In this document: positions 1-64,000 of the stretch, piece by piece
How positions within the stretch are numbered: position 1 is the first letter of the stretch
How the letters are laid out: the number at the start of each line of letters is the position of its first letter
Virus record (IMG/VR): IMGVR_UViG_3300027963_000035
Span: 124,001 to 188,000 of that record
Direction: 5' to 3' (one strand)
DNA length: 64,000 nt
From: a virus
Notes under the pieces: model-generated
The model's input: the letters and a program-made list of their open reading frames with translations, nothing else
Told to the model about the DNA's origin: nothing
Database searches by the model: none
Program-made: the position numbers and the translations under genes

Positions 1-536
1 AATCCCTCGCCCTCTCCTTTGTGATCGAGGTTATAATCACGGATTTGCTTATCTTTTAAATCATAAAAGAGGGCGTTAATGTTGAGATCTCTGCGTTTTG
101 CATCCAAACCCGGGCTGCTATATGAGACTTTATCGGGTCTTCTTCCATCTCCTTTTTCTGGATCGTAAAACTCGGTCCTGAATGTTGCTATTTCGAATTC
201 TTTTCCATTTATAATGGCGCTTATTACACCAAAACTTTCTCCTTTTGGAAAAACTTTTATTCCATTCTCTACTGCTTCTTTAGAACTCAGTATTTTGATC
301 ACCTGATCCGGTGTTTGATCCGTTGCCAGGTCAACATCTTTCGGATTATACGGAACATGCTTTTGATGAAATATGTGATACAAGTAATCTCTTATTGCGC
401 CACCAACTGCGTATAATTTTGCTCCAAATTTTTTAAATATATCACTTAAAATGTCTACTTCTGATGGCATTGGTATGGAAGCACTCATTGCATGGTACTG
501 TTCTTCCTCTTTTAGTAGCCAATTTTTGAATTTCAT
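1..536 (-). CDS. CCA-adding enzyme (tRNA nucleotidyltransferase/poly(A) polymerase head domain), 3' end outside window
   Basis: The first 178 codons read leftward from ATG at 536 and run off the window edge. After an N-terminal tag (MKFKNWLL) comes the class II nucleotidyltransferase head: YAVGGAIRD (about residues 40-48), the metal-binding DVDLATD (about 65-71), and a GRRPDKVSY...RRDLNINALFYD stretch (about 125-155), which is the family RRDFTINAL motif. The family adds CCA to tRNA 3' ends. That fits the phage tRNAs in this window, none of which encodes CCA. An in-frame ATG lies six codons upstream (MLSKNN); 536 is preferred because it places the tag at the N-terminus as in its paralogs. The C-terminal tRNA-binding part is not visible. 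Confidence 0.85.
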   Translation of the reverse strand, partial: MKFKNWLLKEEEQYHAMSASIPMPSEVDILSDIFKKFGAKLYAVGGAIRDYLYHIFHQKHVPYNPKDVDLATDQTPDQVIKILSSKEAVENGIKVFPKGESFGVISAIINGKEFEIATFRTEFYDPEKGDGRRPDKVSYSSPGLDAKRRDLNINALFYDLKDKQIRDYNLDHKGEGEG

Positions 537-639
537 GTTATTTTTGCTCAACATTTGATGGTTTCCAATATATACTATGGAAATAGTAATAAAATTGATC
601 AAAATCACTAAAATCAATTGAATATTAGCTTAAAATATA

Positions 640-684
640 CAAATATAAAAGTAAAATTGCTTTACATAGGCCAAAAAAGGATAA
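640..684 (+). promoter_or_regulatory. TATA-type promoter and 5' hairpin leader
   Basis: A TATAAA box (644-649) is followed directly by a small inverted repeat GTAAA-ATTGC-TTTAC (651-665) and then an AAAGGA ribosome site before ATG 688. The same box, hairpin, Shine-Dalgarno order is seen before 1385, 15917, 34665 and 54968. Confidence 0.5.
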
Positions 685-687
685 AAA

Positions 688-1317
688 ATGAAAATTTTCA
701 AGAGCTTAGTCTTAATTTTGTTGATTTCTTGTGCAATTTTGTGTTTTTTAAATGAAAATCACACCAAACAGAGCAATATCAAGCAATCTTTTGAGGTAAA
801 TAAGCCCTATCTTAGTGTTTTGAAGGATTTTTCAACAAAAAATTCACTAGAAAAAATAGTTGAGCAAAACAATGCTGTTCTACTGGACAAAAAATGGGAG
901 TATTTAAATCTTGAAGTGGTGAGAATCCGCAAACCAAGACAATGGAACGTTGATGGAAGATTAATTTTTACTATTGAGACCAAGGATAGCGACTTGGGCA
1001 AACAAAAATTAAAGTTTTATCAAGATATTAATCTAAAAAACAACGTTATGATCATAAAAACTAGTCTAGTTTCACCTGGCAAGAACATAATTGTATGTGA
1101 AAGAACTATAAAATTCTTTGAAGAAGACCAAAAAGATAAAACCTTAGTTGAAATCGAGAGTAAACTCTTGGTAAAGAAAATGGTTCCAAAGTTTTTTATT
1201 AAGAATATGGATAAAAAAGTTGATGAAAACAATATGAAAGAAGTCGAGAACTTAAAGAATAATATTTTAGAAGCAACTAAAGGCCAAAATGCCATAATTA
1301 GCATACCAATCAATTGA
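688..1317 (+). CDS. Hypothetical exported protein, probable lipoprotein
   Basis: 209 residues. The N-terminus is a short basic segment and a hydrophobic core ending in LLISCAIL, a possible lipobox with Cys at about residue 15. The rest is soluble, Lys-rich and rich in beta-like stretches, with no domain I recognise. It has its own promoter and hairpin leader and an AAAGGA site 5 nt before ATG. It sits just upstream of the virion genes on the same strand. It could be an envelope-directed superinfection or lysis-accessory protein; there is no direct evidence for either. Confidence 0.75.
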   Translation: MKIFKSLVLILLISCAILCFLNENHTKQSNIKQSFEVNKPYLSVLKDFSTKNSLEKIVEQNNAVLLDKKWEYLNLEVVRIRKPRQWNVDGRLIFTIETKDSDLGKQKLKFYQDINLKNNVMIIKTSLVSPGKNIIVCERTIKFFEEDQKDKTLVEIESKLLVKKMVPKFFIKNMDKKVDENNMKEVENLKNNILEATKGQNAIISIPIN

Positions 1318-1336
1318 ATATTCTCTAAAATATTAC

Positions 1337-1357
1337 TATATAAGATTAAGCATCTTA
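1337..1357 (+). promoter_or_regulatory. TATA box with 5' hairpin leader
   Basis: TATATA (1337-1342) overlaps a hairpin TAAGAT-TAAGC-ATCTTA (1341-1357). A GAGG ribosome site 5 nt before ATG 1385 follows. Confidence 0.5.
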
Positions 1358-1384
1358 TACAATCAAAGCAAAATGAGGATAAAA

Positions 1385-2197
1385 ATGTCTTTTTTTCAAA
1401 ATTTATTTAATTCGGAATTCAGGGGAAACTGGACCTTAGACGATAAGAAATATTCACTAACGTTCACATGTCCTGCAAATAAAAATAGCTCTAATTTTCA
1501 ATCAACTTATAATGTTGGTCCATGGGATTTAGACGGTAAAGAAATTTTGACATTAAATTACGCATATGACACCGAATTTAGAAATTACTCAGCTCTTTCA
1601 ATTGATGTGTCGGGAACAAATTCATCGGCTACGACACCAAAAGAAATTTGTGATGCATTGAACTCAAATGTAACATTCTCAAGTATGTTTTATGCCAATG
1701 TGAATGGATCCGCTGTAGTTATTACTGCTAAACAAAACAGAAATACAAGAGAAATAAAGTTATGGATAAGCAATACCGGGGCTGAACAATTGTTGGGCTT
1801 TAATAAAAAGGCTGGGGTTTCTGAATTACCCTCTTATTTTGCAAGACACACAATCGAAAACAGATTTAATTTTCCTGATTCGGCTGGACAACTCGTTCTT
1901 CTTGATGAAAATGATTCGGCAGATCAAGATATCATAGAGAGTGCCGGATTCTCGCCTTCCGATATGAAACAAGACTGGGAATTGATAGCAGGCAGAGCAT
2001 CTGGACTATTTACTTGCCAAAAATTGACTGTGGACGGCAGCGATAGAATAACACAAATAATAGAGTATCCCACCGGTGCTGTTGCCGGTGCCTTCGCCAG
2101 AAAGATAACCTACACATACTCTGGAACCAACGTCAATCCGAATACTGTAACAGAGATTCCATATGTGTTGGCCGATGCCGATTTGGTTACTCCGTAA
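1385..2197 (+). CDS. Putative virion protein
   Basis: 270 residues from ATG 1385. This start has GAGG at correct spacing; an ATG four codons upstream (1373) lacks a ribosome site. The protein is Ser/Thr/Asn-rich and apparently beta-structured. Its C-terminal part (ELIAGRASGL, ITQIIEYPTGA, ARKITYTYSG) is the style of phage tail or baseplate-attached proteins. The strong leader and the following LamG gene support a structural role. I cannot name a family. Confidence 0.65.
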   Translation: MSFFQNLFNSEFRGNWTLDDKKYSLTFTCPANKNSSNFQSTYNVGPWDLDGKEILTLNYAYDTEFRNYSALSIDVSGTNSSATTPKEICDALNSNVTFSSMFYANVNGSAVVITAKQNRNTREIKLWISNTGAEQLLGFNKKAGVSELPSYFARHTIENRFNFPDSAGQLVLLDENDSADQDIIESAGFSPSDMKQDWELIAGRASGLFTCQKLTVDGSDRITQIIEYPTGAVAGAFARKITYTYSGTNVNPNTVTEIPYVLADADLVTP

Positions 2198-2199
2198 CG

Positions 2200-2224
2200 C
2201 CTCCTAAAAATCTTTTCATGGAGG
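2200..2224 (+). promoter_or_regulatory. Shine-Dalgarno sequestering hairpin
   Basis: CCTCC (2200-2204), just after the stop of the upstream gene, is complementary to the GGAGG ribosome site (2220-2224) of the next gene. The loop is 15 nt. The pairing could tie translation of the LamG gene to the end of translation upstream. Confidence 0.35.
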
Positions 2225-2233
2225 TTTTAAAAT

Positions 2234-3178
2234 ATGTCAAAACAACCAAAATCCATCAGAGCCCTATCAGAATGTAACCATGGTAGCCTTGTATTTGGGG
2301 CCAGTGGTAAGTATATTTCTTATGCCGGTAGTAATGATTGGGCTTTGGGGACAGGGGATTTCTGCATCGAATGGTGGCAATATCAAACACAAGCTTCGCC
2401 CCCAATGTATAGCAGATTATTTCAAGTGGGCGAGTGGAGCACTCATTCAATAGCTGTAAGTATTGAAAGTGGCAATTTTTTACTTTGGGTAAATAACGGG
2501 AGTGCGTATGGTCCAGTAACTTTATCAAATTATTTAAATCAATGGGTCCACTTTGCAGTGGTAAGACAAAGCGGAGTCTCCTCTGTCTATAAAAATGGAA
2601 CTAGAATATTAAATGTCTCAACACCTAACAACGTAACAAATTCAAGTGATCAATTACAAATAGGATACGGTAGCGGAAATTACTGGAATGGTAAAATAAC
2701 CAATTTTAGATGGGTCAAGGGAAACTCGGTATACGACGGAACACAGAGCTCAATAACAGTTCCAACTTCTGAATTACCTGTTGTAACTGGCACCAAACTT
2801 TTATTGCTGACTAATAGTTCTGGGGCTTATCTAGATGATAGTAGCGGACTTGGAAAGATTGCCACTAACAACGGATCGGTTTCTTGGGAAGGTTCAAGTT
2901 TTTTATGTGAAGAGACTATAACAACCACAACCACAACAACCACCACAACTACGGCTTCTCCGTTATCTCAAACCAAAATTATTAGATCTCATGGTCATAA
3001 CAAGCTGACAAAGAACGTGAACCATAGATTTTGGAAAAGACCATTATATAGACTTCCAAAACAAATATTAAATTTAAGATTAAGCACAACACATGTTGGC
3101 AGCCCAGTAACAAGGATTTTGGCCGAGAATAGAGACGTAATCTCCGCCGAAGACGGATCCCCAATAGCAGCTGATTGA
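2234..3178 (+). CDS. LamG/concanavalin A-like lectin fibre protein
   Basis: 314 residues. Residues about 15-215 form a LamG-type jelly roll: GALSFGASGKYISY-like start, FCIEWWQY, QWVHFAVVRQ, SVYKNGTRIL, LQIGYGSGNYWNGKITNFRWVKG pattern, and a KLLLLTNS end strand. These are hallmarks of adhesin and tail-fibre LamG domains that bind sugars. A poly-Thr linker (about 232-245) separates it from a basic 70-residue tail that may dock to the virion. The GGAGG site sits in a hairpin. It probably takes part in receptor or debris binding together with the two large adhesins downstream. Confidence 0.75.
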   Translation: MSKQPKSIRALSECNHGSLVFGASGKYISYAGSNDWALGTGDFCIEWWQYQTQASPPMYSRLFQVGEWSTHSIAVSIESGNFLLWVNNGSAYGPVTLSNYLNQWVHFAVVRQSGVSSVYKNGTRILNVSTPNNVTNSSDQLQIGYGSGNYWNGKITNFRWVKGNSVYDGTQSSITVPTSELPVVTGTKLLLLTNSSGAYLDDSSGLGKIATNNGSVSWEGSSFLCEETITTTTTTTTTTTASPLSQTKIIRSHGHNKLTKNVNHRFWKRPLYRLPKQILNLRLSTTHVGSPVTRILAENRDVISAEDGSPIAAD

Positions 3179-3214
3179 ATAGATTGATTGATTGCCGGTG
3201 AGTCACAACTGATT

Positions 3215-3682
3215 CTAAGTAGGTTGGACAGGGATAGCTTCAATTAAAATAGCTCTCCAAAAAATATTTTCAATATTTTCTACTTTACGACCATCTACCA
3301 ATATATTTTCTCCTAAAAATTTTTCTATATTCTTATTAGAAGGTAAAAATTTAGCATCGGTTAAAAAATCATAGTCACTATACTTTATTTTTTTAGTATT
3401 ATAATCTTTAGCTAACTGCTCAGCCTCTGCTCTAGTTTTCCAAGACCCTATTACACGTGAACCTATTGCCCATAAATTGATTTTTTGATTTTGATTATAT
3501 TGTGCAATATATGTTTTAATTTTTATGTATACTTCTTTTGATTTTTCTTCAAAATCCTGAAAATTAAAAACTTCTTTTTTATTCTTTATTACTGGTATTT
3601 TAGATAAATTAAGTTTTTCCATCCAAAAAGGGCCGTAAATATCAAATAATTCTTTTTCGGTATAGTTTTTCCCTATTTCCAT
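3215..3682 (-). CDS. Putative nucleotidyltransferase-fold protein
   Basis: 155 residues. The signature is LWAIGSRVIGSW (about residue 72) followed by YSDYDFLTD (about 103). This matches the GSR...G...SDYDF metal and nucleotide site of the DNA polymerase beta superfamily (MNT/KNTase-like). The substrate is unknown. It is a short single-domain form and converges with the LamG gene. A second gene of this fold lies at 6957-7499, on the other side of the adhesin gene. Confidence 0.55.
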   Translation of the reverse strand: MEIGKNYTEKELFDIYGPFWMEKLNLSKIPVIKNKKEVFNFQDFEEKSKEVYIKIKTYIAQYNQNQKINLWAIGSRVIGSWKTRAEAEQLAKDYNTKKIKYSDYDFLTDAKFLPSNKNIEKFLGENILVDGRKVENIENIFWRAILIEAIPVQPT

Positions 3683-3722
3683 AAATAATCAATACCGTCT
3701 CCGTTCTCTGCTACAGAGAGAC

Positions 3723-6700
3723 TCAAATTCCAGGTTCTTCAGTTGTTGTTGTGGTTGTTGTTCCTGGATATGGCATGGTTATTGTCACCGTTGCCGCCGG
3801 TCCACAATTATATATATCATTATTACATGCCGATACGGTAAAAGTGACTTCTGCCCCAGGTACACAGCAGTTGAAAATAGCATCAGCATCCGCCAGATCA
3901 CTATACGATAATGTTCTACTTGATCCGCCGCCCGGCTGGAGCCCAATTCCCTCGTCCACCAGGCCCCCTCCAAGTACACCTATAGCATATGATGATAATT
4001 CGAAATCTCCTGAATCCAAGGGAGCATCCCAACTAAAATATACGCTACTGCTTTCAAAAGATGGAACTGCGTTGAAGTTTTGTGGGGCGCTTGGTTTAAC
4101 ATAAGAATTGGTTATATCAAGCGAATCTTCTGCAAATTCTCCACATAAATAATATGTATCTTCGGTTGAGCCGTGGCAAGCACTCAATTGAGCGGTAATT
4201 AATCCAGAGATTGGCCCTAAATCATTGGCAGGATTAATATTATATGTGTTGCCCGTAATATCTTCGTCTCCATAAATTAACTCCCCAGAATTATAAATTT
4301 CAAATCTGTATGAGTCTACACTTTGCCCTCCATCTGATGACGGCGGATCCCAAGACAAAGATATTAATCCATCTTCTGGATTTGTTATCGAGAAGTTTGT
4401 TGGGCTTCCAGGTGCTTGTGTCGTGGTTGGCTCCTCTGTTGTTGTAGTTGTGGTGGTGGTTGTAGTTGGGGCTACTGTTGTGGTAGTTGGGGCTACTGTT
4501 GTGGTAGTTGGGGCTACTGTTGTGGTAGTTGGGGCTACTGTTGTGGTAGTTGGGGCTACTGTTGTGGTAGTTGGGGCTACTGTTGTCGAAGATACAACTT
4601 TAGAAGGATATGAATACAATACTTGTGAGCATACCGTTACTGCTGGGATCCACGCTCCTCTTCGGGATGACCCAGATGATAGGGATCCTTTTAACTTTGT
4701 GCCCGGATCTACATATTTCCATGTAGAGCATCCACACGAGTTTAAAGTTGAACCTATTTTCAAATCTTTATTATGTTTTAAACATCTTATATTTGTATCA
4801 CAATTTGTGCTTCCACAAGATTTTGGCTCAACTTCATCGTAGATAACATCTAAGAATTTTTTGGCCACTATGGTAGCATTTTCTGTTGTAAGCTCAGTAT
4901 TATTTCCAAGGCTTACTATTAAATAGTAAATATCCTTCCTATCAGATAAACCCTGTAGACAATGGTCATCAAATTCTGACGTTTCGTCGTATAGTTGAGT
5001 TATTCCATCCGGACTTCCCGGAACTATAATTATATGGCTCAACGAAGGATCATCAAGAGGATTTGATGTGGGCGCATCAAAAGAGCATTTTAGGTAACAT
5101 GAGTAACCCTTCCCCCTAGAACTTACCTCAAACACATCAGCAGATATTGTTCTTTCTCCATTGCCCGCAGCACCAGTTATTGAAAATTCTCCCATGTTTA
5201 TATTTCTTGCAACCAAAACAAATAATCCTGGATACATATTGGTGAAATAACTGCTTCCTTCTCCAAAATAATCTGTTCCACTTTTGACTTCTCCGTCGAA
5301 TACTGTTGGTTTATAACCGTAATAATAAATATTATCAAAATCATAATTAGATTGATAGGCTGCTTGTGTGTGAGTGGAGGGCGTGGCGTAAAAAGTGACC
5401 CCAGGCTCATAGGAATCTTGTCCAAATATTCCTCCCTCTTTTAATTCGCTGTATGGGGGCACAACTTCTTCGTTACCATCGATGACATATAGATGGACGT
5501 CCGTGTTAATGAAATTTCCCCAATCATATAAATCATTTCCCCCATCTTTAATTCCAAGAGTGTTGACTTCTATTGGCAATCCAAAGCTGCCGGGAACACC
5601 TAAATGATTTAATTTTACAATATTTCTTCTGGGTTTAGAGAACAGTCCGGCAGCCCATATGCTATTGTCTCCCAAATATTTTATTTGAGTTACTCCGAAA
5701 TCAAAAGAAGTTGAAGTTGCAAACGAACTATCTAATGTGCCATCTGTGTTTAATCTGCATATATTTCTGCTGGGAATTAATTCCTGGCCGTATAGGAGAT
5801 TATTAAAAAATCCGCCCACTAATATCTTGCCATCGTCTTGGGTGTCTATCGCATATACACCACGAGGCAGCCAGTCAATACCGTCTCCAATTTCAAAACC
5901 GGGCGCAAAATCCATGTCAAATCCTTGGAATCCACCGTTCCCATCAGATTTTAAACGCATTAGATCATAGCGTGAATCGCCGTCTTCTGCATTTAATAAA
6001 TTAAAATATCCTCCGATCAAAACGTCTCCGCTAGATTCTTCGTGAAAACAAAAAATCCCAGGAAAAGGACCATCTGCATTAATAGAAATATCAATTTCAA
6101 CTGCATCGCTTGCGTCCGAGTTCATTAAAATCAAAATTGTCTTTGACAATAATTCTGAGTATGTTGGAACTAGTATTTTCCCGTTACTTAGAACCTTTGC
6201 TATTTCTGTATTATTTTCATTAAATTGATAATTTGAACCTGAGTCATATAAATCCAAAAAGTTACTATTAAAGGTGATATCTAGTTCGCCCGGAACATCT
6301 GCATTTGCATCGCTGAGTATTTTGCAAACAGAGGCAACTGGAGTACTGACAGAATTATTTTCATAATTATTTGTATGCGTATTAAAAGTGTCTGCCCAAC
6401 TATTTACAATTATAGAATCATCCTCTGTTACATTTAATTGATGTATTGAGTAATCAAAAGAAACTGAAAATGTTGGGTCTATAGATCCATCCGTGTTTAA
6501 TCTGACTATATTACGATGCTCAACGTCACCAGATGCAGCGATGAATTCAAAATTGCCTCCTACGAGTATCTTACCATCAGATTGTATCGCTGTTGACAGG
6601 CTTTGTCCCCCGCCACCTCCGCCATTGGATCCTTCTCCAAAGTTGAACCAATCTCCAAATTGCGGAGCTTGAAAAGTTTCATCGACAGTGCCATCTTGGT

Positions 6701-6947
6701 TGATTCTAATAACTCCATACCCATGCTCAAAGAAAAAAGTAGTCCCCCACGCTCCTCTTATATCTTCTCCAAAAACTCCTGCTAAAATTAGTTTGCCATC
6801 AGATTGGACAGATATCGATGAAACATTTGTCGATCCCAAATCACTGACTGCTGGGTCGTCACTGAAATAGAATAAGTTGTCTATACTATTCGTTATTTCG
6901 TGATATTTTGAGTTTAAATTGGATAAATTTTTATTTATACTTGTCAT
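3723..6947 (-). CDS. Giant adhesin: delta-60 beta-propeller, Thr-rich linker, two fibronectin III domains
   Basis: 1074 residues. Residues about 1-30 look like a short coiled attachment segment. Residues about 35-450 hold delta-60 propeller repeats (QSDGKILVGG, IVRLNTDGSIDPTF). A middle domain (about 500-740: THTQAAY, FGEGSSYFT, FVLVARNI, SHIIIVPG) is shared with the adhesin at 12423-15917. A linker of six VAPTTTT repeats plus poly-Thr follows (about 786-845). Two FN3 domains end the protein (ISLSWDPP and SVYFSWDAP). AGAGGAAAT lies before ATG, and the stop of the upstream gene is 9 nt away, so the two are co-transcribed. The mucin-like linker is a plausible O-glycosylation target. Confidence 0.8.
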   Translation of the reverse strand: MTSINKNLSNLNSKYHEITNSIDNLFYFSDDPAVSDLGSTNVSSISVQSDGKLILAGVFGEDIRGAWGTTFFFEHGYGVIRINQDGTVDETFQAPQFGDWFNFGEGSNGGGGGGQSLSTAIQSDGKILVGGNFEFIAASGDVEHRNIVRLNTDGSIDPTFSVSFDYSIHQLNVTEDDSIIVNSWADTFNTHTNNYENNSVSTPVASVCKILSDANADVPGELDITFNSNFLDLYDSGSNYQFNENNTEIAKVLSNGKILVPTYSELLSKTILILMNSDASDAVEIDISINADGPFPGIFCFHEESSGDVLIGGYFNLLNAEDGDSRYDLMRLKSDGNGGFQGFDMDFAPGFEIGDGIDWLPRGVYAIDTQDDGKILVGGFFNNLLYGQELIPSRNICRLNTDGTLDSSFATSTSFDFGVTQIKYLGDNSIWAAGLFSKPRRNIVKLNHLGVPGSFGLPIEVNTLGIKDGGNDLYDWGNFINTDVHLYVIDGNEEVVPPYSELKEGGIFGQDSYEPGVTFYATPSTHTQAAYQSNYDFDNIYYYGYKPTVFDGEVKSGTDYFGEGSSYFTNMYPGLFVLVARNINMGEFSITGAAGNGERTISADVFEVSSRGKGYSCYLKCSFDAPTSNPLDDPSLSHIIIVPGSPDGITQLYDETSEFDDHCLQGLSDRKDIYYLIVSLGNNTELTTENATIVAKKFLDVIYDEVEPKSCGSTNCDTNIRCLKHNKDLKIGSTLNSCGCSTWKYVDPGTKLKGSLSSGSSRRGAWIPAVTVCSQVLYSYPSKVVSSTTVAPTTTTVAPTTTTVAPTTTTVAPTTTTVAPTTTTVAPTTTTTTTTTTEEPTTTQAPGSPTNFSITNPEDGLISLSWDPPSSDGGQSVDSYRFEIYNSGELIYGDEDITGNTYNINPANDLGPISGLITAQLSACHGSTEDTYYLCGEFAEDSLDITNSYVKPSAPQNFNAVPSFESSSVYFSWDAPLDSGDFELSSYAIGVLGGGLVDEGIGLQPGGGSSRTLSYSDLADADAIFNCCVPGAEVTFTVSACNNDIYNCGPAATVTITMPYPGTTTTTTTEEPGI
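4456..4588 (-). repeat. 21-bp tandem repeat encoding VAPTTTT
   Basis: Six head-to-tail copies of a 21-bp unit with almost no divergence lie inside the adhesin gene. The GGGGCTACT core recurs at 4468, 4489, 4510, 4531, 4552 and 4573. The near-identity suggests recent expansion by slippage or unequal exchange. Confidence 0.95.
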
Positions 6948-6956
6948 ATTTCCTCT

Positions 6957-7499
6957 TTATTTCTTGAATTTGGCGTTTAAAGCTTTTCTCTTATTCAAAA
7001 GCGATGTTTTCTTTCGGCAAAGCCAGAGATTCTCCATTAACTTGCTGCGGGATCTCATTGGACCTATATTCAGTATTTTGTCTATCACTTCTTGTCTAGA
7101 CTCAACTGTTTGATGCCTTATATTAAAACCATTTATTACTGATTCTTGATATGCTCTCTTATTCTCTAAGACAAATATGTCTATTGGCATTTTCTTATAT
7201 GAACCAATATATATTTTGACTTCAGGATGAAGATCAAATTTAACTAATTTTATATGTAAATCTTGATAACTTATCTCGGATGCAAAGTTTCCCTCTTCGT
7301 AGGGTATTCCGCACTTAGACAACAATAATTGATAATCTTGCTTATCTATTTCTAAATCAATATCTTTAAATACACCGAAAAATGAGCCGGCACCAGACAA
7401 ATGTATTCTATCGACCAGACTACCAGCAACCACGCTATTGGGTATAAAATTTATTATTTCTGAGACTATCTCCCAATTTTTAGGTAAAATTAATTTCAT
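6957..7499 (-). CDS. Putative nucleotidyltransferase-fold protein
   Basis: 180 residues. VVAGSLVDRIHLSG (about residue 23) followed by FKDIDLEID (about 45) fits the G-S plus D-x-D site of minimal nucleotidyltransferases. A later PIDIFVLE may supply the third acidic residue. The C-terminus is basic (RSRSKLMENLWLCRKK). CAGGAGAAAAAA lies before ATG. It is upstream of, and 9 nt from, the giant adhesin gene, so it probably heads that operon. Confidence 0.5.
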   Translation of the reverse strand: MKLILPKNWEIVSEIINFIPNSVVAGSLVDRIHLSGAGSFFGVFKDIDLEIDKQDYQLLLSKCGIPYEEGNFASEISYQDLHIKLVKFDLHPEVKIYIGSYKKMPIDIFVLENKRAYQESVINGFNIRHQTVESRQEVIDKILNIGPMRSRSKLMENLWLCRKKTSLLNKRKALNAKFKK

Positions 7500-7529
7500 T
7501 TTTTCTCCTGTTATCTACTCAGTTATTTA

Positions 7530-8009
7530 GTGCGCAGTAATAAAAAAATAAATAAAAATTATTGGTCTGTTTCTTTGCCTCATCCATTATCGCCCTCAGA
7601 TGGTGACGTGAAAATATATAGAAGTCATTTGATCCCTGGAAAAATTCTACTTCTCGGCTGCACACATAGACTCATAGAGTTTAGTGATCATCAAATGGAT
7701 ATTGATCCTTGGTATAATTCATCTACTGTAATAGTCGGTAATTGGATTAATAATAAGAAAAAATACAGCAATATTATTGGTGATGGTGTATTAAATTTTA
7801 CAAAAGAACTTTGCGACAATGTTTTAAATATGTGTAGTAAATTTTCTGATGTATTTATAACAAGAAGTTTTAACTATAAGTTGAAACCAATGAAGATAGC
7901 CAATCACTTCCCAAGCGAAAATGATTTTCTTATAAAGCCTAGTGAATATATTAAATTTGACGAATACTCTTTTTATATTTGGAGATTCTGTGAACAAAAC
8001 AATTTATGA
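7530..8009 (+). CDS. Methyltransferase-like protein, probably degenerate or minimal
   Basis: 159 residues with a GTG start. The pattern KILLLGCTH (about residue 39) then QMDIDPWYN resembles motif I and post-I of class I SAM-dependent methyltransferases. The body (VIVGNWINN, IIGDGVLNF, SDVFITRSF) resembles a Rossmann fold, but the second half is short. It overlaps the next gene by 20 nt. No start with a good ribosome site is visible. Confidence 0.5.
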   Translation: MRSNKKINKNYWSVSLPHPLSPSDGDVKIYRSHLIPGKILLLGCTHRLIEFSDHQMDIDPWYNSSTVIVGNWINNKKKYSNIIGDGVLNFTKELCDNVLNMCSKFSDVFITRSFNYKLKPMKIANHFPSENDFLIKPSEYIKFDEYSFYIWRFCEQNNL

Positions 8010-9021
8010 TAATGTGAAAAAATTACTTGATATTTTCGAAGAATCTCAATGGAACCACAAAGTTAATTATGAATATTTAAAAAATTTTAAAGTTATGACC
8101 AGAGAAGATCTAAGAAAAGTGGAGATGAGAAAAGACTTGTCTCGAACAAGAACATCTGGTTCGACCGGCGAGCCTGTTACTATTGCAAAAACTTCATTGG
8201 ATTTTATTTGGTATTTAGCAACCAACATAAGAGAAATTAAATGGAGAAAATGGGATGTGTCAAAGAACATAGCCATTATCAGGCCGGGCTCTAAAACTCT
8301 TGATATGAATTCATGGGGCATACCAAGGAACATAGAAAATACTCAGGGTAAAACTTTTAAAATAGGCTATTCCTCTGTCTCGGAACTACAGAAATGGTTA
8401 GAGGAAAAAAATCCTCATTACTTGCATTGTGCTCCATCCATTGTCGCCCAGTTAGACTTATCAAAAATTTCAAATTTAATCGATTATAAAGGAACAAGTG
8501 AAATGGGAGGGTCCATGTACTCCAGCGAGGAGTGCGGAACAATAAGCATCCAGTGCCCAGACAACCCCTCTGTTCAGCATGTGATGGAGAATCAAATTGT
8601 AGAGGTTGACGAAGATGGTGGAATAATAATAACTACTACCACCAATCCTTACATAAAAAGATATAAGCATGGAGACCATATAGAACTTGGAGAATGCACA
8701 TGCGGCAGAAAACTCCAAACAATCAAAAAAATCCACGGTAGAGTAAGAAATATGTTTGTTCTTCCAAATGGAGACAAAAAATGGCCACTTATAGGAAGCA
8801 GAGACTATTATGAGAAGTTTGGAATTAAAAGGTTTAAGATAATACAAACCACCCTGGGGGATCTTGAAATACAAATAATCTCTGAAAACCTTGGAAACAA
8901 AGAGAGTGAACTCAAAGATTTCATAAAAAGTTGGATTGAATCCCCAATAAATGTGCATGTTAAGTATGTGGACGAATTTCCCAACTATAAATTCGAAGAA
9001 TTTGTATCACTGGTTTCATAA
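7990..9021 (+). CDS. PaaK/CapK-like adenylate-forming enzyme
   Basis: 343 residues. The GTG at 7990 is chosen because GGAG lies 5 nt upstream, while an earlier in-frame GTG (7942) has none. The adenylate-forming P-loop is SRTRTSGSTGEPV (about residues 35-47). Later motifs are EMGGSMYS...EECG, ITTTTNPYIKRYKHGD and KIHGRVRN, the order seen in phenylacetate-CoA ligase and CapK families. At about 343 residues it is shorter than the usual 430. The family activates a carboxylate as acyl-AMP. The neighbouring methyltransferase-like and GT61 genes suggest acyl modification of a glycan, which is inferred. Confidence 0.7.
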   Translation: MNKTIYDNVKKLLDIFEESQWNHKVNYEYLKNFKVMTREDLRKVEMRKDLSRTRTSGSTGEPVTIAKTSLDFIWYLATNIREIKWRKWDVSKNIAIIRPGSKTLDMNSWGIPRNIENTQGKTFKIGYSSVSELQKWLEEKNPHYLHCAPSIVAQLDLSKISNLIDYKGTSEMGGSMYSSEECGTISIQCPDNPSVQHVMENQIVEVDEDGGIIITTTTNPYIKRYKHGDHIELGECTCGRKLQTIKKIHGRVRNMFVLPNGDKKWPLIGSRDYYEKFGIKRFKIIQTTLGDLEIQIISENLGNKESELKDFIKSWIESPINVHVKYVDEFPNYKFEEFVSLVS

Positions 9022-9029
9022 ATAGTATT

Positions 9030-10313
9030 ATGAGTTTTAAAGTTTGGCTTGAAAGAAGCGAAGTATCCTCACCAGCATTATTTGAAAAAGTTAAACAGTT
9101 AAAAGGACTGTACTCTGGGGTTCATTTTTCAAAAACAGACTTCTTGAGTTTAAATCCAAATCCGAGCCACTTCGACCCAATAGGAGTTTATGTTTTCCCA
9201 AAAGATTATGTCTTGGGTCATGGTTTGTTTAAAAATAATATGTTTGCAAGTTACCCTTATGCGTTTTTAATCGAGCCATCAGAAAGTGCAAGAGTTTTAA
9301 ATCTCGATATGGACAGGATTACCGCCGAGAAGCTTTTAAGTGATATGGGAATAGATAAAAGCCTTTTAGATAGCGATGAGGTTTATCACAAGTCAAACAT
9401 GGATTCTCCTGGTCATCTTTTTTGGGGAGTTCTGGAACGAATAAGAAATCAAAAAGGACTACCCAGAAACTCTTCCTGGAACAGTTTCTTTAAAAAGACT
9501 GGGTATAACGTTTTATATGATCCTGGGTTGGGTGTAATTCATAGCAATGAACCCAATCAAGTTGTTTATTTAGATCCCAAGTCGTATAGAGTTGTAGATT
9601 TAATAACTAATGATGGTAATTATAAAATATTATATTCTATAGCTAAAAACTTTCCTGATTACCAATTATTTAAGAAAAAATCAAGGGGGTGGCAAAGTGA
9701 AGGTAGAACAGAAATAACACTTAGAGATAAAGATAGATATTCAACAATAGAATTATCCAACTCCAAAGAACATCCTAATAATGTTTGGGTTTCAATATAT
9801 GGATATAAAGATGAATTTAAAAAACAATTTGTTATAGAAAATAATGATGACTTAGTTGAAGTTATTGAGGAAATTAAAAGTTTCCTCAAGACAGAAAAAA
9901 ATGAAAGAAAGCCTGTATTATCAAATAATTACAGCAAGATGGAAGCTATATCCAATACTTATGGTCTTAAATACGACAAAGAATATCCTGGGATAATAGA
10001 AAAGAATTATAAAAATAATACAAAGTTCATAATCAATTATTATCCAAGTACTAAAAAAATAGAATTTAAAGTCAAAAAAGGATACGCTCCTGGTTCTTAT
10101 TACACGTTTTTTTATTACGTTGATATGGTGTCTTCTGATCCTAATGACCCAGTAGAAGACATTAAAGATTTGATACAAAAAATTAAAGAAAAGATAAAAG
10201 ATGATATAAAGGTTTTTAGATCATCTTCGAATCCTAGTGCTCAATATCAAGCAGAAGACGCTTTAAAGTTTGTTGAATTTCTCGAGAATAGAGTTTTTAT
10301 TAAAAGAAAATAA
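9030..10313 (+). CDS. Tagged large phage protein of unknown function
   Basis: 427 residues. It begins MSFKVWLERSE, a variant of the window-wide tag. The next segment (GLYSGVHFSKTDFLSL, HFDPIGVYVFPKDYVLG, YPYAFLIEP) has the look of phage enzymes or injected proteins with a gated substrate pocket, but I do not recognise the family. The second half is Lys-rich with alternating beta and helix. A box TAGTATT lies just before ATG. It starts 9 nt after the PaaK-like gene. Confidence 0.7.
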   Translation: MSFKVWLERSEVSSPALFEKVKQLKGLYSGVHFSKTDFLSLNPNPSHFDPIGVYVFPKDYVLGHGLFKNNMFASYPYAFLIEPSESARVLNLDMDRITAEKLLSDMGIDKSLLDSDEVYHKSNMDSPGHLFWGVLERIRNQKGLPRNSSWNSFFKKTGYNVLYDPGLGVIHSNEPNQVVYLDPKSYRVVDLITNDGNYKILYSIAKNFPDYQLFKKKSRGWQSEGRTEITLRDKDRYSTIELSNSKEHPNNVWVSIYGYKDEFKKQFVIENNDDLVEVIEEIKSFLKTEKNERKPVLSNNYSKMEAISNTYGLKYDKEYPGIIEKNYKNNTKFIINYYPSTKKIEFKVKKGYAPGSYYTFFYYVDMVSSDPNDPVEDIKDLIQKIKEKIKDDIKVFRSSSNPSAQYQAEDALKFVEFLENRVFIKRK

Positions 10314-10316
10314 TTA

Positions 10317-10646
10317 ATGAAAGAAAAATATATCATAAACGAGTTTGATGAGTTTGCAAAAGAAATAAGAGAGATAGTCGCACGCAATATGGGAGCAGAT
10401 GATACCGAGGATATTGATAGTTATATAACTATTAATCAAGTAAAAGGCTTAATAATAGAGCACTCATCGAGCGTAAAGAACAACAAACCAGTAATTGATG
10501 AAGAAGGATTGTTTGATGCATGTGAAGACATACAAGGAATGATAATGGACGCAGGATTATCTAAATTAGCAGCCAAGGGAATAATAGAGTGTTGCTGGAG
10601 TGATGAGGACAACGACTTTGTATTTTGGGTGTCAAAAAATAAATGA
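10317..10646 (+). CDS. Small acidic hypothetical protein
   Basis: 109 residues, strongly acidic. It starts 4 nt after the stop of the preceding gene and overlaps the next start (ATGA). Its end (GIIECCWSDEDNDFVFWV) is similar to the end of the protein at 54279-54659 (DVLDCSFDNDTNDFHFNM), so the two may be distant paralogs. Function unknown. Confidence 0.75.
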   Translation: MKEKYIINEFDEFAKEIREIVARNMGADDTEDIDSYITINQVKGLIIEHSSSVKNNKPVIDEEGLFDACEDIQGMIMDAGLSKLAAKGIIECCWSDEDNDFVFWVSKNK

Positions 10647-11233
10647 TTATTATATCTCTTTTATTCTTAACTCCTTTTTTAATATACATTATACTTTGTT
10701 TTTTTTCTGTATTGTTGCGTTATCCATTTTTTCTAAAGAATGTTAAAGGTAATATAAACCTATTTGTCGTTAAAGATAATATCCATTCAGATTTTGTCTT
10801 TGAATCTAAATATTGGAAAGGATTGTTTGATACCAATAGGAAATATGTAATCATCGGATGGGGAGATCGTAAAATATTTTTAGAAACAAGTTCTTGGGAT
10901 AAATTAAAACCAATTAACTTTATAAAAGCTTTTTTTGGACTTAACCCAAGTATCATTAGAATAGAGTATGTTGATGAATTACCAATAAATAAAAAAATTA
11001 AAAAGTATAAAATAAATAAAAGTCAATTATCAATATTGAGAAACTATGTTTTAGTTTCATTTAAGAGTTTTAAAAAAATTAAAAAACTTAAAACATATTA
11101 TCAAAAAGGAGATTTCTATTCTTCTTCATTAAGGTATAGTTGCATATACACCTGCAATAATTGGGTTAATATTGGTCTCAGAAAAATAGGATTGAGCAAT
11201 AAGGTTTGGTGCCCAATTAGCCTTTGGCTTTAA
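10643..11233 (+). CDS. DUF2459 (TIGR02117-like) membrane-anchored protein
   Basis: 196 residues. An N-terminal membrane helix (residues 2-25) precedes the family landmarks: an extracytoplasmic start with HSDFVFES, then VIIGWGDRKIFLETSSW, NPSIIRIEYVDELP, and a C-terminal SCIYTCNNWVNIGLR with the paired cysteines of the NTCNTW motif. The family's biochemical role is unknown to me. It is translationally coupled to the upstream gene through ATGA. Confidence 0.7.
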   Translation: MIIISLLFLTPFLIYIILCFFSVLLRYPFFLKNVKGNINLFVVKDNIHSDFVFESKYWKGLFDTNRKYVIIGWGDRKIFLETSSWDKLKPINFIKAFFGLNPSIIRIEYVDELPINKKIKKYKINKSQLSILRNYVLVSFKSFKKIKKLKTYYQKGDFYSSSLRYSCIYTCNNWVNIGLRKIGLSNKVWCPISLWL

Positions 11234-11250
11234 TTACTATAATATATTAT

Positions 11251-12435
11251 ATGGAAAAAAACATAGATTTACTTATTGAAAAATTAAAGATTAATTTCAC
11301 AGAAAATATAAACTTCGAGAAACCTGAATTTCGGGAATTATTTAATAAGCCAATAAATGAAATAGTAAGTTTAGACGAATACGAAGTTATAAAACTGCAT
11401 AAAAAATGGAAAGAGTCAAAAAAATGTTACACGCTAGATCAGACCAGATCAAATAAGTTTGACTATCCGTTCAGAAACAATGAAAGTTATTTATCTGTGA
11501 TTAAAAATGGAATATCTTGGAACGATCCATTTCATCCAGTTAATTATTTTAATGGTCAAGAAGGGTTATATGGTGTAACATCCGTAGTTTTAAATGAAAG
11601 AAAACAGATAGTAAAACAATTGTCATCTGGACAGATTAATTTGGCATCCGTGACCATACTGCCAGAACCAATTAAATTAAAGGGAAGAGTGGTCTCGCTT
11701 TGTTCTGAGTGGGGTCATAAAGTTTATTATCACTGGTTCTTTGATAGTATTTGTAGGCTACAACTTGTTAAGGATGCCGGAATAGATCTAAAAGATATTG
11801 ATTATTTTATTGTTCATAATTGTCTGTATGATTATTGCCAACAAACTTTTGAATTATTGAATATACCAAGGGATAAGATAATAATAGCAAACAACACCAA
11901 GATAATACAAGCAGATGAATTAATAGTCCCTTCGCACACACATGACTCAGGATGCAGTGTCGAACATTGGGCTTGCAAATTCATGAGAGAAAACTTCTTA
12001 AATAATAACGATGATGGTAATCATGGAGATAAAATATACATAAGTAGAGAAAATGCTTCTTGGAGAAAAGTTATTAATGAAAAAGAAGTATTAGAGTTTT
12101 TATCTAATTATGGATTTGTAAAAGTAAACTTAGAAAATTTTTTAATATCAGAACAAGCTAGGTGTTTTAACAAAGCTAAAGTTGTCGTGTCACCGCATGG
12201 GTCTGGTTTGACTAATTTAGTTTATTGTGATCCCGGGGCAAAAATATATGAGATATTTTCGAGCAACAACATTCATCATGTTCCTCACATGTATTGGAAA
12301 ATAAGTCAAATATCAGATTTAGAATATTACTATTCTATTCAACAAGATGGCTTGAGTGTACACGATTCTTTTAAAATCGATATGAATAAATTAAAAAAAA
12401 CATTAGAGCTTATTTTAAGTAATCAAATCGCATAG
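11251..12435 (+). CDS. Glycosyltransferase family 61 (DUF563)
   Basis: 394 residues from ATG 11251. TATAAT lies seven nt before this ATG, and the upstream in-frame start at 11224 lies inside the previous gene. GT61 landmarks are WGHKVYYHWFFDSICRL (about 155), IIVPSHTHDSG (about 235), KIYISRENASWRKVINE (about 262) and VVSPHGSGLTNLVYC (about 313), with the conserved HGSGL. The family transfers xylose, GlcNAc or similar sugars. The 3' end overlaps the opposite adhesin gene by 13 nt. Confidence 0.85.
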   Translation: MEKNIDLLIEKLKINFTENINFEKPEFRELFNKPINEIVSLDEYEVIKLHKKWKESKKCYTLDQTRSNKFDYPFRNNESYLSVIKNGISWNDPFHPVNYFNGQEGLYGVTSVVLNERKQIVKQLSSGQINLASVTILPEPIKLKGRVVSLCSEWGHKVYYHWFFDSICRLQLVKDAGIDLKDIDYFIVHNCLYDYCQQTFELLNIPRDKIIIANNTKIIQADELIVPSHTHDSGCSVEHWACKFMRENFLNNNDDGNHGDKIYISRENASWRKVINEKEVLEFLSNYGFVKVNLENFLISEQARCFNKAKVVVSPHGSGLTNLVYCDPGAKIYEIFSSNNIHHVPHMYWKISQISDLEYYYSIQQDGLSVHDSFKIDMNKLKKTLELILSNQIA

Positions 12436-15400
12436 AACTCGGTCACACTAAGACAGTTCCCAGTTGTGTCAACTATTCTTATATATCTTGCCTTAACATT
12501 GACATTATATGTTTGAATAGGTTGTTCAAAAGTCCCAGTATTGAATAAGAATGTATAATTAATACCATCTGTGGAGTATTCCACATTCTTATTCTCGGTG
12601 TATTCTTTACCCCAGTCGCCAATTAATCCGGGAACACTTGTGTCAAAGTGATCGCTATGATTAGGTCCGAACCAATCACATCCAATAACTACTCCCCTTA
12701 CACTATAGACTCCATTGAGATCTATTTGGATATACTCGAAGCCACCACAAACCGTGCCTGTTGCAAGACTCTCGGCGGCCGAACCATTTATCATGGTTTC
12801 CTTTGTTGCAACAACCATCAAAGGATTATACAAACTACTTTGTGTATAGTTGATAGATTGGCTAACTGGTTTTGGATTATTAAAGAAATTGGAACTAACA
12901 CTAAGAGAGCTTCCATCATCAGCAGAAACTACCTTTTTGTTTCCGCAATTATCAGTGAGTTCCAAGTAAGAGGTTCTCTGTATAGATCTACGTTTCCCAT
13001 TAACCGGATCGATTATTATGGCAGTGTCCATATTGCCTTCTCCATCGTAATTATAATTAGATAATAATTCTGGATGGTCCGGACTCAAATCTAGTTCATA
13101 TGTGGTCGTTATTGGATCGCAAACAGAGGTTAAGCCTATAACATCCAAAAATTTAGTTGCAACGTCTTTTGCCTCTGAGGGTGTCATTGCTACTGCATCT
13201 GCTTTACTCAAACAAAGAAAGAAGAGCTTTGTCTTGCCCTCAAGCCCGGTGATACAATGCTCGTCACCCCTAGAAGTTGGATCGTAAAACTGATCGATTC
13301 CATCTCCATTGCCATCAACGATTATGATGTGGTTTATGGAGGGATCATCTTCGCCATAATTAGTCTTAAAATACGCAGTGTAAGTCAATCCACCAACATT
13401 GATCGGATAGATGTCAACTGCATCAACACCATCACCGTCTGTCCCTATGTTTCCAACTATTGAGAACTGTGTGATATTGATGTTGTTTGCCACAAGGACG
13501 AACATTCCGGGAAACATGGCTGTGAAATAGCTGCTTCCGTCTCCGAAATATCCATCTCCAACCATAACATGGCTATCACAGACAGGAAGATATCGATATT
13601 GATCTAATGCTGGATCATAGAAGTCTTCTTCTGGGTCTTCATCCCATGCTTGAGTATGAGTGGAGGGGACACTCTTGCTAAATCTAGGTCCACAACAGTC
13701 CTCGCCACAGATGTGCGAAGGCGGACAAATACATCCTCCTAAGCCACCACTGATCTCGATATCCTCAGGATTATCGTTGGCATAGCACTTTATATCAAGA
13801 TAAGGTTGGGTGAGATTTGTATTTAAAAAATTTGCTCCGTCATACATATCGTTCGTGCCGTCATTTATACCCATTTGTTTGAATGCAAGTGGGACGCTCC
13901 ATTCCTGCAAAGCCCCGTTTGTATCCAACTTAGCATACTGGAATCTTGCAGCATGGTTGTAATCGGTGAAATTTCCTGCGACATATATGCTGCCCACTTG
14001 GCCTAATTTAATGTCATTTGTTTGTGGTGGCCAATTACGAACGGCAGGAGTGAATCCAAAACCGTTGCTGAAGCTTTCGTCCAAAGAACCATCAGTGTTC
14101 AATCGGACTATTTTGTTTAGACTGCCTCCCTCTAAAATGTCAAAGGCCCCGCCTACAAGCAACTTTCCATTTTCTTGTTGGGCAATGGCAACTACAAATC
14201 CAAAGCCCTCAGACTCGTAAAGGTCTGGGGCGTATGTGTTGTCCAAAGATCCGTCACTGTTCAATCTTACCAACCCACGGTTACAACTAGACCCGTCATA
14301 ATCTGTGCCAGAATGTCCAACCAATATCTTTCCGCTTGATAATGGAAGTATTGCAAAAACCCCATTCACCATCTGGCCGGTGAAGCCGTCCCCGGAATCA
14401 AACGAACTGTCCAGTGATCCATCGCCATTAAGCCTGATGATGCTTTTATCAAATCCGCCCCCAATTAGTATTTTCCCACTATCACCAACAGCAATTGCAG
14501 ACACAGAATCACTCAAACTTATGCCCAAGCCTAAAATATTGGCAGCAAAAACTCCATCTATAACTCCATCGCTATCTATTTTTGCCAAATAAGGGGATTC
14601 CACATCGTCATAATGAGTAAAATGCCCCCCGACCAGAACGCTGTCATCGTCCAGTAACTTTATGGTGTAAATAGATACAGGAATGCCACTTATAGCCCTG
14701 TCTTCAAAGCCAATATCTCCGCCATATCTCTTGCTTATTGATCCGTCCGGATTTAAGCAAACCATTCCCCCAATCATGACTGTATTGTCTAATATGATGT
14801 CGGGATCCCAGCTTGGTTGTGATATTGATGTGCCGTTGGATAGTCCATCAAATCTTTCAAAACTAGTAAAAAAACCGCCCACAACCAACCTTCCGTCACT
14901 CATCTGAACAACGCTACTTAATGGGCCATTGAAAACTGGCGGTGTGAACGATTCATCTTCTTTGCCGGAAACATCTATTCTTCTGATATTTTTTGAATAA
15001 TCATTAGTTCCAGAATATCCAGCGACTACAATTTTGCCATCGTCTTGGATGCATATTTCACTACCAAATCCCAATTCACTAAAATTGTAGTCTATTCCAT
15101 CTCCTGTTGGCGAGCCTTCTCCCATGTTAATGTCCACGTCGGCATCGTCTGAGAAACGGTATAGGTCTTCCACAAGATCTGTGACTTGGGCGTATTCTGT
15201 CTTGAGATTATTGAGTTGATTGTTCAACTCTGTGTCGTCCGATATCCCATTTGTTTCATAGACATTTATCGTGAGGTTCTTGAAATACGCAGGGGAATTG
15301 CCAGGGTCTCCTGGCTCTTCGCTGCCGTCACTATCGGCATCAAATCCAATTCGGTATGGGCCTCCATCCATCAATTTTTCATGCAACACTATGGTGTCAA

Positions 15401-15917
15401 CCACGGTTCCGGAGGTGTCTTCGCCTTCGTAAGTGACGGCAGTGACGGTTCTGGCGGCCGGGTTGTAGGTGACCTTGAATGTGTAGATGCCACTTTCTAG
15501 AACATCGGAGCCGTTTCCGCTGTCCGGATTCCAACCCCCATAATACTCGCCAGAATTGTTTACAAACTTGTTTGTGCCGTAAATATGTGGAACTGGACAA
15601 TTTATTTGAAACGCTATTCTTGAAGGATCTGGATCCCAATGCCAGTTGGGAGATTGCCCATCATTGTAAAAACATATGCCTTGATCTGAGCAAAAATTAG
15701 TGTGATCAGCGGTAAATATCACCTCGCAAGCCTGATGCCCAGATATGTTGAAATTGGTTCTTACGCTATAAGCTGGGATCTCATCCCCAGCATTTCCAGT
15801 AAAAAACATGCCATCGGAATTGAAACCAAAATTGAGACCTATGGTTTTCCCGGTTTGATTACCATATTCTGCGAGCCAAGATGGAATTGAGGTAAGATTG
15901 CTGGTGTATGTTTGCAT
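12423..15917 (-). CDS. Giant adhesin: lectin-like domain, delta-60 propeller, F5/8-type C-terminal domain
   Basis: 1164 residues. Residues 1-225 form a lectin-like jelly roll ending in AYFKNLTINVYE. Residues about 260-640 are delta-60 propeller repeats (DDGKIVVAG, KILVGGGF, LVRLNSDGSLD). A core at about 680-940 (STHTQAW, FGDGSSYFT, FVLVANNI, NHIIIVDG) is paralogous to the adhesin at 3723-6947. Residues about 1010-1164 resemble a discoidin/F5-8 type sugar-binding domain (YIQIDLNGVYSVRGVVIG, ARYIRIVDTTG). AGGAG precedes ATG 15917. It is probably a receptor-binding tail or capsid fibre. Confidence 0.8.
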   Translation of the reverse strand: MQTYTSNLTSIPSWLAEYGNQTGKTIGLNFGFNSDGMFFTGNAGDEIPAYSVRTNFNISGHQACEVIFTADHTNFCSDQGICFYNDGQSPNWHWDPDPSRIAFQINCPVPHIYGTNKFVNNSGEYYGGWNPDSGNGSDVLESGIYTFKVTYNPAARTVTAVTYEGEDTSGTVVDTIVLHEKLMDGGPYRIGFDADSDGSEEPGDPGNSPAYFKNLTINVYETNGISDDTELNNQLNNLKTEYAQVTDLVEDLYRFSDDADVDINMGEGSPTGDGIDYNFSELGFGSEICIQDDGKIVVAGYSGTNDYSKNIRRIDVSGKEDESFTPPVFNGPLSSVVQMSDGRLVVGGFFTSFERFDGLSNGTSISQPSWDPDIILDNTVMIGGMVCLNPDGSISKRYGGDIGFEDRAISGIPVSIYTIKLLDDDSVLVGGHFTHYDDVESPYLAKIDSDGVIDGVFAANILGLGISLSDSVSAIAVGDSGKILIGGGFDKSIIRLNGDGSLDSSFDSGDGFTGQMVNGVFAILPLSSGKILVGHSGTDYDGSSCNRGLVRLNSDGSLDNTYAPDLYESEGFGFVVAIAQQENGKLLVGGAFDILEGGSLNKIVRLNTDGSLDESFSNGFGFTPAVRNWPPQTNDIKLGQVGSIYVAGNFTDYNHAARFQYAKLDTNGALQEWSVPLAFKQMGINDGTNDMYDGANFLNTNLTQPYLDIKCYANDNPEDIEISGGLGGCICPPSHICGEDCCGPRFSKSVPSTHTQAWDEDPEEDFYDPALDQYRYLPVCDSHVMVGDGYFGDGSSYFTAMFPGMFVLVANNINITQFSIVGNIGTDGDGVDAVDIYPINVGGLTYTAYFKTNYGEDDPSINHIIIVDGNGDGIDQFYDPTSRGDEHCITGLEGKTKLFFLCLSKADAVAMTPSEAKDVATKFLDVIGLTSVCDPITTTYELDLSPDHPELLSNYNYDGEGNMDTAIIIDPVNGKRRSIQRTSYLELTDNCGNKKVVSADDGSSLSVSSNFFNNPKPVSQSINYTQSSLYNPLMVVATKETMINGSAAESLATGTVCGGFEYIQIDLNGVYSVRGVVIGCDWFGPNHSDHFDTSVPGLIGDWGKEYTENKNVEYSTDGINYTFLFNTGTFEQPIQTYNVNVKARYIRIVDTTGNCLSVTEFYAI

Positions 15918-15919
15918 TA

Positions 15920-15955
15920 ATTTCTCCTAAATTATTTTAGTATAAAAATATATAC
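15920..15955 (-). promoter_or_regulatory. TATA box with 5' hairpin and Shine-Dalgarno leader
   Basis: In the transcribed sense a TATATATTTTTATA stretch is followed by a CTAAA-ATAA-TTTAG hairpin (15927-15940) and AGGAG before ATG 15917. This is the same layout as before 688, 1385, 34665 and 54968. Confidence 0.5.
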
Positions 15956-15987
15956 TACACTAGGTCTCTTTTTACTAATATAATATT

Positions 15988-16413
15988 ATGCCCTGGTATA
16001 TCACAGCATTACTTACCGCCGTTTGTTGGGCTCTATCCTACAGTTCCACCGAAGTGGTGCTTAAAAGCATAGACCGAAAAATGTATTTAGCTTTAAGCGG
16101 CACCGCTAATTGTATTTTTTGGATGATCTGGTTATTGACCAGTAAAACTAAAATAGATTGCGACTTTACTCCCAGGTCGATATCTTGGATGATATTGGCC
16201 TTTGTCAGTGCTATAGCAGGTAACTATCTTTGCATAAACGCAATACAAAGTAAAAGCGCTACACACGCAAGTATAATTGAAATCTCTTATCCTTTATTTT
16301 GTATTTTATTTGCGTTTTTAGCAACAGGACAATTTCAATTATCTTTAATTTCAACTATTGGAACTTTACTAGTTGTAATTGGTATGGTAGTTTTTATATT
16401 AGGCTCAAACTGA
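15988..16413 (+). CDS. EamA/DMT-type half-size membrane transporter
   Basis: 141 residues with about five hydrophobic helices. The start MPWYITALLTAVCWALSYS and the closing helix GTLLVVIGMVVFILGS are typical of one EamA (drug/metabolite transporter) repeat. The length equals a single repeat, so it would have to dimerise. A TATAAT-like box lies 3-6 nt before ATG. Such transporters are unusual in phages; the host origin and substrate are unknown. Confidence 0.7.
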   Translation: MPWYITALLTAVCWALSYSSTEVVLKSIDRKMYLALSGTANCIFWMIWLLTSKTKIDCDFTPRSISWMILAFVSAIAGNYLCINAIQSKSATHASIIEISYPLFCILFAFLATGQFQLSLISTIGTLLVVIGMVVFILGSN

Positions 16414-16423
16414 AAGGTTAACT

Positions 16424-16495
16424 ATGAATAAAGTAAAATCATATCCCTTGACAAACGGACCCAGAGTCAAAGAACCAGAAAAGAGAAAATTATAA
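16424..16495 (+). CDS. Possible 23-residue microprotein
   Basis: A short basic reading frame with GAAAGG upstream. Its TAA overlaps the ATG of the next gene (TAATG). It could be a leader peptide or a spurious frame. Confidence 0.3.
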   Translation: MNKVKSYPLTNGPRVKEPEKRKL

Positions 16496-16665
16496 TGATT
16501 GTTTTAGTTATAATTCTATCATTATTTGTTTTGGGCGTTCTATCTTTGATTCTTGATTCTGTTTTCACGCCCAAGGAAACAAAGATTATTCGAAGAGATA
16601 TTCCAAAAAATAATTATTACAATAAATATGAGACAAATATTATTTTTACCGATGATGACCTTTAA
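16495..16665 (+). CDS. Small single-span membrane protein
   Basis: 56 residues. Residues 2-22 form a hydrophobic helix (IVLVIILSLFVLGVLSLIL), followed by a basic then acidic soluble tail. It starts at the overlapping TAATG and converges with the 2H phosphoesterase gene, overlapping it by about 20 nt. Confidence 0.55.
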   Translation: MIVLVIILSLFVLGVLSLILDSVFTPKETKIIRRDIPKNNYYNKYETNIIFTDDDL

Positions 16666-17065
16666 TAAGTTTATCTTTGATATTTCCTATTGTTATGTGA
16701 TAACAATTTCTTTTTACTCCGCCAAAGTAAGTATCATCACGATATTCGTTTAAACCAAGTTCTTTTCTTATGCTTCCTATCTCACTACAAACTGAGTCCA
16801 GCCAAAAATAAGTATTATCACTTTGAATAATTGGACTATAATTAAAAGTTAGAATCTCTCCAGAGTATTTCCCCCAAGATTCATAAGATTCTACTTTTTC
16901 TTTTCCTTTTCGCACTATTGTGATGTGCGCTTTTTTCATCTGAGGCTTAACATAAAAGCTTTTAGGTATCAGGCTTCTATAATAGTCGCTAATTCCCTGG
17001 TCTATATTTAGTACGCAATAATCCTCAAAGTATTCAACAATACCTGTAGAGGAGAAAGGGTACAC
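16646..17065 (-). CDS. 2H phosphoesterase (2'-5' RNA ligase-like fold)
   Basis: 139 residues with a GTG start. Two H-x-T-x motifs define the family: AHITIVRKG (about residue 45) and CYHITIGNI (about 123), the paired catalytic histidines of 2H phosphoesterases. Members open cyclic phosphates or 2'-5' linkages. Phage members can cleave 2'-5' oligoadenylate or cyclic-nucleotide immune signals, or join tRNA repair. A counter-defence role is possible but only inferred. Confidence 0.7.
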   Translation of the reverse strand: MYPFSSTGIVEYFEDYCVLNIDQGISDYYRSLIPKSFYVKPQMKKAHITIVRKGKEKVESYESWGKYSGEILTFNYSPIIQSDNTYFWLDSVCSEIGSIRKELGLNEYRDDTYFGGVKRNCYHITIGNIKDKLIKGHHR

Positions 17066-17077
17066 GATAGTTGGCCA

Positions 17078-17203
17078 CTAGTTATCTTTGTCTTTTCCCA
17101 ACAAAACCATCATCATACCACAGGTGAGGCAAAAGCAACCCACACTGAAGACTGTTGTAAAAGAAACTATCAGTACTGTTGCGCAAATTTGTATTATGTC
17201 CAT
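17078..17203 (-). CDS. Small single-span membrane protein
   Basis: 41 residues, almost entirely one helix (IIQICATVLIVSFTTVFSVG) with a Cys-rich second half and a charged KDKDN end. GAAGGAG lies 7 nt before ATG. Confidence 0.65.
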   Translation of the reverse strand: MDIIQICATVLIVSFTTVFSVGCFCLTCGMMMVLLGKDKDN

Positions 17204-17237
17204 AGCGAATCTCCTTCGCTATTAGATATTAATTATT

Positions 17238-17408
17238 TTATAATTTTTCTCTTAAATTCCATTGAATGTTATTTGCCCATATTGCAATAAAAACACTTGC
17301 TGCCATCCAAAATCCATCTAATAAGTATAAATTATAATATGCCCATAGTGCCATACCAAAACTAAAAACATACAAATATAGATTTAGATTTTTTTTATTG
17401 TTTTTCAT
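17238..17408 (-). CDS. Small two-span membrane protein
   Basis: 56 residues with a basic start (MKNNKKN), two hydrophobic segments (YLYVFSFGMALWAYY and FWMAASVFIAIWA), and a basic end. The start region shares its MKNN beginning with the gene at 43308. TATTA lies a few nt upstream of ATG. Confidence 0.55.
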   Translation of the reverse strand: MKNNKKNLNLYLYVFSFGMALWAYYNLYLLDGFWMAASVFIAIWANNIQWNLREKL

Positions 17409-17432
17409 AGTTAAATATTATATAATAAAAAC

Positions 17433-17642
17433 ATGAGTAAATCAAATACCATACACAGATTCTTTCTTGTATTGGCAAGAACAATAGATCATAGAGTGGG
17501 AAAAACAGATTCAGATACCCCAGATATTCCCATACTCACAATGCAAGAAGCACTAATCAGCTTCTTTATTAAGTTCTTTATAGTCCTTGTGAATTTTATA
17601 ACCTGTGCTTTTGTTATAGCAAACGTTATTCATCACTGGTGA
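17433..17642 (+). CDS. Small C-terminal-anchored membrane protein
   Basis: 69 residues. A basic N-terminus (HRFFLVLARTIDHRVG) precedes a membrane helix at about 43-64. A perfect TATAAT lies six nt before ATG, so the mRNA is probably leaderless. The stop is 1 nt from the stop of the convergent gene. Confidence 0.7.
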   Translation: MSKSNTIHRFFLVLARTIDHRVGKTDSDTPDIPILTMQEALISFFIKFFIVLVNFITCAFVIANVIHHW

Positions 17643-17643
17643 A

Positions 17644-18009
17644 CTATCTAACGCCAATGTGGGCAAGTAATTTATCTAGTGTATGAGGTTGCATAACAAC
17701 GACCTCATTCTCACTACTTTGAGTGACTAAATGATTAAAGACTGATATGAATTCATTGTAGTAATTCATAGCCACGCTTTTGTTTGGACTCAGATAAGCT
17801 TTAGCCTCACCATGCTGATTTTTGATTAATAACCCAAAATCAGAACTTCTCTCTCCGTAGCTCGGACTATGTTCAAAATCAATTGGAACTAGACTAACAA
17901 CTGTCGAAGCAATTTGCTGAGTTGCTATGGGATGATTTTTAAAACTAAACCCATCAGCACTTTGATTTTCTTCTAACTTACCGGAGAGCCATTCATTAAA
18001 TGTTTTCAT
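17644..18009 (-). CDS. Tagged protein (MKTFNEWL) of unknown function
   Basis: 121 residues. The tag MKTFNEWLSGKLEE is followed by a globular region with SPNKSVAMNYYNEFI and HTLDKLLAHIG. The first six codons after ATG match the gene at 18359 base for base (AAAACATTTAATGAATGG). ATATAT lies 8 nt before ATG with no Shine-Dalgarno. Candidate internal virion protein. Confidence 0.75.
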   Translation of the reverse strand: MKTFNEWLSGKLEENQSADGFSFKNHPIATQQIASTVVSLVPIDFEHSPSYGERSSDFGLLIKNQHGEAKAYLSPNKSVAMNYYNEFISVFNHLVTQSSENEVVVMQPHTLDKLLAHIGVR

Positions 18010-18025
18010 AGTAATTTATATATTA

Positions 18026-18232
18026 CTAGCTTTGTATATTTTCACTAATTTTTACCTCGGCTCCATCGAAAACAAAATTATAATCCCCCTCTTTCTCCGA
18101 GAACTCCCGGGCGACTTTAAACTTTATATTAAATATTCCGCTAAGACCTTGAGAGTGATATAAACCTTTAATAATTAAGTTTTCAACATCTTCTGCTGAT
18201 AAAACTATTTCTTTACTTGTTTTGATTTCCAT
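18026..18232 (-). CDS. Hypothetical protein
   Basis: 68 residues, mildly acidic, with a helical first half (SAEDVENLIIKGLYH) and a beta-like second half (YNFVFDGAEVKI). The pattern resembles small phage proteins with a KEIVLSAEDVENLI start, but I cannot name a family. It lies 16 nt upstream of the tagged gene on the same strand. Confidence 0.7.
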   Translation of the reverse strand: MEIKTSKEIVLSAEDVENLIIKGLYHSQGLSGIFNIKFKVAREFSEKEGDYNFVFDGAEVKISENIQS

Positions 18233-18295
18233 AAAATACCTCAGGTTAAGAAACCATAATAATAAAAAATAGAGAAAAAGTCAAGAAAAACAAAA

Positions 18296-18330
18296 ACCGA
18301 AAACTTTTGTCTTTCGAATGGAAATTAAAA
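18296..18330. repeat. 35-nt interspersed repeat, copy 1
   Basis: ACCGAAAACTTTTGTCTTTC followed by GAATGGAAATTAAAA. It sits between divergent genes. Near-identical copies are at 19191, 19433 and 20653. Confidence 0.85.
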
Positions 18331-18358
18331 TCTAACTATTTGATTCATATATAAAAAC

Positions 18359-18652
18359 ATGAAAACATTTAATGAATGGCTAGAAATTAAAGAAAATAAT
18401 AATGATGGTTGGGCCGAAGATGAAGCATACGGGGAAGCCATGTATGTATTGGAGCAAATTGAATGGTGCAAAGAAAATGACCCACAAGGATTAGAAGATC
18501 TAAAAAAAGATGTGAAGCAATTAGTTCCAAAGTGGAGAAAAATATTTAATAGTCATACCAATGGTGAACACGACGCAGAAGAAGACTTGAAGCTCTTTGT
18601 TAATAAATACAACAGCATGGTCAAAGACCCAGAATATCAAATAGAAATATAA
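18359..18652 (+). CDS. Tagged protein (MKTFNEWL) of unknown function
   Basis: 97 residues. The tag MKTFNEWLEIKENN is followed by an acidic helical domain (YVLEQIEWCKEND, LKKDVKQLVPKWRKIF). TATATA lies five to six nt before ATG with no Shine-Dalgarno, which suggests a leaderless mRNA. The next tagged gene begins 4 nt after its stop. Confidence 0.75.
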   Translation: MKTFNEWLEIKENNNDGWAEDEAYGEAMYVLEQIEWCKENDPQGLEDLKKDVKQLVPKWRKIFNSHTNGEHDAEEDLKLFVNKYNSMVKDPEYQIEI

Positions 18653-18655
18653 AAC

Positions 18656-19222
18656 ATGAAAACATTTAAAGATTACTTAATCGATAATCACCCAGAGATA
18701 ATGGATGAAGGAATCTTAGACTCATTAGGAAAGAATAAACTATTAAGAAATGCATTGGTGGCAGGAAGTATTGCCGGAATGGGTTTGGGAATATCAAATA
18801 AAGCAAGTGCAGCTCCTCCCGTTAAAAAACCCGTAGCTTCCAAACTTACAGATGAAGAACAAGATATTGAAGATGAAAAAGCAGAAATGTTGGATATGGC
18901 TAAAAAAGTTCCCATGAAAACAAGTACGCAAAAAGTAAATGGAAAAGATGTGGTTGTTTCAAGGGGAAAAGCTCAAATAATAGGGGGCAAGGTAGTTGCC
19001 AATCCTTCTCAAATAAATAAAAGTGTCCAAAAAGCAACTAAAGCTCCCACTAATAAGTTTGATCCAACAAAAAGACAACTACCACAATTGCCATCAGGAG
19101 TAAAATCAAGTCCAGACTTTGGAAGAGCAGTGGAATCATTTAATAGTTGGTTAATCAACAATCACCCAGAGATCATGGAAGAAAGAATACGCCGAAAAGG
19201 TCTTTCTTTCGAACGGAAATAA
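18656..19222 (+). CDS. Tagged protein with the tag repeated at its C-terminus
   Basis: 188 residues. It begins MKTFKDYLIDNHPEIMDE and ends with a near copy, FNSWLINNHPEIMEE (about residues 165-179). Between them lie a hydrophobic Gly-rich helix (ALVAGSIAGMGLGISNKASA, about 34-53) and a long Lys/Pro-rich disordered linker. This looks like a protein built to be held at both ends, or a fusion of two tagged proteins. The last codons run into a copy of the 35-nt repeat, so the C-terminus RRKGLSFERK is repeat-encoded. Confidence 0.75.
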   Translation: MKTFKDYLIDNHPEIMDEGILDSLGKNKLLRNALVAGSIAGMGLGISNKASAAPPVKKPVASKLTDEEQDIEDEKAEMLDMAKKVPMKTSTQKVNGKDVVVSRGKAQIIGGKVVANPSQINKSVQKATKAPTNKFDPTKRQLPQLPSGVKSSPDFGRAVESFNSWLINNHPEIMEERIRRKGLSFERK

Positions 19223-19223
19223 A
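19191..19223. repeat. 35-nt interspersed repeat, copy 2 (divergent)
   Basis: GCCGAAAAGGTCTTTCTTTC followed by GAACGGAAATAAA. It overlaps the 3' end of the tagged gene and supplies its stop codon. Confidence 0.7.
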
Positions 19224-19226
19224 GAA

Positions 19227-19409
19227 TCAACTATTTGAAAATTTTTGATTATCAAGACTCTTTAATATACCAAATACCTCCATTAACTCTTCGGTATTAA
19301 ATTCTTTTTCAAAAGGAAGAAACACCCACTCAGATTCATTCTTTCTAAATAAAAAGTATCCATAAAGGCTTTTGTAATGAAAGTCACTGATTTTTTCTAG
19401 GTTAAGCAT
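19227..19409 (-). CDS. Hypothetical protein
   Basis: 60 residues, aromatic-rich and acidic (YKSLYGYFLFRKN, FNTEELMEVFGIL). No family recognised. An AT-rich CAATTT lies directly before ATG with no clear Shine-Dalgarno. It converges on the tagged gene 5 nt away. Confidence 0.6.
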   Translation of the reverse strand: MLNLEKISDFHYKSLYGYFLFRKNESEWVFLPFEKEFNTEELMEVFGILKSLDNQKFSNS

Positions 19410-19432
19410 AAATTGCCCTCATCGCCCTCCAT

Positions 19433-19467
19433 GGCGAAAACGTTATTCTCTCGAACGGAAATTAAAA
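19433..19467. repeat. 35-nt interspersed repeat, copy 3
   Basis: GGCGAAAACGTTATTCTCTC followed by GAACGGAAATTAAAA. It lies in the spacer between the divergent genes at 19409 and 19622. Confidence 0.8.
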
Positions 19468-19621
19468 ATGAAGATTTTAATTTCTCAATACAGATTACTC
19501 AACTAGCATCAGCCTCCGAGAACATATTATAGCAAAGATTAAAGATAAAAAAAGAGTGGGATTTTTAAATGGTAGAACAATATATAATCGTATAAGTTAT
19601 TCTACCATTTAGGATTCATTA

Positions 19622-20305
19622 ATGCAAAAGAAAAGAAAAAAAAGAAGTATTGTATGGTCTATCCCGTCAGAAGAATTTCAAGATTTAGTTAAAAATTCTT
19701 CAACTATAGGTCAAATTTTAAAGTATTTTGGATTAACAAACAAGGGAGGCAACAGCGATACAGTTAAACGTAGAATAAAATATGAAAATATTGATATGTC
19801 TCACATTACATTAGGCAAAGGATCTAATAAAGGAAAAAGATTTAATTATAAAAAATCTGATGATGAGTTCTTTTGTGAAAACTCCACAACTCAAAGAAAT
19901 CATATTAAAAAAAGAATCATCAGAAATAATTTAATCAAACATGAATGCTCTGAGTGCGGATTAGTCGATACATGGAATAATAAGAAAATTATTCTGCAAC
20001 TTGAACATAAAAACGGAATAAATAATGACAATCGTCTAGAAAATCTTACATTTTTATGTCCTAATTGTCATAGCCAAACAGATACTTTTTCTGGAAGAAA
20101 GAAGAACAAACCTGTAAAAATTAAAAAAGGTAGAGGTGGGCCTAAGTTGTGGTTGAGAAAAGTAGAAAGACCAACAAAAGAAAAATTAGATGAATTAATT
20201 AAAAAATATCCCATAACTCAGGTCGGAAAGATGCATGGTGTAAGCGACACAGCTGTTCACAAGTGGATTAAATATTATAATTCCGGGGCTACGACTCGAA
20301 CGTAG
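19622..20305 (+). CDS. HNH endonuclease with C-terminal helix-turn-helix, ending inside a tRNA gene
   Basis: 227 residues. The zinc-type HNH domain is at about 120-165: HECSECG, LQLEHKNGINNDNRLENLTFLCPNCHSQT, with the E-H, N and C-x2-C/C-x2-C pattern of homing nucleases. A C-terminal helix-turn-helix (KYPITQVGKMHGVSDTAVHKWIKYY) follows, and the N-terminal half also reads as a DNA-binding segment. The last eight or so codons and the stop lie antisense to the 3' exon of the tRNA-Gln gene, which contains a group I intron. It is probably a mobile endonuclease using the conserved tRNA as its landing site. A close relative at 36810 has the same relation to tRNA-Lys. Confidence 0.85.
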   Translation: MQKKRKKRSIVWSIPSEEFQDLVKNSSTIGQILKYFGLTNKGGNSDTVKRRIKYENIDMSHITLGKGSNKGKRFNYKKSDDEFFCENSTTQRNHIKKRIIRNNLIKHECSECGLVDTWNNKKIILQLEHKNGINNDNRLENLTFLCPNCHSQTDTFSGRKKNKPVKIKKGRGGPKLWLRKVERPTKEKLDELIKKYPITQVGKMHGVSDTAVHKWIKYYNSGATTRT

Positions 20306-20554
20306 AAAAGCAGATCCACTTACCACTATAGTTTTCACTACCATTACTGTTTGTAGTCTGGACTTTATCTTCACCATAGCTTGGCTTTAGGTGTCGCCTG
20401 TTAAGTCTCTACACCTTCCTAAAAATAAATTCTAGGCTTGGCTCGGTATTAGCATTTTAAAGCTTTCACCGAATTTAAGCGATTCTACATTAAAGATTTC
20501 TCTTTAAGCACTCCAGTTTGAAGTCTGCTGTTATACCAATTTAACTACCTCGGA
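20281..20554 (-). tRNA. tRNA-Gln(UUG), split by a group I intron
   Basis: The 5' exon (20554-20521) has exactly 34 nt: acceptor TCCGAGG, D-arm GTTA/TAAC, anticodon stem GCAGA and CTT. The 3' exon (20318-20281) is TGGA, anticodon stem TCTGC, a T-arm CTACG-TTCGAGT-CGTAG, acceptor CCCCGGA and discriminator A. Joined, the loop is CTTTGGA with anticodon UUG. The U1-A72 pair is typical of tRNA-Gln. One acceptor pair is A-C. CCA is not encoded. The antisense HNH stop codon lies in the 3' exon. Confidence 0.85.
20319..20520 (-). ncRNA. Group I self-splicing intron (IC3-like) in tRNA-Gln
   Basis: The 202-nt intervening sequence carries all core elements in order: P (AAATTCGGTGAAAGC, 20462-20476), Q (AATACCGAGCC, 20440-20450), R (GGTGTAGAGACTTAAC, 20400-20415) and S (AAGATAAAGTCC, 20360-20371). 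R and S pair GACT/AGTC as P7. P1 pairs exon ACUU plus intron CA with UGGAGU across an AAC loop, putting a U-G wobble exactly at the 5' splice site. The last intron base is G. A P2-like hairpin TTAAAGA-GAAA-TCTTTAA follows P1. Insertion after position 34 is the site used by cyanobacterial tRNA-Leu introns. Confidence 0.85.
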
Positions 20555-20566
20555 CCATTAAATCTA

Positions 20567-20637
20567 AGCCCACATCTGGAATCGCACCAGAATTTGATGA
20601 TTACAAGTCAACTGTAATGCTTTTATACTATGCGGGC
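20567..20637 (-). tRNA. tRNA-Thr(UGU)
   Basis: Acceptor GCCCGCA pairs with TGTGGGC (one G-U). The anticodon loop CTTGTAA gives UGU. The T-arm is TCTGG-TGCGATT-CCAGA. No CCA is encoded. It ends 12 nt upstream of the split tRNA-Gln, so the two are probably one transcript. Confidence 0.85.
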
Positions 20638-20652
20638 CAATCATTCAAAAAA

Positions 20653-20687
20653 ACCGAAAACTTTTGCCTCTCGAACGGAAATTAAAA
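20653..20687. repeat. 35-nt interspersed repeat, copy 4
   Basis: ACCGAAAACTTTTGCCTCTC followed by GAACGGAAATTAAAA. It lies between the tRNA-Thr gene and the 3' end of the nuclease-like gene. Confidence 0.85.
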
Positions 20688-20696
20688 GGGAAGGTT

Positions 20697-22001
20697 TTAA
20701 GTCAAATCTTTCATCAATCGGGCTGCTTTATCGAAAGCAGCCACATTATTTTTTCGAAGAGCTACGAGTTGTTCCATCAAGTTAAAAACAGTGTCACCGA
20801 AAACAACATTCTCAGAAAGATTACTTAAAGTCTTTGGTTCATTACTCAAATTTTTAGCAATCGAATCCTGAATATCACTTCTGCTCCCGGAAGGAGTCTT
20901 TTTTGTTGACTTTTTATTGGGATCAAACTTATTCTCAATGAACGTAACCATAGACTTCAATACATCCTCAGATTCCATTGATTTTTTTACCCAATCACGA
21001 ACCGTTGGTGATTGAAGTTCAATATACTTGATCGATGAATCTGAGCTATCCATTCGCTTGGATACTATCCCATATTTTTGTCTGTTCAAAAAAAATACTT
21101 TGTCATACTCTCGCAAAATACCGTCAGATATATGCCCTGCACCTTCATCGCTATAGATATAGTCTTTGACTAAACTAAATCTATCATCTCCTTCTTTATT
21201 TTCACAAGTATTCCCATGAATGGACAAGTATAAATTAAAAGTCTTGTCTCTGATAGATTTGATCAGAGCGTCATCACTCAAAGATTTTTCGGCCATTTCC
21301 TTGTCGTGCTGGTCTTCTTGTTGGCCATTAGAATCCTTCTTTTTATTTTCACGTTTGTTTTTTGTGCGCTTAATGTACTTAATCTTATCCAAATTCACAA
21401 AGTAAAGTATATACTCTGCAACACTTTTCTTATTCTTTAGAATCCATTGATCAGCAGAAAGTTCCTCTGTTTCTTTCGACATATTAACCTTTCCTTTATT
21501 GTTTAGATTTAAATTGTTTAATCTACCGTTCATTGCATTATAAATAATGTCTTTAATCTTGTCAACATCTTTCAATAAAGAAAATTCTTTAGAATGTTTG
21601 GTGTTTACCTGGCGAGCATAATAAGGCTCGCCAGGGCCATTTCTTTTTTCAATTTCATAGTTTTCAATCACGTCATGCGAATATATCAAAGATCTATTGC
21701 ATGGGTCATTTAACACAATCTCCAAGCAGTTTTTCCTTATGGTTCTTCTTCCATAAAAATCAACAGTCTCATAAGGGAATTTATTTTTCCACTTTTCTAT
21801 TTTTCTTCTTTCAACTTCTATAAGAATATCCTTCTCGGATTCTGGATCGCTTACAATGAAATCCACTTTATTTACTCCATGTGGATGCCTCACAACATTG
21901 AGATTCATTTCCTTGCATATTCGTTTCAAGAATTCATGAAATCTTCTTTCCCCCACATTACCATATGCTAATCTTTTTTTGTTTATTTTTTTATTTCTCA
22001 T
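20697..22001 (-). CDS. Putative PD-(D/E)xK nuclease-like protein
   Basis: 434 residues. The N-terminal 100 residues contain GNVGERRFHEFL, NKVDFIVSD and ILIEVERRK, the E, D and ExK spacing of restriction-like nucleases. The region from about 170 onward is charged and largely helical, with a Lys/Glu-rich linker (about 205-230) and no family I can name. Upstream sequence has no obvious Shine-Dalgarno. Nuclease activity is an inference from the motif. Confidence 0.6.
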   Translation of the reverse strand: MRNKKINKKRLAYGNVGERRFHEFLKRICKEMNLNVVRHPHGVNKVDFIVSDPESEKDILIEVERRKIEKWKNKFPYETVDFYGRRTIRKNCLEIVLNDPCNRSLIYSHDVIENYEIEKRNGPGEPYYARQVNTKHSKEFSLLKDVDKIKDIIYNAMNGRLNNLNLNNKGKVNMSKETEELSADQWILKNKKSVAEYILYFVNLDKIKYIKRTKNKRENKKKDSNGQQEDQHDKEMAEKSLSDDALIKSIRDKTFNLYLSIHGNTCENKEGDDRFSLVKDYIYSDEGAGHISDGILREYDKVFFLNRQKYGIVSKRMDSSDSSIKYIELQSPTVRDWVKKSMESEDVLKSMVTFIENKFDPNKKSTKKTPSGSRSDIQDSIAKNLSNEPKTLSNLSENVVFGDTVFNLMEQLVALRKNNVAAFDKAARLMKDLT

Positions 22002-22554
22002 AACATATGAGAGTAAATTATCATAGATATTAGATACTGGAGAAACATATGCTATACGTTAAAACAAAATTAAATGAAAGCTGGGGAAGAGTTAACATAT
22101 GACTATAATGTATTCCAGCCTTCTCCTGATGGGGAATTGTAAAAAACCCTACAGTATCTCAAAAATTATACCCGCCGGATTTTTTTAGAAACCGTTTTTA
22201 GAAAATTATAGGTTTAGTGGGGCGGGTTTAAAGTTAACTCTCATATACTTTGAAAAAATATAGAAACCCCCTTTAAAGTTCATTAAAAAGTTCATGGGTT
22301 GGGAAAAAGAAATATAAAGGGAAAAGAAAAAGGGCGTAATGGCGTTGAACCGGTACCCGTACCAAACCCTACCCCCAGGGTTTTTCAGTTTTAGTTTTTC
22401 AGTTTTTAACTTTGTAAAAATATACCGTACCGAAAACTGTTTTCATTTTTCAAAGAACCGTACCGGATTCTTTCTCACATACCACGAATCCGTACCAGAA
22501 TCCTACCCGCCAGTAATAAGGGGGGAGAGTTTAGCCCCTCCCCCCTTAGACAAC
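22002..22554. other. Non-coding junction with four GGTACGG motifs
   Basis: No convincing gene. The left part holds AT-rich sequence and GTTAACTC/GAGTTAAC-like inverted pieces (about 22090 and 22235). The right part has four copies of the block motif at 22357, 22425, 22458 and 22490, all pointing leftward with no gene between them, then a strong hairpin. It marks the downstream end of the leftward block and could be a regulatory hub or the remains of deleted units. Confidence 0.6.
22518..22547 (-). terminator. G/C-rich hairpin
   Basis: AAGGGGGGAG pairs with CTCCCCCCTT (10 bp, 10-nt loop), 8 nt past the stop of the leftward gene. There is no strong T-run. Confidence 0.65.
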
Positions 22555-23028
22555 CTAGACTATCTGCCAATCGCAGACTACCTTGGTTGCCCCCTTGCAA
22601 CTTTGCTTGGGGAGTTGTTTCACCAACTCCCGCTTCACGTTCTCGACGCCCTCTTTGACTTCTGTGACACGATCAAGGATAGACCCTACCGCAGACTCCC
22701 CCTTGACCAACGCCGTTCTAATGCAATCTACGAGCACCCCAGTGGCAAGTGGGCCAGTCTTACGCATGGCAACCAGATCACTACGGGTGATAGTCTCTCC
22801 CTTATCCATGCGACTGATAAGGCTATCCCAAGCAGCACTAGCGGTTTCCTGCCACAGAGCCACCGATTCCAGCCAAGGGATGCTAGTGGTAGCGTCCCTT
22901 TCATAATCGTCGCCAACCTTGACCGTTCCACTGACCCGAACCGTGAAATCAACCGTATGATCCCCAACCGGAATGTTATCCCGGTCGAACTTCACTTTGC
23001 TCAGAGCCAGCATTTGAATGTCGTTCAT
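22555..23028 (-). CDS. Hypothetical protein
   Basis: 157 residues. A beta-like first half (VDFTVRVSGTVKVGDDYER) is followed by helices, and a coiled-coil-like C-terminal segment (SILDRVTEVKEGVENVKREL). CTCTGGAG lies upstream of ATG, and the block motif lies 43 nt upstream. It is the last gene of the leftward block and is followed by a hairpin. Confidence 0.75.
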   Translation of the reverse strand: MNDIQMLALSKVKFDRDNIPVGDHTVDFTVRVSGTVKVGDDYERDATTSIPWLESVALWQETASAAWDSLISRMDKGETITRSDLVAMRKTGPLATGVLVDCIRTALVKGESAVGSILDRVTEVKEGVENVKRELVKQLPKQSCKGATKVVCDWQIV

Positions 23029-23085
23029 CTTCTAAACTCCAGAGGGTTGAAGGTTCCTTACACTCAGTAATCGTACCAGATACTA

Positions 23086-23271
23086 TCACCCTGCCATCTT
23101 GATTAGACACTTCAAGGACAGACCATAAAGAAACATCCCCGCACCCGATTCGGGATCAATACCACAAGAAACCATGCTGGCTTCTAATGCGTCTTGGATC
23201 ATTCTCTCTGAAGGATACTTTTTACCCTTCAAGAAGTCTTTGGCCTTAATGGCAATCTCAACAGGAGTCAT
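23086..23271 (-). CDS. Hypothetical protein
   Basis: 61 residues from ATG 23271, chosen because CTGGAG lies 6 nt upstream and the block motif 37 nt upstream. The frame is open further upstream, but only through the neighbouring gene. It is a helical protein (PVEIAIKAKDFLKGKKYPSERMIQ pattern). No family recognised. Confidence 0.7.
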   Translation of the reverse strand: MTPVEIAIKAKDFLKGKKYPSERMIQDALEASMVSCGIDPESGAGMFLYGLSLKCLIKMAG

Positions 23272-23317
23272 CTGTTTTCTCCAGAGGTTGAAGTTCCTTA
23301 CACTCAACCGTACCAGA

Positions 23318-23428
23318 TTAGAACTTTTCCCGGCGGGTTGCCTTGTTAGCGACCCGCTTGCCAAACTTGCGAAGATGCTTGCAATAACTCATTCCAACCG
23401 CCTTGCCAGCACAACGAGTCTTACGCAT
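23318..23428 (-). CDS. Very small, highly basic protein
   Basis: 36 residues with 14 Lys/Arg/His (MRKTRCAGKAVGMSYC, HLRKFGKRV, NKATRREKF). AAAGGAAG lies 8 nt before ATG. Its stop abuts the block motif. The charge suggests nucleic-acid binding. Confidence 0.65.
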   Translation of the reverse strand: MRKTRCAGKAVGMSYCKHLRKFGKRVANKATRREKF

Positions 23429-23475
23429 TTGAAACTTCCTTTTGGTTAAGGTTACAAACATTAACCGTACCAGAA

Positions 23476-23511
23476 GGAGAGGGGGGAGTTTTTTGTTTCT
23501 CCCCCCTCTCC
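23476..23511 (-). terminator. G/C-rich hairpin after HTH gene
   Basis: GGAGAGGGGGGAG pairs with CTCCCCCCTCTCC (13 bp, 10-nt loop), 6 nt past the stop of the HTH gene at 23517. Confidence 0.75.
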
Positions 23512-23516
23512 CCTTT

Positions 23517-23762
23517 TCACTTCCAACCCTTCATTTCCTTGTTGGCAGCGGCCACGATACTTGCCTTGTTCCGGCGAGACTTCAACTCTTTCTTAGTCTT
23601 GGGAACACAAGCACCGTTCTGACGGAGATACTTGAGACGGAGGCAAACCGCTGCCGGAGTGATTCCCAACTCCTTAGCAACACTGGTTTGGTTCCCACCA
23701 TTGTTGAGATGCCGCATGATGACATTGACGAACGTTTCAACGCTAACAGTCTGACGCTTCAT
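23517..23762 (-). CDS. HTH protein, paralog 1
   Basis: 81 residues. The helix-turn-helix core (about 22-50: GGNQTSVAKELGITPAAVCLRLKYLRQ) is shared with five other genes here (27038, 32207, 35401, 37557, 57637). The C-terminus is basic and differs from the other members. It has its own block motif and a G-rich hairpin just after its stop. Probably a small DNA-binding regulator. Confidence 0.8.
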   Translation of the reverse strand: MKRQTVSVETFVNVIMRHLNNGGNQTSVAKELGITPAAVCLRLKYLRQNGACVPKTKKELKSRRNKASIVAAANKEMKGWK

Positions 23763-23816
23763 GGTTTTGGTTCCTTATGGTTATGGTTATGGTTCAATCA
23801 ACGATAATCTACCGTA

Positions 23817-23936
23817 CTAGTTTTCTTCTTCCGTTGGATCATAGTTACATTCATCCTCTGCATCTTCATTGTCATAACTTGGATCGTCAATCCAAGGCCA
23901 GAGGACTGTTTCTTGCATCATATCAAAGTCATCCAT
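23817..23936 (-). CDS. Small acidic protein
   Basis: 39 residues with 15 Asp/Glu and a WPW motif. Start at TAATG overlapping the upstream stop, with AAAGGAG upstream. Its TAG stop overlaps the block motif of the next unit. Acidic mimics of DNA or RNA are common among phage takeover proteins; that is speculation here. Confidence 0.65.
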   Translation of the reverse strand: MDDFDMMQETVLWPWIDDPSYDNEDAEDECNYDPTEEEN

Positions 23937-24124
23937 TAGACTCTCCTTTGAGTGTTGGGTTCACAACCATCCACCGTACTGAATACTTCAACAGCGACCA
24001 GATGGGGAAGGTATCCTTTCAGAATCTCTTTGAACTCAACCTTGCCGAACTTTTCGACCGCCTCTTTATGAGTCAAGACTATTGTTTTACCCGTGTCACA
24101 ACAGGTTACTTCATACTTCTTCAT
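23936..24124 (-). CDS. Hypothetical protein
   Basis: 62 residues (MKKYEVTCCDTGKTIVLTHKEAVEKFG pattern), a short beta start then a helix. The block motif of the following gene lies inside its last codons (EVFSTVDG), so coding and regulatory sequence overlap. The stop shares a base with the next ATG. Confidence 0.7.
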   Translation of the reverse strand: MKKYEVTCCDTGKTIVLTHKEAVEKFGKVEFKEILKGYLPHLVAVEVFSTVDGCEPNTQRRV

Positions 24125-24171
24125 GATGAAACTCCCAGAGTTATCGGCAAGAGTTTACCGTACCGAAAGCC

Positions 24172-24384
24172 TCAGATGACCCCCTCCAAGTAGGATTCAA
24201 ACTGGACAAGCAGTTCAATCTTATTATTCTTAGGCTTGATTCCCTTTTCCTGAAGGATTCTTTTCACAATCTGGCTGACGTTGAACCTTGAGTGCTTGAG
24301 TCCCTTAGTCTCCAACTTCAATGCACTCTTGAGACTGAGCAGACGATACTTTTCAACATTCAGGCCAGTGATAACGGTAGTCAT
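24172..24384 (-). CDS. Hypothetical protein
   Basis: 70 residues from ATG 24384, preceded by AGAGGAC. It is basic and helical (SLKSALKLETKGLKHSRF, NVSQIVKRILQEKG). No family recognised. Its block motif is at 24419. Confidence 0.7.
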   Translation of the reverse strand: MTTVITGLNVEKYRLLSLKSALKLETKGLKHSRFNVSQIVKRILQEKGIKPKNNKIELLVQFESYLEGVI

Positions 24385-24434
24385 TTTTAGTCCTCTTTGT
24401 TGATGGAACAAGAGTTTACCGTACCTGATTCATT

Positions 24435-24656
24435 TCAACCAAGATAACGATACTTAGCGTCCTCAACCTTTTCATCAATATTGTAGACGGTCAAACCGAT
24501 GATGTTATGGTCGTTCCACAAAGTTTCAAAAAGATGACTAATCTTTTTGCGGTCAGTATTCTTGATATAACCCTTTTTACCGTCCTTGAACATGATCTCC
24601 AGAATATAACCACTGACCCAAGACAAACCATCGAACCACTTGATGTTCTTGAACAT
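24435..24656 (-). CDS. Hypothetical protein
   Basis: 73 residues from ATG 24656, preceded by AAAGGAAAA. It starts MFKNIKWFDGLSWVSG, with beta-like segments and a conserved-looking LTVYNIDEKVE end. No family recognised. Confidence 0.7.
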   Translation of the reverse strand: MFKNIKWFDGLSWVSGYILEIMFKDGKKGYIKNTDRKKISHLFETLWNDHNIIGLTVYNIDEKVEDAKYRYLG

Positions 24657-24691
24657 TGTTTTTTCCTTTGGGCTAGGGTTAAGACAAGAGT

Positions 24692-24898
24692 TTACCGTAC
24701 TGGATTCCAAAGATTATCTTCCCTGAGTTCCTTACGGAGCAGGGTTGCTTCCTCCAGCAACTTCCTCTGTTCAATGAGGAAGTTCTTTACTGCGGAGTCA
24801 TACTCCCCACTATTTTGGGTATCCAGAATATTCTTCTTAGTCTCCCAAATAAGAGTGCTAAGAGCCCGGTCGATGATGTTTTTTTGCTCTGGGGTCAT
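24692..24898 (-). CDS. Hypothetical coiled-coil protein
   Basis: 68 residues, almost wholly helical (QKNIIDRALSTLIWETKKNI, FLIEQRKLLEEATLLRKEL). AAAGGAG lies upstream. Its last codons and stop (NPVR) are formed by the block motif GTACGGTAA of the next unit. Confidence 0.7.
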   Translation of the reverse strand: MTPEQKNIIDRALSTLIWETKKNILDTQNSGEYDSAVKNFLIEQRKLLEEATLLRKELREDNLWNPVR

Positions 24899-24944
24899 CA
24901 CTTTTCTCCTTTTGGTTTTTTACCGTACCAAAAACATAAAGTTT

Positions 24945-24966
24945 AACCCTAGATTTAACTAGGGTT
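24945..24966 (-). terminator. Perfect hairpin over a stop codon
   Basis: AACCCTAG-ATTTAA-CTAGGGTT (8 bp). It includes the stop of the gene at 24955-25092. Confidence 0.6.
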
Positions 24967-25092
24967 GTTGCTTTTAACACTAGCCAGTTCACCGTATAGG
25001 TTAACTGCAAGATACAGTGCTTCTCTCTTGTTAGCAGCCCATACATACCCGACAACGCCGACTCGCCAGTAAACTTCCCATTCAGTAAGCAT
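24955..25092 (-). CDS. Hypothetical protein
   Basis: 45 residues (MLTEWEVYWRVGVVGYVWAA start, then a helix). CACGGAG lies 10 nt before ATG, and a block motif lies at 25130. The stop is inside a hairpin. Confidence 0.6.
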   Translation of the reverse strand: MLTEWEVYWRVGVVGYVWAANKREALYLAVNLYGELASVKSNNPS

Positions 25093-25155
25093 GGTATTGG
25101 CTCCGTGGTTAATGGTTCACACCCAATCTACGTACCAAAAACTAAAAAGAAAAAT

Positions 25156-25212
25156 CCCCCGATCATAATGAAAACTCTACGCTTAGCGTGGAATCACCAA
25201 TATGATCGGGGG
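25156..25212 (-). terminator. Long-stem terminator
   Basis: CCCCCGATCATA pairs with TATGATCGGGGG (12 bp). The apical region holds a second small hairpin (TACGCTTAGCGT). In the transcribed sense it is followed by ATTTTTCTTTTT. It closes the unit of the gene at 25220. Confidence 0.85.
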
Positions 25213-25219
25213 AGAGTCT

Positions 25220-25624
25220 TTATTCTGCCCCTAGTGCCACTTTCACGGCATTGACCATTTGACCATAGAAACTACCGGCAAAGTTGCCCCCACACATTTC
25301 TGCTAGTTCCCGCTGAAATGCGGTTGGGGTCATTCCGCCCTTACGATTACCCTCTCTGTAGACCGTAGCCTTAGCCTTTACTTTCACAAAGTCCAGTTTG
25401 TGATTCTGACGCTCTACGGTGCGATCTGGAGCCGTAATACTAAAAGTGCCTCTTCCGGCCCGATTAGTATAAACAACCCGCCAGACTTGATCCTCGCTCG
25501 CCTTGGAGTGTCGGATGGTTCCCTTTACCATCAAGCCACCAACACGGCGAAACTCTGTGCCGTTTTCTGTCTCAAAAGGATAGAACTTGATTGGCTTGGG
25601 TTCATCAACGATTTGCCACGGCAT
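25220..25624 (-). CDS. Hypothetical protein
   Basis: 134 residues. Beta-rich first part (MVKGTIRHSK, QVWRVVYTNRAGRGTFSITA) and helical C-terminus (FQRELAEMCGGNFAGSFYGQ). G+C is clearly above the window average. No good Shine-Dalgarno (AAGGAATC). Its block motif is at 25662, and a strong terminator follows. No family recognised. Confidence 0.8.
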   Translation of the reverse strand: MPWQIVDEPKPIKFYPFETENGTEFRRVGGLMVKGTIRHSKASEDQVWRVVYTNRAGRGTFSITAPDRTVERQNHKLDFVKVKAKATVYREGNRKGGMTPTAFQRELAEMCGGNFAGSFYGQMVNAVKVALGAE

Positions 25625-25691
25625 TGTCTGATTCCTTAGTGGTGTTGGTTACAACTATAACCCGTACTAGATACTATCCCCGTAGGGATCA

Positions 25692-25907
25692 TCAACCCGT
25701 GATGACACTCAGCACTTCATCGTTGAGCGGGTTGATTACCGGATCGAACTCGACCGGAACTTCAACTTCACGCTGATTCTGGATGATGTTGACAATCGCA
25801 TTGACCAGAACCCGCTCGTTGACAGTGTAGTGACCCCGATTGTGAATCTCCTTTGAGGCTTCCATGTCCTTGAGCAACTTCAGGCGACGAGTCTTAGTAA
25901 CTTTCAT
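25692..25907 (-). CDS. Hypothetical protein
   Basis: 71 residues. A basic N-terminus (KTRRLKLLKD) precedes a helix and an acidic end. CAGGAG lies before ATG. Unit motif at 25944. Confidence 0.75.
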   Translation of the reverse strand: MKVTKTRRLKLLKDMEASKEIHNRGHYTVNERVLVNAIVNIIQNQREVEVPVEFDPVINPLNDEVLSVITG

Positions 25908-25955
25908 CTCTAACTCCTGAGAAGTGGAGGGAACAACACTAACCCGTACCGGATT

Positions 25956-26234
25956 CTAGTCATGCCTCTTGATTCGATAGTTCATGCCGCCCTCGACCAG
26001 CAGATTCCATCCGTAGGAATCCAATGAATCAATCAACTCCTCAAATACAAGACGATCCGGCAGGAGTGATAACATGATCTTCGGTCCATTGACCTTGCCG
26101 ATGAGCCAGTGTACCGCCCGTTCACGGTCGAATGCCGCCACCCTTTCGGGGTCGAACCGATGGATGAAGGTGCATGGGAACGGCTCTTCTCCGAACCGCT
26201 GAACCAGATCATCAATAGTGGTTTCTAACGCCAT
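25956..26234 (-). CDS. Hypothetical protein
   Basis: 92 residues, G+C-rich, soluble alpha/beta (DLVQRFGEEPFPCTFIHRF, DRERAVHWLIG, YGWNLLVEGGMNYRIKRH). GAAAGGAAATC lies before ATG. Unit motif at 26267. No family recognised. Confidence 0.75.
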   Translation of the reverse strand: MALETTIDDLVQRFGEEPFPCTFIHRFDPERVAAFDRERAVHWLIGKVNGPKIMLSLLPDRLVFEELIDSLDSYGWNLLVEGGMNYRIKRHD

Positions 26235-26278
26235 GATTTCCTTTCGTTTCGGGTAACAACTCCCGACCGTACCGGATT

Positions 26279-26479
26279 CTAGTTGATTTCTAGAATATCT
26301 ACCCTCAAACCATCCTTATGGTAACTCTCACCCCTAGAATATCGGGGGAGGGTTGAATGAGTTACTGACGGGTCAAACTTAATAATCCAATCGTCCGCAC
26401 AACCCACTGCATCATAGTAGTTGTCGAAACTGGTAACACTCTCAGGAACACTGTCACGAATGACCATTGCAAGCCACAT
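26279..26479 (-). CDS. Hypothetical protein
   Basis: 66 residues. It starts MWLAMVIRDSVPESVTSF. The TAG stop is followed directly by the next block motif. AAAGGAG lies before ATG, and the unit motif is 24 nt upstream. Confidence 0.7.
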   Translation of the reverse strand: MWLAMVIRDSVPESVTSFDNYYDAVGCADDWIIKFDPSVTHSTLPRYSRGESYHKDGLRVDILEIN

Positions 26480-26515
26480 TTGGATTCTCCTTTGAAGTTT
26501 TACCGTACCAAATCT

Positions 26516-26722
26516 TTATGATTTGAACTGTCGGTCTTTGCTCATAATCCTGTTAACGGCAGCCCAACTCCACTGAAAACTCTTTGGGCCGTTCAACTGA
26601 GCCACAGTAGGAAACTTCTCAAGGAAGCCCACGATTTTAGCGGGCTCCCCATCAAGCCAGCAAGCATTGTCGTTCTTCCACTGTTCAACAGCAAACTCAT
26701 GATCCTCGATTGTGCTTCTCAT
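26516..26722 (-). CDS. Hypothetical protein
   Basis: 68 residues, helical, Trp-rich (FAVEQWKNDNACWLDGEPAK, FQWSWAAVNRIMSK). It resembles small phage proteins of the HTH-like W-x-W type only loosely. Unit motif at 26769; no strong ribosome site. Confidence 0.65.
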   Translation of the reverse strand: MRSTIEDHEFAVEQWKNDNACWLDGEPAKIVGFLEKFPTVAQLNGPKSFQWSWAAVNRIMSKDRQFKS

Positions 26723-26779
26723 TTTTAATCCTAGTTATTAAAAGTAAAAGTAAGGCTCACAAGTCTTTACCGTACCAAA

Positions 26780-26827
26780 ATCGACCGCTAGGATTGAACC
26801 TAGTGAATCCCCAAACGGGACGGTCGA
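26780..26827 (-). ncRNA. 48-nt tRNA-like three-way junction
   Basis: A 7-bp closing stem TCGACCG/CGGTCGA encloses a 4-bp arm (TCCC-GTTTG-GGGA) and a T-arm-like 5-bp hairpin (CTAGG-TTCAAT-CCTAG). There is no D-arm, and the T-loop is one nt short. It could be a collapsed tRNA or a deliberate mimic. A block motif follows immediately downstream. Confidence 0.5.
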
Positions 26828-26834
26828 AGATTGT

Positions 26835-26903
26835 TTAGCGTGGGTTGTTATTATCAATGATAATAGAAATAATACCGCTACACAATCCAAGGAAGCACAT
26901 CAT
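26835..26903 (-). CDS. Possible 22-residue hydrophobic microprotein
   Basis: Reads MMCFLGLCSGIISIIIDNNN then PR and stop. The ribosome site is weak, and the frame is open upstream without a start. It lies between the motif at 26965 and the tRNA-like element, so the unit would otherwise hold no gene. Confidence 0.3.
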   Translation of the reverse strand: MMCFLGLCSGIISIIIDNNNPR

Positions 26904-26990
26904 TTGAAGACTCTTCAGGTATTCACAACCAGTCAGATTCCCGGCTTCGACCAGGAACCAGAAACCGTACCCATGGGAAACCCCGTGGGC

Positions 26991-27026
26991 CTCACCCCCC
27001 GGCCTATTGTTTGGCCGGGGGGTGAG
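26991..27026 (-). terminator. G/C-rich hairpin after HTH gene
   Basis: CTCACCCCCCGGCC pairs with GGCCGGGGGGTGAG (14 bp, 8-nt loop), 12 nt past the HTH stop. No T-run. Confidence 0.75.
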
Positions 27027-27037
27027 TGTGACTAACT

Positions 27038-27298
27038 TCAGAGCATCTCGACGCCAAGGCTGGCGAGAATCTCCGTCGCACGCTCCTTGGTATTGCTGGT
27101 GCGACCACCACCCTCAAACTTCGGGATATTCAGCCCGTGCTTCTTCCGCAACTGGCTCAGACGCACCGACACCGAACCCGGAACGATGCCCAACTTGCTT
27201 GCAACGTCCTCGACGCTGCCACCAGCCCGCTGCACTTCGATAACCGTGGTGAGAAACGTCTCAAGATCAACACCCTTCTGACCAACTTGGCGACCCAT
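27038..27298 (-). CDS. HTH protein, paralog 2 (MGRQ type)
   Basis: 86 residues from ATG 27298 (GCAGGAG upstream). Paralogs 32207 and 37557 begin at the same MGR(Q/A) position. The core is AGGSVEDVASKLGIVPGSVSVRLSQLRKK; the tail GGRTSNTKERATEILASLGV is shared by the MGRQ members. G+C is near 60 percent with many C- and G-ending codons, unlike AT-rich neighbours. It is followed by a G-rich hairpin. Confidence 0.85.
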   Translation of the reverse strand: MGRQVGQKGVDLETFLTTVIEVQRAGGSVEDVASKLGIVPGSVSVRLSQLRKKHGLNIPKFEGGGRTSNTKERATEILASLGVEML

Positions 27299-27396
27299 AG
27301 TAATCATCTCCTGCTTATAGTTACCAACCCTTTGGTTCCCGCTTGCCTCATTGGCTTGCTGTCGGAACAAACCCTAACCGTACCGAATCTTATCCT

Positions 27397-27624
27397 TTAC
27401 CGATTATGACAACGGAAACCGTCTCTCCGTGTCATATTTGCTTCAATCTCCCTAAAAAGATCCCTCATAGCCAGATAGTTCTTAAACTCTGGCTCCTTTT
27501 CAAACTGTGTAGCGGCTTCGATAAGGCTTGAAACCGGCTTCACAGTCTCCCTTGCGTAATAATCTTCAAGGAAACCAAGAGTGTATCGGTCAAGACCACT
27601 ACTGGTTTTTGTATCGTCTGGCAT
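27397..27624 (-). CDS. Hypothetical protein
   Basis: 75 residues from ATG 27624 (CTGGAGAG upstream). An ATG 12 codons earlier lacks a ribosome site. Helical and charged (TLGFLEDYYARETV, SSLIEAATQFEKEPEFKNYL). No family recognised. Confidence 0.7.
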   Translation of the reverse strand: MPDDTKTSSGLDRYTLGFLEDYYARETVKPVSSLIEAATQFEKEPEFKNYLAMRDLFREIEANMTRRDGFRCHNR

Positions 27625-27681
27625 TTTTTCTCTCCAGAAACCGTAAAAACTGTTTTCCATATCTCTGCTCCGTACTAAAAA

Positions 27682-27840
27682 CTAATCTTCGGGGTGAGGG
27701 CCGGGAACACCGTTGAAAAACGGGTTTGGCATCCAAACATCATAATCAGTTAAAATCCATTGACGTTCTGGATGTTCGGCCCCAACATGAAGTGCGTATT
27801 CCCGCATTGCATCAATAGGTTTTGCAAGTTCATCTGGCAT
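27682..27840 (-). CDS. Hypothetical protein
   Basis: 52 residues (MPDELAKPIDAMREYALHVG, then WILTDYDVWMPNPFF). AAGGAG lies upstream. Unit motif at 27875; the next motif follows its stop. Confidence 0.65.
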   Translation of the reverse strand: MPDELAKPIDAMREYALHVGAEHPERQWILTDYDVWMPNPFFNGVPGPHPED

Positions 27841-27871
27841 CAATCGTCTCCTTTTTTATTGGAACGATAGT

Positions 27872-28078
27872 CTACCGTACCGAAAAGTCACTCTCACACC
27901 AGCCCATAGCCTCCGCCATGTCCTTCTTTATTCCCGGGATCGTCCAAACATTGGCTTCCTGCCTTGATGCTTGCCAACCCTTGAAGGGAACATATCGGAG
28001 TTGATACACAATATCTCCCTCTTTTGCTTCGTAATACGGCTTTGTATTATACCGATTCTTTTTCTTTTGCCAAAGCAT
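27872..28078 (-). CDS. Hypothetical protein
   Basis: 68 residues. Basic start (MLWQKKKNRYN) then a beta-rich part (GDIVYQLRYVPFKGWQAS). The last codons FSVR and the stop are built from the block motif of the following unit. AGGAG lies upstream. Confidence 0.7.
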   Translation of the reverse strand: MLWQKKKNRYNTKPYYEAKEGDIVYQLRYVPFKGWQASRQEANVWTIPGIKKDMAEAMGWCESDFSVR

Positions 28079-28123
28079 TGTTATTCTCCTCTGGTTGATA
28101 ACTGTACCTGATCTTACCTGATC

Positions 28124-28444
28124 TTACCTCTTGTAGAGATAACTACCATAGGGATCACAAACTTCGACCAACCTTTGAATATCGTTCACAACATTAAATC
28201 TTGCTCCATTTTTGGCCGGAGCCTTCCAACTTGCTGCCTTATAAATATCCCCATTTTCGTCTATAAAGGCATGGACACTTTTGTTAGCACCCCACAGCGG
28301 TTCCCCGTTACTATCCAGCCAACGCTCTTGACGAACCACTCTAGTATACTTTCGCCCCGGTTCAAGAATGTATTTAGTCTCAGCCCCAGTGGTGTTAGAC
28401 TTCTCAGTCAAAGCAGCGAGCCAAAGTTCGACTTGTTCTTGCAT
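28124..28444 (-). CDS. Conserved small phage protein
   Basis: 106 residues. The segment VHAFIDENGDIYKAASWKAP followed by AKNGARFNV is a pattern I associate with small phage proteins of unknown function whose C-terminus carries a conserved ASWKAPAK core. AGGAG lies before ATG. Unit motif at 28472. Confidence 0.75.
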   Translation of the reverse strand: MQEQVELWLAALTEKSNTTGAETKYILEPGRKYTRVVRQERWLDSNGEPLWGANKSVHAFIDENGDIYKAASWKAPAKNGARFNVVNDIQRLVEVCDPYGSYLYKR

Positions 28445-28476
28445 TGTTATTTCTCCTCTGTTGCCTATTCACCGTA

Positions 28477-28785
28477 CTAAATCAGATTCCGGCCCTTCAG
28501 CCATTCATAGACAACACCGCTGGCGTTGTTGATCTTCATATTATCATTCTGGCAGTCGTTAATAAGGTTGATTAACAATACCCTATTGATATTAACGCCC
28601 TTAACGGGAAGATGCCACCAATCCCCAATATCACAAAACTCCAGTCTAAGGTATTCTAATACCTTGTCCCGATAGTTTTTCCTTGAGGCAAGATCGTGTT
28701 TATTGTATCCCTTGTGGGCGTCGTGACCCTTCACGTTCTTAGTCCCCCACCAATCTTCATAGAATCCATCGTAGAAGTCGTTCAT
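28477..28785 (-). CDS. Hypothetical protein
   Basis: 102 residues. Aromatic, acidic start (MNDFYDGFYEDWWGTKN), then a basic middle and helices. AAGGAG lies before ATG. Its stop is one codon before the next motif. No family recognised. Confidence 0.7.
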   Translation of the reverse strand: MNDFYDGFYEDWWGTKNVKGHDAHKGYNKHDLASRKNYRDKVLEYLRLEFCDIGDWWHLPVKGVNINRVLLINLINDCQNDNMKINNASGVVYEWLKGRNLI

Positions 28786-28812
28786 TGTGTTTCTCCTTGA
28801 TGATTGATCGTA

Positions 28813-29025
28813 CTAGAAAAGTTCTCTATAGCCGGGGAACTCGTCAATATATCCCACCTGCCATTCAGTACCATCCTCAGCAATCATGGTTTTAATCTTA
28901 GAGGTTGGCTTGTAAAGTGCATTGACCAAAGTATCAATCGCCCAAAAGAAACTCGCTACGATCACAACCATACCAACAAGACTAGTCAGATACATACCGA
29001 TGATGAAAATGTCTGTTGTTGTCAT
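28813..29025 (-). CDS. Membrane protein, single span
   Basis: 70 residues. Residues 5-32 are hydrophobic (IFIIGMYLTSLVGMVVIVAS). The soluble tail has DGTEWQVGYIDEFPGY. Unit motif at 29063. Ribosome site weak. Confidence 0.65.
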   Translation of the reverse strand: MTTTDIFIIGMYLTSLVGMVVIVASFFWAIDTLVNALYKPTSKIKTMIAEDGTEWQVGYIDEFPGYRELF

Positions 29026-29059
29026 CTTTATTACTCTTTAGTGATGTTAGGACAAATCT

Positions 29060-29242
29060 TTACCGTACCAAAATCTGACGGAGTTCATCAGAGAGAGTTT
29101 TTTCTCGCTCCAGAGTTTCAACAATACTACCCAGCCTCATGCTAATGAAGTTGAGAGTATCAGGCTCAACCATACCCTGACTATTCAGGGGAGCAGTATC
29201 CACAAAAATCCTGAGCATCTTGAGAGTATCAATGGTATCCAT
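29060..29242 (-). CDS. Hypothetical helical protein
   Basis: 60 residues, helical. AAAGGATTG lies upstream. It is the third gene of a unit that begins at the motif at 29571, since no motif separates it from the gene at 29255. Its last codons ILVR plus stop are formed by the next motif. Confidence 0.7.
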   Translation of the reverse strand: MDTIDTLKMLRIFVDTAPLNSQGMVEPDTLNFISMRLGSIVETLEREKTLSDELRQILVR

Positions 29243-29254
29243 TAGTTCAATCCT

Positions 29255-29404
29255 TTAGCGACAGAAATAAAGAGGAATATAGATAAAAAGATAACTAGTC
29301 CAGAAAATCAAGAAAGCCAAAATGCCTAGACCACTAACCATACCAAACGTGTCAACATCATCTGGATGTTCACCAAACAGATTGTAGCAAATCCAGTTTT
29401 TCAT
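29255..29404 (-). CDS. Small membrane protein
   Basis: 49 residues from ATG 29404, which overlaps the stop of the preceding gene (ATGA). Residues about 20-46 are membrane-spanning (MVSGLGILAFLIFWTSYLFI). Confidence 0.65.
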   Translation of the reverse strand: MKNWICYNLFGEHPDDVDTFGMVSGLGILAFLIFWTSYLFIYIPLYFCR

Positions 29405-29496
29405 TGTGAAAACTTTCCTGCGAGAAATCCAAGACAAAATACAATATTCAGAATCGGTAGAATGAACACAAAAAAGATAAAACAAGCACGATACAT
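29401..29496 (-). CDS. 31-residue hydrophobic protein
   Basis: MYRACFIFFVFILPILNIVF then CLGFLAGKFSQ. GGAAAAGAAA lies before ATG. It is coupled to the next gene by ATGA. Membrane peptide of unknown role, first gene of its unit. Confidence 0.55.
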   Translation of the reverse strand: MYRACFIFFVFILPILNIVFCLGFLAGKFSQ

Positions 29497-29575
29497 TTTC
29501 TTTTCCTTAGAAGTATCCATACTGGTCTAACGTCCAGTGGCGTTTTTGACTTCCACCGCTTATAGGATACCTGTA

Positions 29576-29749
29576 CTAGAAACTTTCAAATGCGTCCCAG
29601 AATCCCACCTTATTGCCGTTAGAGTCTTTGAGAACCCCATCATCCCCTGCTTTAATGTTAGAGGGGATTTGAGTTAGAATCTCACCCAGTTCGTTGGGGT
29701 TATCATTAAAACTAGCGTTGTCCATGTTCACTTCAATAATGATTTTCAT
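29576..29749 (-). CDS. Hypothetical protein
   Basis: 57 residues, acidic (MKIIIEVNMDNASFNDNP, GEILTQIPSNI, GFWDAFESF). The block motif ends 8-9 nt before ATG with no Shine-Dalgarno between, which suggests a leaderless message if the motif is a -10 element. N-terminus resembles small phage proteins that begin MKIxIxxDNAAF. Confidence 0.65.
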   Translation of the reverse strand: MKIIIEVNMDNASFNDNPNELGEILTQIPSNIKAGDDGVLKDSNGNKVGFWDAFESF

Positions 29750-29763
29750 ATTTATTCACCGTA

Positions 29764-29988
29764 CTAAAAAGGATAATCTTCGGGCCACTCTTGACTCTGA
29801 CTATATATTTCCATTTCATCATAGTGGGCATTGAGTTCTGGATCATTAGTAAGTTCAACATAATGACCCCGTTCACAAACGATGTTACGCTTCTCCAGAA
29901 TCTTATAGATGATTCTTTCGGCGTTAGTAAGATCGGCAACGCTAATGCCGATGATAGCCCGTGCGATTTGTTCCAGTTCAGTGTTCAT
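29764..29988 (-). CDS. Hypothetical protein
   Basis: 74 residues, acidic, helical start (ELEQIARAIIGISVADLTNA). The TAG stop is part of the next block motif. AAGGAG lies before ATG. Confidence 0.7.
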   Translation of the reverse strand: MNTELEQIARAIIGISVADLTNAERIIYKILEKRNIVCERGHYVELTNDPELNAHYDEMEIYSQSQEWPEDYPF

Positions 29989-30018
29989 CTTTTGCTCCTT
30001 GGGTAAGGTGGAACCGTA

Positions 30019-30192
30019 CTAGATGTTATTGAACTCTGTGCTAAGATACTTCATATCTTCACCGCACTTTTCGCATACCGGGGTTCCGGCATCTTCATAC
30101 CACCACGGAGTAACATGAGTAACACAATCACAATCTGCACAACGCCAAACGTGACGGAGTTTAGTATCGTCGATAACAGTCCAGTTTTCCAT
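30019..30192 (-). CDS. Zinc-ribbon protein
   Basis: 57 residues with two Cys pairs (WRCADCDC and VCEKCGED) spaced as in a zinc ribbon. AAGGAGAAT lies before ATG. The stop overlaps the next motif. Possibly nucleic-acid or protein binding. Confidence 0.7.
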   Translation of the reverse strand: MENWTVIDDTKLRHVWRCADCDCVTHVTPWWYEDAGTPVCEKCGEDMKYLSTEFNNI

Positions 30193-30228
30193 TTTATTCT
30201 CCTTGAGTAAGTTGGAACCGTACCAGAA

Positions 30229-30531
30229 TCAACGAATCGTGTTGTTGGGCGTCTGACAAATCATAATCTGCTGCTGAGATTGTGAGGACTGATTTACCAC
30301 AGCAATCTCCATAGAGCCTTGCTGATTGACCCTGCACCAATATGTTCCGGTAGAATCACTCCAATACCGGTAGTTATTATCATAGCCCCTATAGACATTG
30401 TATTGGGGTTCAACACGATGATACTTCCTTGCCTCCACAATCGTATGAACAACAGGGGCGGCTTCCTTACCACACTGGAGACAAGCAACAAGTAATCCAA
30501 CAACTAAACTGGCAATCTGAAGGTAAAACAT
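30229..30531 (-). CDS. Exported hypothetical protein
   Basis: 100 residues. The N-terminal hydrophobic segment (FYLQIASLVVGLLVACLQCG) can be a signal anchor or lipoprotein signal. The rest is Tyr/Gln-rich (YNVYRGYDNNYRYW, QSSQSQQQ). Unit motif at 30575. Confidence 0.7.
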   Translation of the reverse strand: MFYLQIASLVVGLLVACLQCGKEAAPVVHTIVEARKYHRVEPQYNVYRGYDNNYRYWSDSTGTYWCRVNQQGSMEIAVVNQSSQSQQQIMICQTPNNTIR

Positions 30532-30595
30532 TTTCTAATCCTTTGAAGAATGTTTGTTTCGGAACAACCCACAACCGTACCAAAATCAACTATCT

Positions 30596-30898
30596 TTAAC
30601 AAGCCAAATCTTCATTTTTATCTGCGAGGTAGTTTTTGTTTTCTTCACAATCTTCTACCAAGCGAGAATACAAAAATCTTTGTTCAGGGGTATTTTTGTT
30701 TTTGTATACTAAGCCCTGCCCCCGATTCCAGTTGGGTGCAAGGAATATGGCAGAGGCTAAGAGGTCTAACTCCTCATGCAAGAAGTCAATCGTAAAACCA
30801 TTGTTCCTCAGATCATTCGCAGCATTTTCAATGTTTTGATAAACCTTGAAGTTAGTGTATGGATGAACTGGGTCAAAAACAACAAATACAGTTTTCAT
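30596..30898 (-). CDS. Hypothetical protein
   Basis: 100 residues, acidic alpha/beta (KTVFVVFDPVHPYTNFKVYQ, IDFLHEELDLLASAIFLA). AAGGAAG lies before ATG. Unit motif 29 nt upstream. No family recognised. Confidence 0.75.
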   Translation of the reverse strand: MKTVFVVFDPVHPYTNFKVYQNIENAANDLRNNGFTIDFLHEELDLLASAIFLAPNWNRGQGLVYKNKNTPEQRFLYSRLVEDCEENKNYLADKNEDLAC

Positions 30899-30938
30899 GT
30901 TATCTTCCTTTATTGTCTTTCACACAACCGTACCAAAA

Positions 30939-31142
30939 TCAACTATCCTTTAGACATTCCCTGATCATTTGGATTAGATTAGAAGCGTCACCCAAAGCCG
31001 CAGATTCAAAATCATTTTCAAGATTTTCAGCGACATTATCAAGGATTGTCTCGATATTTCGTAGTGCAATAGCAGTATCCTTTGACGATACAGGCCAGTC
31101 AATACCAAGAGCCTCTGCTATTTGTTTCTTGGTTATTCTCAT
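30939..31142 (-). CDS. Hypothetical helical protein
   Basis: 67 residues. It starts MRITKKQIAEALGIDWPVSS, which has the look of a short DNA-binding helix pair, then an acidic helix. AAAGGAA lies before ATG. It directly follows the tRNA region in the transcribed order, with no motif between. Confidence 0.7.
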   Translation of the reverse strand: MRITKKQIAEALGIDWPVSSKDTAIALRNIETILDNVAENLENDFESAALGDASNLIQMIRECLKDS

Positions 31143-31187
31143 TATTTTCCTTTTGTATTGATATACCGGCTGAGAATGGATCGACTT

Positions 31188-31266
31188 ATGGAACGATGGG
31201 ATTTGAACCCATAACTCCTCTTGCTTTTAAAGCAAGTGGAACTCTATCCAGTTGAGTTACGCTCCA
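31188..31266 (-). tRNA. tRNA-Leu(UAA)-like, non-canonical
   Basis: Acceptor TGGAGCG/CGTTCCA, D-arm ACTC/GAGT, anticodon arm CTTGC-TTTAAAA-GCAAG (anticodon UAA), T-arm ATGGG-TTCAAAT-CCCAT. There are four nt instead of one between D-arm and anticodon arm, and the variable region has only seven nt. TCC and GGA there could extend the anticodon stem. No CCA is encoded. The short variable arm is unlike bacterial tRNA-Leu. Confidence 0.65.
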
Positions 31267-31516
31267 CGATAGTTTCACAAATAGTGTCCGGTATCACGCA
31301 CTATTCAACCTTATTTAGGTTTCTATCCGACCCCTGACGCATTTATATTGAATCTGTGCCGGGAATCCAACCCGGATAGAGAGCAGCATAAGCCTCACCA
31401 TAGCCTAGTTCGGCAACCCCATACACCCATTAGATGCAGACGCTGTTTGCTGGGCTATCTCTCTACTGTCGGCAGACACACAGTTTGTATCTCGTTGACT
31501 CCACACCGTACCAAAA
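31267..31516 (-). other. Non-coding stretch with a T-arm-like hairpin
   Basis: No gene supported. A hairpin CCGGG-TTGGATT-CCCGG (about 31356-31372) looks like a T-arm but has G where C56 should be. A candidate acceptor partner lies about 130 nt away, too far for a tRNA and too near for a group I intron. It may be a decayed or strongly divergent tRNA. A block motif is at 31506. Confidence 0.35.
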
Positions 31517-31795
31517 TCAATCGTTCTCGTATATGCCCTTAGTATATTCTTTTGGAATGATTGGACACCAACCTTTAGCCTTTTCATTATCATAAGGCAT
31601 CCAGAATGGAGCATCACAAGCGTCTACTACTCCGAACTTATTATTCACAAAGATATGAGGACAAAGTTTAGTCCCCTTTATTTCACGTTCTTCATAATGG
31701 TATTTGCCAATACCGATCCCAATATTAGGGCCGAAGTAATAAACTTCCTGATCCTTTTCTGGAGGGAAGTTATGACTGCTTTTCCATGTGTTCAT
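31517..31795 (-). CDS. Hypothetical protein
   Basis: 92 residues. W-rich with short beta segments (KDQEVYYFGPNIGIGIGKYH, APFWMPYDNEKAKGWCPI). The layout W-P-D-V-Y...W-P recalls DUF551-like phage proteins, only weakly. The block motif ends 8-10 nt before ATG with no ribosome site. Confidence 0.65.
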   Translation of the reverse strand: MNTWKSSHNFPPEKDQEVYYFGPNIGIGIGKYHYEEREIKGTKLCPHIFVNNKFGVVDACDAPFWMPYDNEKAKGWCPIIPKEYTKGIYEND

Positions 31796-31801
31796 GTTTT
31801 T

Positions 31802-32011
31802 CTACCGTACCGAATACAGACTGGCGATTGTTTCACCGTCAAAGTTTTTGTTTAATTCTTTTATATACTTCTCGGCTGATTCTTTATTCTGCCATTTAAC
31901 TACAAATGGCTTTTGGTGAATATCACCTTTATCGGTAACTGGCTTGTGATCCTTATAAACCACAAACCAGCGGCCTTCTTCTTTCACAGAATAGTTATTT
32001 GATCGTTTCAT
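31802..32011 (-). CDS. Hypothetical protein
   Basis: 69 residues, basic (KRSNNYSVKEEGRWFVVYKD, WQNKESAEKYIKELNKN). The fold looks like a small alpha/beta domain resembling phage proteins with a WFVVxK..K start. Its final YSVR and stop come from the next motif. A tRNA-Glu gene lies upstream. Confidence 0.7.
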   Translation of the reverse strand: MKRSNNYSVKEEGRWFVVYKDHKPVTDKGDIHQKPFVVKWQNKESAEKYIKELNKNFDGETIASLYSVR

Positions 32012-32023
32012 GTTGTTTAAAAG

Positions 32024-32095
32024 TACCCCGTGCCGGTAACGCTCCGGCGTCCCTGAGATGAAAGCCCAGTATACTAACTTCTATACGAACGGGGC
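32024..32095 (-). tRNA. tRNA-Glu(UUC)
   Basis: Acceptor GCCCCGT/ACGGGGT (first pair G-U), anticodon stem CTGGG/CTCAG, loop CTTTCAT giving UUC. The T-stem is GCCGG/CCGGC with an unusual T-loop AGCGTTA. No CCA is encoded. A block motif lies 12 nt upstream, so the tRNA itself seems to be in the regulated set. Confidence 0.8.
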
Positions 32096-32146
32096 ATGGT
32101 TGTTTACCGTACCAAAAACAATATAGTCTATAACAAATAAAAAATA

Positions 32147-32174
32147 AACCCCCTCCGTTTTACGGGAGGGGGTT
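32147..32174 (-). terminator. Terminator after HTH gene
   Basis: AACCCCCTCC pairs with GGAGGGGGTT (10 bp, 8-nt loop). The transcribed sense continues TATTTTTTATTT. Confidence 0.85.
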
Positions 32175-32206
32175 CGTATGGCCGATTATTATATCAGCCT
32201 TTAACT

Positions 32207-32461
32207 TCAACCAACCCCAAGGCTGGCGAGAATCTCAGCCGCCCGCTCTGCGGTGTTGCTGGTGCGGCCCGACCCCTCGAACCGGGGGACGTTCACACCG
32301 TGCTTCTTCCGCAGTTGCGAGAGACGCACCGACACCGAACCGGCCGTGATGCCCAGAGCATCGGCAACGTCCTGCACCGAACCGCCGGCCCGCTGCGTCT
32401 CGACCACCGTGGTCAGGAACTTCTCCAGAGCGACACCCTTCTGTCCAACTTGACGACCCAT
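32207..32461 (-). CDS. HTH protein, paralog 3 (MGRQ type)
   Basis: 84 residues from ATG 32461 (GCAGGAG upstream). The core AGGSVQDVADALGITAGSVS and the tail GRTSNTAERAAEILASLGV are nearly identical to paralogs 27038 and 37557. G+C is over 60 percent, the highest in the window. A terminator follows the stop. Confidence 0.85.
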   Translation of the reverse strand: MGRQVGQKGVALEKFLTTVVETQRAGGSVQDVADALGITAGSVSVRLSQLRKKHGVNVPRFEGSGRTSNTAERAAEILASLGVG

Positions 32462-32571
32462 AGTAGTAATCTCCTGCGTTATTCAACCCTTTGTTGCCGT
32501 TTGCCGAAGTGGCTCACCGTCGCAACGTCCATCAACCGTACCAAAAGACAAGTTTCTCTGTTTATTTCTTT

Positions 32572-32883
32572 TTATTTCTGGAATGAGTTCAGAGTTATAT
32601 TCGTTAACTCAGTTGAAACTTCTTCAAGTTCCTTCTGTATTTCCTTCTTCCTTCTCGCTAGTCTCTTAACCTTTTCGGCTTCTTTAATCTTCACACTATT
32701 GTCAAACTGTTTAATGCAATCAAGCATTAAAGTTTCAACATCATTGCCTGTACTAAAAGTTACTTCGCCATAATCGCCATCTCTAACCGTAACCCTAAAT
32801 CCACGGACATGATTACCGATTATAAAGTTTCTTCCGAAACCTTTTGATAAGAAAAGTTTTACTTTAGGGTGTAGCATACTCAT
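32572..32883 (-). CDS. Hypothetical protein with C-terminal coiled coil
   Basis: 103 residues from the ATG just past the upstream stop (TAATATG). A beta-rich N-terminus (KVKLFLSKGFGRNFIIGNHV, GEVTFSTG) precedes a Lys/Glu coiled coil (KIKEAEKVKRLARRKKEIQK). No motif separates it from the gene upstream, so it is the second gene of that unit. Confidence 0.7.
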   Translation of the reverse strand: MSMLHPKVKLFLSKGFGRNFIIGNHVRGFRVTVRDGDYGEVTFSTGNDVETLMLDCIKQFDNSVKIKEAEKVKRLARRKKEIQKELEEVSTELTNITLNSFQK

Positions 32884-32884
32884 A

Positions 32885-33247
32885 TTATTCTGCAAACCTT
32901 AGTGGACTATTGTTATTATTTTCGTCTACAGGGTTCGCAGAAGAAACAATTTCATTCACAGAAGGTTTGAAACTAACCGTCACAGAACTAGCATCACGGC
33001 GGGTCATGCCAGTCGCTAGGCAGAAACTAAGTTTAGCATCACTTTCTTCCTTCCTAAATTCCTCTAGGATTTGATCCTGAGTTACAGGTTCACCCATAAG
33101 GTTACTAACCGTACCTCCAAAGATTTCCATAACTTCACAGATTCCGCCGTACCACATAGTGGCATCACCGGGATCGCAGTTATAAATATTGAGCCTGTCC
33201 TCAATGTTGTTGAGTTTAACAGTGCAATAATAACGATAATGTTCCAT
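32885..33247 (-). CDS. Hypothetical protein
   Basis: 120 residues (HYRYYCTVKLNNIEDRLNIY, MWYGGICEVMEIFGG, LATGMTRRDASSVTVSF). AAAGGAT lies upstream. Unit motif at 33275. No family recognised. Confidence 0.75.
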   Translation of the reverse strand: MEHYRYYCTVKLNNIEDRLNIYNCDPGDATMWYGGICEVMEIFGGTVSNLMGEPVTQDQILEEFRKEESDAKLSFCLATGMTRRDASSVTVSFKPSVNEIVSSANPVDENNNNSPLRFAE

Positions 33248-33286
33248 TTTTTCTATCCTTTCGTTACTACTCTACCGTACCAAAAA

Positions 33287-33436
33287 CTATCGGGCCGTTT
33301 CTTCCTTAACTGTTTCCATGACAATTAAATTTTCATCATAAGGAAGATTATCCAAAAAATTATGTAATTTTTCTGGATTTTCATATGGGTCGTATTTGAT
33401 TTGCCCTTGTTCATAGTAAATGTGAACGTAAAACAT
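33287..33436 (-). CDS. Hypothetical protein
   Basis: 49 residues (MFYVHIYYEQGQIKYDPY, LHNFLDNLPYDENLIVME), acidic. It begins just after the stop of the gene at 33442. The stop TAG lies next to the block motif at 33275. Confidence 0.65.
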   Translation of the reverse strand: MFYVHIYYEQGQIKYDPYENPEKLHNFLDNLPYDENLIVMETVKEETAR

Positions 33437-33441
33437 TACTA

Positions 33442-33654
33442 TTATTTAGCAGACCTGTATTCAACCTGAATAGTAGAATTTCTACTAACCATCTTCACAA
33501 AATTTGAAACACTTTCCCAATCAGGACTAGAGTCAATATACAACTCTTTTTCAGACCCGGGGAAGGCACTCAGTAAATATATTTCAAAACCACCGGAAGG
33601 ATACTCACCATCAACATATGGTTTATTTGTATTGATTACAATGTATTGTTTCAT
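33442..33654 (-). CDS. Hypothetical protein
   Basis: 70 residues, beta start (KQYIVINTNKPYVDGEYPSG) then acidic. ATGA overlap with the upstream gene. No family recognised. Confidence 0.7.
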   Translation of the reverse strand: MKQYIVINTNKPYVDGEYPSGGFEIYLLSAFPGSEKELYIDSSPDWESVSNFVKMVSRNSTIQVEYRSAK

Positions 33655-34004
33655 TCAAAACTTTTCAACAGTACCACATTTGGAAAGTAGTTCCAAACAT
33701 TACTGGGGTATTCTGAACTATTGTTTAATATGGGCTCGCCACTAATATACCAGTTGAAATCTTTCTGGTAAATATTTCTACCTTCACAAAATTTACGAAG
33801 GATACAATTAAGCCGGCTCTTGGTAACATATGTAGTGTATCCCTGATTATTAATCCCTACAGTCTTGTTGGTAATTTTAGCAATCAGGTTATTAAACAAA
33901 AAGACAAGAATCACATCATCGGCAACTTCAACCCTAGTGTTGCCACAAGAATGATTCTTCTTGTTCAAGATGCTATCAATCATCTCTTGTTCAATCTTAC
34001 GCAT
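33651..34004 (-). CDS. Hypothetical phage protein
   Basis: 117 residues from ATG 34004 (GAGGAAG upstream; the frame is open further up but through the motif at 34039). A short helix is followed by NTRVEVADDVILVFLFNNLIAKI, then Cys/Arg-rich helices. The NTxV-beta-hairpin pattern is common in small phage proteins of unknown role. First gene of a four-gene unit. Confidence 0.7.
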   Translation of the reverse strand: MRKIEQEMIDSILNKKNHSCGNTRVEVADDVILVFLFNNLIAKITNKTVGINNQGYTTYVTKSRLNCILRKFCEGRNIYQKDFNWYISGEPILNNSSEYPSNVWNYFPNVVLLKSFE

Positions 34005-34127
34005 CTTCTTCCTCAAGAGGGAGGTCGGGAAACTCCAACCGTACCAGAAACTATGTGGTTGAGAGAATGATTTAATGCGTTGATTGGTATATATAATACA
34101 TATAACCAAAAATCAAAAGGAGTATAT

Positions 34128-34595
34128 ATGAATAGCTGTAAATATTGCAATAGAACTATAAACAATAAAGGCTCTCTTGCATCTCATGAATTATGTTGTC
34201 AAAATAATCCCAAAAGAGTCAAAAGAATAAAATCACCAAAAGCAGGTGTTCAAAAAGGTTGCATACCTTGGAACAAAGGCAAAAAATTTGATGAAATAAC
34301 CTCCGCCAGTTTAAAAGAAAAAATAGAAAGTGGACAATATAAAACGTTTTGTGAATATCATGCTCGTAAATTAATAAAAAAATACTTAATACAAACACAT
34401 GGACATAAGTGTATAATGTGCGGATTATCGGAATGGCTAGGAGTCAGAATTCCCTTAGTTTGTGATCATATAGATGGTAATGCTGAAAATCATGATTTAT
34501 CTAACATGAGAATTATATGTAATAATTGCGATTCAATAACTGCAACTTTTAAAGGAAGAAACAGAGGCAAAGGAAGGAAAAATAGATATAAATAA
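34128..34595 (+). CDS. HNH endonuclease
   Basis: 155 residues from ATG 34128 (AAAGGAG five nt upstream; the longer upstream frame has no ribosome site). Two zinc motifs at the start (CKYCNR and a C/H set) precede the HNH core HKCIMCGL, LVCDHIDGNAENHDLSNMRI, CNNCD (about 110-145). It is inserted on the plus strand inside the leftward block. Unlike the other two HNH genes it lacks the helix-turn-helix tail and does not touch a tRNA. Confidence 0.85.
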   Translation: MNSCKYCNRTINNKGSLASHELCCQNNPKRVKRIKSPKAGVQKGCIPWNKGKKFDEITSASLKEKIESGQYKTFCEYHARKLIKKYLIQTHGHKCIMCGLSEWLGVRIPLVCDHIDGNAENHDLSNMRIICNNCDSITATFKGRNRGKGRKNRYK

Positions 34596-34607
34596 AGTTT
34601 AGAATAG

Positions 34608-34662
34608 TATATACCTATAGATTAACAATGACGTTAATCATGTTTTTTTAAAAGGAGTTTTA
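34608..34662 (+). promoter_or_regulatory. TATA box, 5' hairpin and strong Shine-Dalgarno
   Basis: TATATA (34608-34613), hairpin GATTAAC-AATGAC-GTTAATC (34620-34639), then AAAGGAG eight nt before ATG 34665. Confidence 0.6.
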
Positions 34663-34664
34663 TT

Positions 34665-35120
34665 ATGAGTGCAACAACATCACAAGGCACAGGTTTAGGA
34701 ATGGCCCCTAACCAAGTTTGTTTAACAGCCGCTGGCCCTCACATTGTCGCTGCTGGCATTGCCAGAACAGGAACTGTAGGATCAGACGGACAAACTAACA
34801 ATTGGTGGATCACAGTTGATTTAGAAGAAGTATTACCTTTAAATCCAGATATGTATAGTGTTATACTAACACAATGCGACGAAGAAGGTGCTTTACAAGG
34901 CGAGAATGGTCAAAGACCAAACCACGGCCCTCACGTTGAAAAATACGTTAAGGTCAATGGAACTCGTTATAACAAGTATGGTATTGACGATGAGTTCGAT
35001 AACTATGATAACTGGAAGAACAATGGTTTAGCTGGTTTCGTTATTCACTCAGGTGACGGCGATCCACACACCATGCAATACGTTGTAGTAAGAAATGGTT
35101 TCTTAAGACTAAGTAACTAA
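34665..35120 (+). CDS. Putative abundant structural protein
   Basis: 151 residues. Small, Gly/Asn-rich, beta-type sequence (APNQVCLTAAGPHIVAAGIA, NNWWITVDLEEVLPLNPDMY, GFVIHSGDGDPHTMQYVVV). It has a private promoter, stabilising hairpin, near-ideal ribosome site and perfect terminator, all signs of very high expression. It lies alone on the plus strand inside the leftward block. A decoration or minor capsid role is plausible, but I do not recognise the family. Confidence 0.75.
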   Translation: MSATTSQGTGLGMAPNQVCLTAAGPHIVAAGIARTGTVGSDGQTNNWWITVDLEEVLPLNPDMYSVILTQCDEEGALQGENGQRPNHGPHVEKYVKVNGTRYNKYGIDDEFDNYDNWKNNGLAGFVIHSGDGDPHTMQYVVVRNGFLRLSN

Positions 35121-35150
35121 TAATTTAACTAAAAACACATTCGGTGTTAA

Positions 35151-35178
35151 CCCCAAGACTAACCTCTTGGGGTTTTTT
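35151..35178 (+). terminator. Rho-independent terminator
   Basis: CCCCAAGA-CTAACC-TCTTGGGG followed by six T. Confidence 0.95.
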
Positions 35179-35407
35179 ATTGTACCAAACCCTTTTGTAT
35201 CTGCCAATTCTTATGCTCCATAACAACGTCGATATTATTACGAAGTAGATTATCAGGAGCAGTATCACAATACAAACTAATCATCTCGAGAATATCGTCT
35301 AAACTATTCTTGAGAATATTATCTTGAGTTAAACTCTTTGAATAAGAAAGTTTACTGGCGATCTTGCAAAAGAGTATGGCCTGTTCCTTATCCATAAGAT
35401 TCACCAT
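35177..35407 (-). CDS. Hypothetical helical protein
   Basis: 76 residues, helical (KEQAILFCKIASKLSYSKSL, NNIDVVMEHKNWQIQKG). The start overlaps the HTH stop (ATGGTGA). Its end runs over a degenerate motif copy (GGTACAATAA), which provides the stop. Confidence 0.7.
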   Translation of the reverse strand: MVNLMDKEQAILFCKIASKLSYSKSLTQDNILKNSLDDILEMISLYCDTAPDNLLRNNIDVVMEHKNWQIQKGLVQ

Positions 35408-35631
35408 TGTGGCACAGGGGCTCCCTTAGCCCGGAGTTTATGACAACGCTGCCTTACTGCTTGAGGAGAGATCCCCAATTCATTTGCAACACTAATACTG
35501 TTTCCGCCATTCTTAACGGCTTCTACAATACTCTTGAGGAAAACGTCAAGGGGGATTCTCTTATTCTTCTTCTGAGTGGCTTCAGTTTCACCACCAAGAA
35601 TGAAATCACTAAAGTCAATATCGTCTAGCAT
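35401..35631 (-). CDS. HTH protein, paralog 4
   Basis: 76 residues. The core KNGGNSISVANELGISPQAV and RQRCHKLRAKG aligns with the other paralogs, most closely 23517. It has an acidic N-terminal extension (MLDDIDFSDFILGGE) and no C-terminal tail. No hairpin follows; it is coupled to the next gene. Confidence 0.8.
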   Translation of the reverse strand: MLDDIDFSDFILGGETEATQKKNKRIPLDVFLKSIVEAVKNGGNSISVANELGISPQAVRQRCHKLRAKGAPVPQW

Positions 35632-35654
35632 CTAGAGTTCTCCGTGTGACACCC

Positions 35655-35804
35655 TCACACCGTACCAGATTCTACCGTTCTCTCTACCCAGATTTCACAA
35701 CCAAACTTCATTCTGGCGAATCTATTTGCGTCCCATTCGCTATAAGCAGATACATACCCTGCTATTCGGTTGTTCTTCCAAACAATCCAAGTATATTTTT
35801 CCAT
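35655..35804 (-). CDS. Hypothetical protein
   Basis: 49 residues from ATG 35804 (AGAGGTATT upstream). Trp/Tyr-rich (YTWIVWKNNRIAGYVSAYS, WDANRFARMKFG). The last codons overlap the motif at 35660. Resembles small phage proteins with an A-x-x-W-D-A helix. Confidence 0.65.
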   Translation of the reverse strand: MEKYTWIVWKNNRIAGYVSAYSEWDANRFARMKFGCEIWVERTVESGTV

Positions 35805-35847
35805 AATACCTCTATTATAATCTAATAGAGGATATTGGTCAATACAT

Positions 35848-36201
35848 TTAAACACCACTCTTAAGAGCCCGATTAGTAGCAATCTTCACACCCAGTTTAC
35901 GATTAAACATTCCGCCTGCTGGAACATTAAACTTACCCCTCAGATCACGACCATCAGGAGTAGTAATCTCCACAATAGTAAAGCCGCCCTTGCAACTGAG
36001 TTCCCAGTTCACACTTTGAACTAAGTTGTTAAATTGTTCATATTCACGCTTGCTCATATATTCGTGAATAATTTCTGGAGAGTTAGCATGATCCGGAGTA
36101 ACACAACGGAGATAAACCCGTCCGTGATAAACACGAACCTTATAACCAGTCTTACGAAGAACTTCTACGTTTGGCATTTCAATTTTAGTCAAGGTAGTCA
36201 T
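35848..36201 (-). CDS. Hypothetical protein
   Basis: 117 residues, basic and beta-rich (YKVRVYHGRVYLRCVTPDH, GGFTIVEITTPDGRDLRGKF). AAAGGAAATT lies before ATG. Third gene of the unit starting at motif 36771. No family recognised. Confidence 0.75.
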   Translation of the reverse strand: MTTLTKIEMPNVEVLRKTGYKVRVYHGRVYLRCVTPDHANSPEIIHEYMSKREYEQFNNLVQSVNWELSCKGGFTIVEITTPDGRDLRGKFNVPAGGMFNRKLGVKIATNRALKSGV

Positions 36202-36216
36202 AATTAAATTTCCTTT

Positions 36217-36441
36217 TTACCAGGGGCGGGCAGGGTCACGACGAAGAATTTTTTTCTTCTTCTTATAAAAAGCCTTAGTCTCTGATTCAACTTGTTCTTT
36301 GAACTCTTTGATTCTAGATCGTAAATCTGCGACTTTTTCACTAAATGTAAGTGTCGAAGTTTCAAAGTCCTTGCTAATCTTGTTAAGTGGAGGCATACCA
36401 CTAACAAATTTGTGCCACCAATTAGAATGTTGATCACTCAT
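36217..36441 (-). CDS. Hypothetical protein
   Basis: 74 residues. Two W residues near the start (SNWWHKFVSG), then a charged coiled coil (VADLRSRIKEFKEQVESETK) and a Lys-rich end. TAATG overlap with the gene upstream. Confidence 0.7.
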   Translation of the reverse strand: MSDQHSNWWHKFVSGMPPLNKISKDFETSTLTFSEKVADLRSRIKEFKEQVESETKAFYKKKKKILRRDPARPW

Positions 36442-36761
36442 TAAAGATCCCTCTTTCTTTTAACATCCTCAACAGTATGATTATACTCTATTCCACTTTC
36501 TCGGCAATATCTGCTGATGGGATAGTATCCACTAAAACGTCCATAACCATTATCAACAAGCCACTTACCGGCATTGTATGACCATTGATCCCCATACCCA
36601 TAAGTGAAAGGAATCTTATGAACCAAATGGTCATTTACCCAAATTTCAACGGTATGGTAGGTATTACCATAAGAGCGTTGAAACCATCGACGAGCATGAA
36701 GATAAATTTTCTTAACTTCAACAAAACTGGTGAGGAGTTTTTCTTTTTGGATTGTTTCCAT
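36441..36761 (-). CDS. Hypothetical protein
   Basis: 106 residues from ATG 36761. Aromatic-rich beta part (YHTVEIWVNDHLVHKIPFTY, GYGDQWSYNAGKWL). The unit motif lies 10 nt upstream with no clear Shine-Dalgarno. Confidence 0.7.
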   Translation of the reverse strand: METIQKEKLLTSFVEVKKIYLHARRWFQRSYGNTYHTVEIWVNDHLVHKIPFTYGYGDQWSYNAGKWLVDNGYGRFSGYYPISRYCRESGIEYNHTVEDVKRKRDL

Positions 36762-36809
36762 GCTCACTCACCGTACCAGAGGGAAAGAAAATTTTTACTA
36801 TTTTAGGAT

Positions 36810-37421
36810 ATGGATCCTGCTTCAAAATACCCAAATCAATATGATTTATGTTCCTGTGGTAAACACAAAACAATCTTGTCTAAACATTGTATCAAATGCT
36901 GCAATAATGGTCAAATAAAATATCTAACAATCAAAGATGCGATGGTATCAGCACTGCATGGACAAAGTGCAAAATTTAATGTTGTCAGAAACAGAGCCAG
37001 GGTTCAATATAGGAATATAAAGTGTCAATTTTGCGGATACGATAAACACGTTGAAGTTTGTCACATTAAACCAATCCACTCATTCCCAGAAGAAACTTTA
37101 ATATCTGAGGTGAATGACCAGTCTAATATTTTAATTCTTTGTCCCAATTGTCATTGGGAGTTTGACAAAAAGAATCAAAAACCTAGAAAAGAAAAAATAA
37201 AAAAACAAAGACCAAGGAAGGTTGAATGGCCCACAAAAGAATTACTAAAAAAACTTGTATGGGAAATGCCAACCATTCAAATTGCTAAACAATATGGAGT
37301 ATCTGATAAAGCTGTTGGTAAATGGGTAAAGAAATATAATCTAACCAAACCACCAAGAGGATATTGGAGAAAAAACAAAGAGTGCGACCCCTGGGAATCG
37401 AACCCAGAACCCCAAAATTAA
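36810..37421 (+). CDS. HNH endonuclease with helix-turn-helix, ending inside tRNA-Lys
   Basis: 203 residues. The N-terminus carries a zinc-ribbon-like C-x-C/C-x2-C set. The HNH core is IKCQFCGYDKHVEVCHIKPI and LILCPNCHWEFD (about 68-115). The tail (EWPTKELLKKLVWEMPTIQI, AKQYGVSDKAVGKWVKKYN) is closely similar to that of the gene at 19622. The last 13 codons and stop are antisense to the 3' half of tRNA-Lys. The same arrangement at two loci suggests site-specific insertion next to tRNA 3' ends. Confidence 0.85.
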   Translation: MDPASKYPNQYDLCSCGKHKTILSKHCIKCCNNGQIKYLTIKDAMVSALHGQSAKFNVVRNRARVQYRNIKCQFCGYDKHVEVCHIKPIHSFPEETLISEVNDQSNILILCPNCHWEFDKKNQKPRKEKIKKQRPRKVEWPTKELLKKLVWEMPTIQIAKQYGVSDKAVGKWVKKYNLTKPPRGYWRKNKECDPWESNPEPQN

Positions 37422-37455
37422 AAGTTTCGTGCTCTGCCAATTGAGCTAGGGTCGC
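37383..37455 (-). tRNA. tRNA-Lys(UUU)
   Basis: Acceptor GCGACCC/GGGTCGC, D-arm with GCTC/GAGC, anticodon loop CTTTTAA (UUU), T-arm CTGGG-TTCGATT-CCCAG. All arms are canonical. No CCA is encoded. A block motif lies 26 nt upstream. Its 3' half is overlapped by the opposite HNH gene. Confidence 0.95.
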
Positions 37456-37511
37456 CCGACTTAATCAACAACAAAACACTACCGTACCAGAAACAAACTT
37501 TTCGTCAACCC

Positions 37512-37543
37512 CTCCCCTCCCCCACATTAAAGGGGGAGGGGAG
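37512..37543 (-). terminator. G/C-rich hairpin after HTH gene
   Basis: CTCCCCTCCCCC pairs with GGGGGAGGGGAG (12 bp, 8-nt loop), 13 nt past the HTH stop. No strong T-run. Confidence 0.75.
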
Positions 37544-37556
37544 AAGATTAAATCCT

Positions 37557-37811
37557 TCACTCAACCCCAAGCGAGGCAAGGATAGCCGCTGCCCGTTCAG
37601 CGGTGTTGCTAGTCCGACCACCACCCTCAAAGCGGGGGATATTCAGACCATGCTTCTTCCGCAACTGCGAAAGACGCACCGAAACCGAACCGGCCACAAT
37701 GCCCAGTTCGTTCGCAACATCTTCAACACTACCGCCAGCCCGCTGCGTCTCGATGACACAGGTGAGGAAACGCTCCAGCGACACACCAGCCTGACCCTTA
37801 GCACGACCCAT
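37557..37811 (-). CDS. HTH protein, paralog 5 (MGRQ type)
   Basis: 84 residues from ATG 37811 (AGGGAG upstream, same start position as its paralogs). Core AGGSVEDVANELGIVAGSVS; tail GGRTSNTAERAAAILASLGV. G+C is far above its neighbours. Unit motif at 37878, hairpin after the stop. Confidence 0.85.
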   Translation of the reverse strand: MGRAKGQAGVSLERFLTCVIETQRAGGSVEDVANELGIVAGSVSVRLSQLRKKHGLNIPRFEGGGRTSNTAERAAAILASLGVE

Positions 37812-37894
37812 AGTATTAAACTCCCTCTTTAACAACCCTTTCTTCCAGACTCACGTTGAATCGGGAACAACCACCAACCGTACCAAAAGGAAAC

Positions 37895-38380
37895 TTACTT
37901 CTTTCTTAAACTACCTAAAAACCTGTCTTTGACACTATAAAGAACTTTTTCGTAATCTTTAATGAAAACTTCAATTTGATCGTGTTCACCTGGTGCTGAT
38001 ACATCCATACTCACATAATCCTCGCCCTGCATACCCTGTTCACTATAGTCTACTGCGTTGAGTCCCTTTTTACTGAAACCTAAATCAATAAGACTTTTCT
38101 TAAAGGTAGTCAGCCAAAGTTTATCGGTATAAATCAAACCATGCTTTTCAACATTCCAAGTTTTCTTGGAAAAATACGCCCTTAATTCAAAACAATCATC
38201 GTGTCCTTCGTAAGTGTTCAAATCAAGTTCGATTATCTTCACAAAGTCTTTAACTACACCACTCCAATAACCGCTACCTTCAGTAGAGGTGACTAGACTC
38301 ACTTTACGAATATAATGATAACAATCTGGACGCACTTTAAGGCCAGTTTCAATCCAGTCAGGACGAGGATTAATCTTCAT
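37895..38380 (-). CDS. Hypothetical protein
   Basis: 161 residues from ATG 38380 (CGGAGA upstream), overlapping the preceding stop by 11 nt. Alpha/beta protein (YIRKVSLVTSTEGSGYWSGV, FELRAYFSKKTWNVEKHG, DQIEVFIKDYEKVLYSVK). No family recognised. Confidence 0.75.
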   Translation of the reverse strand: MKINPRPDWIETGLKVRPDCYHYIRKVSLVTSTEGSGYWSGVVKDFVKIIELDLNTYEGHDDCFELRAYFSKKTWNVEKHGLIYTDKLWLTTFKKSLIDLGFSKKGLNAVDYSEQGMQGEDYVSMDVSAPGEHDQIEVFIKDYEKVLYSVKDRFLGSLRKK

Positions 38381-38585
38381 CGTAATCATTCTCCGGTGGA
38401 AACAAGTTGTCGAAACAGGTTCCACAAGTCTGACTAATCATCAATTCCCGATCATCTGCACTAAGATGGGGAAACAAGTCTTGAATAAAACCTTGTCCCA
38501 TACTCCACTTCACATATGTGGAGGGATCAACACTAATAAGTTTCTTCACACCGCAGAGTCGGCAGGAGATACTAATGTTTTGCAT
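38370..38585 (-). CDS. Putative zinc-binding protein
   Basis: 71 residues. SCRLCGVKK near the start and TCGTCFDNLFP near the end give two C-x2-C pairs. The block motif lies about 10 nt before ATG with no ribosome site. Confidence 0.65.
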   Translation of the reverse strand: MQNISISCRLCGVKKLISVDPSTYVKWSMGQGFIQDLFPHLSADDRELMISQTCGTCFDNLFPPENDYDED

Positions 38586-38612
38586 GGTCAAAAAGCGTAC
38601 CAGAGGGAAACT

Positions 38613-38903
38613 CTAGACTTTAAAAGGAGGAGTTGAACAAGAGGGATTACCAGTGTGTGAAAAACTAGTCTTAAAACACCCCTCATTAAAATGCTTCTGG
38701 TATTCCTCGTTAAACAGGATCTGGTAAGCCAAACCACCAAACTCTGCAATTTCTTTCAGACGCTTGAGGTTCTGTTCACCATTACGCCAGACCCTATTAT
38801 CGTCGCTCCAACTGTAATACCAGTCGTGATTCTCTAGGAGAGTCTTGTATTCAGCGAGTTTCTGGTCGAAACTGGCAAGCATACTGTTTTTACTAGTTTC
38901 CAT
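38613..38903 (-). CDS. Hypothetical protein
   Basis: 96 residues from ATG 38903. Helical with Trp-rich WYYSWSDDNRVWRNG, and a Ser/Thr/Pro tail. The unit motif lies 10 nt upstream. No family recognised. Confidence 0.7.
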   Translation of the reverse strand: METSKNSMLASFDQKLAEYKTLLENHDWYYSWSDDNRVWRNGEQNLKRLKEIAEFGGLAYQILFNEEYQKHFNEGCFKTSFSHTGNPSCSTPPFKV

Positions 38904-38939
38904 GACAAGAGACCGTACCAAAAAGAAAAGAAGAAACCT

Positions 38940-39230
38940 TCAAAACTTGACTCCAAGATTAGCTAGTTCTGTCAAATAATTGTCTAATAGTTTCACAATT
39001 TGATCATTATTATAAAATCCGCTCAATGCTTCACTTCCTATTAAAACATCATTCAGAATTGAATTCTTCATTTTTGAAAGATAGTCTTGAACTTTTTTTT
39101 CATCTGGTTTGAAACTGTATCTGTCAAAGTTCTTTGGATGATATTCACCATGAGGTATTTTGTTATGACTAAGGAATCCTGATCTGCTCATCACATCTTC
39201 ACTAATTTTCCATTCTTTATATGTTTTCAT
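38940..39230 (-). CDS. Tagged protein (MKTYKEWK) of unknown function
   Basis: 96 residues from ATG 39230 (GTGAGGAATAAT upstream). The tag MKTYKEWKISED is followed by a short charged domain (HPKNFDRYSFKPDEKKVQDY). It is one of the few tagged genes with a Shine-Dalgarno. It lies at the upstream edge of the regulated block, without a block motif. Confidence 0.75.
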   Translation of the reverse strand: MKTYKEWKISEDVMSRSGFLSHNKIPHGEYHPKNFDRYSFKPDEKKVQDYLSKMKNSILNDVLIGSEALSGFYNNDQIVKLLDNYLTELANLGVKF

Positions 39231-39631
39231 ATTATTCCTCACTTTCGTCAGGCATGTCAACAAAGTCTATAAATGTTATATAATACATCATAAGTTTATA
39301 TAGAACGTGCAAAACATTTTTTCAAGCAGAAACCAAGAAATTCTCCTAAATGCTTGTGAAATAAGGACTTAGGGAAAATAGGAAAAAGCCAATTCTCCTA
39401 AGTCCTTGTGAACAAAAGACTTAGGGAAAAATTCAAAAAACTATGAACACTATAGTCATCATCATGTCCGGCAAAGTTGAGACTTGCAGGTATGAAACAT
39501 TTATAAATTATATTTTTAATACAAAAAAAATAAAATAACTCAAATGTGGTACCTTGACTAGGGGGTTTGGACAGCATAGAGTGTTTATGCGGAGGATGGT
39601 TTCACAAGGAAGTGAGAAGAGGAACTAAAGA
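39231..39631. promoter_or_regulatory. Divergent regulatory region
   Basis: 401 nt without a gene, between leftward 39230 and rightward 39632. It holds two tandem hairpin repeats (39341-39430), an AT-rich middle, and a G-rich stretch (about 39556-39625) with GGAGGATGG and GAAGAGGAAC just before ATG 39632, which may be part of a structured leader. Confidence 0.45.
39341..39430 (+). repeat. Tandem hairpin repeat with alternative pairing
   Basis: Two 38-nt copies (39341-39378 and 39393-39430). Copy 2 can fold on itself (CCTAAGTC/GACTTAGG). Alternatively AAGGACTTAGG of copy 1 (39363-39373) pairs perfectly with CCTAAGTCCTT of copy 2 (39397-39407), so the two structures exclude each other. Confidence 0.7.
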
Positions 39632-40021
39632 ATGAAAACTCAAGGTGAAGCAGAAGAACTGATGTGTAAGGATTTTTCAAGGTTCTACATTGTGTTCTTA
39701 GGCAGAGGACCCAAAGACATTAAAGTCCATTCAGTTGATAACAATATACTAGTGGTCACACAGAATAATTTTACAAATTGTGAAAAACTTCTCCTAAGCA
39801 CAGAAAGAGGTAATATAATCGCAAAAGAGATGCGAAAGAGCTTAATTGAATCTGGTGAGTGTGAACTATTGAAAATAGTAACTAAAGCCACAAATGAGAA
39901 AGTAAACAATTTCCACCATGACTTTTCAACAAAGAATGGTGAAGAAGCACTCCTATTCAGTTTATGTGGTGTTCCGGGATATCGTTTGAAAAATAATAAA
40001 TATACTAAGTTAGGAGCATGA
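39632..40021 (+). CDS. DUF2294 family protein
   Basis: 129 residues. The pattern GRGPKDIKVHSVDNNILVV, then LTxxEK-like FTNCEKLLLST, then REMRKSL, and a late TNEKVNNFHHDFSTKNGEEA matches the DUF2294 layout. Family function is unknown to me. Its stop overlaps the next start (ATGA), so it is co-translated with the GT25-like gene. Confidence 0.65.
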   Translation: MKTQGEAEELMCKDFSRFYIVFLGRGPKDIKVHSVDNNILVVTQNNFTNCEKLLLSTERGNIIAKEMRKSLIESGECELLKIVTKATNEKVNNFHHDFSTKNGEEALLFSLCGVPGYRLKNNKYTKLGA

Positions 40022-40746
40022 GTCTCAAGTTCAACCAGAGTTCAAGAATTAATTATATAAATTTAAAAGAAAGCAAGGATCGCTTTCTGTTTATGGAGAA
40101 TCAATTCAAAGAATATAATATCACAAATTATAAAAGATTCTCTACAGAAAGATTTGAAGAATACAAGGAACTGGTCAAAATAACTGGCCCTTATATTGAA
40201 AGTGTCAATCATCATGGCACAAACATAACGTTTTTAAGGTGCATTAAGAATTGGCTAGATGAAACAAGTGAGGAATACGGAATATTCCTAGAAGATGATA
40301 CCAGTTTCATTACTAGTCATTATTGGAATTTTACTTGGAATGAATTCCTCTATAGTTTACCAAAAGATTGGGAAGTTGTTCAATTAATCAGAATTAATAG
40401 TATTAACGCAAATAAGCCAGAATTAAACATTCGTACCCGAGATAGTTATGATTGGGGTGCAAGTTGTATGATGAAGAGGACCTATGCAGAAAAACTATTA
40501 AAGAGTTATATGGTGAATCACAATGAATTTTTGTTTGATATCAAGGGTACAGATCTTATGCCCATAGTTGAAAATCTTTTATTCACTAGTGGAGTTTGTT
40601 TAAACGTACCTTTATTCATTGAAACATGTCTCCCTAGCACATACAACAGGGGATATGATCCAATACATGAATATAGCAGATTAAAGTATATGGAACTCTG
40701 GGAAAAACAGGGATTAAGCAAGAGTATAAAAGAGTTTCTTGTTTAA
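40018..40746 (+). CDS. Glycosyltransferase family 25-like
   Basis: 242 residues. Landmarks are INYINLKESKDRFLFMENQF (start), HGTNITFLRCIKNWL and YGIFLEDDTSF (about 95-103), the LEDD metal site of GT25 lipooligosaccharide galactosyltransferases. A later DWGASCMMKRTYAEKLL helix is also typical. Probably modifies a phage or host surface glycan. Confidence 0.75.
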   Translation: MSLKFNQSSRINYINLKESKDRFLFMENQFKEYNITNYKRFSTERFEEYKELVKITGPYIESVNHHGTNITFLRCIKNWLDETSEEYGIFLEDDTSFITSHYWNFTWNEFLYSLPKDWEVVQLIRINSINANKPELNIRTRDSYDWGASCMMKRTYAEKLLKSYMVNHNEFLFDIKGTDLMPIVENLLFTSGVCLNVPLFIETCLPSTYNRGYDPIHEYSRLKYMELWEKQGLSKSIKEFLV

Positions 40747-41086
40747 AGCCTATTAGAGGCTGTTTAAAGCCTTATTAAAAATCAGGCTATGGGATGATTA
40801 AAAAAGATTAAAAAGCCGTCAAAAGCTAAAAATGGAGATAATAGAGGGAATAAAGAGCGGCTATAAAGCGGAGGGGCCACGCCAACCCTTTTTCATCTTT
40901 TTATTTTCTTTTTATTTTCTTTCTATATGCCCATAAAAAAAGGCACTTTAAACAAACATGAAAAAATCTTTTTTTTGATTTTGGGCCTATAACCCACAAA
41001 GTTATTCATTATATTTCTGACTTTGGGTCTATAACCCACAAAGAAGTCTTTTGTTAAAGTCTATCACGCTTCACAGTTTAGTTTTT
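40747..41086. other. Intergenic stretch with small repeats
   Basis: 340 nt without a supported gene. It has GTTTAAAGCCT repeated after the upstream stop, T-rich runs (about 40890-40925), and a 21-nt direct repeat TTGGGYCTATAACCCACAAA at 40981-41001 and 41023-41043, each able to form a TGGG/CCCA hairpin. Confidence 0.6.
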
Positions 41087-41263
41087 ATGAAAGAAAAAGA
41101 CAAAATTCTGGAGATAATTAAACTCTGTGAGAGTGCAATAAACAAACAAACTGAGAAGAATAAAAAAGGTGGCTATGGTTTGGATGATTATACAGACGGC
41201 CGAATGATAGGAAGTGCTAGTCTAGCCAGAAATATACTGAGGATTATTAAAAAATCAGTTTGA
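41087..41263 (+). CDS. Hypothetical protein
   Basis: 58 residues from ATG 41087. Charged and helical (EKDKILEIIKLCESAINKQT, SASLARNILRIIKKSV). The end pattern MIGSASLARNILRI is common in small phage proteins. A bidirectional terminator follows. Confidence 0.6.
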   Translation: MKEKDKILEIIKLCESAINKQTEKNKKGGYGLDDYTDGRMIGSASLARNILRIIKKSV

Positions 41264-41270
41264 GAAATAG

Positions 41271-41304
41271 TGAAGGGTCAAGCCTTTTAAAACTTGACCC
41301 TTCA
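41271..41304. terminator. Bidirectional terminator between convergent genes
   Basis: TGAAGGGTCAAG pairs with CTTGACCCTTCA (12 bp, 10-nt loop). It serves the genes ending at 41263 and 41329. Confidence 0.8.
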
Positions 41305-41328
41305 TGTTCTTTAATCCATCTTCCAATT

Positions 41329-42210
41329 CTACTGATTTTTTAATTTTTCTAATTCTTCTTTTAGTTTTAGATTTTCTTTTAAAAGAAAATCTAATTCTTT
41401 TTGCTTTTTTTGTTCTTCTATTTGTTTCCTAAGATCTTCGTTTTCTTTTTCTATTTTTATTTTGATATTTTCTTTATCTGATGTAACATGCACAGGATAA
41501 GATCCATTGATACGCTTTGTTCCTTGTAAAAATAATTTTAAAGTAACAAAATCAGATTCTAAATCAATTGAGACTTCATAAAAATTTTGCTGCGTTGGTT
41601 TGCCTTCAACTGTAGCCCCGTCCTTGATATCGCTATTAAGAATTAGATCATGGGTTGGATATGAATTTTGGATTCCAGAGTGATCTGAATTATTATTTCT
41701 GTGTAGGGATCGAGGAGCGTGTTTATTGTATGTGTGTGAATCACAAGTAGCATTCCAACTACATGGGGTAGTTGATGACATCCAATAGGTATTTGAGGTA
41801 TTTGGCCACTTATTGTTATTCCAAATTGAAGGATTGTATGTATAAGTAACAGGAAGTTGCTTTTCTAAATAAAAAACAGATTCAATCAAACCTTTTACTT
41901 TATCATCATTATTTCCGTTTTTTCCAAAATCTATTGCTTCTTCACTGTCTAAAGAAACAAACTTGAATGCACAATCTTTATGGGCATATCTTTTTATGTC
42001 TATAAAACTGTTGGCGTTTATAACATAACCATCAGCACTTGCATTTTCACCGTCTATTTTAAATTTAACGACTGCTCTGCGGTCGTTTTTATTTCTAAAC
42101 CTGATTGTGTATTCACTTCCAAAGGGTATGATGACGGTTCCATTTGCTAATTCTTTTTGAATTTTACCGTCAATAATAATACACATTACAAACTTGTTTG
42201 AATAAACCAT
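41329..42210 (-). CDS. Putative virion-associated protein with coiled-coil end
   Basis: 293 residues. N-terminal beta domain (IIIDGKIQKELANGTVIIPF, EYTIRFRNKNDRRAVVKFKI, FIDIKRY). A His/Ser/Asn-rich middle (TYNPSIWNNNKWPNTSNTYW, HAPRSLHRNNN) follows, then a second beta part and a C-terminal Lys/Glu coiled coil (about 250-293). AAAGGAGG lies 5 nt before ATG and TATAAT about 25 nt upstream. Structural role inferred from layout and leader. Confidence 0.7.
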   Translation of the reverse strand: MVYSNKFVMCIIIDGKIQKELANGTVIIPFGSEYTIRFRNKNDRRAVVKFKIDGENASADGYVINANSFIDIKRYAHKDCAFKFVSLDSEEAIDFGKNGNNDDKVKGLIESVFYLEKQLPVTYTYNPSIWNNNKWPNTSNTYWMSSTTPCSWNATCDSHTYNKHAPRSLHRNNNSDHSGIQNSYPTHDLILNSDIKDGATVEGKPTQQNFYEVSIDLESDFVTLKLFLQGTKRINGSYPVHVTSDKENIKIKIEKENEDLRKQIEEQKKQKELDFLLKENLKLKEELEKLKNQ

Positions 42211-42248
42211 ACGAACCTCCTTTAAACCTAAAAATTATACTCAATTCC

Positions 42249-42525
42249 TCATCTTGAGCGATGGTTCTTTGTTCGCATAAAGAACCTAGACAATAGGTCA
42301 TTTGTCGAGGATATGTTATTTATAGTTAAATTATAGATTTTTTCAATAGGTCTTTGACAAAATTCAAATATTCTGCAATAATAGACTCTATGAAAAACAG
42401 GTTTGATTTTACCAGCGGCTCCTAATCCTGCCATTCCTATTAGTCCAGCCGTTATTAAGTTTTTGCCCCATCCTTCTTCAATAGTTTCTGGATGATTCTC
42501 TTCTAAATTGTTGGAATGTTTTCAT
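42249..42525 (-). pseudogene. Frameshifted tagged gene
   Basis: ATG 42525 overlaps the stop of the gene upstream (ATGA) and reads MKTFQQF, then stops after 15 codons. A one-base shift restores NNLEENHPETIEEGWGKNLI then TAGLIGMAGLGAAGKIK, closely matching the start of the protein at 18656 (NHPEIMDEG, VAGSIAGMGLG). Beyond that the frame runs into antisense of a duplicated promoter. Disrupted by a frameshift and a recombination. Confidence 0.75.
42354..42392 (+). promoter_or_regulatory. Duplicated sigma70-like promoter with truncated gene start
   Basis: TTGACA, 17-nt spacer, AATAAT, then ATGAAAAAC. A 29-nt core (42371-42399) is identical to the promoter and start of the gene at 43308. Here the reading frame stops after 11 codons. 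Confidence 0.75.
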
Positions 42526-43040
42526 CTGATTGCAACCCTTACTATAGGACTTTTCTGTAGAGCTTCCTGCATTTTACTTATTTTTTGTTTTATTATTTCG
42601 TTTACTAGTTCTTGTGCAAAGCCAGGAACTATCGTATTATTGTTAACAGCTTGAATTATTGAGTTTATAACTCCCTGTTTTTCTTCTGCGGTTAAACAAG
42701 CTTGAGATTCAGGGGTTGAGCCAGTTCTAGATTCTATTTCAGCTTCAAGATGTCCTGGTCTGAGTGCTTTATTGCCTGCTTTACCACTACGAATATCTTG
42801 TTCTATATTTTGTCTTATTGTTTGTTTTGCTTTATTTAAAGCGTTGCTGTTCTGCATATTTTGAGATACTACATCTTTTCCACCCCAAACAGCTGTTATT
42901 ATAGACTTGGCTAAACCACCATATGGAACGGCGTTTGCCACAATTTCCGTTCCTATTTCCTTGGCGGCAGATTTAACTATATCGCCAACTGGTTTTTGAT
43001 CTAGCATATTATCTTCTAAATATTGTTGAAATGTTTTCAT
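42522..43040 (-). CDS. Tagged protein (MKTFQQYL) of unknown function
   Basis: 172 residues. The tag MKTFQQYLEDNMLD is followed by a Gly/Ala helix region (GTEIVANAVPYGGLAKSIIT) and a long helical Gln/Asn-rich domain (KAKQTIRQNIEQDIRSGKAG; INSIIQAVNNNTIVPGFAQE). TATATA lies 5 nt before ATG with no Shine-Dalgarno, so the mRNA is probably leaderless. The downstream frameshifted tagged gene is coupled to it. Confidence 0.75.
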   Translation of the reverse strand: MKTFQQYLEDNMLDQKPVGDIVKSAAKEIGTEIVANAVPYGGLAKSIITAVWGGKDVVSQNMQNSNALNKAKQTIRQNIEQDIRSGKAGNKALRPGHLEAEIESRTGSTPESQACLTAEEKQGVINSIIQAVNNNTIVPGFAQELVNEIIKQKISKMQEALQKSPIVRVAIR

Positions 43041-43087
43041 AAAAATATATAAGCATGAAAAGTATTTTCTATATTAATATGTGCTAG

Positions 43088-43264
43088 AACTACATATTAA
43101 AAGTATTAGTCTACTGGGATCAGGAATATCCTGATAAAAGAATAGGTGATAATCTATTTGAAGTCTATGAAAATAAAGCCCTCAGAAAATCAATAGAAGA
43201 ATGCTGTGACTTTGGATTAAATGTCCAGAATTGCTGTGGGGAGATAAACAGAACGTTTTTTTAA
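43088..43264 (+). pseudogene. Gene remnant without start codon
   Basis: A 58-codon open frame (VYWDQEYPDKRIGDNLFEVY, IEECCDFGLNVQNCCGEI) has protein-like composition but no ATG, GTG or TTG after the upstream stop. It lies in the rearranged patch and is probably a decayed 3' end. Confidence 0.4.
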
Positions 43265-43271
43265 ATATGAA

Positions 43272-43300
43272 TTGACAAAAGTATAGAGTTCTGCAATAAT
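43272..43300 (+). promoter_or_regulatory. Sigma70-like promoter
   Basis: TTGACA (43272-43277), 17-nt spacer ending in TGC, AATAAT (43295-43300). ATG is at 43308, so transcription should start at or next to the initiation codon. Confidence 0.75.
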
Positions 43301-43307
43301 AGACTCT

Positions 43308-43535
43308 ATGAAAAACAATAACGCACATTTAATTCTAATATTAATATCCTATCTTGCTATAGGATCTATTCTTGCTAGTAACAGTGTTCATGATAAGACC
43401 TTAAAATTAACTCAAGACTCTATTGAAACTCTATTAAAGATAGAAATCATAACAGAAAAGCAGTTTAATAATCTTCAAAATAGAGTTGAACATCTAGAGA
43501 GAGGGGAGAGAATAATTGCTAGAGTTAACTATTAG
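43308..43535 (+). CDS. Small membrane-anchored coiled-coil protein
   Basis: 75 residues. A membrane helix (LILILISYLAIGSILASNS, about 7-25) is followed by a coiled coil (LTQDSIETLLKIEIITEKQF, NNLQNRVEHLER). The general look is of a phage spanin or holin-accessory protein, but there is no specific evidence. Leaderless promoter directly upstream. Confidence 0.7.
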   Translation: MKNNNAHLILILISYLAIGSILASNSVHDKTLKLTQDSIETLLKIEIITEKQFNNLQNRVEHLERGERIIARVNY

Positions 43536-43566
43536 GTAATTTTTTTGAATTTACTATAATAGTGTA

Positions 43567-44388
43567 ATGAAAAAACCATCTATTGCTCCTGATAAATCAT
43601 TACCAACTCCTTGGGAAGGATCAGTTATTAAAAAGCCCTGGGAATATAAGGTCACAGCGGTCATACCTTGTATCAATGCTATGGATAGTTTACCATTAGT
43701 GATTGAAACTCTCAGACTACAAACTGAAAGACCTTATATTGTGATCGTTGATACTGGGAGCGAGGATACTAGTAGTATTGAAGATTTAAGGGATGAGGAT
43801 GTTGAGATTCATTTTATTCGTTCCAATAGTTGGCGGCATCCAAGTGAACCAGTAACAGCAGCAATGGATTTAAGTTTATCATTCGTTCACACTAGGTTCT
43901 TGTTTTGCACCCATTCAGACTGTTTTCTTAAAAGAAAAGAATTATTAGCTGAAATGGTTGAACTGTGCGAATTGCATAAAGCAGTTGGCTATCAACTTAG
44001 TCCTAGGCCACATCCAGATTGGGAATGGATGCTAGGACATACTTGCACTATGTTTGATGTAATGACACTAGACAAAATTGATGCAACTTGGGGTCTCCGA
44101 AGATTATGTAATAATCGTGGAGTAGAACTCAAACCAGCAGTATGTGGTCCAAATTGGCCTGATACAGAACTATTAATTAACTATCAACTTAAACAAAACG
44201 GTATAAATTCTCTACTAATAGGTTCAGAGCAGAACTATGAGAGAACAAATGATAATAACATTGATCATTGTCGCTCACTTCCTAGTTCTATGATTTATTT
44301 TGAACAATACGCTCAAAATGCTAAATTATGGATGAATGATGCTATAGAACAAGCAAAGAAAAGAATTGAAGAGTGGTCAGAGAAATGA
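43567..44388 (+). CDS. Glycosyltransferase family 2
   Basis: 273 residues. GT-A fold landmarks: VTAVIPCINAMDSLPLVIET (start), IVIVDTGSED (about 58-67), FLFCTHSDCF (about 115-124, DxD-like site with SDC). A perfect TATAAT lies six nt before ATG. It overlaps the following methyltransferase gene by four nt. Confidence 0.75.
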   Translation: MKKPSIAPDKSLPTPWEGSVIKKPWEYKVTAVIPCINAMDSLPLVIETLRLQTERPYIVIVDTGSEDTSSIEDLRDEDVEIHFIRSNSWRHPSEPVTAAMDLSLSFVHTRFLFCTHSDCFLKRKELLAEMVELCELHKAVGYQLSPRPHPDWEWMLGHTCTMFDVMTLDKIDATWGLRRLCNNRGVELKPAVCGPNWPDTELLINYQLKQNGINSLLIGSEQNYERTNDNNIDHCRSLPSSMIYFEQYAQNAKLWMNDAIEQAKKRIEEWSEK

Positions 44389-45509
44389 GTAGATTTTCAA
44401 AAGACGAAGAAGTATATTTTTACAATAAAGAAACCAACGAAATACTAGCGGGCAAAATATTCGACATTAAAGATAAAAATGAATATCAAATAATTTGTTA
44501 TATTGATATGAAATCTAGAGTGACGCCCTATACGCCAATAGTATCAGAATCAGAAATCAGTCACAATAAAGATGAACTTGAGTATTTAGTAAAAAACACT
44601 CAAATATACAAACGCTATAAACTATTACTTAGAAACATATCAAAAACAGATAAAGGATTGGAAATTGGACCTTTTTATCATCCAATTGCACCAAAAAAAG
44701 ACGGATGGCAAACAACAATAGTCGATATATGTTCTAAAGAAGATTTAATCAAAAAACTATCGCCAGAAATCATGTCGCATGGATTGTCTAAAAATATAGA
44801 AGATATAGACATTTTGTGGGATTGGAAAAATGAGTCTTTAGAGGAAGCGGTAAAAAATAAAGTTGGTAACAATTTAGATTATATAATAAGTAGTCATTCA
44901 ATAGAACATGTGGTTGATATTCTTGATTTTTTAAAATCTTGCTCTAACCTGCTTAAAGAGAGTGGAGTATTTAACTTGGCAGTCCCAGATTTAAGATATA
45001 ACTTTGATTTTTTTAGAAATCCTTCCTCTCTTGGTCAAGTATTATCGGTATATAACAATAAAACCAAAAGACATTCTTCTGAAGTCTACTTAGATTCCAT
45101 AAATCATCAATCTTGGGCTGACAAACAAAGTGCTTGGAGGCCACATTCTTCTCAAGAAGTTGTTCTTTATCCTCAAAAACTTGAAGTTTCATGGAAGTTA
45201 TACCAAGATAATTTGATTTCTGAAAATCATACTGATTGTCACAATTGGGCTTTCACACCCAGCAGTTTCAAGCTTTTATTTTTTGAGTTGTTGGTTTTAG
45301 GTTTTATTGATCTAATGGTAAATAAAATAGTTCAAGATGACTCCGAAAATGGTTCAGAGTTTATTGTTCAACTCATAAAAATAGACAAAACAAGCATAGA
45401 AATGAAATCTGAAGAAATACATGAACATCGTTTAAAATTATTGTCTAATATCGTAATTGAACTTGCACAAAGAGTAGAAATAGGAAAGTTAAAATACCAT
45501 TATCTTTAA
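44385..45509 (+). CDS. SAM-dependent methyltransferase
   Basis: 374 residues from the ATG overlapping the upstream stop (ATGA). Residues about 8-60 look like a small beta-barrel. The class I methyltransferase core is at about 88-220: GLEIGPFYHPIAPKK, TIVDIC, LDYIISSHSIEHVVDILDFL, GVFNLAVPDLRY. The C-terminal third (NHTDCHNWAFTPSSFKLLFF) is also common in methyltransferases found in sugar clusters. Probably works with the GT2. Confidence 0.75.
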   Translation: MSRFSKDEEVYFYNKETNEILAGKIFDIKDKNEYQIICYIDMKSRVTPYTPIVSESEISHNKDELEYLVKNTQIYKRYKLLLRNISKTDKGLEIGPFYHPIAPKKDGWQTTIVDICSKEDLIKKLSPEIMSHGLSKNIEDIDILWDWKNESLEEAVKNKVGNNLDYIISSHSIEHVVDILDFLKSCSNLLKESGVFNLAVPDLRYNFDFFRNPSSLGQVLSVYNNKTKRHSSEVYLDSINHQSWADKQSAWRPHSSQEVVLYPQKLEVSWKLYQDNLISENHTDCHNWAFTPSSFKLLFFELLVLGFIDLMVNKIVQDDSENGSEFIVQLIKIDKTSIEMKSEEIHEHRLKLLSNIVIELAQRVEIGKLKYHYL

Positions 45510-45623
45510 TATCCACAATATAATATTCTATTAGCGTCAAAATATATAGAATAAACTGTTGGGGGGTGAATTCACAATTTCCATTAATACTATTTATAAG
45601 CTCTTTTTCTGTTATACAACCAA

Positions 45624-45839
45624 TTAGTATGGGTGTAAACTTGGTTTAATAGGGACATCAAAAGGTCTTTTTGCAATCCTCAATGGTTTTCTTACGGAGC
45701 AACTCACAATCCTCTCAGGACAGCAGTTATTATCCCCGCATCCATGATTTTCAAGATCAGAATATATTAAATTTAAATCATTATAATCTTTGGCAATTAC
45801 AGCATATTCTCTTTGGCCGATTTGTTCGTTGGTGGTCAT
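45624..45839 (-). CDS. Hypothetical protein
   Basis: 71 residues with CGDNNCCPERIVSC, a possible metal site. TATATA lies five nt before ATG. Just past its stop, in another frame, lies a short segment similar to the C-terminus of the gene at 45863 (ITEKELINSI versus IPEKEFRDSV), a hint of an old duplication. Confidence 0.6.
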   Translation of the reverse strand: MTTNEQIGQREYAVIAKDYNDLNLIYSDLENHGCGDNNCCPERIVSCSVRKPLRIAKRPFDVPIKPSLHPY

Positions 45840-45862
45840 ATACCTATATAGGATTATCTAAT

Positions 45863-46534
45863 TTATTTTACAAGTTCCATTAGGTAATCAACACTATCTC
45901 TGAATTCTTTTTCTGGTATATAACCAATTGTTTCAGTGTAATAATTAATTGGGATCTTATTTTTAATTTTTAAATCAATTGATTTTTCTGGGTCTGCATC
46001 GAGTATCTTTTTGGCCCTAGAGTGTTCAAACATTCTATTCTCAAGCAGTTCATCGCTTAATGACTCTAGTATCATATACCAGGCATCAACTTCTTTGCTT
46101 TTATCTTCAATTACTTTTGGGGTTTTGTAGATGTCTGAGTATGTATCATTGACTAGTTTTCGGTATTTAAATTTTTCTCTTTTATGTTCTACTGAAAATA
46201 TCTCAAAACTAATAGAATTTACAAGACTTTCGAATACAGAATATATTGCACTGTCACTCCATTGATGAGGATGAAGAATTTCTTCGTCTGTTAATAGTGC
46301 CTTAGAAACTTTGGCAACACTGTATAGTTTTTCTTTGGTATTTATATCATTAAAAGGTCTATGATATATCGGACACTTATTAAGATAAAATGTGTCCCTC
46401 TCTTTTATTATTTCTTTTAAATATTCTTCACTATAATCTAAAAAGAAATATTCAAAGTTCTCATACACCCCTATTATATAAAGATTTTTGAGTTTACCCT
46501 CTAATTTAATATCTTGATGATCATGACTCCACAT
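45863..46534 (-). CDS. Hypothetical protein
   Basis: 223 residues, soluble, mixed charge (NLYIIGVYENFEYFFLDYSE, YHRPFNDINTKEKLYSVAKV). AGGAGG lies 3 nt before ATG, just after the terminator of the upstream tagged gene. No family recognised. Confidence 0.7.
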   Translation of the reverse strand: MWSHDHQDIKLEGKLKNLYIIGVYENFEYFFLDYSEEYLKEIIKERDTFYLNKCPIYHRPFNDINTKEKLYSVAKVSKALLTDEEILHPHQWSDSAIYSVFESLVNSISFEIFSVEHKREKFKYRKLVNDTYSDIYKTPKVIEDKSKEVDAWYMILESLSDELLENRMFEHSRAKKILDADPEKSIDLKIKNKIPINYYTETIGYIPEKEFRDSVDYLMELVK

Positions 46535-46555
46535 TATCCTCCTAGTGTATAAAAA

Positions 46556-46578
46556 AACCCTGCCTTTTGGGCAGGGTT
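46556..46578 (-). terminator. Rho-independent terminator
   Basis: CCCTGCC pairs with GGCAGGG, followed by seven T in the transcribed sense. It ends the tagged gene at 46585. Confidence 0.9.
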
Positions 46579-46584
46579 AGTAAT

Positions 46585-46800
46585 TTACTTTTTTGTGTTG
46601 TCGTGGTTTTTCCACTTCATTTCACCATGATCTACTTCATCATCATCTAATTTCGGCCCCATTTTCTGAATAGCGTCAGCGGCAACTGGGGTGAAATAAC
46701 TTGCGGGGTAATGCGAGCGAATATAACTATCGGGATATGCCCAGTGCATAGTCCCTGCTCTTGTTGTTTTTTCGCTTAATAGCCATTCCTTAAAATTCAT
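46585..46800 (-). CDS. Small tagged protein (MNFKEWLL)
   Basis: 71 residues. The tag MNFKEWLLSEKTT is followed by a short polar chain (HWAYPDSYIRSHYPASYF; GPKLDDDEVDHGEMKW). TATATAAT lies a few nt before ATG with no Shine-Dalgarno. It has its own promoter and terminator, as expected of an independently expressed virion-interior protein. Confidence 0.75.
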   Translation of the reverse strand: MNFKEWLLSEKTTRAGTMHWAYPDSYIRSHYPASYFTPVAADAIQKMGPKLDDDEVDHGEMKWKNHDNTKK

Positions 46801-46827
46801 ACATTATATATGAACCAAACTCTTTTT

Positions 46828-47499
46828 TTATGGCATTAAAGTATCTTTTGTATGATGATCAAAAGATACATTTTTCATATCTCTAAACTTCTTTTTAACT
46901 TCAGCCAGAGATATTGGATATGGGCAATTCTCTACACCAACATCAATAATTTTGGCTTTATAGAGAATCTTGCCAATTTCGCTTTTGTATAGATTTGCGT
47001 GACAATGACTGTGGATCATAAATGAACCTTTGCTTTGGCGGTTCCAACTTGCCAAAGGATAATGGCTCATTACAATTTCTTGTCCACCTATGGTTGCTTC
47101 AAGATAATTAGGAACAAAGATCACCTTTTTATCTTCTTCTGGAAGATAAACATTTTCTTCAATGCTTTCAAAGATCTGCTTATATCCGCCCTGATGATTT
47201 CCAGGCATAACATAGAGTTTCTTAAAACTTATGTCTTTTAGAAACTTAATGAATTTTTCTTCGGCATTATGTCCGAAGATACTATCGCCAAGAAGAAATC
47301 CGATAGTATTATGGTTTGCCTTATTGTTCCAGTTGTTGACTAGGCCAAGATTATATTCTTCAATGCTATTATAGCCTCTGTGCTTCCAAATTGGAATTGT
47401 CCAATGTTCTGATAGATGGTCAAGATGAACACATCCCCAAAAAAGAACATTATTTTCTTTTTCGTTTTCTTTTATTGCTTTGTAGAAATAATCTTTCAT
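46828..47499 (-). CDS. Calcineurin-like metallophosphoesterase
   Basis: 223 residues. Motifs in order: FWGCVHLDH (about 20, usual GDxH), GFLLGDSIFG, YVMPGNHQGG (about 95), IVMSHYPLAS (about 145), SHCHAN (about 168). These supply the two-metal site. Substrates in phages range from nucleotides to phosphoproteins; none is indicated here. Confidence 0.85.
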   Translation of the reverse strand: MKDYFYKAIKENEKENNVLFWGCVHLDHLSEHWTIPIWKHRGYNSIEEYNLGLVNNWNNKANHNTIGFLLGDSIFGHNAEEKFIKFLKDISFKKLYVMPGNHQGGYKQIFESIEENVYLPEEDKKVIFVPNYLEATIGGQEIVMSHYPLASWNRQSKGSFMIHSHCHANLYKSEIGKILYKAKIIDVGVENCPYPISLAEVKKKFRDMKNVSFDHHTKDTLMP

Positions 47500-47527
47500 G
47501 ACAGTGATGAATAATCCTAGTTTAGAT

Positions 47528-47668
47528 CTATTCCTTAATAGTTTCCTCTAGTAGACCAATAGCCGTTTCCAAAAATATCGGCCAATCCCATAAATCTACT
47601 TCGTAATCTATAGTATTATTCCAACTAGAGATAAAGTCCTTAATTCTATTCTTGAGTTCATTAGTCAT
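47528..47668 (-). CDS. Hypothetical protein
   Basis: 46 residues from ATG 47668 (GGGAGAAAAATA upstream), overlapping the pilin-like stop (TAATG). It begins MTNELKNRIKDF, like the genes at 49483 (MTNELKETIQTF) and 48892 (MTNEQNM), suggesting a small paralog group. Confidence 0.65.
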   Translation of the reverse strand: MTNELKNRIKDFISSWNNTIDYEVDLWDWPIFLETAIGLLEETIKE

Positions 47669-47955
47669 TATTTTTCTCCCTTTTCGGCAGTTAGTGTGAA
47701 ACAAGGACAATCAGGATGATGAATAATATCATGCCCATCTCTTATAAAAAGATGGTTGTCGTGCTTCACAGTAACAAAGTTATACATCCGACCATCTGGC
47801 GTAGACTTCTCACCATTCTCTATGCGTTTATTGTTGATAGATTGAATTGCCGGGACTAATAGTCCAATAAGAGTTAAAACAATAAACAAACAAACCAAAG
47901 CCTCTACAAGTGTAAATCCTTTTTTCATTTTAATATAAGAGTAATTATCTCCCAT
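47668..47955 (-). CDS. Type IV pilin-like (pseudopilin) protein
   Basis: 95 residues. After a short leader (MGDNYSYIKMKKG) comes the prepilin cleavage site and N-methylated helix FTLVEALVCLFIVLTLIGLL, with Glu at +5, ending VPAIQS. This matches the planctomycete DUF1559-type start (FTLIELLVVIAI...LLLPAVQ). The 60-residue soluble part is short and has two Cys (PDCPC). GGAG lies 8 nt before ATG. It could be processed by host prepilin peptidase and enter host pilus or secretion machinery. Confidence 0.8.
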   Translation of the reverse strand: MGDNYSYIKMKKGFTLVEALVCLFIVLTLIGLLVPAIQSINNKRIENGEKSTPDGRMYNFVTVKHDNHLFIRDGHDIIHHPDCPCFTLTAEKGEK

Positions 47956-48191
47956 TAGTTATTCTCCAAATAGTTATCATGTTTAATAGCCTTTAAAGGA
48001 TAAGGAACAAATACTATTTCTGTTAGAAGTTTTCCCTCTATAGTTCGAGGTGGTTTACCAGACCCATCTAATACATATCTTTCTATTTGACCAGTTTCCG
48101 TATCCGCCCTAACAACATAGTCTAATCTGTTACCATTTGCATCAAATAGTTCATAATTATAATGGTCAAAGATATTAACGTCTAGTATCAT
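47955..48191 (-). CDS. Hypothetical protein
   Basis: 78 residues, acidic beta protein (MILDVNIFDHYNYELFDANG, RADTETGQIERYVLD). Start overlaps the upstream gene; stop shares bases with the pilin-like start. GGAG lies upstream. No family recognised. Confidence 0.7.
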   Translation of the reverse strand: MILDVNIFDHYNYELFDANGNRLDYVVRADTETGQIERYVLDGSGKPPRTIEGKLLTEIVFVPYPLKAIKHDNYLENN

Positions 48192-48414
48192 TATTTTTCT
48201 CCAAAGTATTATTCACTTCAATTACCTCGTTAGTATATTGATAGTGAATATTTGTCCAAAACTCGCCCTGTTCAATAATTAGTTCATAATTATGAAACTT
48301 ACCTTCGTGAAACATAGGAACAACAGAGGGTATTCTACCATCTTTAGCAGTTAAACTATTTCCACACGATGGGCCACCGACTAAGGAGATTATTGTGTTG
48401 TACTCTTTATCCAT
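48175..48414 (-). CDS. Hypothetical protein
   Basis: 79 residues from ATG 48414, which overlaps the end of a 16-codon leader frame. Contains SLVGGPSCGNSLTAKDGRIP and YELIIEQGEFWTNIHYQY. Its original ribosome site appears to have been replaced by a copy of the one at 49677. Confidence 0.65.
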   Translation of the reverse strand: MDKEYNTIISLVGGPSCGNSLTAKDGRIPSVVPMFHEGKFHNYELIIEQGEFWTNIHYQYTNEVIEVNNTLEKNNDTRR

Positions 48415-48457
48415 AAGTTTTATCAATATAATGTTTTGATTCATTTTTGACAATCAT
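48407..48457 (-). CDS. 16-codon leader peptide created by duplication
   Basis: The frame repeats the first 16 codons of the gene at 49486-49677 (MIVKNESKHYIDKTYG) and then meets a TAA that overlaps the next ATG (ATGGATAA). GGAG lies upstream of its ATG. Probably translated and coupled to the gene at 48414. Confidence 0.5.
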   Translation of the reverse strand: MIVKNESKHYIDKTYG

Positions 48458-48470
48458 TATTTATTCTCCA
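48411..48470. repeat. 60-bp direct duplication, copy A
   Basis: Matches 49631-49690 at 59 of 60 positions. It carries a ribosome site, ATG and 16 codons. Confidence 0.95.
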
Positions 48471-48652
48471 ATAAATTCACTATTAATCCAATGATTGTAC
48501 CTACCACAATACAAGCGTTGTTTTACGGTTACCATAGTTAACCATCTTGTTTCACGAATATCTTCTTCTATGATACTAACTGGAAACCATGCAAAAAACG
48601 TATGTATCCTAGTATCACCATCACGATAATTGGGGCTGATCCATCTCATCAT
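48461..48652 (-). CDS. Hypothetical protein
   Basis: 63 residues, Trp/Arg-rich (MMRWISPNYRDGDTRIHTFF, ETRWLTMVTVKQRLYCGRYN). GGAG lies upstream. The WxxPxYRDGDxR start is reminiscent of small phage or host proteins, not identified. Confidence 0.65.
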   Translation of the reverse strand: MMRWISPNYRDGDTRIHTFFAWFPVSIIEEDIRETRWLTMVTVKQRLYCGRYNHWINSEFIGE

Positions 48653-48892
48653 TTATTCTCCATACCTAAGTTTCCACTCTGATAAATCAACATCAATACC
48701 AGCGGCCTCTTTAATTTTATTTACTATGTCTAGCCCACTATTTACAATCACATTCATTCTATCTCGACCTATTTGGGGAGATAACCCTAGTTCTAACATG
48801 GCAATATCATTTACAATATGCCGAATAATAGATTCCCACTGGTCTTTAGTAAGAGATAATGTTGCTGTAATCATATTTTGTTCGTTAGTCAT
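48653..48892 (-). CDS. Hypothetical protein
   Basis: 79 residues from ATG 48892 (GGAGAAAAATA upstream). It begins MTNEQNMITATLSLTKDQWE, then a helix pair. The stop is next to the following start. Overlaps the upstream gene by 8 nt. Confidence 0.7.
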   Translation of the reverse strand: MTNEQNMITATLSLTKDQWESIIRHIVNDIAMLELGLSPQIGRDRMNVIVNSGLDIVNKIKEAAGIDVDLSEWKLRYGE

Positions 48893-49067
48893 TATTTTTC
48901 TCCTCAGTATCATACCACAAAATTACTTTGGTTCCATAGTCTGTACTAATCATTATTTTTCTAGGATTATATTCAACTCCTAGTTCTTCACAATAATCTT
49001 CTGCTTCTCTCGTCAAGTCCTTGAGAGAAACGGGTGCGGACAATTCTATAAGATTATCTTCGTTCAT
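48885..49067 (-). CDS. Hypothetical protein
   Basis: 60 residues from ATG 49067 (TTGGAGAAAAGA upstream). Acidic (MNEDNLIELSAPVSLKDLTR, EAEDYCEELGVEYNPRKIMI). Confidence 0.7.
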   Translation of the reverse strand: MNEDNLIELSAPVSLKDLTREAEDYCEELGVEYNPRKIMISTDYGTKVILWYDTEEKNND

Positions 49068-49093
49068 TTCTTTTCTCCAATATAATAATAACT

Positions 49094-49483
49094 TTAATCT
49101 ACGATACAACTTTCAATAGTCATATCTTCATAACCACCTTTATAGTAAGAAGTATCTCCATATCGCTCTTTTTTAGGTTTGGCTAATTTGGCATTTTCAA
49201 CAAAGTTTTTGGCTTTATTTTCGTCAGAGAATATTTTTACAATTTCTTTGTCTGGATGGGGTTCAAATGGCCCCCCAATAGTATCTTGATAAACATTTTG
49301 TTTTGTTCCAACAACAACATGAACATTCATTAGTTTTTTCTCCAAATTTTGCAAAATAAAAACAGCAACACTCAAAAGATAACTACATTGACCATGACTC
49401 ATTGGTCTAATAATAGGAAGTTCATTAGCCATTTCATAAGTGGTCAAAAAAGTTTGTATAGTTTCTTTAAGTTCGTTAGTCAT
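49094..49483 (-). CDS. Hypothetical protein
   Basis: 129 residues. N-terminal helix (MTNELKETIQTFLTTYEMAN) related to 47528-47668, then a second domain (MNVHVVVGTKQNVYQDTIGG, FSDENKAKNFVENAKL) that may have been a separate gene. The second part looks like a small phage domain with VHVV...IGGPFE. GGAGAATAATA lies before ATG. Confidence 0.7.
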   Translation of the reverse strand: MTNELKETIQTFLTTYEMANELPIIRPMSHGQCSYLLSVAVFILQNLEKKLMNVHVVVGTKQNVYQDTIGGPFEPHPDKEIVKIFSDENKAKNFVENAKLAKPKKERYGDTSYYKGGYEDMTIESCIVD

Positions 49484-49485
49484 TA

Positions 49486-49677
49486 TTATTCTCCAATGGT
49501 CTTATAAAGAAAATCGGCCAACCTCTTGATTCCCTCATTGTCTACGCTAAATGACACGTTAGATTCTTTCTTGTCATTGTATAAGGAAACATGGTGAAGA
49601 TCATCATTAGAAAAAATTTCCATATAAATTCCATAAGTTTTATCAATATAATGTTTTGATTCATTTTTGACAATCAT
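49486..49677 (-). CDS. Hypothetical protein
   Basis: 63 residues (MIVKNESKHYIDKTYGIYME, VSFSVDNEGIKRLADFLYKT). Its 5' end is the source or sister of the copy at 48411-48470. GGAG lies upstream. Confidence 0.7.
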   Translation of the reverse strand: MIVKNESKHYIDKTYGIYMEIFSNDDLHHVSLYNDKKESNVSFSVDNEGIKRLADFLYKTIGE

Positions 49678-49690
49678 TAGTTATTCTCCA
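49631..49690. repeat. 60-bp direct duplication, copy B
   Basis: Contains the ribosome site and first codons of the gene at 49486-49677. See copy A. Confidence 0.95.
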
Positions 49691-49698
49691 TATTGGAA

Positions 49699-49959
49699 TT
49701 AGTTTACTTTATAATCATCTACAAGTAAAGATACATCCCTGACATAATCATGGCTACAACGCACAACATCAACAAAATGGTTTGCACTTGACGCCCGAGT
49801 AATAAATCTGCCGTTACCGCAACGGATTAAGACCATATGATCGGGTAAAAAATCAGATAATCGCTCAATATCGCCAGAGGTTAAAAACCCATGCTGTTCT
49901 TCTATTTTACTAGCAAGGTGATGATCATATTTTTTGATTTTGTTTATCTGGCTAGTCAT
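49699..49959 (-). CDS. Hypothetical protein
   Basis: 86 residues from ATG 49959, overlapping the upstream stop by 8 nt. Basic start (MTSQINKIKKYDHHLASKIE), then GDIERLSDFLPDHMVLIRCG. No family recognised. Confidence 0.7.
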   Translation of the reverse strand: MTSQINKIKKYDHHLASKIEEQHGFLTSGDIERLSDFLPDHMVLIRCGNGRFITRASSANHFVDVVRCSHDYVRDVSLLVDDYKVN

Positions 49960-50428
49960 AATACATGAATCCTTGTTCAAATCCCCAATCTACAGTCACA
50001 TTTCTATCTTCTACTTGAACTGTAAAGAACTGATTCTTTTGGTGAAGTTTTTCAAATACTTTAAATGTATTTGAAAAACACACCAATAGATTTGACATGT
50101 GATTACGGTCATGTAAGTCAAAGTCTGATTCATCCCAACTAAAATCAAATACGAATCCATCATTATCAATAACTATTTCTTTCGCTACAGAAATCAAATC
50201 TCTTGCAATACCGGGAAATTGTCCTGTAGTATCAACATTGTTTACTTCGATAATATCGGTTATATCTGGGTTGGCCTTAACGAATTTATTGTATATCTTA
50301 TAAAAATCATTTGATAGTTTTTCACTATCTTTTTTCTTTTGGAGAATATACTTTAGATCTTTTTTAGCAGCATCTTCTAACTGAATTTCTAATGGAAGAA
50401 AACTATTGAGAAGTTTGGATTTAGACAT
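49952..50428 (-). CDS. Hypothetical protein
   Basis: 158 residues from ATG 50428, overlapping the upstream stop (ATGTCTAA). Helical Lys/Asp-rich first half, beta second half (DGFVFDFSWDESDFDLHDRN, FFTVQVEDRNVTVDWGFEQG). No family recognised. Confidence 0.7.
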   Translation of the reverse strand: MSKSKLLNSFLPLEIQLEDAAKKDLKYILQKKKDSEKLSNDFYKIYNKFVKANPDITDIIEVNNVDTTGQFPGIARDLISVAKEIVIDNDGFVFDFSWDESDFDLHDRNHMSNLLVCFSNTFKVFEKLHQKNQFFTVQVEDRNVTVDWGFEQGFMYYD

Positions 50429-50660
50429 GGCAATAAGTGCAATTTGGATCTTCACAAGGAAGAATTCCAGTCCCTATTTGATCTTTAAGAATCTTATATG
50501 TCTTTTCAACATCTTCATACAATGGAGCATCTGCCAAATGAAGATAACTAGCATCAAATACATTTCCGATTGGCGGATATGCTACTATAGATTTTTTGCC
50601 TTTATAGATTGATATTCCAAATATCTCAGAAAGTTTTTCTACACTCTCTTGATATGTCAT
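50421..50660 (-). CDS. Hypothetical protein
   Basis: 79 residues. Ends with PCEDPNCTYCHV, a possible metal knuckle. Helical start (YQESVEKLSEIFGISIYKGK). Overlaps both neighbours by a few nt. Confidence 0.7.
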   Translation of the reverse strand: MTYQESVEKLSEIFGISIYKGKKSIVAYPPIGNVFDASYLHLADAPLYEDVEKTYKILKDQIGTGILPCEDPNCTYCHV

Positions 50661-51043
50661 TTGATATGGATAGGTGGGTTAATTTGGATAGGTGGGCTTG
50701 GACGACCGATTGGCCTATCAGGAAACTTTATTTCAATAAAAAGCGGGAAAGGCCGAGTAGGCGTAGGTGGAATATAATTTATAATCTGACCAGACTTGGT
50801 GATTATTATTTGTGACTGATTTGGATTTTTAATATTATAATTATTTTGAAAGTAATTGCCATGCTCTTTCCACAAGCAATTATGCAATTGAGAAGAAAAT
50901 TTCGTTTCCTTTATATGTTTTTGCTGTAAGTGATAAACTTCTTGCTTTTCTGGCCGACTATGAGTAGAGGCGGAAACAGAAAGATTAATAGAACTCAGAG
51001 TAATCTTATTTTCAAGTTTTTCAAAAGAAAGTTTAGTTTTCAT
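50657..51043 (-). CDS. Secreted-type protein with LEPR-XLL-like start
   Basis: 128 residues from ATG 51043. It begins MKTKLSFEKLENKITLSS, resembling the FExLExRxLLS start of planctomycete extracellular proteins (LEPR-XLL type), followed by a polar chain and a Pro-rich end (IPPTPTRPFPL, IGRPSPPIQINPPIHI). If the resemblance is real, it points to host-type export. No catalytic motif. Confidence 0.6.
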   Translation of the reverse strand: MKTKLSFEKLENKITLSSINLSVSASTHSRPEKQEVYHLQQKHIKETKFSSQLHNCLWKEHGNYFQNNYNIKNPNQSQIIITKSGQIINYIPPTPTRPFPLFIEIKFPDRPIGRPSPPIQINPPIHIK

Positions 51044-51044
51044 G

Positions 51045-51248
51045 TTACTTTGTGAGGCGTTTGAGGTCTTTTGCGAAAAGTTCTGCATCTTCCCTGTTGA
51101 GGAATTTTACGGTGACGCAGTTGTTGTTGTCAACTGATATTTGTCGGCATCTGGCCCTAGCGATCATATTTTCTACATCATCTGTATTATTATCGAAATT
51201 AACCACACCCATCGTCCAAAGATAAAAAGTGAAAAGTAGATACAACAT
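51045..51248 (-). CDS. Exported small protein
   Basis: 67 residues from ATG 51248 (AAAGGAGTC upstream). N-terminal hydrophobic segment MLYLLFTFYLWTMGVV, then an acidic part and CVTVKFLNREDAELFAKDLK, an RRM-like or small alpha/beta end. A block motif copy lies 21 nt upstream. Confidence 0.7.
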   Translation of the reverse strand: MLYLLFTFYLWTMGVVNFDNNTDDVENMIARARCRQISVDNNNCVTVKFLNREDAELFAKDLKRLTK

Positions 51249-51268
51249 AGCAGACTCCTTTGAGGAAA

Positions 51269-51275
51269 CCGTACC
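51269..51275 (-). promoter_or_regulatory. TGGTACGGT-type motif outside the main block
   Basis: CCGTACCGG on the plus strand, 21 nt before ATG 51248. Confidence 0.7.
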
Positions 51276-51289
51276 GGAAGGAAACAACA

Positions 51290-51493
51290 TCACTTTAGTT
51301 TCTGTTCTTCTTGATAATCAATAAATTTGTTATCCGTTATTTTATTGAAAATCTTGCGAGCCATTTCATTCAAGTCATCATCGGTGTTCTTTTCATCTGT
51401 GCCTTCTTTATTCCATTCATAGCCAACACCCTTTACAGTTTTGACTATGTAGCCATTCTTCTTCGCCCAGGATTTAATTTCGCTGACTAACAT
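51290..51493 (-). CDS. Hypothetical protein
   Basis: 67 residues. VKTVKGVGYEWNKEG within a start IKSWAKKNGYIVKT that is common in small phage proteins; acidic helical end. Weak ribosome site (CAAATG only). Confidence 0.7.
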   Translation of the reverse strand: MLVSEIKSWAKKNGYIVKTVKGVGYEWNKEGTDEKNTDDDLNEMARKIFNKITDNKFIDYQEEQKLK

Positions 51494-51502
51494 TTGGATT
51501 TC

Positions 51503-51754
51503 TCAGGGAAGAATATCATCAATATTTTCTCCGGATAGAATCCGGTCAAAATAAAATCTAACATACCAATCTTTGGCATTAATCATACCGTGTAATGTCA
51601 TTGCATCGTGCAAATCTTTTGGCAATTTGCCTTTTGATTTTTGAAACGAGTATTTGCACAAAAGATACGGGGAATCTTTGATTTGTTCGATTGTATAAGA
51701 TTCCATTGAATTGGTTTCAACCATAGGGAATCTAGGTGCTAGTATCTCGCTCAT
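51503..51754 (-). CDS. Hypothetical protein
   Basis: 83 residues (IEQIKDSPYLLCKYSFQKSK, LPKDLHDAMTLHGMINAKDW). Start overlaps the stop of the membrane gene upstream (ATGA). Confidence 0.7.
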   Translation of the reverse strand: MSEILAPRFPMVETNSMESYTIEQIKDSPYLLCKYSFQKSKGKLPKDLHDAMTLHGMINAKDWYVRFYFDRILSGENIDDILP

Positions 51755-51903
51755 AGATAATATCCCACCAAGCAGGCCAGTAAGAAACCAAGTATAGCAC
51801 CTAATGATAGAGAGGCAATACCAGAGGCAATGCCACTATTTTTTTCAACTATCTCCCAAGATTCATTTCTTTTCAACAAAATATAGAGATTCCATTCCCA
51901 CAT
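51751..51903 (-). CDS. Small membrane protein
   Basis: 50 residues. Soluble start (MWEWNLYILLKRNESWEIVE), then a membrane helix (IASLSLGAILGFLLACLVGY). AAGGAGGAAT lies before ATG. ATGA overlap with the next gene. Confidence 0.65.
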   Translation of the reverse strand: MWEWNLYILLKRNESWEIVEKNSGIASGIASLSLGAILGFLLACLVGYYL

Positions 51904-51984
51904 ATTCCTCCTTAAATTTTAAATATTAGATTTTGCTCTCCATAAAGTTATTTATTCATCACGCTGTGATATATGTTATTATAT

Positions 51985-52515
51985 TTAAAATAACCAACGA
52001 GACTTGATAAACTTAAGCCGGTCTATAAATAAATTTACTGCTATCATGGTATCAATTGGTGTTGCAATTATTATTCTTTTTCCCAAAATAACTTGCTCAA
52101 CAGCCCAACAAGGATATTCTCGAAAAGCATATCTGTATTCGTGTTCTTGGATTATTGGATATATTCTGATGAATTCATTGCCAATTTCGGCTTTATTATA
52201 GTCGATATTAATTTTGTTGATTGGGTCACTTAGATTAATCACAAGAATCTTAAAATCTTTTTTAAATTCTTCTAGTTTAGGTTTATTTCCATTGTCATCA
52301 ACCATCAAAGGTTCAAAAACTTTCACCAAATCTTTGTTTACTGCTAGTTCTTTTCCATCTATTTCAACTAGGATAGTTTTATTATCTGAAAAACTACCCA
52401 GCATTTCAAATTTTTTGGGAGTTTCTAATTTTTTACCAACTAGCCACTCTCCATTTATGTTGGCTTTTACTGGTGTGCCAGCCGCCAAGTATGGGTAATG
52501 CAAGTATGTGCTCAT
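51985..52515 (-). CDS. Hypothetical protein
   Basis: 176 residues. N-terminal SH3-like region (AGTPVKANINGEWLVGKKL, TILVEIDGKELAV), then an alpha/beta part with FREYPCWAVEQVILGKRIII. Start abuts the upstream stop. No family recognised. Confidence 0.7.
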   Translation of the reverse strand: MSTYLHYPYLAAGTPVKANINGEWLVGKKLETPKKFEMLGSFSDNKTILVEIDGKELAVNKDLVKVFEPLMVDDNGNKPKLEEFKKDFKILVINLSDPINKINIDYNKAEIGNEFIRIYPIIQEHEYRYAFREYPCWAVEQVILGKRIIIATPIDTMIAVNLFIDRLKFIKSRWLF

Positions 52516-52763
52516 TATATTGGCAAATCTAGCATTTCGTTGCCATTTTTGTCTGGATAACCGTATGTCATATTCTCTACAATTTCGTGAACACGATCAC
52601 GATATTCATTGTCATCAACATTCTCAAGCCAAGAATCCAAAAGTGATTCTGCTATTTCTTTGTGAATCCAGTTCTTAAATGGTTCGGGCCAATCACTAAT
52701 GGGACTTGCGTATATTTGCCTTAATTCATATGCACTATATTTATCGAAGATATTCATGGTCAT
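52515..52763 (-). CDS. Hypothetical protein
   Basis: 82 residues, helical and acidic (NIFDKYSAYELRQIYASPIS, WIHKEIAESLLDSWLENVDD). ATGA overlap upstream. No family recognised. Confidence 0.7.
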   Translation of the reverse strand: MTMNIFDKYSAYELRQIYASPISDWPEPFKNWIHKEIAESLLDSWLENVDDNEYRDRVHEIVENMTYGYPDKNGNEMLDLPI

Positions 52764-52951
52764 ACGTCAATAAGATTGAATTCTCTAACAATAAGATAAT
52801 CTTCAAGAACTTCAACGAGTTCTGGATCAACCCCGCAGTAAACCACCTTGCCGCTTGGGCCGCAAAGATCATAGCCATTTCCACAGGCGACAATGCTAAG
52901 TTTATGCTCATTCCTATCGTCAAAAATCCTCATGAAATTATTAGAATCCAT
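52760..52951 (-). CDS. Hypothetical protein
   Basis: 63 residues (MDSNNFMRIFDDRNEHKLSI, CGNGYDLCGPSGKVVYCG). Three Cys, possibly a small fold. GGGAGAGGCTGAA lies before ATG. Confidence 0.7.
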   Translation of the reverse strand: MDSNNFMRIFDDRNEHKLSIVACGNGYDLCGPSGKVVYCGVDPELVEVLEDYLIVREFNLIDV

Positions 52952-52952
52952 T

Positions 52953-53156
52953 TCAGCCTCTCCCTATTTCCTTTGAAGATAAAATGCTAATAATGGCGTT
53001 AATTGTGTCTTTATTCCAATCGTAAAGTCTAGCGTCCAACTCCAAATTAGATTGAGCCTCACTACTAAGACTTTCATAGCCCATAGTAAAGTTCTCTACG
53101 GCGATTCTTTTCGCTTTCGGGAAACGAACGAGGGCTTTTTCAATCAAGTCGTTCAT
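52953..53156 (-). CDS. Hypothetical protein
   Basis: 67 residues from ATG 53156. Helical (MNDLIEKALVRFPKAKRIAV, SEAQSNLELDARLYDWNKDT). First gene of a four-gene unit that begins at the block-type motif at 53200. Confidence 0.7.
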   Translation of the reverse strand: MNDLIEKALVRFPKAKRIAVENFTMGYESLSSEAQSNLELDARLYDWNKDTINAIISILSSKEIGRG

Positions 53157-53199
53157 ATTAAATAGTTTCCTCTGGGGCTTCTCTCTCAACACCCCTAGA

Positions 53200-53206
53200 C
53201 CGTACC
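53200..53206 (-). promoter_or_regulatory. TGGTACGGT-type motif outside the main block
   Basis: CCGTACCGG on the plus strand, 44 nt before ATG 53156. Confidence 0.7.
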
Positions 53207-53215
53207 GGAGGGAAA

Positions 53216-53356
53216 CTATTTGTCAAGATATTCTTCTATATAAATTTCTGCTAATTTATTATTAATTTCTTCCAATTCATAACAATACATTATTTCCGAC
53301 ATTGCAACGTATTCGCTATACAGATCTTGTTCTTCAATGTGAATCTCGTCTTTCAT
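53216..53356 (-). CDS. Small acidic helical protein
   Basis: 46 residues with 14 Asp/Glu (KDEIHIEEQDLYSEYVAMSE, YELEEINNKLAEIYIEE). GGAGTAAAA lies before ATG, 2 nt from the GT17 stop. Confidence 0.65.
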   Translation of the reverse strand: MKDEIHIEEQDLYSEYVAMSEIMYCYELEEINNKLAEIYIEEYLDK

Positions 53357-53358
53357 TT

Positions 53359-54282
53359 TTACTCCTTTAAATGCTGTTTGAATAGAGAGGTGAATCTTGA
53401 ATTTTGCAAAAATTGTGGTGCTAACGCATGAATTTCATTCTTATCATCTTTGTCTATGAATTTATTTACGATATCTTCTGTTGTTTTTTCTAAGTCAAAA
53501 TCTATAATTTTATCAAAAGTGTTTGCGAATTCTTGATGTGCAAAACATTTTACTTTTGTGTTATTATCTGAGTGACAAGACATAGATGATACATGCCAAC
53601 CAATTGGTGAGTAAATAATGCTAATGTCTTGGATAGGGGCCCTGTATGAATTATACACCATGTGATTTTGATCTTGATCATCGAATCTAAAATCTGCCGG
53701 GGTGATATGACTTAAGTAAAAATAATCATCATGCTTATTTATATTCCTGTAGTCGTGTATATTGATTTTTTGTAAATTTTCAAAAGAAGTTACAAAGCCT
53801 TTGTGCCATGAATTCGATAACGGATCATCTAAAATAGTGAATCTAAAATCATAGTATGATAAATAATTTATGCAATTTAGATTGTCGATTTTGTTTAAAG
53901 AATCTATATTTTGAATCTCATCAATATCCTGGGTGCAAATTAAATCTCCTTCTTTGGCAATCTGCAGTATTGCATTTTGTAAATAGTTTCTATGGTAAAA
54001 TTCAACTATCCAACGATTTTCTTTTGCCTTGAAATTATTATGTCCTAAAAAATTACCCTTGTATGGTTTTGGTAAATTTTCGAGTTTAACATATAAGATC
54101 CTATCTTCATATTTTTTAAATATGTCTTTATATTTTTCATAGAAAAAGGGCTTACTTAAACCGCTAAAAGTAGAATTTGCTTCGGCTAAAATTATAAAAT
54201 CAAAGTATTTTAAGTCATACTCCAGTCTAGCCTCCAGGAGCCAGACCTCATTATTCATTATTAAGCAATTATATTTTTTCAT
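53359..54282 (-). CDS. Glycosyltransferase family 17-like
   Basis: 307 residues. GT17 landmarks: NEVWLLEARLEYDLKYFDFI (about 11-30), ILAEANSTFSGLSKPFFYE (about 32-50), the acidic QDIDEIQ (about 117-123, D-x-D site), and SCHSD near residue 235. GT17 includes bisecting GlcNAc transferases. Overlaps the upstream gene by four nt. Confidence 0.75.
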   Translation of the reverse strand: MKKYNCLIMNNEVWLLEARLEYDLKYFDFIILAEANSTFSGLSKPFFYEKYKDIFKKYEDRILYVKLENLPKPYKGNFLGHNNFKAKENRWIVEFYHRNYLQNAILQIAKEGDLICTQDIDEIQNIDSLNKIDNLNCINYLSYYDFRFTILDDPLSNSWHKGFVTSFENLQKINIHDYRNINKHDDYFYLSHITPADFRFDDQDQNHMVYNSYRAPIQDISIIYSPIGWHVSSMSCHSDNNTKVKCFAHQEFANTFDKIIDFDLEKTTEDIVNKFIDKDDKNEIHALAPQFLQNSRFTSLFKQHLKE

Positions 54283-54659
54283 TGTTTCATATTGAAATGA
54301 AAATCATTAGTATCATTGTCGAAACTGCAGTCTAACACATCTTCTCTTGCCATAATATTCAATATATTATTTACACCTCTTTGGAAAAGATCATTAGCTA
54401 TTTTCTCTGCTGTTTTTTCATCATCGCTTATGATTAGTAGATCATTTTTCTTTTTGCAGAAGGCTCTCATAATTAGAACAGTTTCTTCAAGCATTAAAAA
54501 CGAGTCTAATTTGCTTTTTTCAAGATATTCTTGAACCTTTCCAACTAAATCCTTAGCCTTTCTTCCTGATTTTATTTGTTTTATCATATTTCTATGAATA
54601 TTTTTTCTTATTTTATTTGCCGCTAGCACTAAATCATCTTCTGTCATTTCTATTTTCAT
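54279..54659 (-). CDS. Hypothetical protein
   Basis: 126 residues, helical, basic middle (IRKNIHRNMIKQIKSGRKAK). The C-terminus (VLDCSFDNDTNDFHF) resembles the end of the protein at 10317. TATA lies about 12 nt before ATG. Co-transcribed with the GT17 gene. Confidence 0.7.
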   Translation of the reverse strand: MKIEMTEDDLVLAANKIRKNIHRNMIKQIKSGRKAKDLVGKVQEYLEKSKLDSFLMLEETVLIMRAFCKKKNDLLIISDDEKTAEKIANDLFQRGVNNILNIMAREDVLDCSFDNDTNDFHFNMKQ

Positions 54660-54683
54660 GATTCTTGGTTATATCATGGATCA

Positions 54684-54724
54684 TAAAAAAAGAAAACACC
54701 CACAGGATTTTACTCCCATGGGTG
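54684..54724 (-). terminator. Rho-independent terminator
   Basis: CACCCA...TGGGTG with an inner GGA/TCC pairing, followed by TTTTCTTTTTTT in the transcribed sense. It ends the gene at 54756. Confidence 0.85.
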
Positions 54725-54755
54725 CATTTATAATCTAAATTATAAATTAAAAATA

Positions 54756-54968
54756 TCAGTCAGCGATAAAACCTGGGGTAACTGTTAGTGCATCATTTGT
54801 TGAAAAACCGGCTCCGTCCTTAACAACAACAACGATTTCTTCTTGTGTTGAAATCATGTTGAGTGTTCTTTGTAGACTAACGCCTCCATAAACACTGGAA
54901 TCTAAGCAACCTTCGGTTGTGTATCCGTCATTTGGAGTAACATAGAGCTTAGCAATGTAATCGTTCAT
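54756..54968 (-). CDS. Small probable structural protein
   Basis: 70 residues, soluble beta-type (AKLYVTPNDGYTTEGCLDSS, EEIVVVVKDGAGFSTNDALT). AAGGAGG lies 7 nt before ATG. It has a private promoter, 5' hairpin and terminator, like the gene at 34665, so high late expression is expected. Confidence 0.7.
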   Translation of the reverse strand: MNDYIAKLYVTPNDGYTTEGCLDSSVYGGVSLQRTLNMISTQEEIVVVVKDGAGFSTNDALTVTPGFIAD

Positions 54969-54980
54969 AAATAAACCTCC

Positions 54981-55020
54981 TTGTAATTGGATGGATTATT
55001 CCATCCAATATTATATATGC
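54981..55020 (-). promoter_or_regulatory. TATA box with 10-bp 5' hairpin
   Basis: In the transcribed sense TATATAAT is followed by ATTGGATGGA-ATAA-TCCATCCAAT (54986-55009) and AAGGAGG before ATG 54968. Confidence 0.65.
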
Positions 55021-55068
55021 TTGCTATAAATGATTTTTATTCCTTACTAGTTGAAACTATATTATTTC

Positions 55069-55761
55069 ATGTCAAATCTGGCATTTCATCATATTTACGC
55101 ACCGTCAGAGAGAAGTCTAGGGGTGATAAAGCCTATACTAGAAAGAACTGTTAATTCTGGGATTTTAGATAGACTTGATTATTTTAATATAATCATAACT
55201 GGCGTTTCTAGAGAGTTTGTAGCAAACAATATCAGAGGAATTTCTCCCAAGTTCACTATAAACCTAACAGATGAAAACCTAGCAGAAAGAACCACCCTTC
55301 ATAAACTATATTTGACGGCTAAGCCCGAGGATAAAGTATTATACTTTCACTCAAAAGGAACAAGTAAGATCAACAATCCCTTTTTAAAGTCATGGACTGA
55401 CAAACTGATATATTTCGTTATAGATAAACACCAAGAATGCCTAGATTTTTTAAATGAATACGACTTAGTTGGCCCAAATTATTGGGGAGAGTTCACTCCG
55501 GATAGTTGTAGAATAAGTTGTGATTTAGACGATAATCCACCGCCCCATTATTCTGGAAATTTCTGGTGGGCTAAAGGATCCCATATTAAGAGATTAGATA
55601 TACCAATAGGACCAGATTATAACGACCCAGAGTTTTGGGTTTTTACAAAGAGGCCTTTAAAGGCAGTTGCCATGAGCGTTATAGTAACTAATCCCTATAC
55701 CGATAGGCATGATTTTGAAAGTTATAAGGATGAGAAACCTAGATTTTCTTTGTTAAATTAA
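55069..55761 (+). CDS. Glycosyltransferase-like protein
   Basis: 230 residues from ATG 55069; TATATT lies 5 nt upstream, while the earlier in-frame TTG has no support. Segments VLYFHSKGTSK (about 95) and HYSGNFWWAKGSHIKRL (about 165) match a family of small glycosyltransferases in which YLHTKG and YSGNFWWA motifs surround the active site. Substrate unknown. Confidence 0.7.
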   Translation: MSNLAFHHIYAPSERSLGVIKPILERTVNSGILDRLDYFNIIITGVSREFVANNIRGISPKFTINLTDENLAERTTLHKLYLTAKPEDKVLYFHSKGTSKINNPFLKSWTDKLIYFVIDKHQECLDFLNEYDLVGPNYWGEFTPDSCRISCDLDDNPPPHYSGNFWWAKGSHIKRLDIPIGPDYNDPEFWVFTKRPLKAVAMSVIVTNPYTDRHDFESYKDEKPRFSLLN

Positions 55762-55764
55762 CAA

Positions 55765-56352
55765 TTAAAATGGATGCTTGTCATACCAATTTCTTCCAAC
55801 ATATTTAAATTCTTTTTTCTCGCAACATTCAATATACTTTTTAAGACCATATTTATCTCCAGATTCTTCAAAACTTGAAAGGATAAGCATTCTGTGAATA
55901 CTATCTGGGAATTTGTCCCCGATTATCTCGCAAGCATAGCGATATGCAAAGTCGTAATTTTTGAGGAAAACGCCTTCATGTTCTTCTGGTATTCTGGACT
56001 TTAGAACACTACGAGCATAGCAGTATGATAGGCGGGGATCATTGTAGATCTTCTTATCAAGTCTTTTCTGCAACTTTTCGTCTTGAACTTTATGATTTCC
56101 GGTGTGCTGAAAATAAGAAAAAAGATAATGAATGTTTTTGCTCAGAACCTTCTCAATCTCAGGAGAGGCTTTATCCCCTTTTTCAAGAAACACTTTTAGA
56201 TACTTATAGGCAAGTGCTGGACTGGTGCAGAAATAATCATCAAGTTCTTTGGTTCTGTCGATATTATCTTTAAAATACCAAAGAACATTCCTTACCAAAT
56301 GATTGCGAAGGTGCTTATTATCCGTCAAATCAAGATCAAATTTAAGTTTCAT
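55765..56352 (-). CDS. Helical-repeat protein
   Basis: 195 residues. Loose repeats of about 35 residues built on YxYA/YKYLKVFL, YCYARSVLKSRIPE and YRYACEIIGDKFPD. Same repeat style as the gene upstream. Possibly a scaffold or host-interaction surface. Confidence 0.65.
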   Translation of the reverse strand: MKLKFDLDLTDNKHLRNHLVRNVLWYFKDNIDRTKELDDYFCTSPALAYKYLKVFLEKGDKASPEIEKVLSKNIHYLFSYFQHTGNHKVQDEKLQKRLDKKIYNDPRLSYCYARSVLKSRIPEEHEGVFLKNYDFAYRYACEIIGDKFPDSIHRMLILSSFEESGDKYGLKKYIECCEKKEFKYVGRNWYDKHPF

Positions 56353-56355
56353 TTT

Positions 56356-56946
56356 TTATTCAACAAAAGAAAGAACTGGGATTTGAAGTTTAATCATTTC
56401 TTGGGCATATTTTCTTGAAAGTTCACCGTATTCTACCAACTTACTCTCTGCCTCATGCCAGCGGCCCTTAATAACTTCACTGGCATAAGGAAGAATGAGT
56501 GTTGGAACCTGCATTATAAAGGGCTCTGCTTCTTCCCACCTGCCCCCAATTATAGATGCGGCATAAAGAGCGGCCAGTTTAACATCTTTTCCTCTACGAG
56601 CAGAATCTAAGATTGCTTGCTCTCCCATTTTAAATCGACCACCAATAATGTCTAGAGCATACTCATAAGAACTTTTGGCATCTTTTGAAATTACAGGTTC
56701 GCCAAGTTTAAAACGGCCCTCTAATACTTTTTTAGCATAGTTCAAAGAGCAAACAGGGTCTTTGGAAATACTTTCCTCTCCTTCTTTAAAACTATCGCCT
56801 TGCGAGGCTTTAAGATGGATGGCATAAGACACACTCGATTCTGGTGAAATCGCTATCAGTTTTTCAAGTTCGGGATGCCTTCCCTTCTTAATTGCAATAT
56901 CATATGCTTCAAAGGCAAATACCCTATCAATTTGATCGCACATCAC
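56356..56946 (-). CDS. Helical-repeat protein (YAxxVIxGRWxEAE type)
   Basis: 196 residues with at least five repeats of about 33 residues: NYAKKVLEGRFKLGEPVI, EYALDIIGGRFKMGEQAI, LYAASIIGGRWEEAEPFI, PYASEVIKGRWHEAESKL, and a degenerate first copy. Such repeats recur in large phages; function unknown. Start overlaps the gene upstream by four nt. Confidence 0.75.
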   Translation of the reverse strand: MMCDQIDRVFAFEAYDIAIKKGRHPELEKLIAISPESSVSYAIHLKASQGDSFKEGEESISKDPVCSLNYAKKVLEGRFKLGEPVISKDAKSSYEYALDIIGGRFKMGEQAILDSARRGKDVKLAALYAASIIGGRWEEAEPFIMQVPTLILPYASEVIKGRWHEAESKLVEYGELSRKYAQEMIKLQIPVLSFVE

Positions 56947-57404
56947 TTGTTCCTTTCATACTGACGCTTGCTATCGTGCCAATCATATATTTGCTTTTCA
57001 CTAACCTCCATCCCATAGGCCATAAGTAAGCCCTTCAACTTCTTGCTGATACTGTTCTTTTTATTGATCATTTGATAATAATTGGCTTCCCCATCGCAAC
57101 TCAAATTTTCGGGACTAAGTTCTCCATAGCAACAAAGAACAGCCTCAAGAATCAAATTATCAACATGGGTGAATGGATTATATTTAATTTCCTTCTCAAC
57201 AACCGTCCCATTATCATCGACCATTTGGAGCAGAGGATAAGGAACAGTCCAAATCGTACCTGCATCATGCTTATATCCACGACTTTCGGTTGTTCTAACC
57301 TTGGCTTTAGTTGGATTTACTTTAACTACTACTCCACGAGTTTTCTCGCCATTGCCACTACCGAAAATAACATTCATACCAACACGACATTCTTCACGAT
57401 TCAT
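56943..57404 (-). CDS. KOW/SH3-like domain protein
   Basis: 153 residues. The first half reads as a small barrel (VGMNVIFGSGNGEKTRGVVV, KVNPTKAKVRTTESRG, WTVPYPLLQMV), similar to phage KOW-like proteins. The second half is helical (NLILEAVLCCYGELSPENLS). AGGGGATATAAA lies before ATG. Confidence 0.65.
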   Translation of the reverse strand: MNREECRVGMNVIFGSGNGEKTRGVVVKVNPTKAKVRTTESRGYKHDAGTIWTVPYPLLQMVDDNGTVVEKEIKYNPFTHVDNLILEAVLCCYGELSPENLSCDGEANYYQMINKKNSISKKLKGLLMAYGMEVSEKQIYDWHDSKRQYERNK

Positions 57405-57415
57405 TTTATATCCCC

Positions 57416-57619
57416 TTATAGTGTATAATCAGATCGAAAACTATTATGAAAATAAAACGCAGCATTAGGGATCGGAGTATTATTAGTCCAAAGATGCAAG
57501 AAGCATTTTTTCATAGGCTCTGTCATCTCTGTGTATTCTGTCATATATTCCATTCGGATATAAGACAAGAGATTAGAATAATAATCTTCCAACATATAAG
57601 ACGGAATCTTATCTTCCAT
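57416..57619 (-). CDS. Hypothetical protein
   Basis: 67 residues, Tyr/Met-rich (EDYYSNLLSYIRMEYMTEYT), with WTNNTPIPNAAFYF. AGGGAGATATATC lies before ATG. Confidence 0.65.
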   Translation of the reverse strand: MEDKIPSYMLEDYYSNLLSYIRMEYMTEYTEMTEPMKKCFLHLWTNNTPIPNAAFYFHNSFRSDYTL

Positions 57620-57636
57620 GATATATCTCCCTATTA

Positions 57637-57969
57637 TTACTGGTTGATGCCGAGTTTAGCGAGAATAGCAGCCGCCTCAACAGCAGTATCGCTAGAACGG
57701 TTATCAATCTTAGGAAGCGTTGGGACTGTTTCCCTCAACTTATTGACCCTGCTATAGACGGCACTATTGGTGACGCCAAGTTCCTTGGCAACATCAGAAT
57801 AGTCGCCGCCGTTACCAAAAACTGCATTGATGGTATGAATAAACTGATTCAGACTAACCTTGTAATTACGGCCGCTGGTCTTAGCCTTGGGGCTATAGAA
57901 GTTAGATTCAGGCTTAAAATCAACGTCACGACAGCCAGTAGAAAGATTCAGACCATACTGGATTTCCAT
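57637..57969 (-). CDS. HTH protein, paralog 6
   Basis: 110 residues, the longest member. A 30-residue extension precedes the core NGGDYSDVAKELGVTNSAVY and SRVNKLRE. The tail RSSDTAVEAAAILAKLGI matches the MGRQ-type tails. GGAGGAATC lies before ATG. It sits downstream of a block-type motif at 58037, away from the main block. Confidence 0.8.
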   Translation of the reverse strand: MEIQYGLNLSTGCRDVDFKPESNFYSPKAKTSGRNYKVSLNQFIHTINAVFGNGGDYSDVAKELGVTNSAVYSRVNKLRETVPTLPKIDNRSSDTAVEAAAILAKLGINQ

Positions 57970-58036
57970 TTCGATTCCTCCGGTAGAGATTTGTGTTGCG
58001 GCAACCTAAACGATTGCTAATCGCAACACCAGAGAA

Positions 58037-58043
58037 CCGTACC
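58037..58043 (-). promoter_or_regulatory. TGGTACGGT-type motif outside the main block
   Basis: CCGTACCGG on the plus strand, 68 nt before the HTH start at 57969. Confidence 0.7.
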
Positions 58044-58060
58044 GGAGGGAAACGGAGTGT

Positions 58061-58279
58061 CTACATTTCCTTTTCTCTATTTTGTCTCTTCTTTATCTTG
58101 ACTACGTTTCTCTCGCAGTCATTGCAAAAAGTATTCATGCGTCTTTCAATCCCAATATCATCTAATGGGAAGTTTACCACGTGAGTTCGGTCGCAAAAAC
58201 CACAGTGTTTTTTAACTCTGGCTATGCCGTTATTTACTGCCAATAATTTGTGATAAGGGCCTGGCTTTTTATTTTTCAT
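58061..58279 (-). CDS. Zinc-ribbon protein
   Basis: 72 residues, basic. HCGFCDRTHVV and TFCNDCERNV give two C-x2-C pairs. The end is Lys/Arg-rich. GGGAGGGTAA lies before ATG. Possibly nucleic-acid binding. Confidence 0.7.
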   Translation of the reverse strand: MKNKKPGPYHKLLAVNNGIARVKKHCGFCDRTHVVNFPLDDIGIERRMNTFCNDCERNVVKIKKRQNREKEM

Positions 58280-58371
58280 TTACCCTCCCAGTTGATAAAA
58301 AGTTATTATATCAACTAGAAGAGATTTGGCAATAGATGTTTTATATATCTTTTATTTTATAATTCAAGATT

Positions 58372-58863
58372 CTAGGAACTCTTTTTTCCTTTTCTAATAT
58401 CATCTACTGTTAATCCTGGTTGAAATTTACCAATCATTCTTTCAACAACTTCTCTTGGAAGAGCTTTGTTTATATTTTTTCTACTTTCTTGACGTTTCAT
58501 TAATTCATCAATATCCGGAATTGGAAGTTCTTCTATTCTAACCGAATAACCGTACTTATCGGCAAGCCTGACATACTCTGAACCTTCCCATGCTTGAGTC
58601 ATAGTATTATCAACAACTATTGGAGATAAACCATTCTTCATGGCCTCTTCAGTTCTTTCTTGATTTAGTTTATGATAATGACCTATTTTAGTCACATCAA
58701 AATTATATTTTCCATCCTGCATAAAGAAATCATCGGTGGAAAATATCTTGCCATTTCCAACTAATTTTTTAGCAACCGTACTTTTTCCGGAACCTGATAT
58801 TCCCCTCATAAGTATTAGTTGTTTATTTTCTTTATTTTCTAGCCAATTTGTGAATTTTTTCAT
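58372..58863 (-). CDS. Tagged P-loop kinase (polynucleotide kinase/N4BP2-like)
   Basis: 163 residues. The tag MKKFTNWLENKE is followed at once by the kinase: LMRGISGSGKSTVAKKL (Walker A, about 18-34), FSTDDFF, NQERTEEAM, VVDNTMTQAWE (about 83) and PREVVERM near the end. The fold matches AAA-type nucleic-acid or zeta-toxin-like kinases. The tag suggests it may be packaged and act on host RNA or DNA early; that is inferred. Confidence 0.8.
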   Translation of the reverse strand: MKKFTNWLENKENKQLILMRGISGSGKSTVAKKLVGNGKIFSTDDFFMQDGKYNFDVTKIGHYHKLNQERTEEAMKNGLSPIVVDNTMTQAWEGSEYVRLADKYGYSVRIEELPIPDIDELMKRQESRKNINKALPREVVERMIGKFQPGLTVDDIRKGKKSS

Positions 58864-58893
58864 AGTAAAAATATGTAGAATTGAGCGATTGAA

Positions 58894-59763
58894 TTATTGT
58901 TTAAGTTTTTCTATGTTTTCTAGCAACTCTTTGTCATCTGCAATAGTTGCTTCTTTTATAAAATCACCTAGATTTAATACTTTTTGACTTAATGAGAACA
59001 CATTTGCTTTTCTTTTATTTTGATTCTCGGTATCTTTGATATCTATAAAAACTTCTGGGTCTTCCCCTAAAAATTTCATAATATCTTTATAAAAAACAAC
59101 ATGATCATCGCCAATTAAATTTTCATAGGCCACACGATGATATTCTATATTGTTTAATAAACAAAAACAAACCGCATCAGCTTCTTCTTTTAATAAATTT
59201 ATTTTATATTTAGTGTATTTATCATACGATACATTTACGCTAACTATGTTATTTTTATCGCTGTTGATCTTATTACCCCACGAACAAGAACTAACTCTTG
59301 TGACTTGACTTGTCAACCATGAAATATATTTTAATAAAATATTATCACGAGTCAAATGTATTATTTTTATATTATTTTTTTTTATATATTTTAAAAAATC
59401 ATCAAGTTTGATAGAATCCTCTGGCGGTAGCCAATAATTCTTAAGATGATATTCAAAAAATGCTTTAAATCCAAAGTATTTTGACGGAACAACATCTTCC
59501 CATAGTTTTAAGTATTCTTCAAAATTTCTATTTCTATTGATTACGAATTTAGATGGATCGTTTCCAAGTATATTGGCCAATTTTTTTTGAATCTCTATAT
59601 TATTAAATAGTTCTGCTTTTTTTTGTAGTGATGTGTATTTTATCTCTTTATCCGGCTGTAACAACTCATATTCGCATATTATATTTTTTTGATTTGTTAA
59701 AAACTCACATAACATTTGCGATCCACTTCGATGTGTCGTGATAATTATAAATTTTTTTGCCAT
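58894..59763 (-). CDS. Sulfotransferase-like protein
   Basis: 289 residues from ATG 59763. KKFIIITTHRSGSQMLCEFL (start) is the PAPS 5'-phosphosulfate loop as in Stf0-type sulfotransferases. IIHLTRDNILLKYISWL (about 143-160) is the 3'-phosphate region. VAYENLIGDD is also typical. It probably sulfates a sugar, which fits the surrounding glycosyltransferases. Confidence 0.75.
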   Translation of the reverse strand: MAKKFIIITTHRSGSQMLCEFLTNQKNIICEYELLQPDKEIKYTSLQKKAELFNNIEIQKKLANILGNDPSKFVINRNRNFEEYLKLWEDVVPSKYFGFKAFFEYHLKNYWLPPEDSIKLDDFLKYIKKNNIKIIHLTRDNILLKYISWLTSQVTRVSSCSWGNKINSDKNNIVSVNVSYDKYTKYKINLLKEEADAVCFCLLNNIEYHRVAYENLIGDDHVVFYKDIMKFLGEDPEVFIDIKDTENQNKRKANVFSLSQKVLNLGDFIKEATIADDKELLENIEKLKQ

Positions 59764-59806
59764 AATTTTAAATCTATTAATAAAAATTAGCAAATATATA
59801 TATCAT

Positions 59807-60388
59807 ATGATCAAAACAAAAAATAGAGATGAATTTTTAGAAACAATTTCACATCACATGCCCAAAAATCCTCAATGTATAGAATTGGGTGTTTATAAGG
59901 GAGAGTTCTCAAGAAAGATTTTAAATATACTCAAGCCAAGTAAACTTTATTTGGTTGATCCATGGTTATCCGGAAGTGATAAAAATGGAAAAAATGAAAC
60001 ATATGGGTCTGCTTTAGGCAATATGAACACAGCATATTCGGGTGAAGGAGAATATCAACAAGTAATTCAAGGCTTCTCCGATGAAATAAAGTCAGAACAA
60101 GTTATCATAGATAGAAATTTTTCATATGATGCGGTTAAAAATTTCCCAGATAATTTTTTTGATTTAATTTACATAGACTCTTGTCATTTATATGATTGCG
60201 TAAAATCTGATCTGAATGATTATCTTTGTAAACTAAAAAAAGAAGGAATAATGGCTGGGCACGACTATTCAAGGTTTGATGATTTTGGAGTCATAGAGGC
60301 TGTAGATGAATTTGTGATCAAAAATAATTTCAATTTTTTTGTATTAAACGAAGAAGATCATGATTGGGCATTAAAAAGATTGACTTGA
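59807..60388 (+). CDS. Class I methyltransferase (Methyltransf_24-like)
   Basis: 193 residues from ATG 59807, which follows a TATATATAT run. Motifs: QCIELGVYKGEFSRKIL (SAM loop), LYLVDPWLSG, FPDNFFDLIYIDSCHLYDCV, and GIMAGHDYSRFDDFGV. The DPW and HDY motifs are typical of methyltransferases tied to sugar clusters. Four nt precede the next gene. Confidence 0.75.
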   Translation: MIKTKNRDEFLETISHHMPKNPQCIELGVYKGEFSRKILNILKPSKLYLVDPWLSGSDKNGKNETYGSALGNMNTAYSGEGEYQQVIQGFSDEIKSEQVIIDRNFSYDAVKNFPDNFFDLIYIDSCHLYDCVKSDLNDYLCKLKKEGIMAGHDYSRFDDFGVIEAVDEFVIKNNFNFFVLNEEDHDWALKRLT

Positions 60389-60391
60389 TTT

Positions 60392-61084
60392 ATGATATCT
60401 GTTTTAACTTTAACTTATCAAAGAAAAAATCTATTAGAAGAAGCAATCTCCTCCTACTTACAGCAGGATTATAAACAAGAATCTGAGATGGTTGTGGTCA
60501 ACGATAGCCCTGATGTTGAATATGAATATGATCACCCAAGAATAAGAATAATCAACTCTAAAGAGAGATTTGGTTCAATAGGAAATAAACTAAAGTATTC
60601 GTACCAAAAATGCAGGGGAGATTACATCTTTCGATTAGATGATGATGATTTGATGATGAACTTTGCGTTATCGAACACTATGGAAACAATAAACAAAAAT
60701 CCTGATTATGAGTTATACAGACCAATTTATAATTATCTGTTTTTTAACAATGAGTTTGAAAAAATTAACTCAGGAACCAATACAGGTAATGTTTATAGTA
60801 AGAAATACTTAGACAGAATAGTATTTCCAGATAAGATGGTCGGTGAAGATATTGATATCACGTTTGGTAACAACGTAAAATCTTTCAAGATGGAAAAGAT
60901 ACATCTAATATACAGATGGTTTAAAAGAGAGAATAAAAACTATTATCATGCTTCAAGAGAAAACAATCAGGAGGAAATTGATAAGAGATTGGTTTTTGAA
61001 AAAGGCAAGATATTCTTAAATCCACACTTTGAAAAAGACTATCAAAATAGTCTTTTGATTAGCTCAGAGGATTCTCCCCAATAA
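60392..61084 (+). CDS. Glycosyltransferase family 2
   Basis: 230 residues. ISVLTLTYQRKNLLEEAISS (start), MVVVNDSPD (about 31), DYIFRLDDDDLMM (about 74-86, DxD site) and MVGEDIDITFG (about 148). Its end overlaps the convergent gene by about 40 nt. Confidence 0.85.
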   Translation: MISVLTLTYQRKNLLEEAISSYLQQDYKQESEMVVVNDSPDVEYEYDHPRIRIINSKERFGSIGNKLKYSYQKCRGDYIFRLDDDDLMMNFALSNTMETINKNPDYELYRPIYNYLFFNNEFEKINSGTNTGNVYSKKYLDRIVFPDKMVGEDIDITFGNNVKSFKMEKIHLIYRWFKRENKNYYHASRENNQEEIDKRLVFEKGKIFLNPHFEKDYQNSLLISSEDSPQ

Positions 61085-61878
61085 GCGTCCACATCGTATG
61101 TGTCTCTGCTGTATATGCTAAAATGTGACGTGAAGTGCTTTCCGTGGTTCACATGAATGGCCGGGTTACGGCAAACCCATTTCTGTCTGTTTCTTCCTGG
61201 TTCAAGTAGAACTCCACCGTTTCTGATTGCTTCTTTAAATAAGCTTTCAAAGTGGTCTACTGCTTGACTAAATATCATGGTCATTTGATGAAGTGGCTCA
61301 TGATCGGCTGTCTTTTTTTGAAAACCTCTATCGCATATCCCCATATAGTTCATATTTGTGGTTACACCATTGTCGAAATCTGGGTAATCAAAATAACCAT
61401 CTGGGTATAGGACATCATGCTCCAAAAAACTTACATATTTATAATTTCCTGTTTGCTTGGCAACATAAAGAAGTTGTAGAATTTGGATTATGATATTCAA
61501 ATGACTGCTGCTTTTTGTTAAAGCCTGAGTCTCATAAAATTTGTTGCCCATTATTGGCTGCCAAACACAAGTTAATATGTCAACATTTTCAAATTTTTCC
61601 AGGGATTTTAAACTTTGACTTACAACTTTGTTTACATTATTATTTGTGTAAAAAATACCTAATTTTTCATTATTGGTATCAGGTAAAGATAGGTAAGCAT
61701 TTTCGGGAATTTTTCTAGATCCATGGCTAGACTCTACTTCTAAATGTTTGAACACACCAGGTCTTGGATCTCCAAATAAATCATTACTAACCTTTACTTT
61801 CAAAGTTCCATTGGCTATCTTTGAATCAAGTATTGATTTTACGTCTTTTCCGCCATAAGTGGCCTTGTATATTATCAT
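61042..61878 (-). CDS. DUF3395-like N-terminus fused to a glycosyltransferase-like domain
   Basis: 278 residues. The N-terminal part (YKATYGGKDVKSILDSKIAN, VSNDLFGDPRPGVFKHLEVE) resembles the DUF3395-type domain often fused to sugar enzymes. The second part (ILTCVWQPIM, YKYVSFLEHDVLYPDGYFDY, NPAIHVNHGKHFTSHFSIYS) carries an EHD metal-like motif and His-rich end seen in some GT-A-like enzymes. TATATA lies five nt before ATG with no Shine-Dalgarno. Confidence 0.65.
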   Translation of the reverse strand: MIIYKATYGGKDVKSILDSKIANGTLKVKVSNDLFGDPRPGVFKHLEVESSHGSRKIPENAYLSLPDTNNEKLGIFYTNNNVNKVVSQSLKSLEKFENVDILTCVWQPIMGNKFYETQALTKSSSHLNIIIQILQLLYVAKQTGNYKYVSFLEHDVLYPDGYFDYPDFDNGVTTNMNYMGICDRGFQKKTADHEPLHQMTMIFSQAVDHFESLFKEAIRNGGVLLEPGRNRQKWVCRNPAIHVNHGKHFTSHFSIYSRDTYDVDAYWGESSELIKRLF

Positions 61879-61913
61879 TCAAATATATAGTAGTATAAAA
61901 CTAAATATAAATT

Positions 61914-62165
61914 ATGATATCATTAGCTGTTTTAGCGTGTGCCGTATTACTTTTCACACTATTGTGCGGACCTGTTGTTTATCTTATTTCCAAAATTGAA
62001 TTTATTCCTCAAGTAATTAGAAATATACTGGGGTTTGTTTGTCTTTTATTTTCTGGTTATTTATTGGTGACTGTACCGATACCGATAATCCAACTTTTTT
62101 GTTTTATTTCAATTATTTTTTCATACGCATCTATAAAAATAAAAAAACCCACTAGGCTCAATTAA
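61914..62165 (+). CDS. Membrane protein, about three spans
   Basis: 83 residues, nearly all hydrophobic (LAVLACAVLLFTLLCGPVVY; ILGFVCLLFSGYLLVTVPIP; CFISIIFSYASI) with a basic end. TATAAA lies just before ATG. The stop lies inside the terminator hairpin. Confidence 0.65.
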   Translation: MISLAVLACAVLLFTLLCGPVVYLISKIEFIPQVIRNILGFVCLLFSGYLLVTVPIPIIQLFCFISIIFSYASIKIKKPTRLN

Positions 62166-62180
62166 GAACCTAGTGGGTTT
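62145..62180. terminator. Bidirectional terminator
   Basis: AAACCCACTAGG pairs with CCTAGTGGGTTT (12 bp, 12-nt loop), preceded by an A-run. It lies between convergent genes. Confidence 0.85.
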
Positions 62181-62205
62181 GAAATGAGGATACTAGTTCC
62201 GTTTT

Positions 62206-62898
62206 TTAACGGAAGATGCCACTCTTGTTCACAATATCGCAAATTGCGAACTTGCTTGCGGTGGGATCATCGCCAAGGCTAGGGTTGGCAATAGCAATCG
62301 TGCTAACCTTCTCCAAATAACGATTAACAACAACCGGATCACTCACCTTGCGGAAAAGATCATCAAGGGTTCGCTCACCGGCCGTATACTTAACCGTACG
62401 ATCAAGAAGATCACCAACATTGAATCCACCATGCTCTTGAAGAACTTCAATAATATTCTGGACTGTTTCCTCATTATCAAGAACGCTTTTCTTGAAACTA
62501 ACAGTCTCCTTGCACTCAACATCAATGCCCATTGATTCAAGATCACTAACCGTGCCTTGATCCAAAGTGCTAACGCTACGGCGGCAATCACATCGTGCAG
62601 TAGCAATATCACCATGACCCTCAATACTTTCAGGCTTGGCTCCATCACGAATACCAATCTCGGCAAACTTGGCCCGAATCTGCTCCTTGAGTTCATCCTC
62701 AAAAATCTTGAGTTCATTTTCAAGCATGGCCTTAGCCTGCTTCAAAGCACTGACCTTATCGAAAAGATTTACACCATCAACACTACTGGTAGTATTGAAA
62801 TCAATCTTTTCGTAATCCTTCTTCTTACTAGCGGCACTGGTCGCCTTAGTATCAACAACGCCACCGAAACCACTACCGGAAGTCTTAGCCTTAGCCAT
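62206..62898 (-). CDS. Hypothetical protein, coiled-coil centre
   Basis: 230 residues. Ser/Lys-rich start (MAKAKTSGSGFGGVVDTKAT), a coiled coil (LKQAKAMLENELKIFEDELK), a Cys pair (ARCDCRRS), and a mixed C-terminal half. G+C is above the neighbouring sugar genes. A block motif lies 57 nt upstream. It may form a unit with the VWA-domain gene to the right. Confidence 0.75.
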   Translation of the reverse strand: MAKAKTSGSGFGGVVDTKATSAASKKKDYEKIDFNTTSSVDGVNLFDKVSALKQAKAMLENELKIFEDELKEQIRAKFAEIGIRDGAKPESIEGHGDIATARCDCRRSVSTLDQGTVSDLESMGIDVECKETVSFKKSVLDNEETVQNIIEVLQEHGGFNVGDLLDRTVKYTAGERTLDDLFRKVSDPVVVNRYLEKVSTIAIANPSLGDDPTASKFAICDIVNKSGIFR

Positions 62899-62954
62899 TG
62901 TATTTTTATCCCTATATGATTTATCTTGCTACACGGAACACCCGCATAGCACCA

Positions 62955-62961
62955 CCGTACC
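62955..62961 (-). promoter_or_regulatory. TGGTACGGT-type motif outside the main block
   Basis: CCGTACCAG on the plus strand, 57 nt before ATG 62898. Confidence 0.7.
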
Positions 62962-62970
62962 AGAAAGAAA

Positions 62971-63243
62971 CTACTTCGAGTTAATAGTCAAACTACCAAT
63001 AAAAGGCTTCAGTTTAAGTTTAGCCAATTTTGTAGTAGAACCAAGTTTAATATCAGAATCTTCTGAATGAACCACAATACCAACATTTTTCTTATCTGTA
63101 ATCATCCACAATACTTGTTTAGGATGATCTTCCCATTCAACAATCTTAGATTGTTCCAATAGCAATTGAACTTTAGCTTCTTTGCTTAATTCGATCACAG
63201 ATGGAATATCTGGTTGAACATCTGGATTATGAGGATCAGTCAT
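62971..63243 (-). CDS. Hypothetical protein
   Basis: 90 residues (SVIELSKEAKVQLLLEQSKI, VLWMITDKKNVGIVVHSEDS). AAGGAAAC lies before ATG. Directly downstream of the VWA-domain gene, 9 nt away. Confidence 0.7.
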   Translation of the reverse strand: MTDPHNPDVQPDIPSVIELSKEAKVQLLLEQSKIVEWEDHPKQVLWMITDKKNVGIVVHSEDSDIKLGSTTKLAKLKLKPFIGSLTINSK

Positions 63244-63252
63244 TTTGTTTCC

Positions 63253-64000
63253 TTACTGTAAGTCATTGTATCGAATAACATCACCAAAAGGAGGCTTAAC
63301 ATCACTGGTCAATACCCACAATGTATTGAACTTTTTAGGATCTTCTCCAAATTCCCCATAACCATCTGTGAAAAATACACAATAATCAGGGCGAATCTTT
63401 TTGTCAACAAGATGCTTGAACACCGGAACGAAATCAGTCCCGCCACCACCCTGCAAACAAGGCAGGGGTTGATTGCTATTAATCCAACGACCAGTGTAAA
63501 CATCTGCATCGCAGTCCATAAAGTAAATATTAGCATTCAATTGCTTTCGGATACCATCAAGTTCCGAAATAGCATTTTTGAGATCTTCTTCACTCATGCT
63601 GCCACTTGTATCAATGGCGTATGCAATCTTAGGCTGATTAGGCCCGTGATAACTCGGGAACACGAAATCACGATCAAGGAATCGCTTGTTAGGCATACTC
63701 CAATTAGTATCGGCCTTGGCAAGACGGTCAGTTCCAAACCTGAGTTTCTCACGCAACTTACTAAGCCAATCAATCTTGGGACGAAGATGACTGACAATCA
63801 TACGCTCCATACCAGCAGGAAGCAAACCCTGACTCTTACTGATGTTGAAGGCGTCCGAAACTGCTCGACGTACATAGTCTTTCATTTCACGACTAATTTG
63901 TTCCTTATTCTTACCGTTCTTCTTAGGAAGAGGAACTCGTCGCTCACGAATATCTACATACTTCTTGCCATCACCATCACCATCTTGATTATCTTCGCCT
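63253..64000 (-). CDS. VWA-like domain protein (DUF2201 type), 5' end outside window
   Basis: The last 248 codons are visible; the frame is open to the window edge. An acidic Asp/Gly-rich linker (about the first 10 codons) leads to a helical part and then the VWA-like core: IAYAIDTSGSMSEEDL (MIDAS-type DxSGS), IYFMDCDADV, GGGGTDFVPVF (Thr-Asp of the metal site) and YCVFFTDGYGEFG. The family usually has an N-terminal zincin-like part and a MoxR-type ATPase partner, both of which would lie beyond the edge. Confidence 0.8.
   Translation of the reverse strand, partial: GEDNQDGDGDGKKYVDIRERRVPLPKKNGKNKEQISREMKDYVRRAVSDAFNISKSQGLLPAGMERMIVSHLRPKIDWLSKLREKLRFGTDRLAKADTNWSMPNKRFLDRDFVFPSYHGPNQPKIAYAIDTSGSMSEEDLKNAISELDGIRKQLNANIYFMDCDADVYTGRWINSNQPLPCLQGGGGTDFVPVFKHLVDKKIRPDYCVFFTDGYGEFGEDPKKFNTLWVLTSDVKPPFGDVIRYNDLQ

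Follow-up and report, generated by a model that had tools for sequence, protein, structure and literature searches.

Group I introns are well established in bacterial tRNA genes, namely those for tRNA-Leu, tRNA-fMet, tRNA-Ile, and tRNA-Arg. In phages, according to a 2014 review by Hausner and colleagues, all group I introns then known were located in protein-coding genes, and their absence from tRNA genes, despite the many tRNAs encoded by phages, was explained by the targets of the endonucleases (PMC3984707). A partial literature search returned no paper describing group I introns in viral tRNA genes: introns are not mentioned in a survey of virus tRNAs or in the paper on Agrobacterium phage Atu_ph07, and tRNA introns are likewise absent from the main text of the papers examined on huge, crAss-like, and intron-rich phages. 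The "group I introns" of 22 to 49 nt claimed in cyanobacterial tRNA-Arg, tRNA-Gly, and tRNA-Lys genes (PMC5733544) were considered as precedents and discarded, being too short for group I ribozymes. Outside tRNA genes, a gene-less intron located beside a free-standing endonuclease gene has been described as a case of collaborative homing (PMC10448857), and phage T4 SegB is cited in that paper as a free-standing endonuclease of a tRNA region that is preferentially inherited in co-infection.

The gene described here is located in a 64,000-nt stretch (the window; positions 124,001 to 188,000 of IMG/VR record IMGVR_UViG_3300027963_000035, which comprises 251,265 bases) and is a tRNA-Gln(UUG) gene interrupted, almost certainly, by a group I intron (Table 1). 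The first-pass annotation, made from the sequence alone, had proposed a 202-nt insert after position 34, between exons of 34 and 38 nt, with a P7 pairing, a P1 helix with U-G at the 5' splice site, and a terminal G; all of these elements were found, along with P3 to P9 and P10. The covariance search that it had suggested as a check gave a match to the RF00028 (Intron_gpI) model at positions 20338-20530 on the minus strand, scoring 68.6 bits (gathering score, 50) and spanning the full model (1-253; cmscan, E = 2.6e-15 in the 64-kb window). The insertion point lies in the anticodon loop, after U34, as in tRNA introns of the cyanobacterial Leu(UAA) kind (IC3), and no gene was found inside the intron. 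The 72 nt of the joined exons were folded by ARAGORN as a tRNA-Gln(UUG) with one acceptor-stem mismatch (A-C).

Standard tRNA prediction performed poorly on the unspliced gene. ARAGORN did not find it unless introns were allowed; with introns allowed, both gene ends and the intron length (202 nt) came out correctly, yet the intron was slid 4 nt late and the product named tRNA-SeC(UCA). The anticodon becomes UUG once the intron is set by the rule of a U at the 5' site and a G at the 3' end. The tRNA-SeC and Phe(GAA) names were rejected as products of such sliding, with the U/terminal-G rule and P1 giving Gln(UUG) and UAA instead. Splicing after U33, which would result in a GUG (His) anticodon, was also rejected, as it would abolish both the U.G pair in P1 and the G at the intron end.

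Table 1. Features of the split tRNA-Gln(UUG) gene, its neighbors, and related elements of the same phage (window coordinates, except where prefixed G000)
Feature	Position	Strand	Basis or remark
HNH endonuclease ORF, 227 aa, convergent with tRNA-Gln	19622..20305	+	phrog_10822, 9e-46
Split tRNA-Gln(UUG) gene	20281-20554	-	exon 1, intron, and exon 2
tRNA-Gln 3' exon, 38 nt, U35 to discriminator base	20281..20318	-	ARAGORN on spliced exons
Group I intron, 202 nt, last base G	20319..20520	-	RF00028 match; covariation of 34 introns
P7 3' strand, AAGUC	20361..20365	-	pairs with GACUU
P7 5' strand, GACUU	20403..20407	-	5/5 pairs kept, one covarying
Internal guide GAG, P1 with C32-U33-U34, U34.G at splice site	20511..20513	-	alignment helix
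P10 guide triplet CUG, with exon 2 U35-G36-G37, two wobbles	20514..20516	-	alignment helix
tRNA-Gln(UUG) 5' exon, 34 nt, last base U34	20521..20554	-	read off the sequence; ARAGORN on spliced exons
tRNA-Thr(UGU), upstream neighbor of tRNA-Gln	20566..20638	-	beside tRNA-Gln in L461-L463 too
Paralogous HNH ORF	36810..37421	+	converges on intronless tRNA-Lys(UUU), 37382-37455 (-)
CAU tRNA intron	G000:208765-209029		after position 36, guide GUG

The closest counterpart is the cyanobacterial tRNA-Leu(UAA) intron, which also resides in a tRNA gene after U34, uses a guide that pairs with CUU with a U.G pair at the 5' site, ends with G, and is small and devoid of a gene of its own. The intron described here differs in its phage host, the Gln isotype, a P10 triplet suited to Gln, the adjacent HNH gene, and the presence of introns in several isotypes within one genome. 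The introns of Azoarcus tRNA-Ile(CAU) and cyanobacterial tRNA-fMet are likewise group I introns of tRNA anticodon loops, whereas the Gln intron is inserted after position 34 and has the guide GAG. Among phages, the tRNA-Arg gene of Microcoleus phage My-WqHQDG (OR578706, 286 nt as deposited) also carries a group I intron; it differs in isotype (CCU anticodon) and insertion site (after position 36), the intron is diverged, and the annotation reveals it by gene length only. The tRNA-Leu(UAA) introns of Atu_ph07 (278 nt) and of the huge phage LR756501 belong to the same family and are also inserted after U34, but their host is tRNA-Leu and they are not annotated in the respective records. In Atu_ph07, a hypothetical protein gene (L005, 2271-2387) is annotated over the end of the unannotated intron-bearing tRNA-Leu gene. 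LR756501, a 735-kb phage, contains a second group I intron (L464, 718159-718390, 96 bits), around which no tRNA was found. Paired group I introns were seen in Pseudoalteromonas phage pYD6-A and, next to capsid genes, in a deep-sea phage (L009 and L012).

An alignment of the Gln intron with 33 relatives, each with 8 nt of exon flanks, was used to evaluate the structure. Of 57 pairs predicted by RNAalifold, 37 show double changes that preserve pairing, and 97.5% of the 2164 pair cells, including those of P7 and P10, can pair, compared to 80.1% in shuffled alignments and 30-42% when the partner strand is slid; cells with double changes number 377, against 104 after shuffling. Because pairing and double changes exceed these controls, the structure is not due to chance. 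The P7 strands pair in every row, and one of the pairs changes from U-A to A-U in 8 sequences. The P1 combination CUU/GAG is nearly invariant across the 34 introns. P10, in contrast, is formed by the three guide bases located 5' of GAG, which are able to pair with tRNA positions 35-37 and vary with the isotype: UUU in most Leu introns, UAG in about half of those in Arg, UAA or UAG in most of those in Lys, UAC in all Thr, CUG or UCG in Gln, and UUG in a UCA tRNA. After reduction, beforehand, to 20 distinct combinations, 33 of 60 P10 positions form Watson-Crick pairs, compared to 20.6 in shuffles, and none of the 20,000 shuffles scored as high. The Gln intron and its sister Arg intron (see below) have CUG and UAG, respectively, as required by the host tRNAs, even though two of the three Gln pairs are wobbles. 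A GAG half-guide fixed against C32-U33-U34, combined with a P10 triplet matched to the anticodon of each tRNA, appears to be a feature newly recognized here.

The presence of terminase, portal, baseplate, and rIIA genes shows that the record, assigned to a phage in the first-pass annotation, indeed represents a large-genome tailed phage. The closest named relative by terminase and portal proteins is the uncultured 595-kb phage LR756511 (52% and 51% identity, respectively), followed by Flavobacterium phage immuto; a Bacteroidota host would be a guess made from that named relative. A megablast search with the 24-kb surroundings of the tRNA-Gln gene gave no match among named phages. The same record carries three further Intron_gpI introns, in a tRNA-Arg(UCU), a tRNA-Leu(UAA), and a CAU tRNA; the Arg and Leu introns are inserted after U34, and the insertion after position 36 and the GUG guide of the CAU intron are as in Azoarcus. 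Four intron-split tRNA genes (Gln, Arg, Leu, and CAU) in a single phage are new here. There are two tRNA-Leu(UAA) genes in this phage (window positions 31187-31267 and G000:213430-213716), one intronless and one with an intron.

A related phage, represented by a 323-kb record (G001), has nearly the same Arg intron (99.5% identity) and an identical CAU intron, and an intronless tRNA-Leu at its Leu locus. In the region that matches the Gln locus, the flanks are 90-97% identical, and between them lie a different, intronless tRNA-Gln(UUG) gene and another endonuclease-like ORF. The anticodon loop of that tRNA with its flanks, GACTTTGGATC, is the same as the predicted spliced junction. The ORF showed no endonuclease domain by Pfam and matched a PHROG HNH family at its C-terminal end only. 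Because the whole tRNA-Gln differs, it is the cassette that has changed between these phages, rather than a bare intron having been inserted, as would be expected of homing-driven exchange of tRNA regions. This sister locus, with its intronless tRNA-Gln and other endonuclease-like gene, is a further new observation; it had escaped the first-pass annotation, as had the three other tRNA introns and the convergent HNH gene (see below).

Two pattern scans of IMG/VR each returned at least 119 stretches. Among the matches listed, viral tRNA introns were found in Leu, Arg(UCU), Lys(UUU), Thr(UGU), CAU, Ser(UGA), UCA, and Gln tRNAs and, parsed by hand, in Glu(UUC). Viral tRNA group I introns are therefore common in databases though largely undescribed. 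The earlier suggestion that none are known in tRNA-Gln or in phage tRNAs stands with respect to the papers found, but not to the sequence data, where other viral contigs carry them and tRNA-Gln(UUG) introns occur in at least five further contigs (L019, L092, and L461-L463). A 3' pattern specific for Gln recovered L019 and L092 only; L461-L463, in which one core base differs, were missed, so the pattern counts are lower bounds. An 18-base pattern taken from the Gln splice site was abandoned, as it yielded mostly chance matches outside tRNAs. The compactness of the intron, singled out earlier as unusual, turned out to be ordinary, with ~200 nt being typical of this family. When 84,980 species, each represented by one genome, were scanned, the matches listed comprised introns in CAU and Arg(UCU) tRNAs and one in a tRNA-Thr, and none in Gln or Lys tRNAs. 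In Massilia alkalitolerans (L346), a bacterial tRNA-Thr(UGU) is split after U34 by a group I intron. Introns of this type at the same site were also seen in four viral tRNAs with the UCA anticodon, of the opal suppressor or recoding type (L269, L295, L332, and L335), and six intron-bearing UAA tRNAs (L058, L091, L093, L106, L120, and L123) lack the long variable arm, unlike ordinary tRNA-Leu.

In a tree computed without the guide region, the Gln intron groups as sister to the Arg introns carried by this phage and the related 323-kb phage (98/99 support), and those in the tRNA-Gln genes of L019 and L461-L463 branch elsewhere. Forcing all Gln introns into a single clade is rejected (p-AU 0.0069); on the tree, isotype labels switch 17 times or more. 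Since the Gln introns do not form one clade, tRNA-Gln must have gained such introns more than once, with introns changing isotype. The kinship with the Arg intron and the lack of a single Gln clade are likewise new here. The step between Gln and Arg may have taken place inside this genome or in another phage.

The HNH ORF that converges on the tRNA-Gln gene overlaps exon 2 in antisense with its last 25 nt. Its Pfam HNH score is under the cut-off (17.7 versus 21.4 bits), and there is a weak C-terminal match to HTH_23 (1.8e-4). In addition to the paralog facing an intronless tRNA-Lys (Table 1), HNH paralogs converge on the Leu and CAU intron genes of the same phage, each with one stop; a search with one HNH query found no such neighbor at the Arg intron. 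In L461-L463, HNH relatives with 63-70% identity converge on the intron-bearing tRNA-Gln, and a tRNA-Thr is found on its far side, the same gene order as in this phage. With kinship ignored and rows that are not independent, 16 of 49 intron-bearing viral UAA tRNAs, in addition to the Gln and Leu intron genes of this phage itself, have a convergent HNH gene no more than 150 nt from their 3' end, compared with 4 of 561 tRNAs without introns in these loci and none of 82 intron-bearing tRNAs from bacteria, counted in the same way. At the sensitivity of one query, other isotypes mostly lack a convergent HNH neighbor, and no HNH relative was found alongside the tRNA-Leu introns of Atu_ph07 and LR756501. 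Three tRNA-Leu(UAA) introns of ~690 nt (L097, L103, and L118) have a relative from the same HNH family at most ~115 nt from the intron core, encoded on the intron strand and possibly within the intron. Recurrence of the convergent HNH arrangement beside intron-bearing viral tRNAs seems to be another new feature.

A free-standing endonuclease gene adjoining a gene-less intron, the arrangement known from collaborative homing, is thus what is found here, with the differences that the target is a tRNA gene, the neighbor converges on the tRNA 3' end, and its product is a candidate endonuclease. SegB, for comparison, is a GIY-YIG enzyme, whereas the gene at the Gln locus encodes an HNH protein and the tRNA carries an intron.

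Taken together, these data suggest a compact self-splicing intron that would spread by HNH-linked collaborative homing and move between isotypes with tuning of P10, a reading to which we assign a probability of about 0.85. The intron very probably splices. Bound guanosine would attack after U34, which the U.G pair of P1 holds in place while the guide GAG pairs with C32-U33-U34. Once freed, U34 would attack after the terminal G with the aid of P10, in which the guide triplet is paired with exon 2, and the exons, already paired via the anticodon stem, would be joined into a tRNA-Gln reading CAA and CAG. Between phages, the intron is predicted to spread with the adjacent convergent HNH gene, whose product would cut, in a co-infecting phage, tRNA loci that lack an intron or have another occupant, whereupon repair would copy the tRNA, the intron, and the HNH gene as one. 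On balance, the HNH gene may well drive the spread of the intron; the stops in the HNH paralogs at the Leu and CAU intron genes are evidence against this part of the scheme. Over longer times, introns of the family would have moved between tRNA isotypes, since C32-U33-U34 is common to many U34 tRNAs, and the P10 triplet would have been tuned to the new anticodon after each move.

The acceptor-stem mismatch and the two wobbles in P10 could indicate a decayed intron that no longer splices, leaving tRNA-Gln a pseudogene. This is very unlikely, as the P3-P8 core pairs are kept, pairing is maintained across the family, the P10 triplet differs from that of the sister Arg intron in a way that fits Gln, and introns have arisen in tRNA-Gln independently more than once. 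Related introns do exist in bacteria, but a bacterial tRNA intron on a bacterial or chimeric contig is scarcely credible, given that the 251-kb record also contains the terminase, portal, baseplate, and rIIA genes, that there is a related 323-kb sister record, and that the closest introns among the matches listed are viral.

How the introns change isotype and what role the HNH gene plays leave more room for alternatives. A free intron could reverse splice into a tRNA with C32-U33-U34 and become fixed by reverse transcription and recombination, the HNH gene being a mere passenger of tRNA islands. The nearly invariant GAG guide, the sister relationship of the Gln and Arg introns in genes whose exons are otherwise dissimilar, and the failure to find an HNH gene beside the Arg intron all fit this scheme, and we regard it as possible, if rather unlikely, given that HNH genes occur far more often beside intron-bearing than intronless tRNAs of the same loci and prefer the convergent orientation. 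Reverse splicing and homing are compatible, with homing acting within an isotype and reverse splicing between isotypes. Anticodon nucleases are an established phage defense, and the intron might be kept for a benefit to the phage, such as hiding tRNA precursors from defense nucleases that cut the anticodon or destroying the endonuclease site of a competitor; interruption of the anticodon loop itself and the rival endonuclease-like gene at the same locus of the sister phage point in this direction. Such a benefit seems improbable, as the mature tRNA would still be exposed and guide pairing alone explains the position of the intron.

A more far-reaching possibility, for which we see roughly even odds, is that the family constitutes a mobile system of phage tRNA genes: a gene-less group I ribozyme, whose half-guide for C32-U33-U34 stays constant while its P10 half can be retuned, would have spread into a wide range of U34 tRNAs (Leu, Arg, Gln, Lys, Thr, Glu, Ser, and a UCA tRNA), its cassette being moved by a dedicated convergent HNH family. 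Because viral tRNA genes are often interrupted, the rule that phage group I introns reside in protein-coding genes only no longer holds, and because intron-split genes are missed or misnamed by the tRNA finder, phage tRNA counts are probably incomplete. The presence of one ribozyme scaffold in many anticodon loops, each with a matching P10, together with the intronless loci of the sister phage and the candidate endonuclease, makes the question of how group I introns change their host gene a testable one.
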